A stretch of DNA of 64,000 nucleotides. Origin: Opitutaceae bacterium. Lineage in GTDB: Bacteria > Verrucomicrobiota > Verrucomicrobiia > Opitutales > Opitutaceae. The stretch covers positions 124,001 through 188,000 of the forward strand of contig JAEUGX010000054.1 in assembly GCA_016795545.1 (NCBI GenBank), read 5' to 3'. Below, piece after piece: positions 1 to 64,000 of the stretch. A model generated the notes under the pieces. It was not told where the DNA came from. It made no database searches and worked only from the letters and a program-made list of their open reading frames with translations. A program made the translations under genes and the position numbers. Position 1 is the stretch's first letter; each line of letters starts with the position of its first letter.

Positions 1-1
1 C

Positions 2-598
2 GACCACGTCATCACGATCGCAGGCGCCTTTTCCGGCACCCTCGGCTTCCTGTGCGATCGGCTGGTGCACGGCGACGCGCTCTCGGTGGCGGTGCGCAAG
101 GCGAAGGAGCTCGGCTACACCGAGCCGCATCCCCGCGACGACCTCTCCGGGCTCGACGTGGCCCGCAAGGCCGTGATCCTCGCGCGCGAACTCGGCCTGA
201 GGCTGGACCTGACCGACGTCGAACTGAAGCCGTTCGTCCCGCCGCAATTCCTCAAGGAGGACGACCCCGAGAAGTTCATGCAGTCGCTCACCGGCCTCGA
301 TGCCGAGGTGAAGGCGAGGGTGGAGTCGAGCAAGGCCCAGGGCCGTCTGCCCCGCTACCTGGCCCGCATCACGCCCGGCGCCGCCGGCGCCAAGGTGTCG
401 GTCGGCCCTGTCGAGGTGGAATCCACGCACCCCGCCGCCGCGCTGCGCGGCGCCGAGGCCTTCGTCGCCTTCCACACTGAACGCTACCGTGAGTATCCGA
501 TGGTCGTCCGCGGCGCCGGCGCCGGCGGCGATGTCACGGCCGCCGGCGTGCTGGCCGACATCCTGCGCCTGGCCCAGAACATCCGCGGACGGCGCTGA
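2..598 (+). CDS. thrA: Aspartokinase/homoserine dehydrogenase, C-terminal part (homoserine dehydrogenase domain)
   Basis: Partial gene, cut by the window start; only the last 198 codons are present. Homoserine dehydrogenase reduces aspartate semialdehyde to homoserine for threonine and methionine synthesis. The stretch 'GYTEPHPRDDLSGLDVARK' and the end 'GAGAGGDVTAAGVLADIL' are the substrate-binding and terminal motifs of ThrA/MetL-type enzymes. The protein stops right after the catalytic domain with no C-terminal ACT domain, which favours the bifunctional kinase-dehydrogenase fusion over monofunctional Hom; the kinase half would lie outside the window. Homoserine kinase, the next step, is encoded far away at 48842. 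Confidence 0.85.
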   Translation, partial: DHVITIAGAFSGTLGFLCDRLVHGDALSVAVRKAKELGYTEPHPRDDLSGLDVARKAVILARELGLRLDLTDVELKPFVPPQFLKEDDPEKFMQSLTGLDAEVKARVESSKAQGRLPRYLARITPGAAGAKVSVGPVEVESTHPAAALRGAEAFVAFHTERYREYPMVVRGAGAGGDVTAAGVLADILRLAQNIRGRR

Positions 599-859
599 AG
601 AAAGACATCCTCCGGAGCTGCAGACGATGCGGCGCGCAGGGCGTGTTGCGAGGGGTGGGCGGAACTGTTTCAGCCAGACGCACTGCGCCGCCCTTGCGGT
701 TTGTAATGGCACGATCCCGCATCCGTTATAAGGGAGCGGCTTCAGTGTCCAATAGTGTGCATTAGCGATTTCCTGCCTCTGCCGGAGCCGGTTTGGGGCT
801 TTTTGTCATAAATTCTTGGTTCAAGGATTGACACGTAAGAGTCGATTTGCAGGTTGTCC
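599..859. other. Intergenic region upstream of the ilv leader
   Basis: No convincing gene is seen between thrA and the ilv leader peptide. The region should hold the promoter of the branched-chain operon, but none stands out. Candidates are TTGTAA at 701-706 followed about 19 nt later by TTATAA (726-731), an extended -10-like TGTCATAAA at 804-812, and a perfect TTGACA at 828-833 that lacks a good -10 box. All are weak predictions read by eye. Confidence 0.3.
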
Positions 860-871
860 GCCGTCCGATCC

Positions 872-973
872 ATGCTCAACGCCGTCGTCATTGCTCTGAT
901 TATTGTTGTCCTGGCCCTTCTTGCCACGGATCCAACCAACCATGGGCGGCTCGCTAAAGCCTCAAGCTTCTAA
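872..973 (+). CDS. Branched-chain amino acid leader peptide (ilvL-like)
   Basis: A 33-codon ORF, ATG to TAA, ends 138 nt before ilvD. Residues 2-17 are almost purely hydrophobic, and 12 of the first 17 residues are Leu, Val or Ile (for example 'VVIALIIVVLALL'). This matches leader peptides such as enterobacterial IlvL (about 32 residues, rich in Ile/Val/Leu), whose translation senses charged branched-chain tRNAs. A rho-independent terminator follows its stop codon by 27 nt, which is the layout needed for attenuation. The Shine-Dalgarno sequence is weak (AGG at 851-853). The short hydrophobic peptide could otherwise be a small membrane protein, but its position and the overlapping RNA structures argue for a leader. 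Confidence 0.8.
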   Translation: MLNAVVIALIIVVLALLATDPTNHGRLAKASSF

Positions 974-999
974 GAGAAAACTCTCAAAAAAAACGGAAG

Positions 1000-1030
1000 C
1001 CGCCCTCAAAAAGGGCGGTTTTTTTATTTT
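1000..1030 (+). terminator. Rho-independent terminator (attenuator) before ilvD
   Basis: A 7-bp GC-rich stem (CCGCCCT / AGGGCGG) with a 5-nt CAAAA loop is followed by a run of seven T, one A and four more T. It is the strongest intrinsic terminator in the window. It lies 81 nt upstream of the ilvD start rather than behind a gene, which fits conditional termination. Confidence 0.9.
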
Positions 1031-1111
1031 ACGCCATATGACGCAATCCCAACCTAACCAACTCTCGCTCCGCTGCCGCCATAACGGTAGCGTAGCCTGA
1101 ACTTTACGCTC

Positions 1112-2782
<1,671 letters not shown>

Positions 2783-2817
2783 ACTTTAACATCCACCCTG
2801 CAATACCTAGGGACATC

Positions 2818-4674
2818 ATGAAACTCACCGGAGCTGAAATCATTTGGGAGTGCCTCCTGCGCGAAGGCGTGGAGGTGGTCTTTGGCTACCCGGGCGGCGC
2901 CATCCTGCCCGCCTACGACGCGATGACCAAGTACCCGAAAATCCACCACGTGCTCGTCCGCCACGAACAGGGCGCGACGCACATGGCCGACGGCTACGCC
3001 CGCGCCAGCGGCAAGGTCGGCGTGGCCATCGCCACCTCGGGCCCGGGCGCGACCAACATGGTCACGGGCATCGCCACCGCCATGATGGATTCGTCGCCGA
3101 TCGTGTGCATCACGGGCCAGGTCGGCTCGAAGGCCATCGGCACCGACGCCTTCCAGGAGACGGACGTGACCGGAGTCACGCTGCCGATCACCAAGCACAA
3201 CTACCTGGTCACGAAGCCGGGCGAGATCGCCCGCGCCATCCGCGAGGCCTTCTACATCGCCAAGAGCGGCCGGCCCGGCCCGGTGCTGGTCGACATTACC
3301 AAGGACGCGCAGCAGCTCTCGGCCGAGTTCGACTGGGAGGGCGCCGCGCCGCGGCTGCCCGGCTACCGGCCCAGCTACCACGCTCCGGCGTCGGAATACG
3401 CCCGCGCGGCCGAGCTCATCAACGCCGCCAAGCGCCCGTTGATCCTGGCGGGGCAGGGGATCATCAAGTCCGGCACCACCGACGCGGTGCTGCAGCTGGC
3501 CCGCGTCGCCGGCATCCCGATCTCCACGACGCTGCTCGGCATCGGCGCCATTCCCGCCTCGTCGCCGCACAACCTCGGCATGATGGGCATGCACGGCGAG
3601 GCCTGGGTGAACCAGGCCATCCAGCAGGCCGACCTGCTGATCGCGCTCGGCATGCGGTTTGACGACCGCGTGACCGGCAACCTCAAGACCTACGCGCTCA
3701 ACGCCAAGAAGATCCACGTCGACATCGACCCGACCGAGATCAACAAGAACGTGCCTGTCGACGTCGCGCTCATCGGCGACCTCGGCGAGGTGCTCGCCCA
3801 GATCCAGCCGCAGGTGAAGCCCGCCGAGCGCGCCGAGTGGTGGGACCTCATCAAGGCCCAGCGCGGCGACGCCGCCGTGCGCGACATCCAGAGCCTGCCC
3901 GACAACGGCCACCTCTACGCGGCGCACGTGATCAACGACATCTGGCGCTTCACCCGCGACCGCGACACCATCGTGGTGACGGACGTGGGCCAGCACCAGA
4001 TGTGGGAGGCGCAGTATTACCGCCATGAGAAGCCCCGCTCGCTCATCACCTCCGGCGGCCTCGGTACCATGGGCTTCGCCCTGCCGGCGGCCATCGGCGC
4101 CAAGTTCGCGTGCCCGGACAAGGACGTGTGGGTGGTCGTCGGCGACGGCGGCTTCCAGATGACCATGCCCGAGCTCGCCACCGCGGAGCAGGAGAAGATC
4201 AAGGTCAACGTGGCCGTCATCAACAACGCTTTCCTCGGCATGGTGCGCCAGTGGCAGGAATTCTTCTATGACAAGCGCTACGCCGCCACGCCCATGACGG
4301 GGCCCGACTTCGTCAAGCTCGCCGAGGCTTTCCGCCTCAAGGGGCTCCGCTGCGACCGGCGGTCGGCGGTGAAGTCGACTGTGGAGAAAACCCTGGCCGA
4401 GCCGGGGACCGTGGTCATTGATTTCGTCGTGGAAAAGGAAGACACCGTGTTCCCGATGGTCCCCGCCGGCGCGGATCTCGACAAGATGATCCGCCGCCCG
4501 AAGCAGGACGTGCTGGCCGAGAGCGGCAACGACAAGGACTGGGAGATGCCCGCCGCCCAGGGCGCGCCGGTGGCTCCCGTCGCGGCCAAGCCGGCCCGCA
4601 ACGGCCGCGCCCGGCCGGCCCCCAAGCCCGCCCGTGCCGCCGCGCCCCGTCGCGCCAAGGCCGGCCGCCGCTAA
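2818..4674 (+). CDS. ilvB: Acetolactate synthase, large (catalytic) subunit
   Basis: 618 residues. A thiamine-diphosphate and FAD enzyme that condenses two pyruvates to acetolactate, or pyruvate with 2-oxobutyrate to acetohydroxybutyrate. The catalytic glutamate is E50 ('VRHEQGATH'); the ThDP motif starts at GDGG 443-446 and ends at the NN of 'VINNAF'. The regulatory subunit follows 12 nt downstream. Odd feature: after the usual family end (about residue 560) there is a ~58-residue tail rich in Ala, Pro, Arg and Lys, not part of the catalytic fold and of unknown role. Confidence 0.96.
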
Positions 4675-4686
4675 CCCAACCCTCCC

Positions 4687-5256
4687 ATGGCCAAACATAC
4701 GCTCATCGCCTACGTCGAGGACGTGCCGGGTGTCCTGAACCGGGTCGCCTCGCTCTTCCGCCGCCGCAACTTCAACATCGATTCCCTGACCGTCGGCCGG
4801 ACCGAGCAGGCCGGCGTCTCGCGCCTGACCGTCGTGGTCGACGCGACCGAGGCCGGCGCCCGGATCGTCGAGGCCAACCTCTACAAGCTGGTCAACGTCC
4901 TCCGCGTCGACGACCTCACCCACAAGGCGTCGCTCATGCGCGAGCTGGCCCTGGTCAAGGTCAAGGTCACCCCCGCGACCCGCAGCCAGGTCCTCCAGCT
5001 CGTGGAGGTCTTCCGCGCCCGCGTGGTCGACGTCGACGAGCAGACGCTCGTCATCGAGGTCACCGGCACCCCGGAGAAGATCGTCAAGTGCGAGCTCGTC
5101 ATGCGCCCCTACGGCATCGTCGAGATCGTCCGCACCGGCGCGGTCGCGATGGCGCGCGGCCACGAGCTGCTCTCCTCGGCGCCGCCGCTCGTGCCCACCG
5201 AGAACGTCACCGGCGACCACGCCCACGACACGTCCGGCATCTCCATGTCGGTCTAG
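4687..5256 (+). CDS. ilvN: Acetolactate synthase, small (regulatory) subunit
   Basis: 189 residues, typical for IlvN/IlvH. The N-terminal ACT domain (about residues 3-78, starting '[18 protein letters not shown]') binds valine for feedback inhibition; '[13 protein letters not shown]' is the usual ACT signature. The C-terminal half (about 80-165) is the ALS_ss_C domain. It pairs with IlvB encoded just upstream. It ends with a ~20-residue polar extension. The start ATG directly precedes the conserved N-terminus. Confidence 0.95.
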
Positions 5257-5300
5257 GCCCGCGCCCGGCCCCCGGCAAAAAACTCAACTCATTTCTACCC

Positions 5301-6317
<1,017 letters not shown>

Positions 6318-6414
6318 TCGTGTCCCCCCCTGGCCGCGCCCCGGCGCGGGTGGCCGCCCGGTCCCCTTTGCGGGAACGGGGCCCATCCCGCCGGCCGGCC
6401 GCCCCCTTCCTCCC

Positions 6415-8004
6415 ATGAAACCCGACTACGTCCGCATCTTCGACACCAGCCTCCGCGACGGCGAGCAAGCTCCCGGCGCGTCCATGACCTCGGCCGAAAA
6501 GCTAGAGGTTGCCCGGGCGCTGGCGCGACTGGGCGTGGACGTGATCGAGGCCGGGTTTCCGGCGGCGTCGCCGGACGACCTGGCGGCGGTGCAGGCGATC
6601 TCGGCCGAGGTGGGGCAGCAGTCCGTCCCGGGCCGCCCGCAGGCGGCCCCGCCCATCATCTGCGGCCTGGCCCGCTGCACGCGCAACGACATCGAGGCCG
6701 CCTGGCAGGGCGTGAAGGGCGCGCGGCACCCGCGCATCCACACCTTCCTCGCGACGAGCGACATCCACCTGAAGCACAAGCTCCGGCTCACGCGTCCGGA
6801 GATGATCGCGCGCGCGGTCGAGATGGTGGGTTTCGCCCGCTCGCTCTGCGCCGACGTCGAGTTCTCACCCGAGGACGCCGGCCGCAGCGACCCGCAGTTC
6901 CTCTACGAGGTGCTGGCCGCGGTCATCAAGGCCGGCGCCACCACGCTCAACATCCCGGACACCGTTGGCTACACCATGCCCGATGAGTTCGGGGCGCTGA
7001 TCGCCGGCATCATCCAGCACACGCCCGGAGCGCGGGATGTCACCATCTCGGTGCACTGCCACGACGACCTGGGCCTCGCGGTCGCCAACTCCCTGGCCGG
7101 GCTCCGCGCGGGCGCGCGCCAGGCCGAGGTCACCATCAACGGCATCGGGGAGCGGGCCGGCAACGCCTCGCTGGAGGAGCTCGTCATGGTCCTCCGCACC
7201 CGGGGCGAGAAGCTCGGCCTGCAGACCGGCGTCGACGCGACGCAGCTCTGCCGCGTCAGCCGCCTCGTCTCCCGCAGCACGAGCTACCCGGTGCCGCCCA
7301 ACAAGGCCATCGTGGGGGCCAACGCCTTCGCGCACGAGTCCGGCATCCACCAGGACGGCATGATCAAGAACGCCCAGACATACGAGATCATGCGCCCCGA
7401 GGACGTCGGCGCGGCCCAGACCATGCTGGTCCTCGGCAAACATTCCGGCCGCAACGCCTTCTCCAAGCGCCTCGCCGAGCTCGGCTATGCGCTCGAGGGC
7501 GACGCGCTGCTGAAGGCCTTCAACGAGTTCAAGAAGCTCGCCGACCGCAAGAAGGAGGTGCACGACGCCGACCTCATCGCCCTGGCCTCGGACGAGCGCA
7601 CCACCGTGCCCGAGCTCTGGGCGCTGGAGACCCTCCAGGTCGTCTGCGGCACCACCGGGCTGCCCACGGCCACGGTCCGCCTGCGCGACCCCGACGGCAA
7701 GACGCACGTCCACGCCGCCATCGGCACGGGACCGGTCGACGCCTGCTACAAGGCCATCGACGGGATCGTCAAGGTGCCGGTCGAGCTGCTGGAGTTCGGC
7801 ATCAGCGCCGTCACCGAGGGCATCGACGCCCTCGCCGAGGCCACCGTGCGCGTCCGCCACGACGCGCAGCGGGCCAGCCACGGGCACGGCGCGGACACCG
7901 ACATCGTCGTCGCCAGCGCCAAGGCCTACATCGCTTCCCTCAACCACGTGCTGTCGCGCCAGTCCAGCGGCCGGGCGCAGCATCCGCACGAAGTCTCCCC
8001 CTGA
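6415..8004 (+). CDS. leuA: 2-isopropylmalate synthase
   Basis: 529 residues. First step of the leucine branch: acetyl-CoA plus 2-oxoisovalerate. The TIM barrel begins with '[15 protein letters not shown]' (catalytic Arg and metal Asp); the metal-binding His pair is in '[10 protein letters not shown]'. The linker carries 'HESGIHQDG', and the C-terminal ~130 residues form the LeuA allosteric dimer domain that normally binds leucine. The gene lies 97 nt after ilvC in the same direction. It is distinguished from the related cimA at 10044 by the 'DGEQAPG' active-site loop. Confidence 0.95.
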
Positions 8005-8025
8005 GCCGCCCCCTTCCGTTTCCAC

Positions 8026-9435
8026 ATGAGCCAGTCACCCAAAACCCTCTTCCAGAAAATCTGGGACGCGCACGTCGTGGCCGAGGAGCCCGGCGCGCCC
8101 GCCGTGCTGTACATCGACCTGCACCTCGTGCACGAGGTCACCTCGCCGCAGGCCTTCGCCGTGCTCAAGGAGCGCGGCCTGAAGGTGCGCCGCCCCGACC
8201 GCACGGTCGCGACGATGGACCACTCCATCCCGACGCGCGGCGGCTACGAGGCCGCCGACGAGATGGGGCGCATCCAGCTGCGCCTGCTCGAGTCGAACTG
8301 CCAGGCGCACGGCATCCGCATGTACGGCCTCGACTCCGTGCAGCGCGGCATCGTGCACGTCATCGGGCCGGAGCAGGGCTTCACCCAGCCCGGCATGACG
8401 ATCGTGTGCGGCGACAGCCACACCTCGACGCACGGCGCGTTCGGCTCGCTCGGCTTCGGCATCGGCACCAGCGAGGTGGGCCACGTGCTCGCCACCCAGT
8501 GCCTGCTCCAGCGCAAGCCGCGGACCTGCGAGGTGCGCGTCGACGGCCAACTGCGCCCGGGCGTCACCGCCAAGGACATCATCCTCGCCGTCCTGGCGAA
8601 GATCGGCGTCGGCGGCGGCACCGGCCATGTCTTCGAGTACACCGGCTCCGCCATCCGCAGCCTCGACATGGAAGGCCGCATGACGGTCTGCAACATGTCC
8701 ATCGAGGGCGGCGCGCGCGCCGGCATGGTGGCGCCCGACGACCGGACCTTCCAGTTCGTGGCCGGCCGCGAGTTCGCGCCCAAGGGCGCCGCGTGGGACC
8801 GGGCCGTCGCCCGCTGGCGGCAGCTGCCCACCGACCCGGGCGCGACGTTCGACAAGACCGTGACGCTCGACGCCTCGCGGCTCGAGCCGATGGTCACGTT
8901 CGGCACCAACCCGGGCCAGGGCGTGGCGATCACCCAGCCGCTCCCGACGCCTGCCAGCCTCTCCGACCCCAACGAGCGGGCGGGCCTGGAGAAGTCGCTC
9001 GCCTACATGAAATTCGAGCCCGGCAAGCCGATCCTCGGCCAGCCCGTGGACGTCGTCTTCCTCGGCTCCTGCACCAACTCGCGCCTCGTCGACCTCCGCG
9101 CCGCCGCCCAGCTGCTGCGCGGCCGCAAGGTCGCCGCGAACGTGCGCATGATGGTCGTCCCCGGCTCCCAGTCCGTGAAGCAGGCCGCCGAGTCGGAGGG
9201 CCTCGACCGCGTCTTCAAGGAGGCCGGCGCCGACTGGCGCGAGGCCGGCTGCTCGATGTGCATCGCCATGAACGGCGACCAGCTCAGCCCCGGCCAGCTG
9301 GCCGTGTCCACTTCCAACCGCAACTTCGAGGGCCGGCAGGGCAAGGGCGGCCGCACCGTCCTGGCCTCGCCGCTCACCGCCGTCGCCGCCGCGGTCGCCG
9401 GCCGCATCGCCGATCCGCGGGCGCTCCTGTCCTGA
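8026..9435 (+). CDS. leuC: 3-isopropylmalate dehydratase, large subunit
   Basis: 469 residues, aconitase superfamily. With LeuD it isomerises 2- to 3-isopropylmalate, and in this operon probably also citramalate to 3-methylmalate. The three [4Fe-4S] cysteines are in 'GSCTNSR' and 'GCSMCIAMN'; '[14 protein letters not shown]' is a family signature. It lies 21 nt after leuA. Confidence 0.97.
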
Positions 9436-9457
9436 ACCCGACCCACCCGCTCCCACC

Positions 9458-10043
9458 ATGTCCGCTCCCAAATTCACCACCCTCACCGCCCGCTGCGTCG
9501 TGCTGCCCGTCATGGACGTGGACACGGACCAGATCATCCCGGCCCGTTTCCTCAAGGTCACGGACAAGAAGGGTCTCGGCGAAAAGCTGTTCTGCGACTG
9601 GCGCTACCGCGACGACGGTTCGCCGAATCCCGACTTCGTGCTGAACCGCCCCGAGTCCCAGGGCGCCCGGATCCTCGTCGCCGGCCACAACTTCGGCTGC
9701 GGCTCCTCGCGCGAGCACGCGCCGTGGGCGCTGGTCGGCTGGGGCCTCCAGGCCGTGATCTCGACGCTGTTCGCCGACATCTTCAAGGGCAACTCGCTCA
9801 AGAACGGCCTGCTCCCGATCGAGATCGCGCCCGCGGCCCACGCCGCGCTGGTCGCCGCCCGGACCCAGAACCCGCAGCTGCCGGTCACGGTCGACCTGCA
9901 CGCCCAGACGGTCGCCTGGCCCGGCCAGGCGCCGCTCCAGTTTCCGATCGATCCGTTCTCCCGCACCTGCCTGCTCGAGGGAGTGGACGAACTCGGCTAC
10001 CTGCAGAAGTTCACCCCGCAGGCCGAAGCCTACGAAGCCGCCC

Positions 10044-10051
<8 letters not shown>
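9458..10051 (+). CDS. leuD: 3-isopropylmalate dehydratase, small subunit
   Basis: 197 residues, the swivelling domain partner of LeuC. 'DVDTDQIIPARFLK' and 'GHNFGCGSSREHAPWAL' are the substrate-binding motifs of LeuD. It is 22 nt behind leuC and overlaps the next gene, cimA, by 8 nt, pointing to translational coupling. Confidence 0.97.
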
Positions 10052-11645
<1,594 letters not shown>

Positions 11646-11655
11646 ACCACTCTTC

Positions 11656-12759
11656 ATGAAAGCAAGCATCGCCCTGACTCCCGGTGACGGCATTGGCCCC
11701 GAAGTGGTCAATGAAGCCCGGCTCGTGCTCGAAGCCATCGCCCAGCGCCATGGCCACGAGTTCAAATTTTCCGAGCACCTCCTCGGTGGCTGCGCCATCG
11801 ATGCGAGGGGCACGGCCATGCCGGACGACACGCTCGCCGCCGCCCGGGCCGCCGATGCCGTGCTGCTGGGCGCCGTGGGCGGCCCCCAGTGGGACGACCC
11901 GCAGGCCAAGGTGCGGCCGGAGCAGGGCCTGCTGGCCATCCGCAAGGCGCTGGGCCTCTACGCCAACGTCCGCCCGGTCCGCCCGTATCCCGCGCTGGCC
12001 CGCCTGTCGCCGCTGAAGGCGGAGCGCGTCGCGGGCGTCGACTTCGTCGTGCTGCGCGAGCTGACCGGCGGCCTCTACTTCGGCACGCCGAAGGGCCGCA
12101 CCCAGACCCCGCAGGGCGAGGTGGCGGTCGACACGCTCGTCTACACCGAGGGGGAGATCCGGCGCATCGTCCGGCTCGCCTTCCAGATGGCGCGGCAGCG
12201 CCGCAAGCTGGTGACGTCGGTCGACAAGGCCAACGTCCTCGAGTCGTCGCGCCTCTGGCGCAAGGTCGCCATCGAGGTCGGCCGCGAGTTCCCGGACGTC
12301 AAGCTGGAGCACCAGCTGGTCGACTCCTGCGCGATGCGGCTCATCACGCACGCGCCCCAGTTCGACGTGATCGTCACCGAGAACATGTTCGGCGACATCC
12401 TGACCGACGAGGCGGCCGTGCTGGCCGGCTCGCTCGGGGTCCTGCCCAGCGCCTCGCTGGGCGAGGGCCGGCTGGGCCTCTACGAGCCGATCCACGGCTC
12501 GGCGCCGGACATCGCCGGCAAGGGCATCGCCAATCCCACGGGCACGATCCTCTCCGCCGCGCTGCTGCTCCGGCACTCGCTCGGGCTCGAGCGCGAGGCG
12601 CGCGAGGTCGAGCAGGCCGTGAACCTGGCGATCGAGGAGGGGAAGCACACCGCCGACGTCGGCGCGGCGCACCCGCTCACCACCGCGCAGATGGGCGAGG
12701 CCATCCGCGAGCGTCTCGACGCCGGCGAGGGCGCGCCGCTGTCACGGCACCAGGACTAG
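11656..12759 (+). CDS. leuB: 3-isopropylmalate dehydrogenase
   Basis: 367 residues. NAD- and Mg-dependent oxidative decarboxylation of 3-isopropylmalate (and probably 3-methylmalate). Visible motifs are 'TPGDGIGPEVV' at the N-terminus, the YxT-type 'RELTGGLYFG', and the metal and cofactor loop 'ENMFGDILTDEAA' with 'PIHGSAPDIAGKG'. It starts 10 nt after cimA. The stop codon TAG is part of the AGGAGG Shine-Dalgarno sequence of the next gene. Confidence 0.96.
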   Translation: MKASIALTPGDGIGPEVVNEARLVLEAIAQRHGHEFKFSEHLLGGCAIDARGTAMPDDTLAAARAADAVLLGAVGGPQWDDPQAKVRPEQGLLAIRKALGLYANVRPVRPYPALARLSPLKAERVAGVDFVVLRELTGGLYFGTPKGRTQTPQGEVAVDTLVYTEGEIRRIVRLAFQMARQRRKLVTSVDKANVLESSRLWRKVAIEVGREFPDVKLEHQLVDSCAMRLITHAPQFDVIVTENMFGDILTDEAAVLAGSLGVLPSASLGEGRLGLYEPIHGSAPDIAGKGIANPTGTILSAALLLRHSLGLEREAREVEQAVNLAIEEGKHTADVGAAHPLTTAQMGEAIRERLDAGEGAPLSRHQD

Positions 12760-12767
12760 GAGGCACC

Positions 12768-13970
12768 ATGAACCCGACCTCCCAGCCGCTGGACACGACC
12801 CGCTTCATCGCGCGGCACGTGGCGGGCCTGCGCCGCTCCGGCATCCGCGACTTCTTCGAGCTGGTCGCCAAGACCGACGGCGTCATCTCGCTCGGCATCG
12901 GCGAGCCCGATTTCAACACGCCGCAGCCCATCCGCGACGCCGTCACGACGGCGATGAACACGGGCAAGACCCACTACACCTCCAACCTGGGGCTGCCCGA
13001 GCTCCGCAAGGAGATCTGCCGCTACGTCGAGGGGTATTTCAAGGTCGGCTACCGGCCGGACGACGAGGTGCTTGTCACCGTCGGCGTGTCCGAGGGCCTC
13101 GACCTCGCGCTCCGCTCCCTGCTCAATCCCGGGGACAAGGTGCTCTACCACCAGCCGTGCTACGTCTCGTACGCGCCCTCGGTGGAGCTGGTGCACGGCA
13201 TCGGCGTGCCGGTGGCCACGAACGCCGCCGACCGGTTCTCGCTCGACGCCCCCGCCCTGGCGGCGGCGTGGCAGCCGGGCTGCAAGCTCCTGCTCCTGAA
13301 CCTGCCCTGCAATCCCACCGGCGGCGTGTGCTCCCGCGAGCAGCTCGAGCGCATCGCCCGCTTCGCCATCGAGAAGGACCTCATCGTCATCAGCGACGAG
13401 ATCTATTCGGAGCTGATCTTCGAGGGCACCCACACCAGCATCGCCAGCCTGCCCGGGATGCGGGAGCGGACGCTCCTCCTGCACGGCTTCTCCAAGGCCT
13501 TTGCCATGACGGGCTTCCGCCTCGGCTATGCCTGCGGCCCCGCGCCGCTCATCGAGGCGATGATGAAGGTGCACCAGTACTCCATGCTGTGCGCGCCGAG
13601 CATCAGCCAGGAGGGCGCGCTGGCCGCGCTTCGCCTGGGAGACGACGCCACCAAGTACATGCGCGACCGGTACCGCGAGCGCCGCGACCTGTTCGTGCGC
13701 CGGATCAACGCCGCGGGGCTCGCCTGCCACTCGCCGCGGGGCTCGTTCTACGCCTTCCCCTCCGTGAAGCCGACCGGCCTCGACGAGGGCGACTTCGCCC
13801 GGCGCCTCCTGCTCGAGCACAAGGTGGCCGTGGTGCCGGGCACGGCCTTCGGCGACGCCGGCAAGGGCCATGTGCGCGCCTGCTTCACCGCCAACGAGGC
13901 GAAGCTGTCCGAGGCCTGCGACCGGATCGAGCGGATGCTGGCCGTGCTCAAGCCGGCCGCGGCGCGCTGA
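12768..13970 (+). CDS. Class I/II PLP-dependent aminotransferase
   Basis: 400 residues, fold type I. The PLP lysine is in 'HGFSKAFAMTGFRLGY', the cofactor Asp/Tyr in 'VISDEIYSEL', and the substrate Arg near the end in 'GHVRACFTANE'. A strong AGGAGG (12758-12763) and an ATG just after the leuB stop fix the start; the longer open frame upstream overlaps leuB and is not real. As the last gene of the branched-chain operon it probably transaminates the keto acids to Leu/Ile/Val, but the sequence resembles aspartate/aromatic aminotransferases, not IlvE (fold type IV). The exact substrate is uncertain. Confidence 0.88.
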   Translation: MNPTSQPLDTTRFIARHVAGLRRSGIRDFFELVAKTDGVISLGIGEPDFNTPQPIRDAVTTAMNTGKTHYTSNLGLPELRKEICRYVEGYFKVGYRPDDEVLVTVGVSEGLDLALRSLLNPGDKVLYHQPCYVSYAPSVELVHGIGVPVATNAADRFSLDAPALAAAWQPGCKLLLLNLPCNPTGGVCSREQLERIARFAIEKDLIVISDEIYSELIFEGTHTSIASLPGMRERTLLLHGFSKAFAMTGFRLGYACGPAPLIEAMMKVHQYSMLCAPSISQEGALAALRLGDDATKYMRDRYRERRDLFVRRINAAGLACHSPRGSFYAFPSVKPTGLDEGDFARRLLLEHKVAVVPGTAFGDAGKGHVRACFTANEAKLSEACDRIERMLAVLKPAAAR

Positions 13971-13982
13971 ATCCGCCGGGGG

Positions 13983-14016
13983 CGGCCCGCGTGGGCTCAG
14001 CCCTCGTGGCGGGCCG
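13983..14016. terminator. Possible bidirectional hairpin between convergent genes
   Basis: Arms CGGCCCGC (13983-13990) and GCGGGCCG (14009-14016) are perfectly complementary, with a nested GGGCT/AGCCC pairing inside. It lies between the end of the branched-chain operon and the convergent glycosyltransferase, and contains that gene's stop codon. There is no U-run on either strand, so its role in termination is only possible. Confidence 0.3.
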
Positions 14017-15115
14017 TCCGCGGTCCGCCCGCGGCGCGGGTCAGCTCCCGGAAGAGCGTCAGGTGCGCCTGCACCTGGCGCTCGGGGACGAAATGAGCCT
14101 GGGCGTGCCGGCGGGCGTGCTCCGCGAACCGTTTGCGCAGGGCCGGCTCGCGGATGAGCCGGTCCAGCGCGGCGAGGAACGCCGTCTGGTCGCGGTTGGC
14201 GGTCAGCAGGCCGGAGCGCTCGGGCACGAAGCATTCGCCGACGCCGACGATGTCGTAGGCGACGGCGGGCAGCCCGTGGAGCTGCGCCTCGATCAGGAAG
14301 TTGGAGAGGGACTCGCTCTGCGACGCCAGCAGCGCGAGGTCGGCCGCGAGGTAGAGCGGCGAAGGATCCGACTGGTAGCCGAGGAACTTCACGCGCGTGC
14401 CAAGGCCGAGGTCGTGGGCCAGGCGCTCGCACTTCTTCCGGGCCGGGCCCTCGCCGGCGAGCCAGAGCTGCCAGTCGAGGTAGCCGGGCAGCCGGGCGCA
14501 GATCTCGATCAGCTCGCGCTGGTTCTTTTCCGGCCGGAACATCGCCACGTTCAGCAGCACGACCGTGCTCTGGCTGGCCCCGTGGTAGCGGCGCAGCGTG
14601 ACGTTGCGGGCGGCGGACTCGTCGGTGAAGCGCAGCACCGGGTTGTGGATGACTGTGACCCGGTGGGCGGGGATGTCGTACACGTCCGTCAGCACCCGCT
14701 TGGCCACGTGGCTGTTCGCCACGACATGGCGGCAGCGGCGGAGCGAACGGACGAAGAGGTAGGGCAGGAGCTTGCCGGTCCGCATCGTGCAGACGACCGC
14801 GGCGCCCGGCAGGCGTCCCTGGATGAAGCCGGCGTAGCAGTTGGCCATCCGCCCCATGCAGAGCACGAGGTCGGGCCCGGCCTCCTCCGCGGCGCGCAGC
14901 AGGCCGGGGGCGAACCAGTCGAGGCGCGTGTCGAAGGGCTGCAGCGAGCGGAACGCGAACGGCTGCTGCGCGCCGTCGAGCTCGAGCACGCCCCGGGGCC
15001 GGAAGGTGAGGAGCGTCACCTCGTGGCCCGCCTTGGCGAAGGCGGACGCCATGAAGACCGACTGGCGTTCGGTGCCGCCGCTGCGAAGGTAGTCCTGGAC
15101 GATGAGAATTTTCAT
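13997..15115 (-). CDS. Glycosyltransferase, GT4-like (GT-B fold)
   Basis: 372 residues. The N-terminal half starts 'MKILIVQDYLRSGGTERQ', the glycine-rich acceptor-side loop of GT4-type enzymes. The C-terminal donor domain has 'NVAMFRPEKNQ', 'AGEGPARKKCERLA' and the 'SESLSNFLIEAQLHGLPAVAYD' region (the EX7E-like nucleotide-sugar motif). No signal peptide; likely acts at the inner membrane on a lipid- or wall-linked glycan. The acceptor and sugar are unknown. It stands alone, divergent from the membrane protein at 15156. Confidence 0.85.
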   Translation of the reverse strand: MKILIVQDYLRSGGTERQSVFMASAFAKAGHEVTLLTFRPRGVLELDGAQQPFAFRSLQPFDTRLDWFAPGLLRAAEEAGPDLVLCMGRMANCYAGFIQGRLPGAAVVCTMRTGKLLPYLFVRSLRRCRHVVANSHVAKRVLTDVYDIPAHRVTVIHNPVLRFTDESAARNVTLRRYHGASQSTVVLLNVAMFRPEKNQRELIEICARLPGYLDWQLWLAGEGPARKKCERLAHDLGLGTRVKFLGYQSDPSPLYLAADLALLASQSESLSNFLIEAQLHGLPAVAYDIVGVGECFVPERSGLLTANRDQTAFLAALDRLIREPALRKRFAEHARRHAQAHFVPERQVQAHLTLFRELTRAAGGPRTARHEG

Positions 15116-15155
15116 TGCTCCGCGGGTGAGGGCGGCAAAGGTGGGTTATCATTCA

Positions 15156-15566
15156 ATGAACAATGCATTCGTCAACCTGCTGGTGCGCTGGCTCGTGCTG
15201 GCGCTCGGGGTGATGCTGAGCACGAAGATCGTGCGCGGCATCAGTTGCGACAACGGCACGACGCTGGCCGTCGTGGTCCTGCTCCTCAGCTTCTTCAACG
15301 CGGTGCTCAAGCCGCTGCTGATGTTGTTCACGCTGCCCTTCATCGTGCTGACGCTCGGCGTCGGCGTCTGGCTGATCAACGCGCTGCTGTTCTACTTCGC
15401 CGGCCGGCTGGTGGACGGCTTCCACGTGGCGGGCTTCGGCTCGGCGCTGTTCGGGGCCCTGATCGTCAGCGTCACCAACCTGGTCATGAGCCGGCTGCTC
15501 TCGCCGCCGCCGCGCCCGCCGGGGCCGCCCCGGTCCGGCCCGCGCCGGGACGTGATCGACATCTGA
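15156..15566 (+). CDS. Phage-holin family IV-like / YvlD-type small membrane protein
   Basis: 136 residues with four predicted hydrophobic segments (roughly residues 5-25, 33-50, 55-78 and 88-108), followed by a Pro/Arg-rich cytoplasmic tail. The order of segments and the 'LSFFNAVLKPLLMLFTLPF' stretch match the family called 'mycobacterial 4 TMS phage holin' (YvlD-like), which are chromosomal proteins despite the name. The ATG at 15156 is preferred over 15102 because the upstream residues are polar and not conserved. Function unknown. Confidence 0.8.
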   Translation: MNNAFVNLLVRWLVLALGVMLSTKIVRGISCDNGTTLAVVVLLLSFFNAVLKPLLMLFTLPFIVLTLGVGVWLINALLFYFAGRLVDGFHVAGFGSALFGALIVSVTNLVMSRLLSPPPRPPGPPRSGPRRDVIDI

Positions 15567-15650
15567 CCCCGGCCGCCGCCGGCGGCGCCCGAGATTCCGT
15601 TTGACGGCCCTGGGTCCCGCGGTGACCTTGCCCGTTCACATCCAGCAACT

Positions 15651-17045
15651 ATGTCCGAAACGATTTACGATCTGGTGGTCATCGGGGGTGGTCCGGCCGG
15701 CTATGCCGGCGCGATTCGCGCCGGTCAGCTCGGGAAGAAGGTCGCCTGCATCGAGCTCGAGCGCGCGGGCGGCACCTGCCTCAATTGGGGCTGCATTCCG
15801 ACCAAGGCGCTGCTCAAGAGCGCGGAGCTGTACCGGGCCTTTCAGAAGGCGGACGCCTACGGGTTCTCCGTCCAGGGCCTGTCGTTCGATTTCGAGAAGG
15901 TGATGCAGCGCTCTCGCGGCGTGTCCGCGCAGATGGCCAAGGGCATCGAGTTCCTCTTCAAGAAGAACAAGGTCGACTATTTCGTCGGCCGCGGCCGCGT
16001 GGCCGTCCCGGGCATGGTCGAGATCATAGAGGGCGAGCACCAGGGGAAGTTTTTCCGGGCGAAGCACATCCTGCTGGCCACGGGCCAGAAGCCCCGGACG
16101 CTGCCGGGCCTGCCGGTGGACGGGGTGCGGGTGCTGACCTCGCGCGAGGCGCTGGTGCCGCGGGCGCTGCCGAAGTCGATGGTCATCATCGGCGCCGGCG
16201 CCATCGGCGTGGAATTCGCCTATTTCTACAACACCTTCGGGTGCAAGGTCACCCTGGTCGAGATGCTGCCGCAGATCCTGCCGGTGGAGGACGAGGAGGT
16301 CGCGCGCACGCTCGAGCGGAGCTTCGCCAAGCAGGGCATCGCCGTCCACACCGGCACCAAGAGCGAGAACATCCGGGTGGGGGACAAGAGTGTGAAAGTC
16401 AGCCTGGTCAAGGACGGGCAGGCGACCGAGGTGGAGGCCGAGACCGTGTTGGTCGCGATCGGCATCGTTTCCGCGCTCGAAGGCCTGCTTTCGCCGAAGG
16501 TGCAGGTCGAGACCGACCGCGGCTTCGTCAAGGTGGGGCCCGATTACCAGACCTCCGTTCCCGGCATCTACGCCGCCGGCGACATCCAGGGTCCGCCGTG
16601 GCTGGCGCACGTGGCCACCTACCGGGCCGTCAACGCCGTCAACGGCATGTTCGGCGCCGCGAAGCCGAAGCAGGTGGGCAATTTCCCGGGCTGCACCTAC
16701 TGCCAGCCGCAGGTGGCCAGCGCCGGGCTGACGGAGAAGGCCTGCAAGGAGAAGAAGCTCGACTACAAGGTCGGCAAGTTCCCGTTCACCGCCTCGGGCA
16801 AGGCGGTGGCGTCCGGCGACGCCGAGGGTTTCGTGAAGGTCATCAGCGAGGCCAAGACCGGCGAGCTGCTGGGCGTGCACATCATCGGCAGCGAGGCCAC
16901 GGAGCTGATCGCCGAATACGGTCTGGCGATGCACCTGGAGGCCACCGTCGAGGACATCCACCACACCATCCACGCGCATCCGACGCTGTCGGAGGCGAAC
17001 ATGGAGGCGGCGGCGGCGACGACCGGCGAGGCCATCCATATCTGA
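15651..17045 (+). CDS. lpdA: Dihydrolipoyl dehydrogenase (E3)
   Basis: 464 residues. A flavoprotein that reoxidises dihydrolipoamide of 2-oxoacid dehydrogenase and glycine cleavage complexes. FAD motif 'IGGGPAGYAG' at 11-20; redox disulphide C43/C48 in 'GTCLNWGCIPTK'; second dinucleotide motif 'IGAGAIGVEFA'; C-terminal catalytic 'HAHPTLSEAN' (His and Glu). No E1, E2 or lipoylation gene adjoins it, so the complex it serves cannot be told from context. Confidence 0.95.
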   Translation: MSETIYDLVVIGGGPAGYAGAIRAGQLGKKVACIELERAGGTCLNWGCIPTKALLKSAELYRAFQKADAYGFSVQGLSFDFEKVMQRSRGVSAQMAKGIEFLFKKNKVDYFVGRGRVAVPGMVEIIEGEHQGKFFRAKHILLATGQKPRTLPGLPVDGVRVLTSREALVPRALPKSMVIIGAGAIGVEFAYFYNTFGCKVTLVEMLPQILPVEDEEVARTLERSFAKQGIAVHTGTKSENIRVGDKSVKVSLVKDGQATEVEAETVLVAIGIVSALEGLLSPKVQVETDRGFVKVGPDYQTSVPGIYAAGDIQGPPWLAHVATYRAVNAVNGMFGAAKPKQVGNFPGCTYCQPQVASAGLTEKACKEKKLDYKVGKFPFTASGKAVASGDAEGFVKVISEAKTGELLGVHIIGSEATELIAEYGLAMHLEATVEDIHHTIHAHPTLSEANMEAAAATTGEAIHI

Positions 17046-17066
17046 CGGGCCCTGGTCGCGTCCCGC

Positions 17067-18179
17067 TCACTCGGACGGGGAGTCGAACTGCCGCACGGTC
17101 CCGCCGAGGAAGAACTTCGGGAAGATCAGATGCGGCTCGGGGTCGAGGTAGCCCTGGTTGACCAGCTGCAGCATTAGGCGGGAGAGCCGCCGCTCGAAGG
17201 CGCCGTCCTCCAGGGTGTAATGGGCGACCGGCGGCCGCACCATCTCGAAGATCCGGTCGTGGTCGCGCGCGATGAAGGAGACCGAGTCGGGCACGGCCAG
17301 GCCGCGTTTCAGCAGGTAGATGAGCACGATGAACGCGTGCGGGATCTTGGCGACGAGGAGTGCCGTCGGGGCGTTGGCCGAGTTGAAGAGGACATCGAGC
17401 CTGGACGTGATGTCCTCGGCGGTACCGTCATGGCGCAGCACCGTGCCGCGCGCGTCGAGCCGGTGTCCACCTTGCTCGATAGCCTCGAGAAAGCCCCTTT
17501 CGCTGGCTAGATCGCCGGCGGCGCTGGAGTTCGGGATGACGAGCACGAGCCGGCGGTGGCCCTTGTGGAGAAAAATGCCGGCGGCGTGCCGGCAGACGAG
17601 GCGGTAATCGACTTCCACCGACGGGAGCCGGACGCCGGCGTGACAGGAGCCGACGACCAGTGCGGGGATCGCGTGTTCGCAGAACCACTGCTGCAGCCCC
17701 TTGTTGGCCGCGATCAGCGCGCAGCAGAACACCCGATTCTGGCGCAGGAACTCCTCGACGCGCCGCTGCGCCAGGGTCCCGCGGGGTGGGCAGAGGAGAA
17801 ACTCGGTCGTGAATCCCTGCTCGTGCAGGTGCGCCCGCATCTCGCCGATGTCCTTGTAGAAGGGGTGGGTAAAGTGCGACACCGTCTCATGCGCCACGAG
17901 CACCACCAGGCGGCTGCGGCTGGCGGCCCGGCGCTTCGGGCGCGACAGCAGTCGGTTGCGGCGGCCGGGGCGGATCTCGATCAACCCCTCCTTGGCGAGC
18001 AGATGCAGCGCCGCGCGGATCGTCGGGCGGCTGATCCGTAGCATCTCCGCTAGCCGGCGCTCGCTGGGGACGAGCTCCTTCCATGAGCCCTTCTCCAGCG
18101 CGGTCCGGATGACGGCTGCGGTCTGCGCCGCGAGCGGAAGCCGCTTGGGCGCTGTCAGGGTCAGGGGTGCGCTGCTCAT
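17067..18179 (-). CDS. GntR-type winged-helix regulator with LacI-like sugar-binding domain
   Basis: 370 residues from the ATG at 18179. Residues ~15-75 form a GntR winged helix ('LVPSERRLAEMLRISRPTIRAALHLLAKEGLIEIRPG'-type region). The rest (~85-360) is a periplasmic-binding-protein-like domain as in LacI and in AraR, which has the same GntR+LacI arrangement; it binds a small-molecule effector. An upstream open frame to 18488 overlaps the neighbouring gene's 3' end and is not used. Last gene of a minus-strand series behind two Asp-box genes and a Tat protein, so it is probably the local regulator of the catabolic island. Confidence 0.85.
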   Translation of the reverse strand: MSSAPLTLTAPKRLPLAAQTAAVIRTALEKGSWKELVPSERRLAEMLRISRPTIRAALHLLAKEGLIEIRPGRRNRLLSRPKRRAASRSRLVVLVAHETVSHFTHPFYKDIGEMRAHLHEQGFTTEFLLCPPRGTLAQRRVEEFLRQNRVFCCALIAANKGLQQWFCEHAIPALVVGSCHAGVRLPSVEVDYRLVCRHAAGIFLHKGHRRLVLVIPNSSAAGDLASERGFLEAIEQGGHRLDARGTVLRHDGTAEDITSRLDVLFNSANAPTALLVAKIPHAFIVLIYLLKRGLAVPDSVSFIARDHDRIFEMVRPPVAHYTLEDGAFERRLSRLMLQLVNQGYLDPEPHLIFPKFFLGGTVRQFDSPSE

Positions 18180-18264
18180 GGGGGTGGGCTGGATAACCCC
18201 GCCGGCCGGTTGCGGCCGAGGTTGGCCGGCGGACCCGGTGTCTCCCGGTCGGGCCCGGAGGGTG

Positions 18265-18288
18265 CCGCAGTTAGCCGCGAAACTGCGG
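18265..18288. promoter_or_regulatory. Inverted repeat upstream of the GntR/LacI-type regulator
   Basis: Perfect 8-bp arms CCGCAGTT (18265-18272) and AACTGCGG (18281-18288) are separated by 8 nt. The repeat lies in the 160-bp gap between the upstream Asp-box gene and the regulator, about 86 nt before the regulator start. It could be an autoregulatory operator or a weak transcript-end hairpin; there is no U-run. I did not find an identical copy in front of the other operons of the island. Confidence 0.35.
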
Positions 18289-18339
18289 GAATGTAAAGTA
18301 CGTGCGGCCGGCCGGTCCGCTGCTCCGCGGGGCTGCCTT

Positions 18340-19797
18340 TCAGAAGTTCCACACCGGCCATTCCGCGCCCGTGGAGACGACCTCCTCGAGGTAGGCGCCG
18401 GTCTGGGCTGTCGGTGGCAGTCCTTGCGAACCTTCGCCAAGTTCCATGACGCGGAAGCCGAGCACGCTATGCCAGCGGCCGTCGGCAAGCCGTAGGTTCA
18501 TCCCGGAAGGATGGTCGATCCGCCAGCTGGTGCGCCCTGGCGGCCGGCCGAAATCCGCGATCGTGTCGCGTATCAGCCGTGGTGCTTCCAGCGCGTGACG
18601 GGTGGCATTGAGCGGCCACAAATAGAGCCGGTTACGCAGCCACCCACCGAGTCGGTAGCGCCCCTGCGCATCCGGGCGGATCGAATAGACGGGGTTGTCG
18701 GTGATGCTGCGGCTGTCGGGGGCCTCCATCAGCACCTCGTAGAGATTGGCCGCGACGTAGGGTGTGCCGTCCGCGGCTTGGTTGAGGGTGAGCGGAGCGG
18801 TCGATATCGCCCCGCGGGCGTGGATGATCTTGCGCCATGTCCCGCCCCCGTCGGTCGAGCGCCAGATGCGGATGTCGTTGTAGACCTCCGGGGCATTGCG
18901 CCCGCCGCGTGCGCAGAACAGCAGGCTGTCGTCGACGTCGCGGATCAGGCTCGGCTCCGAGGCGTCGCCCTCGTCGTCCAGCGAAGAAACCGGCGTGTAG
19001 GCGACGGCCAGCCAGCGGTCGCCGTCCCGGCGCCAGCGCACCACGCCGGATTCGAACTCGGTCTTGGTGCCGCGGATCCGGCTGGCAACCATGCCCATTA
19101 AGAGATCGTCGCCGTCGGCGATGGCGTTGCGCATGCCGGTGTTGACGATTGTCCAGCCGGGCACGACTTCCTCCCGCATCAGGCGCTGCCGCCCAGTGAC
19201 CGAGAACTTCGCGCCATCGTAGGCGAACTGGTAGAGCTCATGAAAGTGGAAGGATTGTTCGCCGGGGAATTCCGCGAGCGATCCCTGGGCGCCGCCGACC
19301 CGCTGGGCGATAACCAGGGTGATGCCGAAGCCGGTGCCGGCATGCGGGTGTGGGGAGCCGTCCCGCCGCTTCGCGCCCCGGGGAACGAAGCCTCCCTGGA
19401 GCAGCTGCTTCGACAGTAGGGCGGGCTGGTCGGCGGGCTGTGAGCGGGGGTTGGTGCCCAGTTCGTTGCGGCTGACGACCACCGTCTGCAGCGGCGGTGC
19501 GGGCGGGAGGCGGTCGAACACGATCACGTCGTCGCCGACCTGGAGGCCGCCGGCCTTGGCGCCGCCCTGGCGGATCGAGCAGAAGATCGCGGCGCGGTCA
19601 GGGGCGACTTGAAAGGGGCAGGCGGTCTGGTAGACCCAGTCCTGGTCGGCCGGCGCCTCCGGCGGGCGAAAGAAGTCGCGGCTGTCCGCGGTGACGTGGG
19701 TGATGCCCGGAGTCGGAGCGGCGCGTCCGCAGACGGTCAGCAGTGCGACGACGGCGAGGATCGGCAGAGAGCGGAGGGAAGGGAGTGCGAGGGGCAT
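18340..19797 (-). CDS. Secreted Asp-box (BNR/sialidase-fold) protein, paralog 1
   Basis: 485 residues with an N-terminal signal peptide (hydrophobic residues ~10-25). One clear Asp-box, 'RSTDGGGTWRKI', suggests a sialidase-like beta-propeller. Its relatives at 19810 and 35326 share long blocks such as 'SPHPHAGTGFG', 'NAIADGDDLLMGM', 'DDSLLFCARGGR' and 'KIIHARGAISTAP'. I do not recognise a characterised enzyme; conserved acidic and histidine residues would fit a glycoside hydrolase or lyase, but this is a guess. It lies 12 nt behind paralog 2 on the same strand and is probably cotranscribed with it. Confidence 0.75.
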   Translation of the reverse strand: MPLALPSLRSLPILAVVALLTVCGRAAPTPGITHVTADSRDFFRPPEAPADQDWVYQTACPFQVAPDRAAIFCSIRQGGAKAGGLQVGDDVIVFDRLPPAPPLQTVVVSRNELGTNPRSQPADQPALLSKQLLQGGFVPRGAKRRDGSPHPHAGTGFGITLVIAQRVGGAQGSLAEFPGEQSFHFHELYQFAYDGAKFSVTGRQRLMREEVVPGWTIVNTGMRNAIADGDDLLMGMVASRIRGTKTEFESGVVRWRRDGDRWLAVAYTPVSSLDDEGDASEPSLIRDVDDSLLFCARGGRNAPEVYNDIRIWRSTDGGGTWRKIIHARGAISTAPLTLNQAADGTPYVAANLYEVLMEAPDSRSITDNPVYSIRPDAQGRYRLGGWLRNRLYLWPLNATRHALEAPRLIRDTIADFGRPPGRTSWRIDHPSGMNLRLADGRWHSVLGFRVMELGEGSQGLPPTAQTGAYLEEVVSTGAEWPVWNF

Positions 19798-19809
19798 GAG
19801 CGGTGGGTG

Positions 19810-21258
19810 TCAGAAATTCCAGAGGGGGGCGTCTTCGCCGCGCGCGAGGACCTCCTCGAGATACAATCCGGTGTGCGGGGTGGGCGGAATGCCGTGCGAT
19901 CCTTCGGCCAGCTCCAGCACGCGGAGGGACAGCAGGCTATGCCATTTGCGGTCGGCCAGGCGCACAGGCATCGAAACCGGGTGGTCGACCCGCCAGCTTG
20001 AACCTCCGGGCGGCGGACCAAACCGGTCACGGCCGTCGAACGCAACCAGCGGGGCCTCCAGGGCGTTGCGCTCCGCGTTGAGCGGCCAGAGGCAGACGGT
20101 GTTGCGGAGCCAGCCGCCTAGCCGATAGCGGCCGGCGGAATCTGGCTTGATCGAGTAGGTCGCGCTGTCGGTCAGGCCGCCCGCATGAGGCGCCTCGAGG
20201 AAGACCTCGTAGAGGTTGGCGGCGACGTACGGCGTGCCGTCGGCGGCGCGGTTGAGCGTCACGGGAGCGGTCGAGATTAGGCCCCGTGCGTGGATGATCT
20301 TTTGCCAGGTGCGGCCATCGTCGCGGGAGCGCCAGATACGGATGTCGTTCTGGAGCGCCGGCTCGTCGCGCCCGCCGCGGGCGCAAAAGAGGAGACTGTC
20401 GTCCAGGTCGCGGACCAGCGTGGGTTCTGAGGAATCGCCCTCGCCGCCGAGAGCCGACACCGGGTGGTAGGCGATCGGGCGCCAGCGGTCGTTGGCGCGG
20501 CGCCAGCGGACGACGCCCGATTCCGTCTGCGGGCGCCCCCGGGCGACCATGCCCATGAGCAGATCGTCGCCGTCCGGAATGGCGTTGGCCAGACCCGCGT
20601 TCACGAGCTCGTGGCCGGGTAGCAGCTCGTCGAGCTCCACTTTCTGCCGGTCGACGATGGTGAACGCCTTCCCGTCATAGCGAAATTGATGCAACTCGCG
20701 GTAGTGATAGGCTTCGGCGCCGCTGAATTCGGCCAGCGAGCCCTGCGCCCCGCCGGTCTTCTGGGCGATGGCCAGCGCGACGCCGAACCCCGTGCCGGCA
20801 TGCGGGTGGGGCGAGCCGTCCGGGCGCTTGGCGCCGTAAGGGACGAAGCCGCCCTGGATCGAGATCTTGACCATCAGCGCGAGCTGGCCCGGAGGCTGTG
20901 CGCGGGGGTTGGGGGCGAGCTCGTTGCGCGTGACGACAATGGGCGTCGCCCGGCCGAGTTCCTCAAGGCGGCGGAAAAGCAGCACGTCGACACCGGCCTG
21001 GAGACCCCCAGCCTTGGCCTCGCCCTCGCGAATCGCGCAGAAGATCCCCGCGGTGTCCGCCGAGACCTGGAACGGGTAGGACATCTGGTAGATCCACGTC
21101 TTGCCGACGGGGGTGCTAGGGGGGCGGAACAGGTCGCGATTGCCGGACGTGACGCCGGTGACGCCGCGCGGCGCGGCGGCCGGCAGTGCGGCGGCCGGCA
21201 GCAGACAGGCGAGCAGGAGCACAAGACGCAGGGGGCGGGGCGGGGGAGGGGTCGTCAT
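19810..21258 (-). CDS. Secreted Asp-box (BNR/sialidase-fold) protein, paralog 2
   Basis: 482 residues from the ATG at 21258, whose signal peptide ('RLVLLLACLLPAAALPAAA') fits this start better than the longer frame. The Asp-box is 'RSRDDGRTWQKI'. It shares most blocks with paralogs 1 and 3, including 'GGFVPYGAKRPDGSPHPHAG' and the C-terminal 'WHSLLSLRVLELAEGSHG'. The conserved 'SDxxIFC..RxGxAK' region near the mature N-terminus is found in all three. Enzymatic role unknown. Genes for 1 and 2 are a tandem duplicate. Confidence 0.75.
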   Translation of the reverse strand: MTTPPPPRPLRLVLLLACLLPAAALPAAAPRGVTGVTSGNRDLFRPPSTPVGKTWIYQMSYPFQVSADTAGIFCAIREGEAKAGGLQAGVDVLLFRRLEELGRATPIVVTRNELAPNPRAQPPGQLALMVKISIQGGFVPYGAKRPDGSPHPHAGTGFGVALAIAQKTGGAQGSLAEFSGAEAYHYRELHQFRYDGKAFTIVDRQKVELDELLPGHELVNAGLANAIPDGDDLLMGMVARGRPQTESGVVRWRRANDRWRPIAYHPVSALGGEGDSSEPTLVRDLDDSLLFCARGGRDEPALQNDIRIWRSRDDGRTWQKIIHARGLISTAPVTLNRAADGTPYVAANLYEVFLEAPHAGGLTDSATYSIKPDSAGRYRLGGWLRNTVCLWPLNAERNALEAPLVAFDGRDRFGPPPGGSSWRVDHPVSMPVRLADRKWHSLLSLRVLELAEGSHGIPPTPHTGLYLEEVLARGEDAPLWNF

Positions 21259-21349
21259 GGCGGAGCGGACCGGAGGCGGGCCCGCGTCGGTGTCGCGTGC
21301 CCGACACCGCACGGCAATCATCATCGTGCGGGCAATTGGCTTGCCCGGT

Positions 21350-22372
21350 TCAGCGTACGAACCAGCGCAGGGCATGCCGGCGGCGGGTGCGCTCGAACTT
21401 GAGCGTGCGGGGATTGACGAGCCAGCGCACCACCTGCCCGTCGGTGCGGGGCAGTAGCCAGCCGAAATCCCAGCCTTGGCTGGAGTAGCGCAGCGGGACG
21501 GCTGGCTTCACGCGGACCAAGGGATGCGTGGCGGCGATGAACAGCTGCTGCCGGGTGTAATAGTAGCACGAGCCGCAGTGCACGATCACCTCGTGGGGGA
21601 TAGGGTGGTCCGGCTCGGCCAGCTCGTCGGCCAGGCCGCTGACGGCCACCTTGACCTCGCGTCCTCGGTAGAACTCGTGGGCCAGCCGCTCGACCGAGCC
21701 TGTCGTGACGCGGCCGTTCCGGTCATGCGCGAGCACTTCCGTCCAGTTATCGCAGACCCAGTAGCGGTAGAAGTCAAAATCGTAGATGAAATTGCGGCTG
21801 GGGGCGTTGGTCTCCAGGTCGAACGCCGCCTCGAGATGGAAGCGGGGCATGTCCGCGTGGGCGGCTGCCGCCGGCGCGGCCGGCGGGACGGGCGGGACGC
21901 CATCTAGGTAGGGGCGGGCGATGGCTTGGGTGCCGTCCTGGTTGTAGAGGAAGAAGGAAAGCGAGGGCCGCGGACCGAAGTCGTCGGGCAGCGCCACCGG
22001 CTGGCGCAGGTTGATCAAGCCGGCGGTCCAGCGATCCTCGAGCAGGTAGGTGACGCGGAAGTCCGCGACCTCGCGGATCACCTCGGGGTTGTCGGAGGCG
22101 GGGTCGATGTGCTCGTTGTGGCGGAAGGCGGTGGCGATGCGCAGGTCAGCCCCGCGCCGGATCGCGGCGGCGAGATCCGCGGCGCTGCCCGCGATCGGCC
22201 GGCGCTGCTCGTCGAGCTCCAGTGCGCAGTGCCACGGGGATGCGGCAAGGGGGTCGTCGCCGCGGCGTCCGACTGCGGGCGGCGGGACGGACGGGGACGA
22301 GGAGGCGGGCGCGGCGGCGGCGAGCGACAGGAGACCGGCGTGGCGCAGGAACTGGCGGCGGTTGGTTGGCAT
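21350..22372 (-). CDS. Tat-exported protein of unknown function
   Basis: 340 residues from the ATG at 22372. The N-terminus 'NRRQFLRHAGLLSLAAAA' is a twin-arginine signal, so the protein is probably exported folded. The mature part has no motif I recognise; it is rich in Trp, Tyr and Phe and contains 'IVHCGSCYYYTRQQ' and 'IYDFDFYRYWVCDNWTE'. First gene of the minus-strand series leading through the two Asp-box genes to the regulator, and divergent from the TonB receptor, so a role in the same uptake or degradation process is likely by context only. Confidence 0.6.
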   Translation of the reverse strand: MPTNRRQFLRHAGLLSLAAAAPASSSPSVPPPAVGRRGDDPLAASPWHCALELDEQRRPIAGSAADLAAAIRRGADLRIATAFRHNEHIDPASDNPEVIREVADFRVTYLLEDRWTAGLINLRQPVALPDDFGPRPSLSFFLYNQDGTQAIARPYLDGVPPVPPAAPAAAAHADMPRFHLEAAFDLETNAPSRNFIYDFDFYRYWVCDNWTEVLAHDRNGRVTTGSVERLAHEFYRGREVKVAVSGLADELAEPDHPIPHEVIVHCGSCYYYTRQQLFIAATHPLVRVKPAVPLRYSSQGWDFGWLLPRTDGQVVRWLVNPRTLKFERTRRRHALRWFVR

Positions 22373-22575
22373 GGGGACGGGATCGGGGTGGGCTTGGGAG
22401 GGCGGAATCAACGCCATCCTGCAAGCCCCCGCCGGGCCCGCGGCTCAAGTGGAAATTGCCGGACATATTCCTTCTCCACCCGCGCGGCAGCGCAACCGCA
22501 GGGAACTGGGCAACGGTTTTCCCCGGACGTTTTCGGTCGCCAAGAAATTTTTCACTCGTTCGGTCTCCTTCCGGT
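22373..22575. promoter_or_regulatory. Divergent promoter region between the Tat protein and the TonB receptor
   Basis: This 203-bp gap separates two divergently read transcription units of the catabolic island and must hold both promoters. The part nearest the receptor (about 22515-22565) is locally AT-richer. It contains TTTTCCCCGGAC (22517-22528), similar to TTTTTCCCGGAC (35152-35163) in the other divergent region. Whether this is a regulator half-site is unknown. Confidence 0.35.
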
Positions 22576-24789
22576 ATGCACTCCAAGCAAAATTATTCTG
22601 CTGCCCGTGGATCGATTCTCGCTGCGTGTGCGGTGTTCGTCACTGCTACACTTTCGCTGCCTGCCCAGTCCGCCTCCTCCGCGTCGACCCCACCCCCCAG
22701 GGAGAAGGAGGCCGCCTACGAACTATCTCCTTTCACCGTCTCGACCGAGCGGGACTACGGCTACGTCACCAAGCAGACGCTGATCGGCAGTCGCACGGTC
22801 AAGAACTTGATCGATCTGCCCACGACCGTGGGCATCATCAACCTGGAGCAGATCAATGACCTCGCCGCCACCGAGGTCTTCGACCTGGTGCGCTTCACCG
22901 TGAGCAGCGCGACGCAGAACGCGCCCATCGGCGAGGACCTCAACATCCGCGGTTTCCGCAGCGGTCCGGTGCTGCGCAACGGAGCGCCGCGCCGCAGCTC
23001 GAAGCAGACGCACATGTACGATGTCGAGCGCATCGAGATCCTCAAGGGTCCCGGCTCGATGCTCCTCGGGCTCAATACCGCCATCGGCGGCAACGTGAAC
23101 CTGATCTCGCGGCGCGCGAGCGCGACCCGGGCCGGCGACATCCAGGCCACGGTCTCCGACAACGGCCAGTTCCGCGAGACGATCAACCTCACGGGCCCGC
23201 TCCTGCAGCGGGACGATCTGGCGATCAATTACCGGATCACGCTGGGCGCCATGGACGGCGAGGCCTACAACTCGCTCGACGACCAGGATCAGAAGTTTAT
23301 CGGCGGAGCCACCACGCTCTTTTTCGGCAACCAGGGCAGCCTGGACGTCGAGGCCTACGTGTTTCGCGACCACGGCTACGTCTACCCCGCGCCGGCTTTC
23401 ATCGATCCGAGCAAGAACGTGGTCGACCCGGCGACCGGCTTTATTATCCCGACGATCAGCCCGTACTTCTCGCGTGATTTCTCGCCGATCCGCAGCCGGG
23501 ACGTGTACTGGAAAAACAACGAACGTCTCGCCGAGCTCACCTACCTGACGAAGCTGGGCAACCTGGTCGACGTCCGGGCGCACTACGTGCACACCTATTC
23601 CGACGACCACCGCCGGCTTATCTCGGGCAACACCATCGGGGCGAACGGCTACACGCTGACCCGCGCCGACACCCCGGGATGGGTCAACTACAAGTCCCAC
23701 ACCTTCCAGGTCGACTTGGTGAACAGCCTCGAGTTCGCCAAGACACGCTTCGACACGATGGTGGGCGTGGACTATCTCGCTTCATGGCGGCGGCAGGCGG
23801 ACTCGTCCCGCAACGGGCTGATTCCGTCCATCGACGTCCGCAACCCGAACTGGGCGGCGGACGATGCCTATTTCGCGCTGGTGCCCGCCAACACGCGCGA
23901 CAATTCACAGAACCAGAAGGACTTTTCATATTACGTGCAGGAGAACGTGACCCTCTGGCAGGAGCGGATCATCATGACTGCCGGCGTGCGCTGGATCTAT
24001 CCGGGCGGCACCGACAAGAACTACCTCACCAACGTCGTGACCGAGCGCGACGACCGCACACTGCGCGGCCACAAGTACGGCCTGGTGCTGAAACCCGCGC
24101 CTTGGGCCTCGCTCTATTTCACCGACGTCCAGAACGGCTTTGTCCAGAATGGATTCGCGGACCGGAACACGGCGGGCGACAACCTCGATCCGCTGCTCAA
24201 CCAGCGCGGCTGGCTCAAGGAATATGGCCTCAAGGTTGACCGCGCCCTCAACGACCGGGTGAGCGTGAACGCCTCCCTGGTGCGGTATGAAACGGCGCTC
24301 ACCAACGTCCGCGCGCGCGGCGTGCTGCCCGACGGCACGATCGGCAACATCCAGTCGAACCGGGATTACTCGGAGGGCTGGGAGATGGATGCGACCCTGC
24401 GGGTCAAGTTCGGCAACGGCTACAGCGACATGGTCATCACGCTGTTCGACGGCGAGGGCATGAACGCTTCCAACCAGGCGATCACGGGCTTTGTGCCGCA
24501 GAAGTACAGCTTCCTGGGCAAGTACACCTGGACCGACGGCCCGCTCAAGGGTTTCATGATTGGTGCGGCGGCGATGGATCAGGCGGAGAAGCGCGACGCG
24601 GCCTACCTCCTCGACTTCCCGCTGATCGCGAACGTGTTTGCCGCCTATTCGTGGAAGCGGCACTGGAGCGTCAGCGTCAACCTGGACAACGTCACGGACA
24701 AGCCCTACATCATCAACCTGTACAACAGCGGATACGGCGGCTATGACTACGGCCTGAGCGCCAAGGCCACGCTGCGTTACCGCTGGTGA
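22576..24789 (+). CDS. TonB-dependent outer-membrane receptor
   Basis: 737 residues from the ATG at 22576: signal peptide (~1-32), then 'YELSPFTVSTERDYGY', the extension typical of the many TonB receptors of Opitutaceae. The plug domain (~50-170) includes 'DLNIRGFRSGPVLRNG' and 'ERIEILKGPGSMLLG'; the rest is the beta-barrel, ending in 'LRYRW' with the terminal aromatic residue required for outer-membrane insertion. No SusD-like gene accompanies it. It probably imports an oligosaccharide or a related ligand released by the secreted proteins next to it. The longer upstream open frame lacks a signal peptide at its start and is rejected. Confidence 0.92.
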   Translation: MHSKQNYSAARGSILAACAVFVTATLSLPAQSASSASTPPPREKEAAYELSPFTVSTERDYGYVTKQTLIGSRTVKNLIDLPTTVGIINLEQINDLAATEVFDLVRFTVSSATQNAPIGEDLNIRGFRSGPVLRNGAPRRSSKQTHMYDVERIEILKGPGSMLLGLNTAIGGNVNLISRRASATRAGDIQATVSDNGQFRETINLTGPLLQRDDLAINYRITLGAMDGEAYNSLDDQDQKFIGGATTLFFGNQGSLDVEAYVFRDHGYVYPAPAFIDPSKNVVDPATGFIIPTISPYFSRDFSPIRSRDVYWKNNERLAELTYLTKLGNLVDVRAHYVHTYSDDHRRLISGNTIGANGYTLTRADTPGWVNYKSHTFQVDLVNSLEFAKTRFDTMVGVDYLASWRRQADSSRNGLIPSIDVRNPNWAADDAYFALVPANTRDNSQNQKDFSYYVQENVTLWQERIIMTAGVRWIYPGGTDKNYLTNVVTERDDRTLRGHKYGLVLKPAPWASLYFTDVQNGFVQNGFADRNTAGDNLDPLLNQRGWLKEYGLKVDRALNDRVSVNASLVRYETALTNVRARGVLPDGTIGNIQSNRDYSEGWEMDATLRVKFGNGYSDMVITLFDGEGMNASNQAITGFVPQKYSFLGKYTWTDGPLKGFMIGAAAMDQAEKRDAAYLLDFPLIANVFAAYSWKRHWSVSVNLDNVTDKPYIINLYNSGYGGYDYGLSAKATLRYRW

Positions 24790-24867
24790 CCAACGGCCGA
24801 GTGCGGGGAGGCGGCGCGCCGGCGGCACCTCCCCGTTGGTCGCGCTCCCACCGCCGCCACTCACCCC

Positions 24868-26478
24868 ATGAAACTACCCCTTCTTCGTTTGGCGGCGATA
24901 GCGTTGCCGCTGTCGTGCGCCTGGCTCCCCGCCGCTGCCCGGGACTCCGGGTTGCGTACCGTGGATCTCTACCGGGGGCCGTCCCAGTCGGCGGCGGCGC
25001 TGATCCCGAGTCCGGCATCCCGGGAACAGCAGGCCGTCGCCGAACGCCTGGACCGACACGGCTTGCTGTATTCGGGCAAGGTTGTCGTCGACCGCGATAC
25101 GCGCACGCTGACGCCGCCGGACTCGGTCGCGGCCTTCGCCGGCAGCGGCTACGTCTTGGCCCGCGAGCCGGCCCAGATCGCGTTCGGCGTGATTCCCGTA
25201 CCCGACTTGTGGCTTGACGACCCGCCGAAGGTTTCGGCCACGGCCAACAAGAACAACCACGGACCCTGGTCGAGCTGGGCCAACGCCGACGAAGACCGAC
25301 GCACCGGGCATTTCTGGACGGCGGTCGGCGACCATGGCACGTACAGCGCTCGCGTGCATTTGGTGCATTACGATCCCGGGGCTCGGAAGATCACCGTGCA
25401 TCCGGAGATCAACCGGACGGTGTTCGGGCGAACCCGGAGCCAGTTCGGGGACGGCAAGATCCACGGGCAGCTCAATTTCTACCAGGCCCAGGGCATGAGG
25501 CGTCCCCAGCTCTGGTTTGCGACCTTCTGGTGCAAGTACCCTGAGCCCGATCCGGAGGACTTCGCTACCGGCTACGATGGGAGCCACCTGATGAGCCTAG
25601 ACGTATCCACGGGCCGCCTGACCGATTACGGCGCGCCGCGGCCGGGCTCGTCGTGGCCGATGCACCGCATCGACACGCGCCGCGGCATGCTGTATGGCGT
25701 GACCAATTACGGCGAGTTTCTCGCGTGGGACATCAACGCGCGCAAGGCGCTGTGGAACGGCTACCTGCCCAAGGGCCTCAGCTGGTATGAGCGCGCCCTC
25801 ATGATCGACGAGGAGACGGGGGCGGTTTACTCGACCAACTACGACCACGACAACTGGCGCTGGTGGCACGGCGAGCACGTGTCGCAGCCCAAGCCGATCC
25901 ATTTCATCAAGTACGACCCGCTGCGCAACCGGATTGTCCGGCTTGACGCCCAGGTCCCGCGCGAGGCGGGAGGAACCAGCCGGGTCAAAGCCGGCACCTA
26001 TTCCCAGCTCCGGGCCTATACCTGGAACCGCGGGCCGGACGGGCTTTTCTGGTGCATCACCTACGGCGGGCAGATGTTCACGTTCGATCCCCGCACCGAG
26101 ACGGTGGTCGACCGCGGCTTGTGCTGGCCGGGGGCCGAACGCTACACCGTGAGCATCGATCGCAGTCCCGGCGGACGCTACCTTTACTACGTTCCCGGCG
26201 GACACGGCACCGGCGACCGGGTGGGTACGCCGGTAGTACAGTACGACACCGCCACGAGTGCGAAGAAAGTGCTCGCTTTCCTTCATCCGTTCTACCGTGA
26301 AAAATATGGCTACACCGCCAGCGGGACATTTTCGCTCCGGCTCAGCCAAGGCGGCGACCGCCTGTTCATCACGATGAACGGAGCCTTCGTCGAGCGGGGC
26401 GACGAGACGGATCAGGGCACTTACGGGCAGTGCTCCATTATGCTGGTCGACATCCCGGAAGCCGAACGTCGAGAATAG
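24868..26478 (+). CDS. Secreted propeller-like protein of unknown function
   Basis: 536 residues with a Sec signal peptide (~1-25, cleavage near 'AAA-RDSG'). The body has recurring motifs such as 'YGVTNYGEFLAWD', 'GAVYSTNYDHDNWRWW' and 'GLFWCITYGGQMFTFDPRTE', each about 45-60 residues apart, like blades of a beta-propeller. It loosely recalls propeller-type polysaccharide lyases and hydrolases, but I cannot name a family. It is the second gene behind the TonB receptor and 7 nt upstream of the ferritin-like gene. Confidence 0.65.
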   Translation: MKLPLLRLAAIALPLSCAWLPAAARDSGLRTVDLYRGPSQSAAALIPSPASREQQAVAERLDRHGLLYSGKVVVDRDTRTLTPPDSVAAFAGSGYVLAREPAQIAFGVIPVPDLWLDDPPKVSATANKNNHGPWSSWANADEDRRTGHFWTAVGDHGTYSARVHLVHYDPGARKITVHPEINRTVFGRTRSQFGDGKIHGQLNFYQAQGMRRPQLWFATFWCKYPEPDPEDFATGYDGSHLMSLDVSTGRLTDYGAPRPGSSWPMHRIDTRRGMLYGVTNYGEFLAWDINARKALWNGYLPKGLSWYERALMIDEETGAVYSTNYDHDNWRWWHGEHVSQPKPIHFIKYDPLRNRIVRLDAQVPREAGGTSRVKAGTYSQLRAYTWNRGPDGLFWCITYGGQMFTFDPRTETVVDRGLCWPGAERYTVSIDRSPGGRYLYYVPGGHGTGDRVGTPVVQYDTATSAKKVLAFLHPFYREKYGYTASGTFSLRLSQGGDRLFITMNGAFVERGDETDQGTYGQCSIMLVDIPEAERRE

Positions 26479-26485
26479 TCCGGCC

Positions 26486-27811
26486 ATGTCCTCTTCCGAA
26501 GCTGTCGTGGCCGGTCGGGCGCACCTGATGGTGACCCAGTCGGCGACGATCCTGAGGCGCCTGTACTTTCTGGAGCGGGAGCTGGTCCGGCTGGCCGCTG
26601 GTTGGCTGCCGGGCACGGCGCACTGGGAGGCCAAGCTGCTGCTGCCCGAGGTCATGTGGGAGAGCTCACTGCTCACGCGGGAGCTGCGCCAGCGGATCCT
26701 CGAGCTGCGCTATCCTGAGCGCCGGATCGCGCCCGACGTGGACGAGCCCTGGGTGCAGCTGTTCCGCCGCTGCGGCGACGCCCCGGGCGCGCCGGCGTTC
26801 CTGGTGGCCGTGGCCGAGGTTGTGAAACCCGCGCTGCTGGTCGCCTACCGCCGCTATCAGGAGGTGGCGGACCGACTGGACGACGGGCCGACGCAGTATC
26901 TGCTGCGGCACGGCATCGCCGACCTGGAGGCCCAAGTCGTCCGGCTGAGGGCCGCCGCGGCCGCGGCGTTGGCCGCCGCGCCGGGAGAGGCGGCGGCGGC
27001 TCGAGCCTGGAGCAAAGCGGTGGCTGCGGTGTTCGGCGCCATTTCCGCCGACGATCTGCTGCAGGCGCCTGCGCCACCCTCGGCGGATGCGCTCGTGGCG
27101 GCCGGGCGGCCGCTGGCCATCTCCCGACACGCGGCGCGTGACCCCCGCTTCCACCGAGTGGCCTTCGCGTGGCCGGATCGGCACACTCCGGGGCATCCCG
27201 GAGAAGGCATCCGGCTGCGGGCGCGGCAGGCGGTGCACCACGTCAACGAGGTGTGGGCGGCCGAGATGGCGGCAGCGTGCCTGTACGACCTTGCGCCGGC
27301 GGCGCCGCCGGAGTTCCTCGAGGAGGCCGCGCGCTGGTGCTACGACGAGATCCGGCACTGCCGCATGGGCTACGAGCGCCTGCGCACGTGGGGCTTTAGC
27401 GATGCGGAGATCCCGCTCGACGCCTTCTCCTACGACGCGGGTGCGGCGGCGGATCCACTCGTGCGCCTGGGCATCATTTTCTACTTCGAGGCCACCTACA
27501 TCCACACCAAGAAGGAGCGTACGATCATCTTCGGCGCGATGGGAGACCGCCTGAGCGCGCACGACATGGATTTCGACTGGGCAGACGAGCTCATCCACAC
27601 CCACTACGGCAAGCGCTGGCTGGAGGCCTTCCTGGCGCAGTCCGGGGATGCACGAAGCGTGGCGGACATCAAGGAAGAGGCCCGGCAGGCCGTGCTGCGA
27701 CTCCAGGCCCGGGCGACGCCGGAGGATCAGGCGGCGGCCGCCACCATCCAGGCGCGGATCCTGCTGCGGATGGCCACCCTGGCTCCGGACGGGGGGGAGG
27801 CATTACCTTGA
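26486..27811 (+). CDS. Ferritin-like (DUF455-like) di-iron protein
   Basis: 441 residues, no signal peptide, mostly helical and Ala-rich. Two pairs of ligands of a ferritin-like di-iron site can be seen: E255 or E260 with E288xxH291 ('DEIRH'), and E335 ('YFEATYIH') with E368xxH371 ('DELIH'). This arrangement resembles DUF455 and related oxidase or oxygenase scaffolds. The first ~200 residues are a separate helical region. The gene lies in an uptake operon and its stop overlaps the start of the transporter gene, so its activity is probably tied to the imported compound; an oxidative step on it is an inference. Confidence 0.6.
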   Translation: MSSSEAVVAGRAHLMVTQSATILRRLYFLERELVRLAAGWLPGTAHWEAKLLLPEVMWESSLLTRELRQRILELRYPERRIAPDVDEPWVQLFRRCGDAPGAPAFLVAVAEVVKPALLVAYRRYQEVADRLDDGPTQYLLRHGIADLEAQVVRLRAAAAAALAAAPGEAAAARAWSKAVAAVFGAISADDLLQAPAPPSADALVAAGRPLAISRHAARDPRFHRVAFAWPDRHTPGHPGEGIRLRARQAVHHVNEVWAAEMAAACLYDLAPAAPPEFLEEAARWCYDEIRHCRMGYERLRTWGFSDAEIPLDAFSYDAGAAADPLVRLGIIFYFEATYIHTKKERTIIFGAMGDRLSAHDMDFDWADELIHTHYGKRWLEAFLAQSGDARSVADIKEEARQAVLRLQARATPEDQAAAATIQARILLRMATLAPDGGEALP

Positions 27812-29511
27812 GCGCGGAAGCGACGGACACGGCTGGCGGCGGGGCGTTCACGGCCCTCGACTGGACGGTGCTGCTCGGGTATTTCGCGGGCATCACGCTC
27901 TTCGGACTCTGGTTGTCGCGCCGAGTGCAGAGTTCCGGTGACTACTTTCTCGGCGATCGCAAGCTCCCGTGGTGGATTATGGTCGGGCAGTCGTTCGGCA
28001 CCGGCACGAACGCCGAGAATCCGGTGGCCCAGACGGGGGCCAGCTGCCAGGCGGGATTTTCCACGATCTGGTACCAGTGGAAGAACATGCTCATCACGCC
28101 GTTCTACTGGCTGATGGCACCCTGGTACCGCCGTAGCGGCCGGACCACCATCGGGGAGATAATCGAAGACCGCTACGGCCGGGCGATGGCGCTGCTCTAC
28201 ACCGTGTTCGCGCTCGCTTTTTTCGTCTTCAATCAGGGCGCGATGCTCAAGGGCGGCGCCAAGATCATTGCGGTCGCCACCGGCGGGGACATGATCTCGC
28301 CGAACGGCGTGGTGGTGGCCATGACCGTCGCCTTCATCGTCTACAGTTTTTTCGGCGGCCTGATCGCTTCGGCCTACACCGACTTCGTGCAGGGCCTCCT
28401 CATCATCCTGCTCTCTTTCCTGCTGATCCCGCCGGGCCTGCGCGCCGTCGGCGGGCTCTCCGGTCTGCGCGAGACGCTGCCGCCCGAGTTTTTCCAGCTC
28501 TACAGCGAGGCCAGCGGGGTCGGGTTGTTCGCCATCGCAATGCTCGCGCTCAACGGCGTGGTGGGCATCACCGCCATGCCGCACAGCCTGGCGATGAACG
28601 CGACCGGACGGACAGAGCGCGCCGGGCGCATCGGGCAGACCTATGGTTCCCTCGTGAAGCGTTTCTGCACCATCGGCTGGGCCTTCACCGGTCTCATCGT
28701 CGCTGCGCTTCTCGTGCGCAACGGCGATCACCTGCCGGACATGGAGCACGCCTTCGGTTACGCGTCTCTGCACCTGCTGGGCCCGGGGCTGGTCGGTCTG
28801 ATGGTCGCCTGCGTGCTCGCGGCGAACATGTCGACGTGCTCGAATTTTATGGTGAACACCGGAGCGCTGTTCACCAACAATCTCTACAAGACCTACCTGC
28901 GACCGAACGCGAGCGACCGCGACTTGCTGTGGGTCGGGCGGGTGTCCGGGCTGGGTTTGACGCTGGCGGGGGTCGGCTTCGCGCTGATGGTCGACCAGGT
29001 GCTGCAGGCATTTCTCTTCACCGAGACCATCGCGGCGCTCATGGGCATCATGTTCCTCGGCGGCTTCCTGTGGCCCAGGGCCAACCGGCACGGGGCGCTG
29101 GCGGCGACCCTGGCGTCGTTCGCGGTCTACTTCGGATTCAACGTGCTCCGGACCGGACGGGTCCAGCTGGTGTACAAGTGGGAGGCCGACGTATTTGGGG
29201 CGGCGATGCTGGCAGGCGCCGGCGCGTTCGTCGTCGTCAGCCTGCTCACCCCGCCGGAGAATCCCGCCCGGATGGATGCATTTTTCGCCCGGTTGCGGCG
29301 TTCGTCGGACGGGGATGAGGCCGAGGGCGGGCCGCCAGCGGCGTTGCGGGGGCAGGACTTGCTCATGCTGGACGCGCCCGGCTGGTTCCGGCGGGAGCGC
29401 TGGCGGGGATTTTGGTCCCGTTATCGGGAGGACTGCGCCGGCTTCGGGCTGGCGTGGGTCACGGCGGGATTGCTGGTGGCGCTCGCCTGGGCCGTCACGC
29501 GGCTCGGCTGA
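27808..29511 (+). CDS. Sodium:solute symporter family transporter
   Basis: 567 residues, SSS family, with about 13 membrane segments beginning at residue ~20 ('DWTVLLGYFAGITLFGLWLS'). 'SSGDYFLGDRKLPWW' and 'ASAYTDFVQGLLII' are typical SSS motifs for Na+-coupled uptake of sugars, organic acids or amino acids. The start is a TTG at 27808 with GGGGGAGG about 8 nt upstream; it overlaps the previous stop codon by 4 nt (TTGA), a sign of coupled translation. An ~80-residue soluble stretch lies near the C-terminus before a last membrane helix. Probably the inner-membrane importer of the TonB-driven system. Confidence 0.88.
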   Translation: MSAEATDTAGGGAFTALDWTVLLGYFAGITLFGLWLSRRVQSSGDYFLGDRKLPWWIMVGQSFGTGTNAENPVAQTGASCQAGFSTIWYQWKNMLITPFYWLMAPWYRRSGRTTIGEIIEDRYGRAMALLYTVFALAFFVFNQGAMLKGGAKIIAVATGGDMISPNGVVVAMTVAFIVYSFFGGLIASAYTDFVQGLLIILLSFLLIPPGLRAVGGLSGLRETLPPEFFQLYSEASGVGLFAIAMLALNGVVGITAMPHSLAMNATGRTERAGRIGQTYGSLVKRFCTIGWAFTGLIVAALLVRNGDHLPDMEHAFGYASLHLLGPGLVGLMVACVLAANMSTCSNFMVNTGALFTNNLYKTYLRPNASDRDLLWVGRVSGLGLTLAGVGFALMVDQVLQAFLFTETIAALMGIMFLGGFLWPRANRHGALAATLASFAVYFGFNVLRTGRVQLVYKWEADVFGAAMLAGAGAFVVVSLLTPPENPARMDAFFARLRRSSDGDEAEGGPPAALRGQDLLMLDAPGWFRRERWRGFWSRYREDCAGFGLAWVTAGLLVALAWAVTRLG

Positions 29512-29577
29512 GCGAGGCGGAAGATCCGTCGCTATTCCGGACTTGGAGAATCAGGCTTGGCAACAGCTGGGGTCCCC

Positions 29578-30528
29578 TCAGAGCGGCGTCGAAGGCGGCC
29601 GTCCTGTGAGGACGGCCGCGACATTATGCACGCTCAGCAGGCGCGCCTCGCGGCGGCTTTCGCGGGTGCCTCCTCCCAGGTGCGGGGTGAGCACGACCTG
29701 GGGCAGGCCGGCGAGGACCGGGTGGACTGAAGGTTCGTCCTCGAACACGTCGAGCCCGGCGCCGGCGAGGTGGCCCTCCTGCAGGGCCGCCACGAGTTCC
29801 GCCTCCCGCACCACGCGGCCCCGCGCCATGTTGATCAAGATCGCTCCGCGCGGCATCTGGCGGAGCCTGGTCGCATCGATCAAACCGCGCGAATCCGCAT
29901 TAAGCGGGACATGCAGCGAGACGATGGCGGATTCGCCGAGCAGCGCGGGCAACGGCCGGTATCCGGGGGCGGAAGAGGGGGTGCGGCTGTGGTGGACGAC
30001 CTCCAGGCCAAACGCGCGCGCGCGCTGCTCCACGGCGCGGCCGATGCGCCCGTAGCCGACCAGGCCGAGCGTCTTGCCGCGGAGCAACATGCCGTCCCAG
30101 ACGCCCGGTTGGAAAGCGGTCCACCCGCCGGCGCGTACATAGCGGTCCGCCTCCACCAGCCGCCGGGTCACCGCGAGGATCAGGCCCAGTGTGCAGTCGG
30201 CAGTGGACTCGATGAAGGCGGAGGGCACGTTCGTGGCGACGACTCCCCGAGCGCGCATCAGCGGCAGGTCGAGATTGTCGACACCCATCGCGACATTGGC
30301 CACCACGCGCAGTTCGGGAGCCGCGTCGAGCAACTCGGCGTCGACGCGCAGTTCACCTTGGTTGACGATGCCGGCCAGGCTGGGGGCGAGACGGAGCACC
30401 TCAGACCGAGCCATGACGTTGCCGTCGGCGGGGCCCTGGATGATCCGGGCGACGCCGACGAGCGGCGCCAGCACGTCCGGTGGCACGGTGTTGGTGATGA
30501 GGACGGTGGGTAGGAGAGGGACGGACAT
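29578..30528 (-). CDS. D-isomer-specific 2-hydroxyacid dehydrogenase
   Basis: 316 residues. NAD(P)-dependent interconversion of a 2-hydroxy acid and its keto acid. The Rossmann motif is 'GLVGYGRIGRAVE'; the catalytic residues are Arg in 'NMARGRVV', Glu in 'DVFEDEP' and His in 'LTPHLGGGT'. It resembles glyoxylate/hydroxypyruvate reductases. Last gene of a minus-strand operon (dehydratase, MFS, RraA-like, P450, this gene), 11 nt behind the P450, where it may reduce the keto or glyoxylate-type product of the pathway (inference). Confidence 0.88.
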   Translation of the reverse strand: MSVPLLPTVLITNTVPPDVLAPLVGVARIIQGPADGNVMARSEVLRLAPSLAGIVNQGELRVDAELLDAAPELRVVANVAMGVDNLDLPLMRARGVVATNVPSAFIESTADCTLGLILAVTRRLVEADRYVRAGGWTAFQPGVWDGMLLRGKTLGLVGYGRIGRAVEQRARAFGLEVVHHSRTPSSAPGYRPLPALLGESAIVSLHVPLNADSRGLIDATRLRQMPRGAILINMARGRVVREAELVAALQEGHLAGAGLDVFEDEPSVHPVLAGLPQVVLTPHLGGGTRESRREARLLSVHNVAAVLTGRPPSTPL

Positions 30529-30539
30529 GGGAAGCCGTT

Positions 30540-31757
30540 TTAGCGGTCGCAGACGATGGGAAGTTGCGCCGGGCCGCGCAGGAAGCCGAACTCCCAGTGC
30601 ACGGGGCCGCCCTCGAGTCGGAGGCGACGACAGGAGGCGAGCAGTGTCCGCAGCGCGACGGACATCTCGAGGCGCGCCAGGTGGGCGCCGAGGCAGATAT
30701 GCGGCCCAAAGCCAAAGGCGAGGTGCCGGTTGGGCCGCCGGCCGAGGTCGAAGCTGTCGGGATCGGGGAATTGCCGGGGGTCGCGGTTCGCGGCGGCCAG
30801 CAGGAGCAGAATGAAGTCGCCCCGGGCAACCGCGCGGCCGTCGACCACGGTGTCGACGGCCACCACGCGCTGGTCACGGTGGAACGGCCCGCAGTAGCGC
30901 AGACATTCCTCCACCGCCGTGTCGATGAGCGCCGGATCGGCCCGCAGCCGCTCCTGCTGCTCGGGGTGGCGGATCAGTTCGTAGATGCTGGTGGCCAGCA
31001 GCCGCGTGGTCGTCTCGTGCCCTCCGAGGAGGATTGTGACCGAGGTGCCGAGAATCTCCTCCTCGGTGAGGCGGTCGCCGTCGACGGATGCCGCCACCAT
31101 CAGGCTGAGGACATCGTCCCGCGGCTTCTGGCGCCGGTCCGCGATGGCGGCGCGGAGGTGGGCCCGGAGATCCAGCAGCGCCTGCTGGGAACGCAGGCAG
31201 GCCGCGTAGTCGGGCTGCGGAGTCTGCATGAACTCGACGATGCTGGCGGACCAGGCCGCGAAGCGCGGTACGTCGACTTGAGCGAGTCCGAAGAGTTCCG
31301 CGATCACCTGCACGGGCAGCGGGTGGGCCAGGTCATGCACCACCTCCAGCCGCCCGGCTGGCAGCCGTGCTGCGAGCCGACGGTCGACAAAGGCGCGCAC
31401 CCGGTCCGCCAGCCGGGCAATGGTTGATGGCCGGAAGACCTCGTGCAGCAGCCGCCGGATGCGGGTGTGATCCGGGGGGTCGACGTTGATCAGCCCGTGA
31501 CTGTAGTGCTCCACGAGGGGGCGGAGGGTCGCCAGCTGCTCCGCGGAAAAGTGGCGGTGAAAGAGTCCGGTCACCCGGCCGAGGTTGGAGAAGCGCTTGG
31601 CGTCCTGGAGGCAGTCGCGGACGGCGTCGTAGCGGGTCACGACCCAGCAGTTCCAGACCTGGGAGCGCTGGACGGGATCGCGTTCCTGAAGCTCGCGGTA
31701 GAATGGGAAAGGGTCCTCCCGAAAGGCGGGGGAGCCGATGGCGTGGTCCAGCAGCAC
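30540..31757 (-). CDS. Cytochrome P450 (bacterial, soluble)
   Basis: 405 residues from a GTG at 31757, which has GGAGG 9 nt upstream; the frame is open much further but the extra part antisenses the RraA gene. Typical features: I-helix 'GGHETT' (245-250), ExxR at 284-287, and the haem loop 'FGFGPHICLG' with C355. No membrane anchor, so a class I enzyme that needs a ferredoxin and reductase; neither gene is in the window. Embedded in a sugar-acid operon, it could remove a methyl ether or hydroxylate the substrate, but nothing in the sequence proves this. Confidence 0.88.
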   Translation of the reverse strand: MLLDHAIGSPAFREDPFPFYRELQERDPVQRSQVWNCWVVTRYDAVRDCLQDAKRFSNLGRVTGLFHRHFSAEQLATLRPLVEHYSHGLINVDPPDHTRIRRLLHEVFRPSTIARLADRVRAFVDRRLAARLPAGRLEVVHDLAHPLPVQVIAELFGLAQVDVPRFAAWSASIVEFMQTPQPDYAACLRSQQALLDLRAHLRAAIADRRQKPRDDVLSLMVAASVDGDRLTEEEILGTSVTILLGGHETTTRLLATSIYELIRHPEQQERLRADPALIDTAVEECLRYCGPFHRDQRVVAVDTVVDGRAVARGDFILLLLAAANRDPRQFPDPDSFDLGRRPNRHLAFGFGPHICLGAHLARLEMSVALRTLLASCRRLRLEGGPVHWEFGFLRGPAQLPIVCDR

Positions 31758-31777
31758 GGCGCGCGGCCTCCGCGGCG

Positions 31778-32542
31778 CTACATGATGCCGTACCGGTCGA
31801 AGGCGGCCCGGGCGGTCATGCCCGCCTCGATCGCCTTGCGCACGGTCTTCTCCTTGCGCGCCTTCTCCAGCGCGCGGGCGAAGACCTCGGTCTCCATCTC
31901 GCGCGGTACCACGCAGACGCCCTCGAGGTCGCCGAACACGATGTCTCCCGGTGCGATCCTCACGCCGCCGATCGCGAGGGGCACGCGGAAGTCGATGACC
32001 TTGCCGCGGGGTGCCTGGTCCTGGGCGTAGGAGCCGTGGGAGAAGGTCGGGAATTTCAGGTCGATGATGCCCCGCGTGTCGCGGGAGAAACCGTCGACGA
32101 TCGCGCCGGCGGCACCGCATCGGATCGCGCGGGCGCTCATCAGTTCTCCCCACAGCGCGTAAGACGGCGAGGAGCCCGTGCAGACGTAGACCTCGTTGGT
32201 CTTAAGGTCGTCGAGCGCCTCGAGCATGAGGCCGAAAGGCTTCGTCAGCAGCGGATTCGAGCCGCCCTCAGGACGCTCTTCAAAGATGTCCGCCTCGAGC
32301 ACGGTCATCGCGCGGCCGATCACCGCCATGGCGGGGTCAAGCGGACGGATGGCCGGGGGCAGGAACTGCTGCTGGGCGCCGAGTTTGTCCATGATGTCGC
32401 CCACCACGGCGGTGTAGAGCTCGCGGCGGGCGACGGCGAAGAGGCCGGAGTCATCGGCCCAGTGAGCCGAACGAGATTTGGCGGCGGCGGCGCGCGGGCG
32501 GCGCGTCGCGGCGGCTGGAGATGAGTGGGACGGTGGGATCAT
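31778..32542 (-). CDS. RraA family protein (aldolase/decarboxylase-like)
   Basis: 254 residues from the ATG at 32542; a TTG at 32569 that overlaps the MFS stop is an alternative. The core (~35-235) matches the RraA / 4-hydroxy-4-methyl-2-oxoglutarate aldolase fold, with 'GAIVDGFSRDTRGI' (catalytic Arg/Asp loop) and 'APGDIVFGDLEGVCVVP'. Family members are divalent-metal aldolases or oxaloacetate decarboxylases, or inhibit RNase E. Its place in a catabolic operon behind a sugar-acid dehydratase and transporter argues for a metabolic lyase cleaving a keto acid. It has an Ala/Arg-rich N-terminal extension. Confidence 0.8.
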   Translation of the reverse strand: MIPPSHSSPAAATRRPRAAAAKSRSAHWADDSGLFAVARRELYTAVVGDIMDKLGAQQQFLPPAIRPLDPAMAVIGRAMTVLEADIFEERPEGGSNPLLTKPFGLMLEALDDLKTNEVYVCTGSSPSYALWGELMSARAIRCGAAGAIVDGFSRDTRGIIDLKFPTFSHGSYAQDQAPRGKVIDFRVPLAIGGVRIAPGDIVFGDLEGVCVVPREMETEVFARALEKARKEKTVRKAIEAGMTARAAFDRYGIM

Positions 32543-32565
32543 GTGCACAAAGGATTGTTGTGGAT

Positions 32566-33822
32566 TCAAGCGGACCGGACGGCGGGCCCGACCAGCAGCG
32601 GGCGGGAGGCGTCGACACGGAGCCAGGCCAGGGCGGCGAAAGCGGACATCACGGCGATGGGTACCAGCGGCGCGTCATAGCTGCCAGACCAGCTGACGAT
32701 GTAGCCGAACAGCACCGTGGTAAGGAAAGAGCCGAGCTGGCCGGCCATGTTCATGGCGCCGCTGACGATGCCCGCGTGCTGATGTCCGATGTCCAGGCAC
32801 ACGGCCCAGGCCACGGGTAAAGTGAGGTCGGAAAAGCCGAAGGCCAGCGCGAGGAAAACGATGGTGAGCACCTTGTGCTCCGTGGTGAGGGTCGCGGCGA
32901 CGAAGACGGCGGCCAGTCCGAGCCCGCCACAGCCGACCCAGCTGCGTCCGCGCCGGAGCCCCAGGCGTCGCACCAGCAGATCGCTGATTATCCCTCCGAC
33001 GAGGTTGGCGAGGGCGCCAAATACAAAAGGCAGCCAGGAGAGGGCGATCAGCTCTTGCGGCGTGAAGCCGCGGCCGTTGGCCAGGAAGATATGCAGCCAG
33101 GTGATGTAGAAGAACGCGCACCAGGCCTGGCAGTGGTACGCGAGCATCATCCACCACAGGTTGCCTTGCGAGAGCAGCTGCCGCCAGGGGGTGGGTGTGC
33201 TGGCATGGGCGGTGCCGGACGCGCCGATCTCGGCGATCTCGGAGGCGGACACGCCGGGCTTGGTGGCGGGATCGTCCCGGAACCAAGCATACCAGGCGGC
33301 GGCCCAGACGATGCCTACGGCACCGAAAATGAAGAAGCTGACCCGCCAGCCGTAGGCCTGCTGGATGGGGATGACGAGAAGTGGGGAGATCGCGGCCCCG
33401 ACGCGGCTGCCCATCCAAACGATGCTCTGGGCGCGGGCGCGCTCCAGCACCGGAAACCAGCGCGCGATCACAACGGAGGAATTGGGAAACGCCCCCGCTT
33501 CACCCGCGCCGAAGAGAAACCGCACGACCACCAGCTGCTTGAAGCCGTGCACCATGCCGGTGAGGGCGGTGAACACCGACCACCAGGTCACGATCCGCGT
33601 CAGCACCTTGCGCGGGCCCTGGCGGTCCCCCATGGCCCCCGCGGGCACCTCGAAAAGGCCGTAAGATATCACGAACGCGCTCAGCACCCAGCCCCACTGC
33701 ACGAGACTGAGCCCCAGGTCCTCCTGGATCGCCTTGCCTGCGACCGAGATGCACACCCGGTCGATAAAGGTGATGATGGACAGGACGAACAGGAAGCCGA
33801 CGACGCGGAAGCGGTATTTCAT
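32566..33822 (-). CDS. MFS transporter, anion:cation symporter type (sugar acid)
   Basis: 418 residues with 12 predicted membrane segments. 'FIDRVCISVAGKAIQEDLGLS', 'GAGEAGAFPNSSVVIARWFP' and 'ERARAQSIVWMGSRVG' are hallmarks of the ACS family (ExuT, GudP, DgoT) that imports hexuronates, glucarate or galactonate with protons. It starts 3 nt after the stop of the dehydratase gene, which fits joint uptake and catabolism of a sugar acid. Substrate not defined. Confidence 0.9.
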   Translation of the reverse strand: MKYRFRVVGFLFVLSIITFIDRVCISVAGKAIQEDLGLSLVQWGWVLSAFVISYGLFEVPAGAMGDRQGPRKVLTRIVTWWSVFTALTGMVHGFKQLVVVRFLFGAGEAGAFPNSSVVIARWFPVLERARAQSIVWMGSRVGAAISPLLVIPIQQAYGWRVSFFIFGAVGIVWAAAWYAWFRDDPATKPGVSASEIAEIGASGTAHASTPTPWRQLLSQGNLWWMMLAYHCQAWCAFFYITWLHIFLANGRGFTPQELIALSWLPFVFGALANLVGGIISDLLVRRLGLRRGRSWVGCGGLGLAAVFVAATLTTEHKVLTIVFLALAFGFSDLTLPVAWAVCLDIGHQHAGIVSGAMNMAGQLGSFLTTVLFGYIVSWSGSYDAPLVPIAVMSAFAALAWLRVDASRPLLVGPAVRSA

Positions 33823-33825
33823 GCG

Positions 33826-34992
33826 CTAGACGTAGAACACGCGCCCGGCCGCCGGCTGCCGCAGTCCGGGGTGCCGGAGCAGCTCCTCCTCACGAACGTC
33901 GAAGCCCAATCCCGGCCGGTCGGGAAGAACAAAGTGGCCGCGCTCGATCGGCAGCGGATGGGACAGGCAGGTGTCCCTCCAGGGAACGTCGTGCACCATG
34001 AACTCCTGCCGGAAGAAATTGGGTATGGTCGCCATCACGTGTGCCGAAGCGATGGTCGACAGCGGCCCGTTGGGATTGTGGGGCGACACCGGCACATTGT
34101 AGGTCTCCGCCAGGTTAGCCATCTTGCGCAGCTCGGAAATGCCGCCGCAGCGGGTGATGTCCGGCATGACGAAGTCCGTCGCGCGGCGCTCCAGGAGCGG
34201 TCGCAGCATGAAGCGCGAATGCACCCGCTCACCGACGGACACCGGCAGCGGTATCTGCCGCCGAATATCGGCCAGGGCGTCGGGAAACTCCGGCAGCGCG
34301 GGCTCCTCGTACCACTGGCAGTTGAATTTCAGGGCCGCGAGCCGGTGGGCCATTTCGACCGCGGTGGGACCGTTGAGAAACGCGTGGGTCTCGATGGCGA
34401 GGGCCACCTGCGGCCCGACGGCCGCCGCGACCGCCGCGACCACCTGCACAGCGAGTTGCTTCTGGTCCTCGGTCAGGCCGTTGGTGTCGCTCAGGTCGTC
34501 TCCGTAGCCGTAGTTGACGTGGGCGAACGGATCGAACTTGAGCGCGGTGAAGCCCTGCGCCACCGCGGCCTTGGCCTGGCGTGCGTAGTCCTCGGGCGTC
34601 AGGTTGCCGCCGGTGAACCAGTAGTTTCCATAGAGGAGGATGCGCCGACGGTAGGCGCCGCCGAGCAACTGATAGACCGGCGCCCCGAGAGCCTTGCCCT
34701 GCAGGTCCCACAGCGCGATGTCGACGGCACTGATCGCGGAAAGCAGCGGGCCGGCCTGCCCGAGCCAGTGGAGGTCGCGGTAGAGCTTTGTCCAGAGATA
34801 ATCGATCCGACGCGCGTCCTGCCCGACCAGCAGCTGCCCGGCGTGCTGGCAGGCTGCCTCGATGAGCGGCGACCCCGGCCAATTCGTCGCCTCGCCCCAG
34901 CCGTGGAGACCGGAGTCGGTTTCGATTTTCAGGAGGGTCCAGTTGTACTTGATGCCTTCGACGAGGAAGGTTTTGCACGCGGTGATTTTCAT
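33826..34992 (-). CDS. Enolase-superfamily dehydratase (mandelate racemase/muconate lactonizing type)
   Basis: 388 residues from the ATG at 34992. N-terminal capping domain (~1-115) and TIM barrel. Candidate metal ligands are E191 ('AIETHAF'), E219 ('WYEEP') and E245 ('VGERVHSR'); K142 in 'ALKFDPF' lies at the second strand. The pattern resembles galactonate and related acid-sugar dehydratases, which give 2-keto-3-deoxy acids. First gene of the five-gene minus-strand operon, divergent from the third Asp-box gene. The open frame up to 35322 is not used: no family similarity before 'MKITACKTFLVEG'. Confidence 0.88.
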   Translation of the reverse strand: MKITACKTFLVEGIKYNWTLLKIETDSGLHGWGEATNWPGSPLIEAACQHAGQLLVGQDARRIDYLWTKLYRDLHWLGQAGPLLSAISAVDIALWDLQGKALGAPVYQLLGGAYRRRILLYGNYWFTGGNLTPEDYARQAKAAVAQGFTALKFDPFAHVNYGYGDDLSDTNGLTEDQKQLAVQVVAAVAAAVGPQVALAIETHAFLNGPTAVEMAHRLAALKFNCQWYEEPALPEFPDALADIRRQIPLPVSVGERVHSRFMLRPLLERRATDFVMPDITRCGGISELRKMANLAETYNVPVSPHNPNGPLSTIASAHVMATIPNFFRQEFMVHDVPWRDTCLSHPLPIERGHFVLPDRPGLGFDVREEELLRHPGLRQPAAGRVFYV

Positions 34993-35325
34993 GCCGGGGG
35001 CGGGAGAAAGGAGCGCCCGGCTGGGCGCTCCGTCTAGAAATGGTTTTGCGACTGCCTGCGCGGCGTACGCAGCGATGCGTGATGCCGGCGAGATCGCGAA
35101 ACTAGGCCTGCGCGGCAGGACAGCACAAAGCCAAACTCGCTGGACAAGGCTTTTTCCCGGACAAGGGTGGCCGGCTCGATGGCATGCGGCCAGCGCGCGC
35201 ATCTGGAAAAGACAAATGCCCGGGTGATCGGATTTGTCGCGGTCGGTCGCCGCGGCACCATCCGAGGGTGTTGTCGTGCCGGTGGGCGCGTCGCGCCAAA
35301 GCCGCCTTTCCATCTCTTCCATCCC
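34993..35325. other. Divergent intergenic region in front of the dehydratase operon
   Basis: A 333-bp gap without a credible gene, separating the dehydratase operon from Asp-box paralog 3. It must contain both promoters. Seen in it are a 9-bp-stem hairpin (35010-35031, listed separately), a small inverted repeat CTGCG-7-CGCAG (35056-35072), and TTTTTCCCGGAC at 35152-35163, which resembles a sequence in the other divergent region of the island. No clear -35/-10 pair. Confidence 0.35.
35010..35031 (-). promoter_or_regulatory. Stem-loop in the 5' leader of the dehydratase operon
   Basis: Arms GGAGCGCCC and GGGCGCTCC pair perfectly over 9 bp with a 4-nt loop, 17 nt upstream of the dehydratase ATG. 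On the minus strand the stem is followed by TTTCTCCC, too short a U-run for a strong terminator. No ordinary Shine-Dalgarno sequence lies between the stem and the ATG. It could be an mRNA-stabilising or regulatory structure; no ligand or protein can be named. Confidence 0.4.
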
Positions 35326-36774
35326 ATGACCTCCTTACGCCTTCTTCGTCTGACCTTCCTTTTTCCCCTCTGCGCGCTGCTGGTCACCGCCGCTGCCGCC
35401 GCCGCGCCGCGCGGCATTACCGGGGTTGTGACAAGCGGGCCGGACTTCATCCGCCCGTCCGACACGCCGCCCGGCAAGGCCTGGGTCTACCAGCTGGCTT
35501 TTCCCTTCCAAGTTTCGGCCACGCGCGCGGCGGTGTTCTGCGACATCCGCGAGGGCCTGGCCAAGGGAGGCGGTCTCGAGGCGGGTGTGGACGCCATCCT
35601 CTTTGATTCGCTGGAGCGGCCCATCGCTTACGAAGCCGTGCCGATCACGCGGAATCATCTTGAACCCAATCCCCGCTCCCAGCCCGCCGGCCAGCTGGCG
35701 CTGATGATGAAGGGCCCGATGCGAGGCGGCTTCGTGCCCTATGGCGCCAAACGGGCGGATGGATCGCCGCATCCCCACGCGGGCACTGGTTTCTCGGTCA
35801 ACCAAGCCATCGGCCTCCGCACGGACCGCCCGGCGGGCTCGCTCGCGGCTTTTGCGGGCAACGAAGCGTACGAATACCTCGAGGTGCACCAGTTGGCCTA
35901 CGACGATCAGAAGTTAGCGGTCACCTCGACCGCCCACCTCGCGGAGGGTGAGTTCCTTGAGGGCTGGCGGATCGTGGATGGCGGACTCACCAACGCGATT
36001 GCGGACGGCGACGACCTGCTGGTCGGCATGACTGGGGCCAAGGTCGGCGAGAGTGTGCTCGGCGCAGGGGTCATGCGCTGGCGCCGCGAAGACGGCCGCT
36101 GGCGGCCGGTGGACTTTGTGTCCGTGACCGGACCGGGCGGCGAGGGCCAGTCGACGGAGCCGAGCCTCGTGCGCGACATCGACGGCAGCCTGCTCTTCTG
36201 CGCGCGGGGCGGACGCAACGAGCCTGAGATCCAGAACGACATCCGCATCTGGCGTTCGGCGGACGCGGGCCGGACTTGGCGCAAGATCATCCACGCGCGC
36301 GGCGCGATTTCGACGGCTCCGGTCACGCTCAACCAGGCGGCCGATGGCACCCCCTACGTCACCGCCAATCTCTATGAGGTGCTAATGGATGCTCCGGATC
36401 GGAAGAGCACCACCGACAGCCCGGTGTACTCGATCCGGCCCGATGCGCAGGGGCGGTCCCGGCTCGGGGGCTGGTTGCGCAACAAGGTGTATCTCTGGCC
36501 GCTCAATGCCCAGCGGGACACGTTGGAGGCACCCCTCCTCGTGCGTGACAGCATGGCCGAGTTCGGTCGTCCGCCCGGGGACACGAGCTGGCGTGTCGAT
36601 CATCCCTCCGCCATGACTGTGCGCCTGGCCGACGGCCGCTGGCACAATATTCTCGGCATGCGGGTGCTTGAGCTGGGGGAGGGGTCGATGGGATTGCCGC
36701 CGACGCCGTTCACTGGCTGTTATCTGGAGGAGGTTATCTCGAGCGGCGAGGCGATCCCGCTCTGGCACTTCTGA
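35326..36774 (+). CDS. Secreted Asp-box (BNR/sialidase-fold) protein, paralog 3
   Basis: 482 residues from the ATG at 35326, with a signal peptide ('RLTFLFPLCALLVTAAAAAA'). The Asp-box is 'RSADAGRTWRKI'. It shares the same conserved blocks as paralogs 1 and 2 about 14 kb away, including 'SPHPHAGTGF', 'NAIADGDDLLVGM', 'LLFCARGGRNEPEIQNDIRIW' and 'YVTANLYEVLMDAPD'. It heads a plus-strand unit and overlaps the following SGNH hydrolase gene (TGATG), suggesting translational coupling. Enzymatic role unknown. Confidence 0.75.
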   Translation: MTSLRLLRLTFLFPLCALLVTAAAAAAPRGITGVVTSGPDFIRPSDTPPGKAWVYQLAFPFQVSATRAAVFCDIREGLAKGGGLEAGVDAILFDSLERPIAYEAVPITRNHLEPNPRSQPAGQLALMMKGPMRGGFVPYGAKRADGSPHPHAGTGFSVNQAIGLRTDRPAGSLAAFAGNEAYEYLEVHQLAYDDQKLAVTSTAHLAEGEFLEGWRIVDGGLTNAIADGDDLLVGMTGAKVGESVLGAGVMRWRREDGRWRPVDFVSVTGPGGEGQSTEPSLVRDIDGSLLFCARGGRNEPEIQNDIRIWRSADAGRTWRKIIHARGAISTAPVTLNQAADGTPYVTANLYEVLMDAPDRKSTTDSPVYSIRPDAQGRSRLGGWLRNKVYLWPLNAQRDTLEAPLLVRDSMAEFGRPPGDTSWRVDHPSAMTVRLADGRWHNILGMRVLELGEGSMGLPPTPFTGCYLEEVISSGEAIPLWHF

Positions 36775-37568
36775 TGAGCAGGTGCGGTCGGATTATCCTT
36801 GCTTGGGGGCGCTCCCGTGGGATCGGAGCCCGGTCCCTGGCGCGCTTCGGTTTCGGCTGCCTGGTGGCGGCGGCTCTGGCCGCCGCCGAGGCGGCGGAGG
36901 CCGCGCCGCTGCCGGACCTGGAGCGGTTGCGGCAGAAGCTGGGAAACCAGGAGGTGGCGTTGACCTGGGTTTTCACCGGGGACAGCATCACCCAGGGTGC
37001 CGGACAGGTGGGTCCCGAGCGGGCGTATCCCGAGATCGTGCACGAGCGCGTGCGTTTCGAACTTCGGCGCCGGCGCGACCTGTTCATCAACGCCGGGTTC
37101 TCGGGCGAGACCGCCGACAGGCTGCTGCAAGACTTCGACTGGCGGGTCACGCGCTTCCAGCCCGCCGTGGTCTCGGTGATGTTCGGCATGAACGATTGCG
37201 TTGCGGGCCCGGAGGGGCGCGAGGCATTCGGGCGGAACCTGCGCGAAATCGTGCGGCGCGTGCGTGCCCTGGGGGCGATCCCGATCCTGCACACCCTCGA
37301 TCCCATCGACAGCGCGGATCCGATGACGGCGACGCGCTCTGACCTGCCGGCCTACAGCACGACGGTCAAGACCGTGGCCGAGAAGGAGGCGGTTATCCTC
37401 ATCGATCACTGGGCGCACTGGACGGAAGCGCGCCCGAGCCTGGCCGCCCTGCGGGAATGGCTTGGTGATCCGTTCCACCCCAACGGCGCCGGACACCGGC
37501 AGTTCGCGATCCTGTTCTTCCAGGCGATCGGGATCTATGATCCGGCCAAGCCGGCATGCCGCCCCTGA
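36774..37568 (+). CDS. SGNH/GDSL-type hydrolase, exported
   Basis: 264 residues with an N-terminal hydrophobic segment (~20-43), probably a signal peptide. SGNH blocks: 'FTGDSITQG' with nucleophile S71, 'FGMNDC' (block III Asn) and 'DPFHPNG' with D232/H235. The family contains esterases that deacetylate polysaccharides. The ATG shares bases with the stop of Asp-box paralog 3. A carbohydrate esterase acting with its neighbour is likely by context; the actual ester is unknown. Confidence 0.82.
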   Translation: MSRCGRIILAWGRSRGIGARSLARFGFGCLVAAALAAAEAAEAAPLPDLERLRQKLGNQEVALTWVFTGDSITQGAGQVGPERAYPEIVHERVRFELRRRRDLFINAGFSGETADRLLQDFDWRVTRFQPAVVSVMFGMNDCVAGPEGREAFGRNLREIVRRVRALGAIPILHTLDPIDSADPMTATRSDLPAYSTTVKTVAEKEAVILIDHWAHWTEARPSLAALREWLGDPFHPNGAGHRQFAILFFQAIGIYDPAKPACRP

Positions 37569-37569
37569 A

Positions 37570-38913
37570 GTGGCCACGTCGGGCAAAAGACTGGTCAATC
37601 GAAGGGAGTTCCTGGCCTGCGCGGGCTGGGGCGCGGGCGGACTGCTGCTCACGGGCGGCCGCGCGGGTCCGCGCGGAGACCGGCGGCCGCGGGTGGCCGC
37701 GGTGGTGACGGAGGTCTCGTTTCGCCGGCACGGGCACGTTTTCCTCGAGAACTTTGTCGAACCGTACCTTTTTGACGGCCGCTGGATCCGGCCACCCGTC
37801 GTGGTGGTGAGCCTGTACGTGGACCAGTTTCCCGAGGACGATCTGGCCCGGGAGTTCTCGCATCGGTACGGCGTTCCGATCTACCCGACGATTGCGGGCG
37901 CCCTGTGCCAGGGCGGGCAGGATCTGGCGGTCGACGCCGTGCTCGTGATCGGAGAGCACGGCCGTTACCCGACCAACGCCCGCGGACAGGTTGAGTGGCC
38001 GCGCAAGCGCTTCTTCGACGAGGTGGTTGCCGTCTTCCGCCAGTCCGGCCGGGTGGTCCCCTTGTTCAACGACAAGCATCTTTCGCACCGGTGGGATTGG
38101 GCGCGGGAGATGTACGAGACCGCGACCAGGTTGGGAATCCCGTTCATGGCCGGCAGCTCGGTGCCGCTGGCCCAGCGGATCCCGCCGCTGGAGCTTCCCA
38201 CGGGCGGCGAGATGCTGGAGGCCATCGCGTTGCACGGCGGGCGCGTCGAGTCCTACGATTTCCACGCGCTGGAAGTCCTGCAATCCTTTGTCGAGGCGCG
38301 CCGAGGCGGCGAGAGCGGGATCGCGGAAGTGCGCTTCCTGGCGGGGGAGGACCTGTGGCGCGCGGCAGCGGCCGGGGAATGGACGCCCTCTCTGGCGGAA
38401 GCCGCGCTGGCCGCCGGCGGGTGGCGGCCGGAGGACGCGGGCAAAATCCGCCCCGACGCGCGCGGGGGGCGGGACGGCTCTTTCGTGTCGCACGGGCTGC
38501 TGTTGCGGTATCGCGACGGTCTGAAGGGGCTCGTGCTCGGGGTGGGCACCGGAGGCAGCCGCTGGAGCTTTGCCTGCCGCCTGGCCGGCGAGGCCGACCC
38601 GCGGGCAACCAGCCTGTACCCGGGCCCCTGGAGCAAGCGGAACCTCTTCAAGGCGCTTGCCCATGCCATTCAGGCGCACTTCGAGAGCGGGCGCGCGCCT
38701 TACCCGGTGGAGCGGACCCTGCTGGTCACCGGGATCCTCGATGCGGAGATGGAGTCGCGAGCCGAGGACGGGCGCCCGGTCGCTACTCCACATCTGGACA
38801 TCCGCTATCCGGCGCCTGACCTGCGGCCTTGGCGCGAGAGTGGAGCGTCATGGCGGATCCTCACCGAGGAGGTGCCCGAGCCCCGCGGGCTCGAGGTCTG
38901 GCGCGGACCCTGA
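37570..38913 (+). CDS. Tat-exported protein of unknown function (Planctomycetes/Verrucomicrobia type)
   Basis: 447 residues if it starts at the GTG at 37570, one base after the SGNH stop. The signal 'NRREFLACAGWGAGGLLLTGG' is twin-arginine. The body is strongly patterned ('VVSLYVDQFPEDD', 'LVIGEHGRYPTN', 'VPLFNDKHLSHRWDW', 'FMAGSSVPLAQR') and resembles a protein often seen in Planctomycetes and Verrucomicrobia whose function I do not know. The His/Asp/Glu-rich motifs could bind a metal. Probably cotranscribed with Asp-box paralog 3 and the SGNH hydrolase. The start codon is uncertain because no Shine-Dalgarno sequence is visible. Confidence 0.65.
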   Translation: MATSGKRLVNRREFLACAGWGAGGLLLTGGRAGPRGDRRPRVAAVVTEVSFRRHGHVFLENFVEPYLFDGRWIRPPVVVVSLYVDQFPEDDLAREFSHRYGVPIYPTIAGALCQGGQDLAVDAVLVIGEHGRYPTNARGQVEWPRKRFFDEVVAVFRQSGRVVPLFNDKHLSHRWDWAREMYETATRLGIPFMAGSSVPLAQRIPPLELPTGGEMLEAIALHGGRVESYDFHALEVLQSFVEARRGGESGIAEVRFLAGEDLWRAAAAGEWTPSLAEAALAAGGWRPEDAGKIRPDARGGRDGSFVSHGLLLRYRDGLKGLVLGVGTGGSRWSFACRLAGEADPRATSLYPGPWSKRNLFKALAHAIQAHFESGRAPYPVERTLLVTGILDAEMESRAEDGRPVATPHLDIRYPAPDLRPWRESGASWRILTEEVPEPRGLEVWRGP

Positions 38914-38986
38914 GCGCCGGCGGGAGCGGGCGCCGGGGATTGGCATTGCGTCGATTCGCGGCAGGCGATTTGTATCTCGCCCCGGC

Positions 38987-40792
38987 ATGGCAACCGCACC
39001 GGGCACCCTCTGGCAGCGCTGGCTGGCGCCCGACCGGCGCTGGTCCGGCGAGCGGGCCCTGGTGCCGGTCGAGACCTGCCGCCGCACGCTCGACCTCTTC
39101 CTCTGGCTCAGCCTTTTCCTCGGCTCGTTCGGCCTGACGATGGCCTACGTGCAGGGCGGCGGCGCCCTGGAGGCCAACCCGCTGTTCTGGATGCTGGCGG
39201 CGCTCCAGGCCCTGCTGCTGCCGGCCGCGCTGTTCCGCGGCTGGCCGCTGCCGCTGCGCTTCGCGATCCTCTGGGCGGACCTCTTCCTTTTCCCCGTGAC
39301 CGTCGCGGCGGTGATCGGCATCTCCGCCAACTGGGCCTTCCAGGTGACCATGCTGGTGATGGCGACGAACCTGCTTTACGGCGCGCGCGCGGGGTTGCTG
39401 ACGATCGCGGCGCTGGGGGTGGCCCACGTGCTCGTGGCCTGGGGCTGGGTCACGGGCCGGCTGCCGGCCTTCATGTCCGGACCCGTCGCGGCGCAGGCCT
39501 ATTCCGACTACGCGCGGGCGATGGTGTGGGTGCGGGTGCTGGTCATCGCGGCGGGCCTGCAGACCGGCCTGGTGTTCGTCATGCGTTACGTGCTGCGCGA
39601 CCTGAACCACGCCTTGCGCGAGTCCAACCGCTCGCTGCAGAGCCTCGCGGTGGAGCAGGAGCACCGGGCCCGCGCGGAGGAGGCGCGGCTGCTGGCGGAA
39701 CGCAGCGCCCGCGAGGTGCAGAAGTTCGACGCCCTGGGTCGCCTGGCCAGCGGGGTGGCGCACGACATCAACAACGCGCTCTGCGTCGTGAAGTGCTGGA
39801 ACAGCGTGCTCAGCGCGGAGTCGCGCGACCCGCTGGTGCGGGAGGCCATGGCGGAGATCGCCGTGGCCACCGAGAACGCCAGCCAGCTGACCCAGCACCT
39901 GCTGGCCTTCAGCCGGCATGACTCGGCCAAGGTTGAGACGCTCGATCTCGCGGAGGTGGTCCGGCGGGAGGCGCGGACGCTGGGCCGACTGTTGCCGAGG
40001 GACATCGCGGTGACGATGGACGCGGCCGGGCCGGCCTACGTGCGGTTCGGCCGGGGCCAGCTCCAGGCGATGATCCTGAACCTGGCCATCAACGCGCGCG
40101 ACGCCATGCCCGGCGGCGGCGCCTTGCGCCTGCGAGTCGCGCGCGGTCCCTCCTCCGGGCAGGTCACGCTCGAGGTGGAGGACACCGGGGCCGGCATGGA
40201 CGAGGCCGTGCAGGCGCGCATTTTCGAGCCGTTCTTCACGACCAAGGCCAGCGGCAAGGGCACGGGCCTGGGCCTGGCGATGGTTTACGGGCTGGTGACG
40301 GGAGTGGGCGGCAGCATCAAGGTGCGCAGTGCGCCGGGACAGGGGTCGTGCTTCAGCATCGCGCTCCCCGAGAGCGCGCCGCCGCCCGGAATCGCGGCTC
40401 CGTCCCCGGCCGCCCCGTCCCCGGCGGCGGCGCGCTGCCGGGTGCTGGTGGCGGACGACAACCAGGAGATCCGGACGCTGGTCGGACGCATCCTGCAGCG
40501 CGACGGCTTCGGGGTGGTGCTGGCCGAGAACGGCAATGTCGCCGCGGACCTGCTCGCGCCGGACGCCGGGATCGGGCTGCTGATCGTCGACGGCATCATG
40601 CCGGGCAAGCCCACGCAGGAGCTCATCCGGCTCGCCGAGGCGCAGCCGGGCGGATGCCGGGTCATCGTGGCCTCGGGCTACAAGCAGAGCGAACTGGTGC
40701 GCCGGGGCATCGAGACGGGCAGGTACGTGCTGCTGCCCAAGCCATTCGAGCTGGCGCAGCTGCGGCAGGCGGTGGGCGCGGCCCTCGGCTGA
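38987..40792 (+). CDS. Membrane hybrid sensor histidine kinase
   Basis: 601 residues: about six membrane helices (~40-205) without a large periplasmic sensor domain, a short coiled segment (~210-245), HisKA with phospho-acceptor H259 ('[10 protein letters not shown]'), HATPase ('[14 protein letters not shown]', '[11 protein letters not shown]'), and a C-terminal receiver domain (~485-600) with phospho-acceptor D535 ('IVDGIMPG') and K in 'LLPKPFE'. The fused receiver may act as an internal phosphate acceptor or sink. No response regulator gene is adjacent, so its output is unknown. Start at the ATG 38987; the upstream frame antisenses or overlaps the preceding gene. Confidence 0.9.
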
Positions 40793-40804
40793 CGCGCCGC
40801 CCCG

Positions 40805-42055
40805 CTATTCCGGCAGCGGCCGGCCCTTGGTTTCCGGCACGAGCCAGATGAGTGCCAGGCCCGCGACGTACACGAGCGAGATGACCGCGCCCGCGCGGGC
40901 GTAGCTGCCGTCGAAGGTCTGCATGAGCGCGCCCATTTGCAGGGCGCCGATGGCGGCGAAGATGCGGCCGGCGTTGAAGGCCACACCCTGCGCGGTCGCG
41001 CGGACGCGGGTCGGGAACAGCTCGGGCAGGTAGAGGGGCAGCCAGCCGTAGAAGGCCGCCGTGATCGCCCCGACCGCGAAGGTGAGCGCGAGGAACGCGG
41101 AGCCGTAGGCGTCGATGCCGCGGAAAAGCCAGGCGCAGCTCGCGAGCGAGCCGAAGCAAAGCAGGAAGTAGGCGGGGCGCCGACCAAGCAGCCCGCCCAG
41201 CCAGGCGCCGGCGAGGCAGCCGACTACCGAGCCCACGGCCGACAGCGCCTGGGTGTAGGCCTTGGCCTTGGGCGCGTCCGGCCCGGCCATCTGGTCGGCC
41301 CAGAGCGGCAGCCACTGCACCGAGCCCCAGGTGCCGATCAGAGCGACGCCGGTGAGCAGGATCGCGAGCAGCGTCGGGCGCAGGATCGGCCAGTTCGACA
41401 GGATTTCCCGGATCGGGCGGATCGGGCCGGCGGCGGCGGCCTGCTCCCACTTCTCCGACTCCGGCACGAACAACCGGATGATGAAGGTGAGCAGCGCCGG
41501 CACCGCGCCGACCAGGACCACGTAGCGCCATGTCTCCTGCGTGACCGCGAACGACATGCCCACGATCGCGATCAGCGCGAAGCCGACGTTGGCGGCCGCG
41601 CCGATCACGCCCGCGAGCAGCGGCCGGTGCTTCTGCGGCCAGACCTCCATCACCAGCGCGACCCCGAGCGACCATTCGCCGCCCATACCGAGCGCCGCGA
41701 TGAAGCGCAGCGCGCCGAGTTGCCAGGGGCTCTGGGCGAAATAGGCGAGGCCGGTGAAGACGGAGTAGCACAGGATCGCCAGGCTCATGGCGCGGACCCG
41801 GCCGACGCGGTCGCCGAGCCAGCCGAACACCAGCCCGCCGCCGGCGGCGCCGAGCAGGAACAGAGCGGTGATGATGCCCATCCACTGCCCGACGAACCGG
41901 TCGTCGACCACGCCCGAGGCCGCCTGCATCTCCTGCAGCGCGGGGCGGGCGATGAGCGGGAAGATGCCCATCTCGAGGCCGTCGAACATCCAGCCGAGAA
42001 AGGCCGCCAGCAGCACCAGGCCGCGGCGGGAGGAGGGGGAGGTGGGGGCAGGCAT
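40805..42055 (-). CDS. MFS transporter (sugar/metabolite:H+ symporter type)
   Basis: 416 residues with 12 predicted membrane helices. 'GWMFDGLEMGIFPL', 'GWLGDRVGRVRAM' (MFS signature A) and 'YLPELFPTRVRATAQG' are typical of the AAHS/MHS-related symporters that import aromatic or other organic acids. It ends with the cytoplasmic 'PETKGRPL' motif. Start at the ATG 42055 preceded by a GGAGG-rich stretch (GGAGGTGGGGGCAGGC on the other strand is not conserved). Convergent with the kinase and divergent from the solute-binding protein. Substrate unknown. Confidence 0.88.
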   Translation of the reverse strand: MPAPTSPSSRRGLVLLAAFLGWMFDGLEMGIFPLIARPALQEMQAASGVVDDRFVGQWMGIITALFLLGAAGGGLVFGWLGDRVGRVRAMSLAILCYSVFTGLAYFAQSPWQLGALRFIAALGMGGEWSLGVALVMEVWPQKHRPLLAGVIGAAANVGFALIAIVGMSFAVTQETWRYVVLVGAVPALLTFIIRLFVPESEKWEQAAAAGPIRPIREILSNWPILRPTLLAILLTGVALIGTWGSVQWLPLWADQMAGPDAPKAKAYTQALSAVGSVVGCLAGAWLGGLLGRRPAYFLLCFGSLASCAWLFRGIDAYGSAFLALTFAVGAITAAFYGWLPLYLPELFPTRVRATAQGVAFNAGRIFAAIGALQMGALMQTFDGSYARAGAVISLVYVAGLALIWLVPETKGRPLPE

Positions 42056-42250
42056 GAAGCAGGTGAAGCCGGGGCGGGCGGTCGCGCTCGCGGCGGGCGG
42101 TCGACGTCGCGCCCGAGTGAGCCGGGCTCCGCGGCGCGGCGCAACCGGAAATCCTGCGAGGCGAACACGGATCGCGGCTTGCCTTCGGGGCGCCGCTCGG
42201 GCCTGCTGCGTGCGGGCACGCGACCGGTCTGCACCGCCGCCGTTCCCGGC

Positions 42251-43588
42251 ATGAAGAATGACCTCACGCGTCGCGAATTTGTCGGCCAGTCGGTCGCGGC
42301 GGGGCTCGCGCTGGCGTCCGGGGTCGCGGCCGCCGCCGGCGAGGCGCCGGTGCGGCGGGACCGGCGGCACGAGGGCGTCGAGCTCACGCTGCTGACCAAC
42401 GCCGGGCACGCGTATTTCCAGGCCTTTGCCCGTGACTTCGAGGCTCAGACCGGGGCGAAGGTGCGCGTCGAGGGAGGCGGCGGACCGCACGACTTCGACT
42501 GGTGGTATCTCGAGCCGCGCGTGCAGGCTGACGCGGTGTCGCGGCGGCCGCGCTACGACCTGTTCTGCTCCGACATCAACCACACCTGGACCCTCTGGCC
42601 GCACCTGCGGCCGCTCGACGACCTCATGCGTAGGTCCGGCTATGAGATAGACGGCTTCTTCGCCGGCGTCCGGCGTTACGGCGAGCTGGTGCGCCCCGGA
42701 GTGCGCTACGGGCTGCCGGTGCGCGCAATGGCCCCCGTGGTCTTCTATCGCCGGGATCTCCTCGGCTCGCTGCCGGCGACCTGGGAGGAATATGAGCGGG
42801 CGCTGGCGGCCCATACGGGGGCGGGCCGCCACGGCTTCGCCGCGGTCGGCCTGAGTTACCTTTACCACCCGGGCGGCCCCGCGGAGGAGCTGACGAAGAT
42901 GTATCTCGCGCGCTACTGGTCGCTGGGCGACCCGATCCTGTCGGCGGACCGCCAGCCGCTGATCGGCGGGGAGAAGGGCGTCGCTGCGCTTGAGATGCTG
43001 CGGCGGCAGGTGGCCGCCTACGTGGCGCCCGAGTCGGTGACCTGGGACGCCGCCGCCGCGGCGAAGGAGTTCGTCGAGGGCCGGGCCGCGGTGCTGGAGG
43101 CCGTGGCGGGACCGGAGCTGCTCCGGCGGCTGCAGGACCCGGCGCAGTCGCGGGTCGTGGACCGCTGGGCGGTCGGTCCCTACCCGGGGCCGGCGGGCAG
43201 CTTCTTCACCATGGGGCAGGAGATGATGATCCTGAAGCGCACCCCGCATCCCGAGGCGGCGTTCGATTTCATCGCGTTCTGCACGGGCCCGGCGAACGCC
43301 GGCCGGCTGCTGTCCGAGTTCGGGGAGCGGTCGGCGCGGACCGGCCCGTGGCTGGCCAACCCGGCGGTGCCGCCGGAGCAGCGACGCAACATTGTCGCGA
43401 CCGTGGACCGCGGGGTGATGTTCGCTCCGGGCGAGCCCCAATGGCTGGACCTGCTCACGGCGCTCTGGGACTCGGTCAGCCCCTGCCTGAAGGGCTTCCT
43501 CAGTCCCCGCCAGGCCATGGCGCTCGCCGCCGACAAGTGGCGCGATGCGCTGGCCCGGCGGCATTACGAGATCCGACCCGACGCCTGA
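42251..43588 (+). CDS. Extracellular solute-binding protein (family 1) with Tat signal
   Basis: 445 residues from the ATG at 42251. 'TRREFVGQSVAAGLALASG' is a twin-arginine signal, and the mature part 'VELTLLTNAGHAYFQAFARDFEAQTGAKV' begins like ABC sugar-binding proteins. 'AFDFIAFCTGPANAGRLLSEFG' and 'SPRQAMALAADKWRDAL' are typical later motifs. No ABC permease or ATPase gene is nearby, so it is an orphan; it may serve a distant transporter or a sensory role. Followed immediately by a pseudogene. Confidence 0.82.
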   Translation: MKNDLTRREFVGQSVAAGLALASGVAAAAGEAPVRRDRRHEGVELTLLTNAGHAYFQAFARDFEAQTGAKVRVEGGGGPHDFDWWYLEPRVQADAVSRRPRYDLFCSDINHTWTLWPHLRPLDDLMRRSGYEIDGFFAGVRRYGELVRPGVRYGLPVRAMAPVVFYRRDLLGSLPATWEEYERALAAHTGAGRHGFAAVGLSYLYHPGGPAEELTKMYLARYWSLGDPILSADRQPLIGGEKGVAALEMLRRQVAAYVAPESVTWDAAAAAKEFVEGRAAVLEAVAGPELLRRLQDPAQSRVVDRWAVGPYPGPAGSFFTMGQEMMILKRTPHPEAAFDFIAFCTGPANAGRLLSEFGERSARTGPWLANPAVPPEQRRNIVATVDRGVMFAPGEPQWLDLLTALWDSVSPCLKGFLSPRQAMALAADKWRDALARRHYEIRPDA

Positions 43589-43610
43589 CCGCGGGTGGCG
43601 GCCGGGCGCG

Positions 43611-44190
43611 GCGATTTCTCCTCGCCGTCCTCGTTCCCAGCCTGGGCGCGCAGGGCCAGCCGCCTGGGTCGACTGCGGTGCCCATCCCGTTTGCCAGCGC
43701 CGGCGTCGACGCGCTCGCCAAGCTCCCGCAGGCGTCATCCATTTCAACTGAGCCTGTGGGACCGGCGCGTCGCCGGTCCGCACGGCCGGAACCTGGTGCC
43801 GATCGCGCAATACGGGAGGAATCTCCGCGAGATCGTGGAGAAGATGAAGCGCAGCGGCGGGACGCTGGTCTTCGCCGGCACCGCGCCCGTGCCCGAGCGC
43901 GTGCTCGTGACGCCGTGCCGGGCGCAGGACGTCGCGCTCTACAATGCCGTCGCGCTGACGATCATGGAGCAACACCAGGTGCCCGTCGACGACCTCCACG
44001 CCTGGTGCTGCCGCGCGTGGCGGAGCTCCATCTGCCGCGCGACGTGCGTTTCCGCGACGCCGGCTAGGAGTGCCTCGGCGCCAAGGTCACCCAGTCGATC
44101 GAGTTCATGCGCTACCTGCGGAAGACGCTCGGCTGGGACCAGGCAAAGCCGTGGGGGAGTGGGAGGCGGCGGGTCGCCGGCGGCCGGTAG
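43611..44190 (+). pseudogene. Decayed SGNH/GDSL hydrolase pseudogene
   Basis: Pieces of one protein are spread over three frames. A signal-peptide-like 'FLLAVLVPSLGAQG' is in the frame of 43612; 'VIHFN' then a TGA stop (43749-43751) is in a second frame; 'LWDRRVAGPHGRNLVP...NLREIVEKMKRSGGTL' to 'VPVDDLHAW' is in a third; then 'LVLPRVAELHLPRDVRFRDAG', a TAG (44066-44068) where the family usually has Tyr, and 'ECLGAKVTQSIEFMRYLRK' back in the first. The GDS nucleophile block is missing, pointing to an internal deletion. This matches the C-terminal half of exported SGNH hydrolases of Planctomycetes/Verrucomicrobia. At least two frameshifts and two nonsense changes, so not functional. Confidence 0.7.
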
Positions 44191-44225
44191 CCGGTGGACG
44201 GGACAAGAAGGGAGCAGGTCTGACC

Positions 44226-44245
44226 CTCAACGCTCAGCTTTCAAC
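44226..44245. repeat. Short intergenic CTCAACGCTCAG-type motif
   Basis: CTCAACGCTCAGCTTTCAAC lies between the pseudogene and the PEP-CTERM gene. Its reverse complement contains GAGCGTTGAG, the same motif as the TTGAGCG tandem at 53113-53126. Similar motifs in two unrelated intergenic spots suggest a small dispersed repeat; only two copies are visible here. Confidence 0.3.
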
Positions 44246-44254
44246 CGCAGAAGT

Positions 44255-44974
44255 TCAGGCCTGCCGTCGGCGGGAGAGGAGGCGGAGGGCGGCGAGGCCG
44301 AGCGGGAGGAGGAGGACGGTTTCCGGCTCGGGGACGGGGGCGAAGGCCAGATGGTCGATCATGAGGCCGTCGTTGAACGCGAGCTTGCCATTGACCAGTG
44401 TCAGGCTGGAGATGCTGCCACTCGTCGCGTCGATGCGGATGTAGGCATACCGGGCTCCGTTGGCCGCGATACTGGTGTACGACTGCAGGCCGCCGAAGTC
44501 GGTGCCGTTGATCACCAGCCCCACGTCATAGTCGTTCTGCTGCAGGCTGAATCCCACCGACGTCACAGGCGTGGTGAACTGGATGACGATATCGCCCCAG
44601 TTGGCGACGAGGTTGTAGTCGTAGGACTGGTTGGTGCGGGTGTTGATGAGCCCGCGGGTTCCGTCCCAGGCGCCGGTGCCTCCTTGGGTAAAGGCCGTGC
44701 CGAAGGGGTCGTCCGTGACCGGGTTGAAGGTGAACGGGATCGTGTTCGCCGGGCTTACGTTGCCGGCGGCGGTGTTCCAGCCGATGAGCAGGCCCGCAAC
44801 GAGGTTCACATCCTCGAAGTCCTCGACCACGTAGCCGGCGACGCCGAGCGTGGTGTCGCTCACGCCCCATTGCGCCGCCGGGAATGAATGCACCTGTATG
44901 ACCACCTGGGCCGGCACCCGTACGAGGGCGACCCCCAACCAGAGCAGCAGTCCCAGCAGGCAGCGCAGTTTCAT
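44255..44974 (-). CDS. PEP-CTERM sorting domain protein
   Basis: 239 residues: signal peptide (~1-22), a secreted beta-rich body, and at the C-terminus 'VPEPETVLLLPLGLAALRLLSRRR', i.e. the Pro-Glu-Pro motif, one hydrophobic helix and an Arg cluster of PEP-CTERM proteins that are processed by exosortase/archaeosortase-like enzymes. Such proteins are often glycosylated and associated with exopolysaccharide. No exosortase gene is in the window. A strong AGGAGG precedes the ATG but lies in a palindrome. It is read in the same direction as tRNA-Arg, 78 nt upstream. Confidence 0.88.
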   Translation of the reverse strand: MKLRCLLGLLLWLGVALVRVPAQVVIQVHSFPAAQWGVSDTTLGVAGYVVEDFEDVNLVAGLLIGWNTAAGNVSPANTIPFTFNPVTDDPFGTAFTQGGTGAWDGTRGLINTRTNQSYDYNLVANWGDIVIQFTTPVTSVGFSLQQNDYDVGLVINGTDFGGLQSYTSIAANGARYAYIRIDATSGSISSLTLVNGKLAFNDGLMIDHLAFAPVPEPETVLLLPLGLAALRLLSRRRQA

Positions 44975-44980
44975 ATCAAC

Positions 44981-44996
44981 CTCCTGCGCGCAGGAG
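44981..44996 (-). promoter_or_regulatory. Palindrome that overlaps the Shine-Dalgarno sequence of the PEP-CTERM gene
   Basis: CTCCTGCGCGCAGGAG is a perfect 16-bp palindrome 6 nt upstream of the start codon. As RNA it folds into a 6-bp stem with a CGCG loop that sequesters AGGAG of the ribosome binding site. It could limit translation, or serve as a protein-binding site in DNA. Confidence 0.45.
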
Positions 44997-45052
44997 ACCC
45001 TAGATTGTCAGTCGCGGCAAGGATAGATAATATCCGGCTCCGGTCGCCTTGC

Positions 45053-45127
45053 TGGTGCGAGTGCCGGGAGTCGAACCCGGATCAATGGCTTCGGAGGCCA
45101 CTACACTATCCATTGTGCTACACTCGC
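45053..45127 (-). tRNA. tRNA-Arg, anticodon CCG
   Basis: A 72-nt cloverleaf plus encoded CCA. The acceptor stem GCGAGTG pairs with CACTCGC, the anticodon loop CTCCGAA holds CCG (reads CGG codons), the T arm is CCGGG-TTCGACT-CCCGG, and the discriminator base is A followed by CCA (45053-45055 on the complement). The CGG codon is common in this GC-rich genome. Confidence 0.95.
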
Positions 45128-45219
45128 AAATCGCAGGGGCCATAGCTTTCGGCCGGCGTAACGAATTTCAAGCAGTTTGTGGGGGGCGCGGCCTTTTGCT
45201 CCTGCGCGGGGTTCGTGGG

Positions 45220-46458
45220 CTAGTGTCCGCTTTTGGCCGGGGTGGCCGGCGGGGTGAAAGGCTGGCCGATGTCGGCGAGGAGCTGCCGGAACCAGGGCTG
45301 GTGGATGTCGAAGGCCTTGCCGCCCTTGATGCGGGGGAACTCGATCGCGCGCAGTTCGTCGCCGCGCTCCTCGTCCTGGCCGATGAGGCCCGTCTCGCCC
45401 TTCCGGGCGCAGGCGATGGCCTTGAGCACGCAGGCGTCGATCAGCTTGAAATCCTCTTCGTTGGCCGGGGCGGAGCGGGCGAAGTAGCCGCTTTTCTGCA
45501 CCAGGACCTTCTCGGCGCCGAGCATCGCGGCGAAGCGCTCCGCGAACCATTTGCCGGGGTTGATGGTGTCGAGCCGGACATGGCCGAACGCGTCGCGCTC
45601 GATCTGGGCGCCGCGCGCGGCCATCTCGGCGATGATGCTGTCGAGTCCGGCGCCCTCGCTGACGAAGAGGTTGATGTTGCCCTGGCGGTCCATCAGCGCG
45701 CGCAGGCGCCGGGCCTCGGCCTCGATGTCGAGGGCCAGCTCGGGCACGTAGAGCGCGTGGACGGCGTAGCGCTCGCGCGCGAGGCCGATATCCGGCACCC
45801 ACGGCATGGCGGCCAGGCCCTGCTGGTACACGCGGGCGGTGGCGGCGGTGAGCCAGCCGCAGTTGCGGCCCATGACCTCGTGAACGATGAGCATGCGCGA
45901 GCTGGCGCCGAGCTCGGTGACGACGTTGCGGAAAAAGCGCGCGCCCTGCTCGGCGGCGGTCACCGCGCCGAGGCTCTGGCGGATCGGGATGATGTCGTTG
46001 TCGATGGTCTTCGGCAGGCCGATGACGTTGAGCCGGTACTGGTGCTTCTCCAGATAGGCCGCGAGGTCGGCCGCGGTGGTGTTGGTGTCGTCGCCGCCGA
46101 CCGTGTGCAGGATGTCGATCCCGTCGCGCTGCAGCTGCGCGGCCGCGACGGCGAGGGGATCCTGGCCGGGCTTCACCAGGCCGCGTTTCACGCAGTCCTT
46201 CGCGTTGGTCAGCTTCACGCGGCTGTTGCCGATGACGCTGCCGCCGTATTGCCGCAGGACGCCGGCCTGGGCGCGGATGGCGGGAGTCACGGCGATGCTG
46301 TCGCCCAGGAGCAGGCCCTTGTAGCCGGACCGGTAGCAGAGGATGTCCCAGTCCGGGCACTGCTGCGTGTAGTGGAGGATCAGCTGGCCGACGGCGGCGC
46401 TGAGGCAGGGGGCGTGGCCGCCTGCGGTGAGGATCGCGACTTTCTTCTTTTGACTCAT
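45220..46458 (-). CDS. pfp: Pyrophosphate-dependent 6-phosphofructokinase
   Basis: 412 residues from the ATG at 46458. Reversible phosphorylation of fructose-6-phosphate with PPi. 'GGDDTNTTA' (Asp at the position that in ATP-PFK is Gly) and 'LPKTIDNDI' (Lys instead of Gly before TIDND) mark it as PPi-dependent; 'HEVMGRNCGWLTA' binds fructose-6-phosphate. It resembles the non-allosteric enzymes of the long clade. Downstream of DedA by 84 nt on the same strand. Confidence 0.92.
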   Translation of the reverse strand: MSQKKKVAILTAGGHAPCLSAAVGQLILHYTQQCPDWDILCYRSGYKGLLLGDSIAVTPAIRAQAGVLRQYGGSVIGNSRVKLTNAKDCVKRGLVKPGQDPLAVAAAQLQRDGIDILHTVGGDDTNTTAADLAAYLEKHQYRLNVIGLPKTIDNDIIPIRQSLGAVTAAEQGARFFRNVVTELGASSRMLIVHEVMGRNCGWLTAATARVYQQGLAAMPWVPDIGLARERYAVHALYVPELALDIEAEARRLRALMDRQGNINLFVSEGAGLDSIIAEMAARGAQIERDAFGHVRLDTINPGKWFAERFAAMLGAEKVLVQKSGYFARSAPANEEDFKLIDACVLKAIACARKGETGLIGQDEERGDELRAIEFPRIKGGKAFDIHQPWFRQLLADIGQPFTPPATPAKSGH

Positions 46459-46531
46459 GGGGAAGGCGAAAATGCCTCGGCCCATCGTGCGCTCGCTCCG
46501 GCCGGAGGCAACCGGGATGAAAGTAATATCG

Positions 46532-46553
46532 CGGCCGCCGCTTCAGGCGGCCG
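46532..46553 (-). terminator. Possible hairpin at the end of the DedA gene
   Basis: CGGCCGCC and GGCGGCCG pair over 8 bp with a 6-nt loop around the DedA stop codon. The sequence after it on the minus strand is CGATATTACTTTC, not a U-run, so termination is uncertain. Confidence 0.3.
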
Positions 46554-47217
46554 GGCGGCGGGACTTCCGCCACTCGCGGAAAAATTCGAAGACGATGGGG
46601 AGGACGGACAGGATGATGATGGCCAGAATCACCAGTTTGAAGTTCTTCTGCACGAAGGGCTGGGTGCCGAAGAGGAAGCCGGCGTAGGTGAAGAAGTAGA
46701 TCCAGATGAAGCCCCCGATGATATTGTACGCGATGAAGCGCGAGTAGGTCATCGAACCGACGCCCGCCACGAACGGCACGAAGGTGCGCACGATGGGCAC
46801 GAAGCGGGCGAGGATGACGGCGCGCCCGCCGTACTTCTCGAAGAACTCGTGGGCGCGCTCGAGATGCTTCTTGCGGAGCCAGAAGGAATCCTCGCGGCGG
46901 AAGACGGCCGGGCCGATCTTGTTCCCGATCCAATAATTGAGGGTGTCGCCGATGACCGCGGCCACGAACAGCAGGGCGGCCATCAGGTGGACATTCAGCA
47001 CCGGATCGGGATGTTCGGGCGTCGGGGCGCAGAAGGCGCCGGCAGCGAACAGCAGGGAATCGCCCGGCAGGAAAGGGGTCACGACCAGCCCGGTCTCGGC
47101 GAAAATGATCAGGAAGAGGATTCCATAGGTCCACAGTCCGTAGTCGGCGATGATCTCCTTGATGTGGACATCGATATGGAGAATGAAATCCAGGAGCTTC
47201 TTGATGAGGTCGATCAT
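46543..47217 (-). CDS. DedA family integral membrane protein
   Basis: 224 residues with several membrane helices. 'FAETGLVVTPFLPGDSLLF' and 'RFVPIVRTFVPFVAGVGSMTYSRF' are the two conserved DedA/SNARE-assoc motifs (half-helix with acidic and Arg residues). Family members are lipid scramblases or flippases involved in undecaprenyl phosphate or phospholipid transport and envelope integrity. A strong terminator lies between it and the small basic protein gene upstream, so it has its own promoter in the 47218-47249 region or is read at low level by read-through. Confidence 0.92.
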   Translation of the reverse strand: MIDLIKKLLDFILHIDVHIKEIIADYGLWTYGILFLIIFAETGLVVTPFLPGDSLLFAAGAFCAPTPEHPDPVLNVHLMAALLFVAAVIGDTLNYWIGNKIGPAVFRREDSFWLRKKHLERAHEFFEKYGGRAVILARFVPIVRTFVPFVAGVGSMTYSRFIAYNIIGGFIWIYFFTYAGFLFGTQPFVQKNFKLVILAIIILSVLPIVFEFFREWRKSRRPAA

Positions 47218-47249
47218 GACGGGCGAAAGGAGATGGCCAGGACGGACAC

Positions 47250-47280
47250 AAAAAAGGCAGGCAGTGCTGGACTGCCTGCC
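47250..47280 (-). terminator. Rho-independent terminator behind the small basic protein gene
   Basis: Arms GGCAGGCAG and CTGCCTGCC form a 9-bp perfect stem with a 7-nt loop, followed on the minus strand by six U. It lies 21 nt behind the stop codon of the small basic protein and ends the cutA transcript. Confidence 0.88.
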
Positions 47281-47301
47281 AAGAGGGAACCCGGGGGTTG
47301 C

Positions 47302-47457
47302 TTAGACGTCGGGCTTGGTCTTGCGGAGACCCTGCACGCGGTCGCCGGACTTCCACTGGCCGCGTTTCTTGAGGATTTCGACTCGTTCAAAACGCTTGAG
47401 GACGTTGCGCTTAACAACGAGGCCGCTGCCGGACTTGAGGCTGGGATGCTGGGACAT
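47302..47457 (-). CDS. Small basic protein of Chlamydiae/Verrucomicrobia type
   Basis: 51 residues, very basic, starting 'MSQHPSLKSGSGLVVKRNVLKRFERVEILKK' (shown in part) and ending 'GLRKTKPDV'. I recognise this as the short basic protein conserved in Verrucomicrobia and Chlamydiae (TIGR04137-type), whose function is not established but whose size, charge and conservation suggest a ribosome- or RNA-associated role. It follows cutA by 13 nt and is closed by a strong terminator, so expression is high or tightly bounded. It is too short for usual ORF calling. Confidence 0.8.
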   Translation of the reverse strand: MSQHPSLKSGSGLVVKRNVLKRFERVEILKKRGQWKSGDRVQGLRKTKPDV

Positions 47458-47470
47458 AAAAGGGTGCAGG

Positions 47471-47809
47471 TTAAGGTGATTGCGGATGCTGGAAGGGTCG
47501 GGATGTAGAGTTGGCCATCGCCCATGACAAGTATTTTTCGCCTACATTCTCGGCGCTTACCTCGATCCATTGCGGGGTTGCATAGGGGTGGTGGTTGTGA
47601 ATCCAGCTCCCGAGGGCAGATGCGTTGGCGGGCAGATACTTAAACCATATCCGGTATTCCTCGGACCGGTTCAGTTTTCCATCCCAATGATAGAAGGAGG
47701 TGATCGGGCCGTCGACTTGCGCGCAGGCGGCCAGCCGGGTTTCCACTGCGCCGAGCGCGAGGCGGTCAGCATCGGCGCGGTTGCCAGTGGTTGTCCAAGC
47801 CACGAACAT
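47471..47809 (-). CDS. cutA: Divalent-cation tolerance protein CutA-like
   Basis: 112 residues from the ATG at 47809. The ferredoxin-like trimeric CutA1 fold shows in 'LAACAQVDGPITSFYHWDGKLNRSEEYRIWFK' (shown in part) and 'HHPYATPQWI', the usual CutA core. The family was linked to copper tolerance, but its biochemical role is unclear. A longer open frame upstream overlaps rpoZ in antisense and is not real. Divergent from rpoZ, so the two share the 47810-47950 promoter region. Confidence 0.9.
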   Translation of the reverse strand: MFVAWTTTGNRADADRLALGAVETRLAACAQVDGPITSFYHWDGKLNRSEEYRIWFKYLPANASALGSWIHNHHPYATPQWIEVSAENVGEKYLSWAMANSTSRPFQHPQSP

Positions 47810-47950
47810 GCAGACAGTTTTAGCCAGTGCCGTCAGCGGGCAAAGCCAAATCGGCGGACTGACGCCCCGGTGCGGGACGTAAAAATTAGCCCTTGACCCT
47901 CCAGGGTGCGGGCGTAGGGCTATCCGTTCATCCGTTTTCCTCCCGCCACC

Positions 47951-48151
47951 ATGAGAGACGAATACATTCGCGACGCCCAGAAAGTCATTCAGGACCCGAA
48001 CATCCTGATCAACGTGGTTTCCCGCCGCGTGAAGCAGCTTCGCCGTGGCAGCCGTCCGTTGGTCGAGTCGCTGGAAAAGCTCAGTCCCGAGGACATCGCC
48101 CTCCGCGAGATCATCGAGGGCAAGATCAGTTTTGAGCTGCACACCGCCTGA
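47951..48151 (+). CDS. rpoZ: RNA polymerase omega subunit
   Basis: 66 residues. It binds the beta' C-terminal tail and supports assembly of RNA polymerase. 'NVVSRRVKQLRRGSRPLVE' and 'DIALREIIEGKI' are the conserved core of omega. The short form is usual outside Proteobacteria. A near-perfect hairpin (48139-48163, one bulge) overlaps its stop codon. Confidence 0.9.
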   Translation: MRDEYIRDAQKVIQDPNILINVVSRRVKQLRRGSRPLVESLEKLSPEDIALREIIEGKISFELHTA

Positions 48152-48163
48152 AGGCGGGTGTGG
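48139..48163 (+). terminator. Hairpin overlapping the rpoZ stop codon
   Basis: GCACACCGCC and GGCGGGTGTGGC pair with a TGAA loop and one bulged G; TGA of the loop is the rpoZ stop. There is no U-run behind it, so this may be a stability element or a weak terminator before smpB, which lies about 210 nt further on. Confidence 0.35.
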
Positions 48164-48371
48164 CGTTCCGTTGGGAGAAATCAGCCGGCGAGGCGCGGGA
48201 GCCGGGGAATCCGGGCGTTTGCCTTGGAATCGCGCGTGGTCGGGGTGTTGGTGGGGGCCAGGGCGGTCGACCTGGGTTTCGGCTGCCTGAGCAGGCACGC
48301 CCTTCTCTGCCAGCCCCGTTGGTTTTGTTTGTCACCCCGGTCTTGCCGCCGCAACACTGACCCAATCCCCC

Positions 48372-48845
48372 ATGGCCGCAAAACCCAAGGATGACTCGCG
48401 CTACACGGAGCTTCGAAACTCGAAGGCCCTGCGGGACTATTTCATCCACGACAAGTTCGAGGCGGGGATCAAGCTCGTGGGCACCGAGGTGAAGTCGATC
48501 CGCGCCGGCAAGGCGCAGATCACCGACGCGTTCGCGCGGGTGGAGAAGGGCGGTGTCTGGCTGCACGGCGCCTACATCCAGGAATACTCGCATGGCGGGC
48601 CCACGCAGCATGCGCCGCGTCGTCCGCGGGTGCTGCTGCTGCACGATCGCGAGATCCGCAAGCTGCAGCAGGCGGTCGAGACGGGCGGCAAGACCATCGT
48701 GGCGCTCCGGATGTATTTCAAGCAGGCGCTGGTCAAGGTGGAGATCGCGACCGCGACCGGCAAAAAGCAGTTCGACAAGCGCGCCGACGTCAAAAAGCGT
48801 GAGCAGAATCTCGAGGCCAGGAAGGCCCTCAAACAACGCCGATGA
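48372..48845 (+). CDS. smpB: SsrA-binding protein SmpB (trans-translation)
   Basis: 157 residues. SmpB binds tmRNA and brings it to stalled ribosomes. 'YFIHDKFEAGIKLVGTEVKSIRAGKAQITDAF' (shown in part) is the beta-barrel core, and the C-terminal basic tail ('KREQNLEARKALKQRR') folds into the ribosomal mRNA channel. tmRNA itself is not in the window. The stop codon overlaps the ATG of thrB (ATGA). Confidence 0.96.
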   Translation: MAAKPKDDSRYTELRNSKALRDYFIHDKFEAGIKLVGTEVKSIRAGKAQITDAFARVEKGGVWLHGAYIQEYSHGGPTQHAPRRPRVLLLHDREIRKLQQAVETGGKTIVALRMYFKQALVKVEIATATGKKQFDKRADVKKREQNLEARKALKQRR

Positions 48846-49765
48846 AAAGAAAACAGCACACCCGCGTCACGATCCGCGTGCCCGGCAGCACCTCGAACCT
48901 GGGGGCGGGCTTCGACACGCTCGGGCTCGCGCTTACGATCTACAACCAGGTCACCCTGACCCGGGGCGACTGGCGGGGCGCCCGGGCGGCGACGCAGCGT
49001 GACGCGGCGGGCCTCGACATGGCCGATGAGGCGGCACGGCTGTTCTTCGTCCGCGCGGACGTCGAGGAATTCGGCTTCGAGCTGGCCATCACCGGGGACG
49101 TGCCCATCTCCCGCGGACTGGGCTCCAGCGTGGCGCTGCGGGCCGGCGTCGTCGCGGGCCTGAATGAACTGGCCGGAGCGCGGCTGTCGAAGGACGATCT
49201 TTGCGCGCTGGTGACCCAGCTCGAGGGCCACCCGGACAACGCGACCCCCGCGGTCATCGGCGGGTTCTGCGTGGCGCGGTCCGATCCGCACACCGGCGAG
49301 CTGCTGGGTGTGCTGCGCCGGCCCATCGGACGCGAGCTGTGCTTTGTCGTCGTGTCGCCCGACCAGGAGCTGGAGACGCGGAAGGCGCGCGGCATCCTGC
49401 CGAAGGAGATTCCCTATTTCGACGCGATCAAGAGCGTGAACAGCGCGGCTTACGTCGTCGCCGCGCTGCTGTCCGGCGAGTACGACCGCCTGCGGCACGC
49501 CGTGCGTGATTTTCTGCACGAGCCTTACCGGCTGCCGCTGATTCCCGGCGCCAAGCAGGCCATTGAGGCCGGGATCGCGGCGGGCGCGCTGACCGGCTGG
49601 CTGAGCGGCAGCGGCACCAGCGTGCTGTGCGTGGCGCGTCCCCGGGTTGCGGCCAAGGTCGGTCGGGCGATGGCTGCGGCTTTCGCCAGCCACAAGCTGC
49701 CCGGCACCACGCACCTGCTGTACGCGGAAAACGACGGCCTGCGGGTTTTAGCCCGGCGGGCGTGA
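48842..49765 (+). CDS. thrB: Homoserine kinase (GHMP family)
   Basis: 307 residues. Phosphorylates homoserine with ATP on the way to threonine. The GHMP ATP loop is 'PISRGLGSSVALRAGVVAG'; N-terminal 'VPGSTSNLGAGFDTLG' and C-terminal 'GWLSGSGTSVLCVA' are the other family motifs. The 4-nt overlap with smpB suggests coupled translation, an unusual pairing of trans-translation and amino acid synthesis. It overlaps the 3' end of the convergent response regulator gene by 18 nt. Confidence 0.94.
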   Translation: MKRKQHTRVTIRVPGSTSNLGAGFDTLGLALTIYNQVTLTRGDWRGARAATQRDAAGLDMADEAARLFFVRADVEEFGFELAITGDVPISRGLGSSVALRAGVVAGLNELAGARLSKDDLCALVTQLEGHPDNATPAVIGGFCVARSDPHTGELLGVLRRPIGRELCFVVVSPDQELETRKARGILPKEIPYFDAIKSVNSAAYVVAALLSGEYDRLRHAVRDFLHEPYRLPLIPGAKQAIEAGIAAGALTGWLSGSGTSVLCVARPRVAAKVGRAMAAAFASHKLPGTTHLLYAENDGLRVLARRA

Positions 49766-50182
49766 GCCGATGACTTTCGGGGGATAGGGGTCGGGCCAGT
49801 ACTTCACGACCTCCTCCGCGAGCGCGGTCCACTTGAAAGGCTTCCGGACGATCGCCTTCAGGGCTGGCACGGCGGCGAGCTCGCGTTCGGTGAACGTCAT
49901 GTTGTAGGCCGTGATCATCACGACCGGCACGCCCGGTTTGATCTTCTGCACTTCCATGATGAACTGCAGGCCGTTCATGTCGGGCATCTGGAAATCGGTG
50001 ACGACGAGCCCCACGTTGAGCTGCGGCATCGCGCGGATCGCGTCCGCCGGCTTGGTGTAGCCGTGCACGGGGCAGGCCAAATGTTCGCCGAGCAACTGCT
50101 GCAGGAGGTCGATGTAGGAAATCTCATCGTCGACGAGGACGACGATTTTGCCACCGGGCTGGGGCGGATGGGTTGACGACAT
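49748..50182 (-). CDS. Single-domain (CheY-like) response regulator
   Basis: 144 residues from the ATG at 50182, a stand-alone receiver domain. Acidic pair 'VDDE' at 18-20, phospho-acceptor D63 ('VTDFQMPDMNG'), 'MITAYN' (Thr), and K114 in 'VRKPFK'. No output domain, so it acts through protein contacts or phosphotransfer. No kinase gene adjoins; the hybrid kinase at 38987 is not linked by position. An upstream frame to 50275 exists but lacks similarity. Confidence 0.87.
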   Translation of the reverse strand: MSSTHPPQPGGKIVVLVDDEISYIDLLQQLLGEHLACPVHGYTKPADAIRAMPQLNVGLVVTDFQMPDMNGLQFIMEVQKIKPGVPVVMITAYNMTFTERELAAVPALKAIVRKPFKWTALAEEVVKYWPDPYPPKVIGSRPPG

Positions 50183-50275
50183 GGTGTGGGAGAGCCTGCC
50201 CTTTTCGGCAGGTTTTCTAGGGGAAAACTTCTTGCCGTAAAGCGGATTAAGTACTCCAACCCGGGAGTGATCCAC

Positions 50276-50731
50276 GTGATCCTATTCCAGCCGCTGATTC
50301 CGCAAAACACCGGCAATATCGGCCGGATGTGCGCGGTGACCCGGTCGCGGCTGCATCTGGTGCACCCGCTTGGCTTCGAGGTCACGGACCGCAACCTGAA
50401 GCGTGCGGGCATGGACTACTGGCATTCGCTCGATGTGCACCACCACGCCGACTGGGCCGCGTTCCGGGCGAGCCGGCTGGCACCGCGGCGGCTGTGGCTG
50501 CTGACGACCCATGCGACGCAGAGCTACTGGTCGGTGGGTTATGCCGACGGCGACGGGCTGGTTTTCGGCAACGAGGAGGCCGGCGCGCCGGCCTGGCTGC
50601 ACGACGAACTGGGCGCCGGCCAGCGGATCAAGATTCCGCATGCCAACGGCGAGCTGCGGTCGCTCAATCTCTCGACCGCGGCCGGCATCGCGACCTACGA
50701 GGCGCTGCGGCAACTGGGCACGATGACATAG
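50276..50731 (+). CDS. trmL: tRNA (cytidine/uridine-34 2'-O)-methyltransferase TrmL
   Basis: 151 residues from a GTG at 50276, the length of SPOUT-class TrmL. It methylates the wobble nucleotide of tRNA-Leu isoacceptors using SAM. 'LFQPLIPQNTGNIGRMCA' and 'LNLSTAAGIATYEALRQLG' are the N-terminal motif and the C-terminal knot. GGGAG about 8 nt upstream of 50276 supports this start over the GTG at 50267 or the frame opening at 50186. Confidence 0.9.
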   Translation: MILFQPLIPQNTGNIGRMCAVTRSRLHLVHPLGFEVTDRNLKRAGMDYWHSLDVHHHADWAAFRASRLAPRRLWLLTTHATQSYWSVGYADGDGLVFGNEEAGAPAWLHDELGAGQRIKIPHANGELRSLNLSTAAGIATYEALRQLGTMT

Positions 50732-50815
50732 CGCGGGCGGGGAAGGCCCGCGGCGGTTACGGGGTTGAAGTCGACCGACCCATCCCACAGCTTGGGTCGC
50801 CCCAACGGCAACTCC

Positions 50816-52075
50816 ATGGAACGACTACACGGCCTGCTCGGCGTCGCCCTGATCCTGGGCATCGCCTTCCTGTTTTCGAACAACCGACGGAAGATCAATG
50901 TGCGGCTGGTCGTGAGCGGCATCGCGCTGCAGGCGGCGATTGCGCTGCTGATCTTCAAGGTGGAGCCCGTGGCCCGGTTCTTCTCCCTGCTGGGGCACGG
51001 CATGGGCAAGCTGGAGGAGTTCGCCCGGCAGGGCGCCGCGTTCGTGTACGGCGGCATCGCGGTCGACCAGGGCGGCAAGATCGGCAATTACTTCGCCGGC
51101 GGCTTTGTCTTCGCGTTCAACGTCACGGCGACGATCATCCTGGTCTGCGCCCTCGTGGCCGTGCTTTATCATTTCGGCATCATGCAGCGCGTGGTGGCGG
51201 TCATCGCCCGCGCGATGAATTACGTCATGCGGGTCAGCGGCGCCGAGTCCCTGAGCAACGTGGCCAGCGCCTTTGTCGGCCAGGTCGAGGCCCAGGTGAT
51301 GATCCGGCCCTACCTGGCCGGCATGACCAACAGCGAACTGCTGGCCTCGATGAGCGGCAGCCTGGCGTGCATCGCGGGCGGCATCCTGGTCGTCTATGCC
51401 AACATGGGCGCCGCGGCCGGGCTGGACCTGGCCCCGAAGCTCATCACCGCGAGCCTGATGGCCGCGCCGGGCGCGCTGGTGATCGCCAAGATCGTGTTCC
51501 CGGAGACGCAGGAAAGCCAGACCATGGGGCGCGTGAAGCTCGAGGTGAAGAGCGACTACAGCAACGTCATCGACGCGATCTCCCACGGCGCGGCGGACGG
51601 GTTCAAGATCGCCATGAACGTGATCGCCATGCTCATCGGCTTCATCGCCGTCATCGCCTGTCTCGACTGGATCCTCGTCTCGATCGGCCACCTCTTCAAC
51701 CCCGACTTCCACCTCACGCTGAACTGGATCTTCGGCAAGCTCTTCTATCCCCTGGCCTGGGCGATGGGCGTGCCCGGACCGGACATCAGCAACGTGGCCA
51801 CCCTGCTCGGCCAGAAGCTGACGATCAACGAATTCGTGGCCTTCCAGAACCTCACGAACAAGAGCGTACCGATCGTCACCGAAAAGGGACTGCTCATCCT
51901 CAGCATCGCGATCTGCGGGTTTGCGAATTTCAGCAGCGTCGGCATGCAGATCGGCGGCATCGGCGCGCTGGCGCCCGAGCGCCGGACCGACCTGGCCAGG
52001 CTGGGCCTGAAGGCGCTGCTCTGCGGCACGCTCGCTTCCTATCTCTCGGCGACGATCGCGGGCATCATCATCTGA
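50816..52075 (+). CDS. Concentrative nucleoside transporter (CNT/NupC family)
   Basis: 419 residues with about 8-10 membrane segments. The Nucleos_tra2_N, gate and C domains are present in order: 'LFSNNRRKINVRLVVSGI', 'FAFNVTATIILVCAL' and 'GFANFSSVGMQIGGIGALAPERR', the last containing the nucleoside-binding motif of CNTs. It imports nucleosides with H+ or Na+. The start at ATG 50816 places the first helix at residue 4. A small hairpin (52086-52103) follows the gene. Confidence 0.92.
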   Translation: MERLHGLLGVALILGIAFLFSNNRRKINVRLVVSGIALQAAIALLIFKVEPVARFFSLLGHGMGKLEEFARQGAAFVYGGIAVDQGGKIGNYFAGGFVFAFNVTATIILVCALVAVLYHFGIMQRVVAVIARAMNYVMRVSGAESLSNVASAFVGQVEAQVMIRPYLAGMTNSELLASMSGSLACIAGGILVVYANMGAAAGLDLAPKLITASLMAAPGALVIAKIVFPETQESQTMGRVKLEVKSDYSNVIDAISHGAADGFKIAMNVIAMLIGFIAVIACLDWILVSIGHLFNPDFHLTLNWIFGKLFYPLAWAMGVPGPDISNVATLLGQKLTINEFVAFQNLTNKSVPIVTEKGLLILSIAICGFANFSSVGMQIGGIGALAPERRTDLARLGLKALLCGTLASYLSATIAGIII

Positions 52076-52085
52076 TCGATTAAGG

Positions 52086-52103
52086 GCGGATTAAGCAATC
52101 CGC
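52086..52103 (+). terminator. Stem-loop behind the nucleoside transporter gene
   Basis: GCGGATT and AATCCGC pair perfectly over 7 bp with an AAGC loop, 10 nt behind the stop codon. No U-run follows, so it is only a possible transcript end. Confidence 0.35.
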
Positions 52104-52229
52104 GCGCCGGCACGGACTCCTGATTAATTTCGGGGGTGAATTCCTTATTTTGGGGGACGAAAGGAACCGAGTGGGTCACGTGCTGTAACTAGACCGTCCG
52201 CGCCTCGTCTCAGCGGTGAATCTTCGCAC

Positions 52230-52349
52230 ATGGATTGGCTCGATCTCCTGCTCATGTTTGGCTGCGCCGTGGCGGCCGGCGCGGTGGCCCTGGTCTGCGG
52301 ACTGGGGCTCCTCGTCTGGCTGGCGGGCGGGCGGCGGCGCGAGCGCTGA
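52230..52349 (+). CDS. Possible 39-residue single-pass membrane protein
   Basis: A short ORF from ATG to TGA encodes an acidic N-terminus ('MDWLDLLLMFGC'), one continuous hydrophobic stretch of about 26 residues, and a basic end ('GGRRRERE'-like Arg cluster), the charge pattern of a membrane protein with its C-terminus inside. It lies 59 nt upstream of the carbonic anhydrase gene. No Shine-Dalgarno sequence is clear and high GC makes chance ORFs common, so this is a weak call. Confidence 0.35.
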   Translation: MDWLDLLLMFGCAVAAGAVALVCGLGLLVWLAGGRRRER

Positions 52350-52408
52350 GCTCCGGGGCCCGCGCTGCGGGCTTGTGGCGCGACGCGGGCGGCTGGTAGC
52401 GTCGCCGA

Positions 52409-52942
52409 ATGGACATCCAAGCGCGCTTGCAGCGTTACCTCGGCCGCAATCCGGACACCGCCCGCGCGGCGTTTGTCGCCGCCAACGCCACGGTCATCGG
52501 GGACGTCACTCTCGGCCCGCTTTCCAGCGTCTGGTATGGCGCCGTGCTGCGCGGTGACATCAACACCATCGAGGTGGGGGAGGGCTCCAACATCCAGGAC
52601 CTGGCCGTGGTGCACCTGGCGGACGACTACGGCGCCACGATCGGCCGTTACTGCACGATCGGCCACAGCGCGATCATCCACGCCTGCGAGATCGGCGACG
52701 AGTGCCTGATCGGCATGGGAGCGACGATCCTCGACGGCGCCCGGATCGGCGACCGCTGCATCGTGGGGGCCAACACCCTGGTGACGCAGCGCTTCGTGGC
52801 GCCCCCGGGATCTATGATCCTGGGTTCGCCCGCCAAGGTGGTGCGGCCGCTGACGGAAGCGGAGAAGCAAAGCCTCCGACCCTGGGCCGAGAAGTATGTC
52901 GAGACCGCCCGCGCCCACGCCGCCCGCTTCGGCGCGGCCTGA
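52409..52942 (+). CDS. Gamma-carbonic anhydrase family protein
   Basis: 177 residues, left-handed beta-helix from hexapeptide repeats between ~20 and 140 ('VIGDVTLGPLSSVWYGAVLRGD' and further). The zinc-ligand histidines are in 'VVHLADDYG' and 'GHSAIIHAC'. The C-terminal helix ('EAEKQSLRPWAEKYVETARAH') packs on the helix. Members hydrate CO2 or act as ferripyochelin-binding/PaaY-type proteins; the true substrate is not proven by sequence. Confidence 0.9.
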   Translation: MDIQARLQRYLGRNPDTARAAFVAANATVIGDVTLGPLSSVWYGAVLRGDINTIEVGEGSNIQDLAVVHLADDYGATIGRYCTIGHSAIIHACEIGDECLIGMGATILDGARIGDRCIVGANTLVTQRFVAPPGSMILGSPAKVVRPLTEAEKQSLRPWAEKYVETARAHAARFGAA

Positions 52943-53197
52943 TCCGGCACGCAGCTGCGTCTCCCTTCCGTAGCCCTGCCCGGGAGGGCCGGGATCGGCC
53001 AAGGCGGAGGCTCCCGGGGAAGCATGCCATCAGGGGTGGCCGTGGGAAAACGTCGAGGCGAGCCCGCTGACTGCGCGAATGGGCGCGAATCGAGGAGAGC
53101 GAGGAGAAGGAGTTGAGCGTTGAGCGCCCGGACATTCGGGCTTTCAGTTTTCGGGCTTCCTCCGGCATGGGTTTGAATCGGCGGCGGCGGCCGATCT
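52943..53197. other. Intergenic region with short repeats
   Basis: Between the carbonic anhydrase and dihydrofolate reductase genes there is no gene. It contains a direct repeat TTGAGCG TTGAGCG (53113-53126) and GCGCGAATGGGCGCGAAT (about 53073-53090), a near-duplicate of GCGCGAAT. The motif also occurs at 44226-44245 in reverse. It may be the degraded copy of a small dispersed element. Confidence 0.3.
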
Positions 53198-53698
53198 TCA
53201 GCCTGTCGGCCGGACGCGTTCCAGGATGCTGAACGTGTAGCGGTAGCGGGCGTCCGCTCCCTCCCGGCGCCAGGATTCCCGCCAGGAGAGGTGGCGCCAC
53301 TCCGGGAAAAACGTGTCGCCCGGCAGCTCGGCGTGCACCAGCGTCAGGAGCAGCCGGTCCGCCAGCGGCAGGGTTTCCTCGTAGATCCGCTGGCCGCCGC
53401 AGATCATGATGTCGCCGGGCATCGCCTGGGCGATCGCCAGGGCTTCCGGCACGCCGGGGGCGACCCGGACCGCCGACGAAGCCAGGGTGGCGTCCCGCGT
53501 GATGACCACCGGCCGCCGCCCGTCGGCGAGCACCTTGGGCCAGGTCTCGAAGCAGATGCGGCCCAGCACGACGGTTTGGCCGGCGGTGCGGGCGTGGAAC
53601 CAGGCCTTGTCCTCCGGGATGTCGAACGGGAGCCGGCGGTCGCGGCCGATGACCCGGTTCTCGGTGCAGGCGACGATCATTTGGAGCGGCTTGGGCAT
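53198..53698 (-). CDS. folA: Dihydrofolate reductase
   Basis: 166 residues from the ATG at 53698, usual length. NADPH-dependent reduction of dihydrofolate. 'MIVACTENRVIGRDRRLPFDIPED' carries the catalytic acid (Asp in 'PFDIPED') and Met20-like loop; 'VVLGRICFETWPK' and 'IMICGGQRIYEETLP' are the NADPH-binding motifs. Divergent from the DUF885 gene, 43 nt apart. Confidence 0.93.
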   Translation of the reverse strand: MPKPLQMIVACTENRVIGRDRRLPFDIPEDKAWFHARTAGQTVVLGRICFETWPKVLADGRRPVVITRDATLASSAVRVAPGVPEALAIAQAMPGDIMICGGQRIYEETLPLADRLLLTLVHAELPGDTFFPEWRHLSWRESWRREGADARYRYTFSILERVRPTG

Positions 53699-53741
53699 TG
53701 CGGGATTGCGTGGGCGGCGGGCCCATCCAAGGCTCGCCGGC

Positions 53742-55547
53742 ATGCGAGGCAAACTTCGTTTTTGGCCGGCGGCCGTCCTGGCCGTGGCCCAGGTGGTCAG
53801 CGGGGCGGCCGACGACTTCACCGCCCGGTACGAGGCGATCGCGGCGGACCGCGGCCGGGTTTCCGACGCCGAGCGGCTGCACCGGCTGTTTGCCGTCGAC
53901 CTGGCCTACACCTACGCCCAGTCGCCCGAGACCGCGACCTATCACGGCGTGAGCGGTTACGAGACCCGCTGGACCGACAATTCGCTCGCGGCGATCGCGG
54001 AACGGCGTCGGAACGCGGGGCGGCCGCTCGAGGTGCTGCGCACGATCGAGCGCACGGCGCTCGGGCCGGCGGATCAGCTGAACTACATGCTGTTCGAGCG
54101 CCAGGCCGCGGACCAGCTGGCCGGCAGCCGTTTCCCGGCCGAGCTCGTGCAGGTCACGCAGCTCAACGGCATCCACCAGGATCCCGCCCTGATTTTCGGC
54201 ATGATGCCGAACGGCACGCCGGCGGAGCTGGAGCGCCAGCTCGCCCGGCTGCGGGCGCTGCCCCGGGCGGTCGACGAGTCGATCGCCCTGCTCGAGGAGG
54301 GGCTGCGGACCGGGTTCACCCCGCCGCAGGTCACGCTGCGCGAGGTGCCGCAGCAGGTGCGCAACCAGGTCCCGGAGGAAGCGCGGCGGAGCCCGCTGCT
54401 GGCCGGTTTCGGCCGGCTGCCGCCCGCCGTGCCGCCGGAGGCGGCCCAGCGACTGCAGGCGGAGGCGGTCAGGGTCTACACGGAGCAGGTCAGGCCCGCC
54501 TACCTGAGACTCGAGGATTTCCTGACCCGGCGCTACCTGCCCGGGGCCCGGCGCACGACGGCGGCGACGGCGCTGCCGGACGGAGCCGCCTACTATGAGT
54601 GGCGCGTCCAGTCCGAGACGACCACCGGTCTGACCGCCCGCGAGATCCACGAGATCGGGCTGGCGGAGGTGAAGCGCATCCGGGCCGAGATGGAGCGCGT
54701 CAAGACCCAGGCGGGCTTCCCGGGCCCGCTGACCGAATTCTTCGCCTTCCTGCGGACGGATCCCCGTTTCTTTCACACGGACAAGGACGAGCTGATCCGG
54801 GCTTACCGGGACATCGCCAAGCGGGCCGATCCGCAGCTCACGCGCCTGTTCCGGACCCTGCCGCGCAATCCGTACGGCGTGGAGCCGGTGCCCGCGTTTG
54901 CGGAGCAAGCGCAGACCACGGCCTACTACATGCCCGGGGCGCCGGACGCCGGCCGACCCGGGGTGTTTTTCGCCAACACGTACGCGCTGGCGACGCGACC
55001 GAAATGGGAAATGCAGCCGCTGACCCTGCACGAGGCGGTGCCCGGTCATCATCTCCAGATCTCGCTGGCCCAGGAGCTCGACGGGGTGCCGGACTTTCGG
55101 CGGCACGCCATGCCCACGGCGTTCGTGGAAGGGTGGGGGCTCTACGCGGAGAGCCTCGGCGAGGAGATGGGTTTCTACACGGATCCCTACGACAAGTTCG
55201 GGCAGCTCACCTACGAGATGTGGCGCGCGGTCCGGTTGGTGACCGACACCGGCATGCACGCCCTCGGCTGGAGCCGCGAACAGGCCATCGAGTATTTCAT
55301 CGCCAACGCCGGGAAGTCGGAGCACGACATCGTGGTGGAGATCGACCGCTACCTGGTGTGGCCGGGACAGGCCCTCGCCTACAAGATCGGGGAGCTCAAA
55401 CTCAAGGAACTGCGGGCCTACGCCGCGCGCGAACTCGGAGATCGATTCGACGTCCGCCTCTTCCATGACGAAGTCTTGCGGCATGGAGCGATTCCTTTAA
55501 GTGTATTGGAATCAAATATTAAAGACTGGGTAAAGCGATCGCGCTAG
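53742..55547 (+). CDS. DUF885 family protein (putative metal-dependent hydrolase)
   Basis: 601 residues with a signal peptide (~1-23). DUF885 proteins are predicted zinc-peptidase-like. The motif 'LHEAVPGHHLQ' (H430, E431, H436, H437) and 'EGWGLYAESLGEE' form the putative metal and catalytic site. The predicted cell location is periplasmic. Start at the ATG 53742; the longer frame antisenses folA. No role in the neighbouring genes is evident. Confidence 0.85.
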   Translation: MRGKLRFWPAAVLAVAQVVSGAADDFTARYEAIAADRGRVSDAERLHRLFAVDLAYTYAQSPETATYHGVSGYETRWTDNSLAAIAERRRNAGRPLEVLRTIERTALGPADQLNYMLFERQAADQLAGSRFPAELVQVTQLNGIHQDPALIFGMMPNGTPAELERQLARLRALPRAVDESIALLEEGLRTGFTPPQVTLREVPQQVRNQVPEEARRSPLLAGFGRLPPAVPPEAAQRLQAEAVRVYTEQVRPAYLRLEDFLTRRYLPGARRTTAATALPDGAAYYEWRVQSETTTGLTAREIHEIGLAEVKRIRAEMERVKTQAGFPGPLTEFFAFLRTDPRFFHTDKDELIRAYRDIAKRADPQLTRLFRTLPRNPYGVEPVPAFAEQAQTTAYYMPGAPDAGRPGVFFANTYALATRPKWEMQPLTLHEAVPGHHLQISLAQELDGVPDFRRHAMPTAFVEGWGLYAESLGEEMGFYTDPYDKFGQLTYEMWRAVRLVTDTGMHALGWSREQAIEYFIANAGKSEHDIVVEIDRYLVWPGQALAYKIGELKLKELRAYAARELGDRFDVRLFHDEVLRHGAIPLSVLESNIKDWVKRSR

Positions 55548-55613
55548 TCCATTAGGCGGAGATGGCGCTTCCGGCATTGCCGCCGCGGTGTCGGCGGGCG
55601 ATGGTGAGAAAGT

Positions 55614-56708
55614 ATGATTATTGGAGTCCCCAAGGAAATTAAGATTGGTGAAACGCGGGTATCGATGACCCCCAGTCTGTGCCGGCGCGTGACCTCGCTC
55701 GGCGGGCAGGTGCTGGTTGAAAAAGGCGCGGGCAACAGCGCCGGGTTCACGGATGCCGAGTACCGGGCCGCCGGAGCGCGGCTGGTGCCCTCGGCCGCGA
55801 AGGTGTGGAAGGCGGCCGACCTGATCCTGAAGGTCAAGGAGCCGCTGGAGGCCGAGTTCGGGCTGCTGCAGCCTGGTCAGGCGCTTTTCACCTACCTGCA
55901 CCTGGCGGCCGGTCCGGCGCTGGCGCGGGAGCTTTGTCGCAAGGGCATCCTGGGCATCGCGTACGAGACCGTGGAGGGAGCCGACGGCGCCTTTCCGCTG
56001 CTGAAGCCGATGTCGCAGATCGCGGGCCGTCTCTCGATCCAGATTGGCGCCTACTTCCTGCAGTCGCAGCTCGGCGGCTCCGGCGTGCTGCTGGGCGGCA
56101 TTCCGGGCACGATGCCGGGGCACGTGGTCGTGGTCGGCGCCGGCAATTCCGGCGCGCACGCCGTGCAGATGGCGGCGGGCATGGGCGCGCGCGTCACCGT
56201 GCTCGACCTCGACACGCGGCGGCTCGAGGCCCTCGACGTGGAGTACCGCGGCCGGGTGGTGACGCTCATGTCCAATCCCGCGAACATCGAGCATGCGGTG
56301 GCCGACGCCGACCTCCTCATCGGCGCGGTGCTGATCCCCGCGGCGAAGGCGCCCCTCGTGGTTTCGCGCAAGATGGTCGCGCAGATGCGTCCGGGCAGCG
56401 TCATCGTGGACATCGCCATCGACCAGGGCGGCTGCATCGAGACGATCCGCCCGACCTCGCACCAGAAGCCCGTCTACCAGGAACACGGCGTCATCCACTA
56501 CGCGGTGCCGAACATGCCGGCGCTGGTCGGACGCACGTCGACGATGGGCCTCACGCAGGCCACGGAGCCCTTCATCGCGATGATGGTGCAGAAGGGCGTC
56601 GAGCGGGCGCTGAGCGAGCACAAGGGACTGGCCCGCGGCGTGAACACCCGCGCCGGCCGGATCACCTACGACGCGGTTGCGAAGGCGGTCGGCTTCGACC
56701 GGGCCTGA
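55614..56708 (+). CDS. ald: Alanine dehydrogenase
   Basis: 364 residues. Reversible NAD-dependent deamination of L-alanine to pyruvate. The N-terminal domain begins 'IIGVPKEIKIGETRVSMTPS'; substrate-binding Lys and His lie in 'ILKVKEP' and 'YLHLAA'; the Rossmann motif is 'VVVVGAGNSGAHAVQMA'. A second signature 'GSVIVDIAIDQGGCIE' is present. Alone between a DUF885 gene and the tandem HExxH pair. Confidence 0.95.
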   Translation: MIIGVPKEIKIGETRVSMTPSLCRRVTSLGGQVLVEKGAGNSAGFTDAEYRAAGARLVPSAAKVWKAADLILKVKEPLEAEFGLLQPGQALFTYLHLAAGPALARELCRKGILGIAYETVEGADGAFPLLKPMSQIAGRLSIQIGAYFLQSQLGGSGVLLGGIPGTMPGHVVVVGAGNSGAHAVQMAAGMGARVTVLDLDTRRLEALDVEYRGRVVTLMSNPANIEHAVADADLLIGAVLIPAAKAPLVVSRKMVAQMRPGSVIVDIAIDQGGCIETIRPTSHQKPVYQEHGVIHYAVPNMPALVGRTSTMGLTQATEPFIAMMVQKGVERALSEHKGLARGVNTRAGRITYDAVAKAVGFDRA

Positions 56709-56779
56709 CCGGCCTGCCGTCCGGCGGGAAAGGCTTGCCCGGGTCGCAGTCTTGGAGCGAGCGTCCGGCCGTGGCGATC

Positions 56780-58390
56780 ATGACCAGAATCCCGTTCCGC
56801 ATGGCGATGCGGCCGCTGGCGGCGGTGCTCGGGATGATGGCGGCGGCTCGGGCCGCCGAGCCGGAAGCCTTCATCGGCACGAGCGATCGGTGGCGGCACC
56901 TGGTGTCGCCGCATTTCGAGGTCTACTCGCAGGAGAGCGAGCGCGAGGCCCGCCGGCAGCTGTACCACCTCGAGGTGCTGCACGCGGTGTTCTTCGACAT
57001 GCTCAAATTTGTCGAGCCGCGGCGCACGCCGATGACCGTGTACGGGTTCAATCAGGAGAAGGCCTTTGCCGCCTACATCCCCCGGCAATTCGGTCGCGAC
57101 CGGGTGAGCGGCTTCTTCTTCGCCGGGCCTGATCGCGATGTGATCGTGACGGGCCCGGCGTTCAGTGACCGGGCTTCACGCGAGATGATCTTCCACGAAT
57201 TCGTCCACCGCATGGTGCGTGCGACCGGCAAGTCGCTGCCGCCATGGTACAACGAGGGGCTGGCCGAGCTGTTCGCGACGGTACAGGTCGACCGCAAGAC
57301 GAATTCCGTCGAGCTCGGGCGGCTTTCGCCGAACCGGGTCCGGGTGGCTGCGACGCAAAAGTTCCTGCCGATGGAACAGTTGTTCGCGATCGGATACGAC
57401 TCCCCGCTCTATGTGGAATCGAAGCATGCGGGCATCTTCTATGCCCAGTCCTGGGCCACGCTGCATTACTGGCTGTTCGGGCAATCGAAACTCCCGCCCG
57501 ACGCGGCGGGCAGGTTCCTCGAGCGGGTGAGCGGGCGCGGGGCCCCGCAGGGCGCGCAGCTCCGGGAGGAGTTCAAGGCGATCTTCGGCATCGACTACCC
57601 CGAAATGCAGCGGCGGATCGAGAGCTACCTGAGCGGGGGGCGATACCTGTTGAAGCGGCAGAACCTGCCGGATATACCAACCGAAGACACGTATGAGGCG
57701 CGCCCGGTGCCAGTGGACGAAATCCGGATCCGGCTGGCCGAGCTGGCGCTGCGGGTGAACCGGACGGCAGAGGCCCGGGCTTTCCTGAAGAAGGCCGTGC
57801 GCCAGGCCGCGCGGAAGGGCGGGCCGGACGCGCGGCTCCTCGAAGCCCTGGGCGGCGATGCGCTCATGGGCAAGGACGAGGCGTGGGCCATGGTGTGGTG
57901 GCTCGAGGCGGTGGAGGAGGGGTCGATGAATCCCGCGGTGGTGCGGTATGTCAGCCAGGCGGAGGCTTGCGGCGAGCTGCGCTCCTTCAACCTCGGGTTC
58001 CGGCTGTCCGAGGAGGCGGCGGAGCGGCTGCGGATGCTGCTGACGCGCAGCCTCGCGCTCGAGCCGGAGCAGTCCGCAGGCTATGAGCAACTGGCGATGG
58101 TCGAGGCTGCGGCCCCGCGCCCGTTGCTCCGCAACCTGGTCCTGGTGCAGCAAAATTTCTCCCGGATCGGCGACCTGCATGCGACGGGGCTGATGTTTGC
58201 GCTCGCCTGCCACCGGCTGGGACGCACCGAAGAGGCGCTCGGGATGCTCGATGAGCTCGCGCGGCATCCGCAGACCGAGCAGGCGGCCTCCCGGCTGGCG
58301 GAGGTGCGCGCGCTGATCGCGGGGACGACCCCCGAGACGAAGGCGGGGGCGGACCCGGCCGGGAGCGGGGAGTCCGGACTCAAGGAGTAG
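56780..58390 (+). CDS. Exported HExxH protein (DUF1570-like), copy 1
   Basis: 536 residues with a signal peptide at ~5-25. 'MIFHEFVHRMVRATG' gives H139-E140-x-x-H143, and 'WYNEGLAELFA' supplies the third acidic residue of a gluzincin-like zinc site. The second half (~350-510) consists of helical TPR-like repeats ('SLALEPEQSAGYEQLAMVEA', 'ACHRLGRTEEALGMLDEL'). The frame is open upstream to 55805 but that part is antisense to ald. A close paralog follows 118 nt downstream. Protease activity is likely but not proven. Confidence 0.78.
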   Translation: MTRIPFRMAMRPLAAVLGMMAAARAAEPEAFIGTSDRWRHLVSPHFEVYSQESEREARRQLYHLEVLHAVFFDMLKFVEPRRTPMTVYGFNQEKAFAAYIPRQFGRDRVSGFFFAGPDRDVIVTGPAFSDRASREMIFHEFVHRMVRATGKSLPPWYNEGLAELFATVQVDRKTNSVELGRLSPNRVRVAATQKFLPMEQLFAIGYDSPLYVESKHAGIFYAQSWATLHYWLFGQSKLPPDAAGRFLERVSGRGAPQGAQLREEFKAIFGIDYPEMQRRIESYLSGGRYLLKRQNLPDIPTEDTYEARPVPVDEIRIRLAELALRVNRTAEARAFLKKAVRQAARKGGPDARLLEALGGDALMGKDEAWAMVWWLEAVEEGSMNPAVVRYVSQAEACGELRSFNLGFRLSEEAAERLRMLLTRSLALEPEQSAGYEQLAMVEAAAPRPLLRNLVLVQQNFSRIGDLHATGLMFALACHRLGRTEEALGMLDELARHPQTEQAASRLAEVRALIAGTTPETKAGADPAGSGESGLKE

Positions 58391-58507
58391 GGACGCGTAC
58401 GAATTCCGTTTGCCTTGGACCAGGTGCACGTCTGAACATGACCTGCCCATGCGTCGGCCCGGCGGATCTCGCCGGGCGCAGTGCGCGCCGGGAAAAATCA
58501 CTGTCCC

Positions 58508-60097
58508 ATGCGCATCTTGATACCCTCCTTGGCCGTGGTGTTTCTGCTGGCGGGGACCGCGAGCGCGGCCCAGCCGGAGAGGATCGCCGGGGTCACCGAC
58601 AAATGGCGCCACCTGCAGTCGCCGAACTTCGAGCTCTACACGCAGGAAAGCGAACGGACGGCGAGGAAGCAGCTGTTTCATCTCGAAGCGCTGCACGTGC
58701 TGTTCTTCGACACGTTCAAGTTCGTCGAGCGCCGGCGCACGCCGGTGACGGTGTACGGGTTTGCCGACGAGAAGGCCTTCGCGGCGTATATCCCCGCACG
58801 CTACAAGCGTGATCGGGTCGGAGGCTTTTTTGGGGCCGGAATCGATCGGGATGTGATCGTGACGTCCGAGTCCTATGACAATGAGTCGTCGCGCGAGATG
58901 ATCTTCCACGAGTTCATCCATCGCCTGGTGCGGGCGACCGGGGACCGTCTCCCGCTCTGGTACGACGAAGGCATGGCCGAGCTGTTCGCGACCATCGAGG
59001 TGAATCGTCCGGCGAAGGAAGTCGACGTCGGAAAACATTCGCCATGGCGGGTCCTGGCGTCGATGGGGCAGGATTTTATGCCTTACGAGCGTTTGTTCGG
59101 CATCGACCATGAATCGCCCTACTACCTCGAATCGAAGCATGCGGGCATCTTCTACGTGCAGTCCTGGGCGACGCTGCATTACTGGTTGTTCGGCCGTTCC
59201 AATCTACCGCCCGGCGCAGCCGCCAGGTTCCTGGGGCGGCTGAGTCAGCCGCCCGTGCCCGAGGGTCCTGCTCTCCGGGAAGAGTTCAAGGCGGCCTTTG
59301 GGATCGACTACCCCGAGATGAAGGATCGGGTGGAACGCTACCTGAATGGTGGAAAATACCAGATGGTGCGCTGGAAGCTGCCCACTATCCCCTCGGAGGA
59401 CACCTATGTGATGCGGCGCCTGTCGCGCGACGAGATCCGGCCGCGGCTGGCCGAGCTGGCGCTGCGGGTGAACGCCTCCCCGCAGGCAAACTCTATGCTC
59501 CTCGAGGAAATCCGAAAACCGGAACCCGACCGGCGGATTCTCGAAGCCTTGGGCGGGAGGGCTTTCCGGGAAAATGACGTCCGGCGCGCGCTGGAGCTCT
59601 GGAACCAGGCGTTTGACCTGGGCTCGGACAATCCCGCCGTCGTGCGCAGGCTGGTGGAATTGGAGTTTTCCAAGTACTCCCCGTCGTTCAACCTGTCCTA
59701 CCGCCTTCCTGGGGAGGCGACGGTGCGGATGCGGCTTCTGCTCGATCGTTCGCTGACGCTCGAACCCCGACAGTCAAGAGCCTATGACCAGCTCGCCTTC
59801 ATCGAGGCGTTCTCGGAAAGCCCGTCGGTGAAGAATCTCAACCTCATCCAGCGCCACCTGTCGCGGGTGGAGAATCCAGCCATCAATGTGATCATGCTGG
59901 CGCTCGCCTGCCACCGGCTTGGCCGCACGCAGATGGGGCTCGAGCTGCTCGACGAGCTGGAGCAGGGATCGGGGCGCGAACGGGAGACCGCCATGCTGGC
60001 GGAGGTCCGCGATCACCTCATGGGTCGGGCCAGCCGCGCCGACCCGGGTTCATGGGTGGACGAAGGGGTGAAGGCAGAGGCGGTGATTGACGATTGA
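58508..60097 (+). CDS. Exported HExxH protein (DUF1570-like), copy 2
   Basis: 529 residues from the ATG at 58508, with signal peptide 'RILIPSLAVVFLLAGTASAA'. The zinc motif is 'MIFHEFIHRLVRATG' (H134-E135, H138) with 'WYDEGMAELFA'. It is collinear with copy 1 along the whole length; 'ESKHAGIFY.QSWATLHYWLFG' is nearly identical in both, including the DNA around 57419 and 59133. The TPR-like C-terminal part is more diverged. A tandem duplication. Confidence 0.78.
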   Translation: MRILIPSLAVVFLLAGTASAAQPERIAGVTDKWRHLQSPNFELYTQESERTARKQLFHLEALHVLFFDTFKFVERRRTPVTVYGFADEKAFAAYIPARYKRDRVGGFFGAGIDRDVIVTSESYDNESSREMIFHEFIHRLVRATGDRLPLWYDEGMAELFATIEVNRPAKEVDVGKHSPWRVLASMGQDFMPYERLFGIDHESPYYLESKHAGIFYVQSWATLHYWLFGRSNLPPGAAARFLGRLSQPPVPEGPALREEFKAAFGIDYPEMKDRVERYLNGGKYQMVRWKLPTIPSEDTYVMRRLSRDEIRPRLAELALRVNASPQANSMLLEEIRKPEPDRRILEALGGRAFRENDVRRALELWNQAFDLGSDNPAVVRRLVELEFSKYSPSFNLSYRLPGEATVRMRLLLDRSLTLEPRQSRAYDQLAFIEAFSESPSVKNLNLIQRHLSRVENPAINVIMLALACHRLGRTQMGLELLDELEQGSGRERETAMLAEVRDHLMGRASRADPGSWVDEGVKAEAVIDD

Positions 60098-60140
60098 AGC
60101 GGGCCTCTCGCGCCGCTGGTTTGCCGTACCCGGGAGGCCC

Positions 60141-60659
60141 TCAGGAGGCGACCGTGATGGTCACGCTCTGCAGCGCCACGCGGTCGATCGGCGTGCTCTT
60201 CTCGCCGCCGCTGGACTTGGTGGGCACGTTGGCGATCTGCTCCAGCACCTCGTCGCCGGCGACCAGCTGGCCGAAGGCGGTGTACTGGCGGTCGAGAAAT
60301 TTCGCGTCGCCATGGCAGATGAAGAACTGCGAGCCGGCGGAGTCCGGGTGGGACGAGCGGGCCATGGAAATGACGCCGCGGACGTGGGACTTGGCGTTGA
60401 ACTCGGCCTTGATCTTGTAGCCCGGGCCGCCCGTTCCCGGAATGCCGGATTCGCCTTCCTTGGTGTTGGGGCAGCCGCCCTGAATCATAAAACCCTTGAT
60501 GATCCGGTGGAAGGCGGTGCCGTTGTAGAAACCTTCGCGGGCGAGCTTCTTGAAATTCTCGACGGTCTTCGGGGCCACGTCGGTCCAGAAGGCGATGGTC
60601 ATGTCGCCGTGGCTGGTCTTCAGCACGGCGACTTCGTTGGAGGCGGGGGCGTTGCTCAT
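60141..60659 (-). CDS. Peptidyl-prolyl cis-trans isomerase, cyclophilin type
   Basis: 172 residues from the ATG at 60659, no signal peptide, so cytoplasmic. 'FHRIIKGFMIQGG' (catalytic Arg), 'SMARSSHPDSAGSQFFI' and 'LDRQYTAFGQLVAG' are the standard cyclophilin motifs. Assists protein folding. Convergent with the HExxH gene. Confidence 0.93.
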   Translation of the reverse strand: MSNAPASNEVAVLKTSHGDMTIAFWTDVAPKTVENFKKLAREGFYNGTAFHRIIKGFMIQGGCPNTKEGESGIPGTGGPGYKIKAEFNAKSHVRGVISMARSSHPDSAGSQFFICHGDAKFLDRQYTAFGQLVAGDEVLEQIANVPTKSSGGEKSTPIDRVALQSVTITVAS

Positions 60660-60732
60660 GAGGTTGCAGAAAGAACGAGTGTTTACGGGTGCCGCAAGCC
60701 GCAAATAGCCGGCGGCGGCGCAACTTGCCCGC

Positions 60733-62628
60733 TCAATCGATCCGCGCCGGCATCCTCTGCAGCAAAAGCTCCGCCATTTTGGTTCTCGCCTCCAGCTCGC
60801 GTCGCCCGACCACCTCCGAGTCCGCCGCCCAGTTCGCCTCGAAGGTCACGAGATCGGCCTTGGCGCCCTGCCCGCGAATGTGCTGGTGGAGCAGGACCGA
60901 GATTCCGGATTTGGCGTACAGGTGGATCGAGGGCGTCTTGATCCTGGGGAGCAGCGTCTTCAGGTCGAGCGCCTCGACGGCCCGGCGGTCAACCGACCAT
61001 TCACTCGTGTAGGACGTGTCCGCCGAGTTCCAGGTCGTCTTGGTGGAGTAGTTCAGCCAGAGCGCGAAGCGATCGCTCTTGGCGAGGGCGTAGATCGCGA
61101 CCAGCCCTCCCCAGTCCCGCCCGTGCAGCGCCACGCGGTTGCCGTCGACCAGGCCGCGATTGACGAGCAGCTCGACGCCCTTGATGAGGTCGTCGGCCGA
61201 GGTGGCAGCCAACCCGGTGTCCCCTGCTTCCCGGAACGCCCGGCCGTAGCCGTAGGTGCCGCGGTAGTCGATTTGCGCCACCGCATAGCCGCGGGTCGTG
61301 TAGAATTGCACCTCGGGATTGAAGTCGGCGCGCGCACGCTGGCGTTCATCGGCAATCACGACCAGCGCCGGCTTCGGGGGATTGCCTGGCGGCGTCCAGA
61401 AGCGACCCCGCACGACGAGCCCGTCATGGCTCTTGAACGCGAAGGGTGCGCTCGGGCTGAATTCGCTTCCCTTCAATCCCGGGTAAGGCTCCCCCAACAG
61501 CGAAATCCGGCGGTTACGGCGGTCAAAGAGGAGGTATTTGCCGGGGCTGGTGGAGCTGACCGAATAGACGGCCAGCATGCCCAGGTCGAGCGAGCGGCTG
61601 TACACCTGGTTGCGGCGGTCCGGGAGGGATTCGTCCAGTCCGGCCTGGATGCGGGCGGCGGTCTCGTCGAGGAAATGAAGGCTGGGTTGTTCCGCCTCGT
61701 AGGCGACGGCGACCGGCTGGGGATCCTGCTGGTCCCAGAAGACGATCCCGTCGAGGTCGAGCTCGGGATGCTGGAAGAGGACTTCCTTTTCGCCCGTGGC
61801 GGGATTCAGCGCGATCAGGGCGTTCGGACCGGGGAGGGCCTGGTCCAGGCCGAGGATGCGTCCTGGCTCGGGATGCGCGGCCAGCGGAAGGAAGCTGCCG
61901 AAGTCGCCGGTGCCGAGTTCAAGCCGCTGCCACGGCGAACCGGGAGCGGCGCGCCACAGCATGAAGTGAACCTTGTGGGTGTAGTCCAAGCCTTTGGCCG
62001 CGACCACCCTGCCGTCGCGATCGGCGATCCACTGCCGGACGTAGGATTGTTTCGGCTCGACCAGATCGCTGCTCCCCGTGCGGATGTTGATGCGGCGGGC
62101 CGCGCAGGAGTTGCTGGACACCCCGGTGCGGACGAGCACGTGCTCGGGGTCCTGGGGCAGCAGCGAGACGATGTCGATCATCCGCCAGCTGGTCGTGCGG
62201 CCGTCGATGCCGGGTGTCGTCAGGGAATAGAGATTGCCAAACCGGGAGTTCTCGGCCGTCAGCCGGACGAACTTCCGTGTTTGCGGGTGATAGTTGCGCA
62301 GCTCCTGGCCGCCCAGTTCGCGCTCGAGCAGGACGAGCACGCTGTCGTCGGCCTTCCACCAGACGTCCAGGATCGAGAAGTCCTTCAGCGGCACGGAACC
62401 GACGTCCTTCAGGGTGCCGGTGTCGATCAGCACCAGGTGGTGGACGCCCTTGAAGTTGCCGCCGAAAGCGACCAGCTGCCCGTTGGGCGACACCTTGGGC
62501 GGCGAGACGGCCGGCAGGTCGAACAGCCGGGCGACGGGCAGGGGAGTGGCGCCGGAGAGGACGACGGCCAGCAGGCAGCAAAGGGGAACGAGGAAGCGCA
62601 GTCCGGGGCGGATGGGATTGGCGTGCAT
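60733..62628 (-). CDS. S9 (prolyl oligopeptidase)-like protein lacking the catalytic residues
   Basis: 631 residues: signal peptide, an N-terminal beta-propeller (~30-370), and an alpha/beta-hydrolase domain ('GYAVAQIDYRGTYGYGRAFREAG'). The nucleophile elbow reads 'HGRDWGG' with D505 where S9 peptidases have Ser ('GGSYGG'). The downstream segments that normally carry the catalytic Asp ('GEADDRVP'-type) and His ('GHGF'-type) read 'YAKSGISV' and 'FEANWAADSEV', so neither is present. It is probably a binding or scaffold pseudoenzyme, or has changed chemistry. Confidence 0.8.
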   Translation of the reverse strand: MHANPIRPGLRFLVPLCCLLAVVLSGATPLPVARLFDLPAVSPPKVSPNGQLVAFGGNFKGVHHLVLIDTGTLKDVGSVPLKDFSILDVWWKADDSVLVLLERELGGQELRNYHPQTRKFVRLTAENSRFGNLYSLTTPGIDGRTTSWRMIDIVSLLPQDPEHVLVRTGVSSNSCAARRINIRTGSSDLVEPKQSYVRQWIADRDGRVVAAKGLDYTHKVHFMLWRAAPGSPWQRLELGTGDFGSFLPLAAHPEPGRILGLDQALPGPNALIALNPATGEKEVLFQHPELDLDGIVFWDQQDPQPVAVAYEAEQPSLHFLDETAARIQAGLDESLPDRRNQVYSRSLDLGMLAVYSVSSTSPGKYLLFDRRNRRISLLGEPYPGLKGSEFSPSAPFAFKSHDGLVVRGRFWTPPGNPPKPALVVIADERQRARADFNPEVQFYTTRGYAVAQIDYRGTYGYGRAFREAGDTGLAATSADDLIKGVELLVNRGLVDGNRVALHGRDWGGLVAIYALAKSDRFALWLNYSTKTTWNSADTSYTSEWSVDRRAVEALDLKTLLPRIKTPSIHLYAKSGISVLLHQHIRGQGAKADLVTFEANWAADSEVVGRRELEARTKMAELLLQRMPARID

Positions 62629-62773
62629 GACGTTTGGCCCGCCCGGCGAGAAACTCGCAGGGCGGCCGCCTTGGCAAGGGCAAACCGCCCGGGAGGGCGG
62701 GCCCGGCGCGGATGGGCGGCGGGCAACTTTGGAGTGGAAGCGCCGCGCGGGGGGCCGCCATAGTGTCGCCGGC

Positions 62774-63838
62774 ATGCGGTTCAGCCAGGTCACTCTCCAG
62801 GGCTTCCGGAATCTGCCTCTGGTCGACGTTGCGCTGACGGGCCGGCGGACGTTCCTGGGCGGAGCCAACGCACAGGGGAAGACCAACTTCCTCGAGGCGC
62901 TGGGCTATGTCACGGCGCTGCGGTCCTTCCGCGGTGCCGAGGCGCGCGCGCTGGTCGGCCACGGCCAGCCGCAGGCCGGCCTGGCTTTCATGCTCGAGCA
63001 CGAGCGGTTCGGCGCCAGCCGGCTCGTCATCACGCTCACGACGCAGGGGCGCGAGGTGATGTGGGAGCAGGGCCGGGTCACCCGCCTCGCCGACTTTATC
63101 GGCAAGTTCCCCACGGTCGTGTTCTCGTCGCAGGACCACCAGTTCCTGCGCGGCGCGCCGGCCCTCCGGCGCCGCTGGCTCGACCTCACGCTGGCGGCCA
63201 TGGATGCCGGCTACCTCGCGGCGCTGCAGGCCAGCACCCGCGCCTTGGCCGAGCGTAACCTGCTGCTGAAGCAGGGGGGGCGCGACGCCGGGGCCCTCGA
63301 CGCGTTCGAGCACGGCCTGGCCGCGCACGCCGTGGTCCTGGCCGCGAAACGCCGGACCGGCCTGGCGGAGCTGGGCGGACATTTCCGCGCGGCCCATGCG
63401 CGGCTGGTGCCGGAGGGCGAGACGGCGGGGCTGGTCTACGTCCCCGACACGACGGTGGCCGATGCGGCCGAGTTCGCCGCGCTCCTTCGCCGCAACCGTC
63501 CGCGGGACATCCTGCTCAAGTCCACCGGGTGCGGGCCGCATCGCGACGACCTCGACCTCCTGCTGAACGGGAACCCGGCGAAGCAGTTCGCTTCCGAGGG
63601 CCAGCAGCGGTGCCTGGTGATCGCCCTGCGGCTGGCCCAGGCCGCTTACTTCCAGGCCCAGGGCGGCGTCACCCCCGTGCTGCTTTGCGACGACATGCTG
63701 GGCGAGCTCGATCCCGCCCGCCGCGCGCGGTTCTGGGCCGCGCTTGACGGCGAGCCGCAGGTGATCGCGACCGGCACCGTGCCGCCGGAGTCCGCCGGCT
63801 GGCAGCAGCTCACCGTGGCCGCGGGGAGGATCGGCTGA
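62774..63838 (+). CDS. recF: DNA replication/repair protein RecF
   Basis: 354 residues from the ATG at 62774. SMC-like ATPase that helps load RecA at gaps. Walker A is 'GGANAQGKTNFLEAL'; the signature motif is 'ASEGQQRCLVIALRLAQ' and Walker B 'VLLCDDMLGELD'. The long frame upstream antisenses the S9-like gene. It is not linked to dnaA, dnaN or gyrB here. Confidence 0.94.
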   Translation: MRFSQVTLQGFRNLPLVDVALTGRRTFLGGANAQGKTNFLEALGYVTALRSFRGAEARALVGHGQPQAGLAFMLEHERFGASRLVITLTTQGREVMWEQGRVTRLADFIGKFPTVVFSSQDHQFLRGAPALRRRWLDLTLAAMDAGYLAALQASTRALAERNLLLKQGGRDAGALDAFEHGLAAHAVVLAAKRRTGLAELGGHFRAAHARLVPEGETAGLVYVPDTTVADAAEFAALLRRNRPRDILLKSTGCGPHRDDLDLLLNGNPAKQFASEGQQRCLVIALRLAQAAYFQAQGGVTPVLLCDDMLGELDPARRARFWAALDGEPQVIATGTVPPESAGWQQLTVAAGRIG

Positions 63839-63881
63839 TGCCGGACCAGCGATCCGGGACGGCGGCCGGAGGCGGGCGGCC

Positions 63882-64000
63882 ATGAGCCTCGAACTCTGGC
63901 AGTGGGCGCTGCTCGTGGCCGGCGGGATCACCGTCGGGATCTCGAAGACCGGCCTCCCCGGCCTGGGCATCCTGTTCGTGGCGCTCTTCAGCTTCGCGCT
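63882..64000 (+). CDS. TauE/SafE family membrane transporter, N-terminal fragment
   Basis: The window ends within this gene; 39 complete codons are present. 'VGISKTGLPGLGILFVALFSFA' in the first membrane segments is the conserved TauE/SafE (sulfite/organosulfonate exporter-like) motif. The start ATG at 63882 is 43 nt after recF, preceded by GGAGGCGGG. Substrate unknown. Confidence 0.75.
   Translation, partial: MSLELWQWALLVAGGITVGISKTGLPGLGILFVALFSFA

Follow-up and report, generated by a model that had tools for sequence, protein, structure and literature searches.

The ilv-leu-cimA operon of an Opitutaceae bacterium is, with high probability, governed by a ribosome-mediated transcription attenuator made of a leader open reading frame (ORF), an antiterminator and a terminator. 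The first-pass annotation of the 64,000-nucleotide stretch analysed here (the window) had already read the region in this way. This reading is now supported by comparison of related sequences, through the conservation of the leader, its codon bias, the GGG-CGG codons of its antiterminator strand and a pairing that is matched from lineage to lineage.

The operon and its leader region

Nine genes follow the leader in the order ilvD-ilvB-ilvN-ilvC-leuA-leuC-leuD-cimA-leuB, and all of them score above their NCBIfam cut-off:

1112-2782, + strand: ilvD (TIGR00110, 698.5 bits, cut-off 618.15)
2818-4674, + strand: ilvB (TIGR00118, 725 bits, cut-off 538.35)
4687-5256, + strand: ilvN, acetolactate synthase small subunit (TIGR00119, 165.2 bits, cut-off 56.9)
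5301-6317, + strand: ilvC (TIGR00465, 433.5 bits, cut-off 226.15)
6415-8004, + strand: leuA (TIGR00973, 683 bits, cut-off 598.7)
8026-9435, + strand: leuC (TIGR00170, 695.7 bits, cut-off 560.25)
9458-10051, + strand: leuD (TIGR00171, 193.1 bits, cut-off 116.25)
10044-11645, + strand: cimA, citramalate synthase (TIGR00977, 682.3 bits, cut-off 450)
11656-12759, + strand: leuB (TIGR00169, 487.1 bits, cut-off 353.2)

An ilv-leu operon in a verrucomicrobial host had been proposed initially. The nine NCBIfam names bear this out and add cimA, and the relatives are named Opitutaceae. The cimA route lets the operon make isoleucine from pyruvate, which fits a leader carrying Ile codons beside Leu and Val codons.

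The elements ahead of ilvD are listed below. The comparison rests on 30 Opitutaceae leaders (18 window-type, 12 second-type), which give 28 distinct rows in the aligned part.

804-811, + strand: TGTCATAA box, lying shortly ahead of the predicted -35 element (from the GTCATA count)
828-833, + strand: TTGACA, predicted -35 element of the leader promoter (from its conserved position)
872-973, + strand: leader peptide ORF, 33 codons, stop UAA at 971-973
875-922, + strand: regulatory codons, 12 Leu/Val/Ile within codons 2-17 (from codon counts)
905-911, + strand: segment 1 (GTTGTCC), weak GU-containing protector for 944-950 (98.4% of cells paired in 18 leaders)
944-951, + strand: segment 2 (GGGCGGCT), antiterminator strand, codons Gly-Arg-Leu (from complementarity and codon counts)
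948-961, + strand: small hairpin GGCU/AGCC competing for segment 2 (100% of cells paired in 18/18 window-type leaders)
974-985, + strand: small spacer hairpin GAGA/TCTC, predicted by folding, directly after the stop codon
995-1023, + strand: predicted intrinsic terminator, 12 pairs and a 5-nt loop, then UUAUUUU, with segment 4 in its 3' arm
998-1005, + strand: segment 3 (AGCCGCCC), in the terminator 5' arm
1018-1030, + strand: U-rich tract of the terminator (from the sequence)

The leader ORF translates as MLNAVVIALIIVVLALLATDPTNHGRLAKASSF. Re-reading of the sequence gave exactly the 33 codons and the 12 Leu, Val or Ile (L/V/I) among the first 17 residues that had been claimed for it, and this density was reached in none of 2000 mononucleotide shuffles of 860-1030 (maximum 10). 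It is thus a short, translated-looking ORF with codons for the end products of the operon, as found in leader-peptide attenuators. A strict detector was run over both strands of the 64-kb window, asking for an ATG leader, at least 7 L/V/I in 10 residues and a terminator within 70 nt. Its sole return was the leader at 872-973; the detector has false negatives among the relatives (L032, L060, L061 and L175).

Synonymous codon choice in the leader departs from that of the operon, for which eight genes of the window operon served as reference, cimA being left out. Over its full length, the window leader alone uses ATT for 3 of 3 Ile (P 4.6e-5) and CTT for 2 of 6 Leu (P 1.9e-4). ATT accounts for 75 of the 88 Ile codons in the 30 Opitutaceae leaders against 6/168 in the operon genes, and CTT for 69 of the 178 Leu codons against 1/277, counts that are not independent over the 30 leaders since these share kinship. 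Upstream of segment 2, the GC content at third positions (GC3) of the 30 leaders is 0.51 in L/V/I codons and 0.81 in the remaining ones, against 0.98 and 0.94, respectively, in the operon. A general A+T drift is thus not the whole cause, the other leader codons having held a GC3 of 0.81. With an assumed footprint size, the zone where a stalled ribosome would free segment 2 holds 12 of the 13 L/V/I codons in the window leader and 10-14 such codons in every one of the 30 leaders. Segment 2 is itself read as GGG-CGG in 29/30 leaders, with GGG in 30/30, while GGG makes up 8.4% of the Gly codons and CGG 25.8% of the Arg codons in the operon.

An intrinsic terminator is predicted between the leader ORF and the first gene. 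It had been placed 81 nt ahead of ilvD, and the U tract does end about 81 nt short of the ilvD start at 1112. Such a terminator alone is weak evidence, because terminator-like sites also occur in shuffles (two such sites in 801 nt against a shuffle mean of 1.1). In the alternative pairing, GGGCGGCT at 944-951 is the exact reverse complement of AGCCGCCC at 998-1005, so that the 8-nt complementarity to the terminator 5' arm reported earlier holds to the base. This antiterminator pairing would exclude the terminator. The duplex between the 3' part of the leader and the terminator arm has a z of -2.6 against 200 dinucleotide shuffles.

Two protector pairings had also been proposed. The one between 905-911 and 944-950 is kept in relatives, and a 6-pair equivalent is found in the 12 second-type leaders (97.2% of cells paired); no compensatory change was seen in this 1:2 pairing in either set (18 and 12 leaders). 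The other, through 861-867 upstream of the ATG, appeared in the fold and was dropped because no counterpart was seen in relatives and because this segment may not be transcribed. The GGCU/AGCC hairpin was not seen by eye in the 12 second-type leaders. The spacer hairpin varies by lineage (GAG/CTC or AAATC/GATTT) and is not predicted in every leader.

A TTGAC motif precedes the leader ATG by 39-51 nt in 30/30 leaders, and none of the 30 has AGG, GGA or GAG, the Shine-Dalgarno-like triplets, at -15 to -5. Taken together, these two features predict a very short 5'UTR. Leaderless attenuator ORFs occur in other systems, so that a leader with a short 5'UTR would be a variant rather than a novelty. 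A sigma-70 scan returned no site ahead of the leader on the + strand, and no good -10 hexamer is seen in Opitutaceae; a TATAAT-like -10 is visible by eye in most Anaerolineae leaders. In 20/30 leaders, GTCATA occurs in the 75 nt that precede the leader ATG.

Related leaders in Opitutaceae

Close relatives of the window's IlvD (80-89% identity) were found in 13 other genomes of the family among 150 drawn, the remaining IlvD matches listed in these 150 being at most 51% identical and eight genomes having none. Of 14 loci gathered in this way, L002, which is the window itself, and eight taken as copies of named loci were dropped; together with named records the set of 30 leaders was reached. Loss or frameshift of the leader ORF in related genomes had been named beforehand as an outcome that would speak against attenuation; the ORF is intact in all 30 near-relative ilvD leaders. 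In all of them segment 2 keeps its reading frame within the ORF, and a GCCGCC-arm terminator stands ahead of ilvD. The stretch from segment 2 to the stop codon is 9 nt shorter in most second-type leaders, measuring 27 nt in 18/18 window-type leaders and 18 nt in 10/12 of the second type.

Covariation in both alternative stems had been suggested as a check. In the 28 distinct rows, the 10-pair terminator core has 99.6% of cells paired and two pairs changed on both sides; the antiterminator 2:3 pairing has 98.2% of cells paired and no double change. A 10-pair antiterminator in the 12 second-type leaders is 95.8% paired with one double change, which 76/500 shuffles match and which is not beyond chance. 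This change is in L078, where a U-A pair becomes C-G in all three strands, segment 4 being changed too. Only a weakened segment 2 is left in L036, and L047 and L048 have a mismatch in the 2:3 pairing. Segment 2 hardly varies, which keeps covariation within Opitutaceae thin and not separated from chance by the shuffles.

A leader model gave strong matches (E 8.0e-17 or better) in 33/252 family genomes, all of genera g1, g40 and g28. Many of these are strong by construction, the model being built from the same 30 leaders, and the downstream gene was checked for some of them only; further strong matches were not added to the 30-leader set. At E 0.01, weak matches occur in 207/252 family genomes and, being present in most of them, mean little. 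When the window's own genome was searched by pattern for more such switches, five matches came up, of which the known site alone has, by eye, the A/U-rich spacer and tail.

Leaders rich in Phe and Tyr are picked up by the ilv-leader model too, in several Opitutaceae genera, ahead of a DAHP synthase-like gene whose best match, PRK08673, stays under its cut-off (274 against 335 bits). They were found in 9 of 30 surveyed loci (the best 30 of 100 genomes). These leaders, e.g., MNRFAAYFYFGFAGYFTPQ, carry a GGGCGGC/GCCGCCC-like switch (L144, L146-L154, L156-L158, L160, L220-L223, L226, L227, L230, L234 and L236). L155 has a Phe/Tyr leader too, its downstream gene being putative. The window's own genome gave no close DAHP synthase of the Phe/Tyr-leader type in this survey. 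In L161 (genome G109), an Ile-rich leader (MSLRAVIIAAMIMILPESGRRRVTA) and a terminator precede a threonine ammonia-lyase-like gene, of which a 140-residue piece was classified, and segments 2, 3 and 4 differ jointly from those of the ilvD leaders. Some Opitutaceae thus seem to use the attenuator at several operons. In genus g10 (genome G009), L159 and L175 show an L/V/I leader, an intermediate switch and a poor U tract ahead of an ilvB of the attenuated type. Leader-like matches with GCCGCCC-arm terminators were also noted in L142, L143 and L145 (MMSRLTWLPINDTTSKHVVVILFAPIAGRLSHT and kin; MMQVRSNVSLMLTPWYATSKAITRTLTGAL). A strict-detector match in L187 was judged to be coding sequence and was not found by a relaxed detector.

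Matched pairing and predicted working

The 2:3 pairing is stronger than the dinucleotide-shuffle mean in 55/55 leaders (42 ilv and 13 Phe/Tyr, L152 and L156 being left out of the latter), with z from -1.3 to -4.6. Its sequence changes between lineages, and those with a different segment 3 have segment 2 changed to match: GGUUAGG:CCUAACC or GGUUGGG:CCCAACC in Anaerolineales, UUGGGUGG:CCACCCAA in L060, AGUUGG:CCAACU in g10 and UCAGGGC:GCCCUGA in the ilvA leader. The pairing is weaker in L061 and L082. Comparison of cognate with non-cognate cross-pairing gave a mixed outcome, the cognate pairs not always being the strongest; GC-rich arms cross-pair well, and this test is not counted as proof. Nor are the per-position pair types counted as covariation, since they were taken from best duplexes and lean towards pairing.

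Folding was analysed on transcripts cut off ahead of segment 4, a 30-nt footprint standing for the ribosome at every codon. The value read was the mean probability P of any upstream pairing for G/C bases in the terminator 5' arm. In the window, an A site at codons 2-21 leaves 944-951 free and gives a mean P of 0.89, against 0.33-0.66 at codons 22-33. Without a ribosome, P is 0.89 in the window and 0.93 on average over the 30 Opitutaceae leaders. This fold already favours upstream pairing, which means that the classic 1:2 protector is weak in the Opitutaceae ilvD leaders: an untranslated leader would be read through, and masking of segment 2 by the ribosome has to be assumed. The protector helix, one of the parts proposed at first, is by this test the weakest part of the attenuator in Opitutaceae. 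In this model, masking of segment 2 by the moving ribosome appears likelier for the ilvD switch of this family than a classic protector. With the ribosome at the stop codon, P is back to 0.88 in the window (mean of the 30 leaders, 0.71), which makes termination depend on timing or on the ribosome blocking nearby pairing; this is a weak point of the model unless, as we infer, the ribosome at the stop codon hinders such pairing sterically.

A P value higher in the stalled state than both without a ribosome and with a ribosome at the stop codon was obtained for 1/30 Opitutaceae ilvD leaders, 4/13 Phe/Tyr leaders (no ribosome/best stall means of 0.81/0.97) and 6/8 Anaerolineales leaders (0.33/0.75). 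Classic protector behaviour was seen in these 6/8 Anaerolineales leaders as well as in 2/2 Thermoflexales leaders (0.28/0.86), in the g10 ilvB leader (0.00/0.75) and in the ilvA leader (0.19/0.77).

The switch could work as follows. RNA polymerase would start just ahead of the leader ORF, as predicted from TTGACA. When Leu-, Val- or Ile-tRNA is short, the ribosome would stall on the AUU/CUU-rich run of codons 2-17 and leave segment 2 (944-951) bare, to pair with the emerging segment 3 (998-1005); the terminator could then not form and the operon would be transcribed. With ample charged tRNA, the ribosome would cover segment 2 while segment 3 is being made, segments 3 and 4 would pair, and transcription would be expected to stop in vivo at about 1030. 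A terminating ribosome would cover segment 2 in second-type leaders, where 18 nt separate it from the stop codon; at the 27 nt of the window type, segment 2 would be masked in transit.

Other functions for these elements have to be weighed against attenuation. The terminator could serve the upstream gene constitutively, or could be a signal for processing, with the leader ORF encoding a small secreted or membrane peptide: the hydrophobic L/V/I run does resemble a membrane helix, and an ORF on the same strand ends upstream at 598. Yet TTGAC stands between that ORF and the leader, at a similar spacing in 30/30, a peptide does not explain the synonymous bias to ATT/CTT and GGG-CGG, and lineages that differ in sequence still keep the leader complementary to the terminator arm, which makes this explanation very unlikely. 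It is no more credible that a metabolite riboswitch, a T-box or a protein-bound RNA switch runs the terminator with an incidental ORF, even though a terminator with an alternative pairing is common to these classes. At the gathering threshold, Rfam returned only tRNAs and one distant SAM riboswitch in the window and eight related loci, with no family, T-box or aptamer in the leader region. Moreover, the leader codons follow the operon, L/V/I before ilv and Phe/Tyr before the DAHP synthase-like gene. The best sub-threshold leader families, Phe_leader with 21.3 and Thr_leader with 15.1 bits against 55 for each, were rejected. The SAM riboswitch (L054:1532-1654, minus strand) lies in an Anaerolineales contig and is unrelated to the leader.

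The Chloroflexota link and the known attenuators

Outside Opitutaceae, the nearest IlvD proteins are those of Anaerolineae (65-71% identity), followed by Acidobacteria and others at 65% or less, among the best 80 of 170 named records, 24 of which are of the window's IlvD type. In a sample of 288 genomes of the window's own phylum, no IlvD outside g1 and g40 exceeded 53% identity among the matches listed. An L/V/I leader and a terminator precede ilvD in 10/10 Anaerolineae loci with enough upstream DNA (L057, with 32 nt upstream, was left out of the attenuator counts), and the order ilvD-ilvB-ilvN-ilvC-leuA-leuC was found in 7/7 Anaerolineae loci examined for gene order. The two Thermoflexales loci (L060 and L061) have an extra small ORF ending in DHYNG between attenuator and ilvD. 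The ilvC of the seven Anaerolineae loci is split in identity to the window's, 33-35% in L053, L054, L056, L060 and L062 and 68-69% in L058 and L059, and ilvC may thus have been swapped inside the shared operon.

In an IlvD tree of 73 rows, from which L082 (438 aligned residues) was left out, the 15 attenuated Opitutaceae form one clade (100/100) beside the Anaerolineales (98/88), with the Thermoflexales outside (100/98); all three together stand at 100/99, and the other Opitutaceae sit among other Verrucomicrobiota. Forcing the Anaerolineae into one clade costs 21.7 log units and is not rejected (p-AU 0.151). In a quick IlvB tree, which holds Opitutaceae and Anaerolineae only and leaves out 16 loci without ilvB, the attenuated Opitutaceae and g10 stand next to two Anaerolineales (96), far from other Opitutaceae. 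The window operon's IlvD and IlvB thus have a foreign look among Verrucomicrobiota and fall with those of Anaerolineae, and an exchange between Opitutaceae and Chloroflexota, in one direction or the other, is well supported by these protein comparisons.

The distribution of the attenuator was followed with the relaxed detector in the ilvD and ilvB sets, up to 800 nt upstream; it finds 38 of 40 positives, L034 and L078 being seen by eye. An attenuator is present in 40/40 loci of the window's IlvD type with enough DNA, 24 of them rows of the tree. Within 800 nt upstream of other ilv genes it was found in 0/105 loci, namely 19 IlvD kin, 16 other Opitutaceae ilvD, 21 other Opitutaceae ilvB, 23 other Verrucomicrobiota ilvD and 26 Pelagibacter. 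The nearest other IlvD kin account for 0/19, of which 17 are in the tree; some of these have a gene ending close upstream of ilvD, so that an attenuator could sit elsewhere.

A joint move of attenuator and operon between the phyla is, on this distribution, probable. It is possible, if rather doubtful, that the attenuator is real and its likeness in Anaerolineae convergent, the genes alone having been exchanged and each lineage having built its own switch. The leader peptides do differ outside the L/V/I run, as does segment 2 (GGGCGGCU versus GGUUAGGAUGGC), and a GCCGCCC terminator also stands ahead of the DAHP synthase-like gene, which suggests that this sequence may be easily reached. Against convergence stand the way the attenuator tracks the IlvD type (the 40/40 of that type against none of the 19 nearest other kin, within 800 nt) and the intermediate form of g10, where segment 2 is AGUUGGACGGC with segment 3 GCCGCCCAACU. 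A third-party donor to both phyla is also possible. It is unlikely, though conceivable, that the cassette moved from Chloroflexota to Opitutaceae and displaced the native ilv genes, and that its GGGCGGC/GCCGCCC module, re-coded afterwards with Phe/Tyr codons for DAHP synthase and Ile codons for ilvA, gave rise to an attenuation regulon spanning the family in Verrucomicrobiota.

The attenuator mechanism of Escherichia coli and Salmonella involves an L/V/I-rich leader ORF. Their ilvGMEDA, ilvBN and leu attenuators share with the present one this kind of ORF, a bias in the regulatory codons, mutually exclusive antiterminator and terminator, and the control of ilv/leu genes. Here, in contrast, other phyla are concerned, a single leader stands ahead of ilv, leu and cimA genes together, the Shine-Dalgarno-like triplet is lacking (30/30), the Opitutaceae protector is weak and Rfam gives no match. 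The three enterobacterial attenuators are listed in PMC1183508, where the rare Leu codons of the leu leader, the paradigm of regulatory codon bias, are discussed and the paradigm is called oversimplified.

The first-pass annotation had called the mechanism best known from Proteobacteria, which is only part of the picture, as cases in Actinobacteria and Firmicutes have also been described (PMC1262725, PMC2965389, PMC10272879). In 2010, leader peptide systems had, to the knowledge of the authors of PMC2965389, been shown only in Proteobacteria and Actinobacteria, to which they added Firmicutes. The Corynebacterium ilvB-II motif has an upstream ORF rich in branched-chain codons, a terminator and an antiterminator before an ilv operon, and the ilvB-OMG motif likewise has such an ORF; both differ from the present leader in preceding ilvB, and the Corynebacterium ORF usually has 15-17 residues (PMC10272879). 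The main text of that paper, which takes ilvB-OMG from 'various bacterial phyla', holds no occurrence of Verrucomicrob- or Chloroflex-. The actinobacterial ilvB/leuA leaders also have short I/V/L-codon ORFs before ilvB, but in their case ORF and terminator overlap, and substituted codons made no difference in Streptomyces, which makes the mechanism uncertain in that case (PMC1262725). For the Firmicutes his attenuators, again leader peptides outside Proteobacteria, a potential horizontal transfer of operon and RNA attenuator was proposed inside Firmicutes (PMC9413887), whereas the holders here belong to different phyla.

In open-licence literature searched in full text, no described leader-peptide attenuation was found for Verrucomicrobia/Verrucomicrobiota, Chloroflexi or Opitutus, in agreement with the initial annotation, which was aware of no verrucomicrobial case. 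A 2010 survey of attenuation by Lopatovskaya and others may touch on Verrucomicrobiota and Chloroflexota. The matches in an Akkermansia paper concern ErmB. Judged from the compared sequences, the attenuator is very probably real and, within the literature searched, new for Verrucomicrobiota and Chloroflexota, while known in kind.

Leader-peptide attenuation has often been treated as a device of Proteobacteria, with some cases in Actinobacteria and Firmicutes, and the comparative evidence would now extend it to two further phyla. The probable exchange of a sensor together with its operon across phyla goes beyond the first-pass annotation. That attenuator and IlvD type go together in both phyla would be a concrete case of a translation-dependent RNA switch that travels with its operon and still works in a distant host, since all it needs is a ribosome, tRNA and intrinsic termination. 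The system also lends itself to testing whether rare AUU/CUU codons and masking by the ribosome, rather than a protector hairpin, set the response in Opitutaceae.
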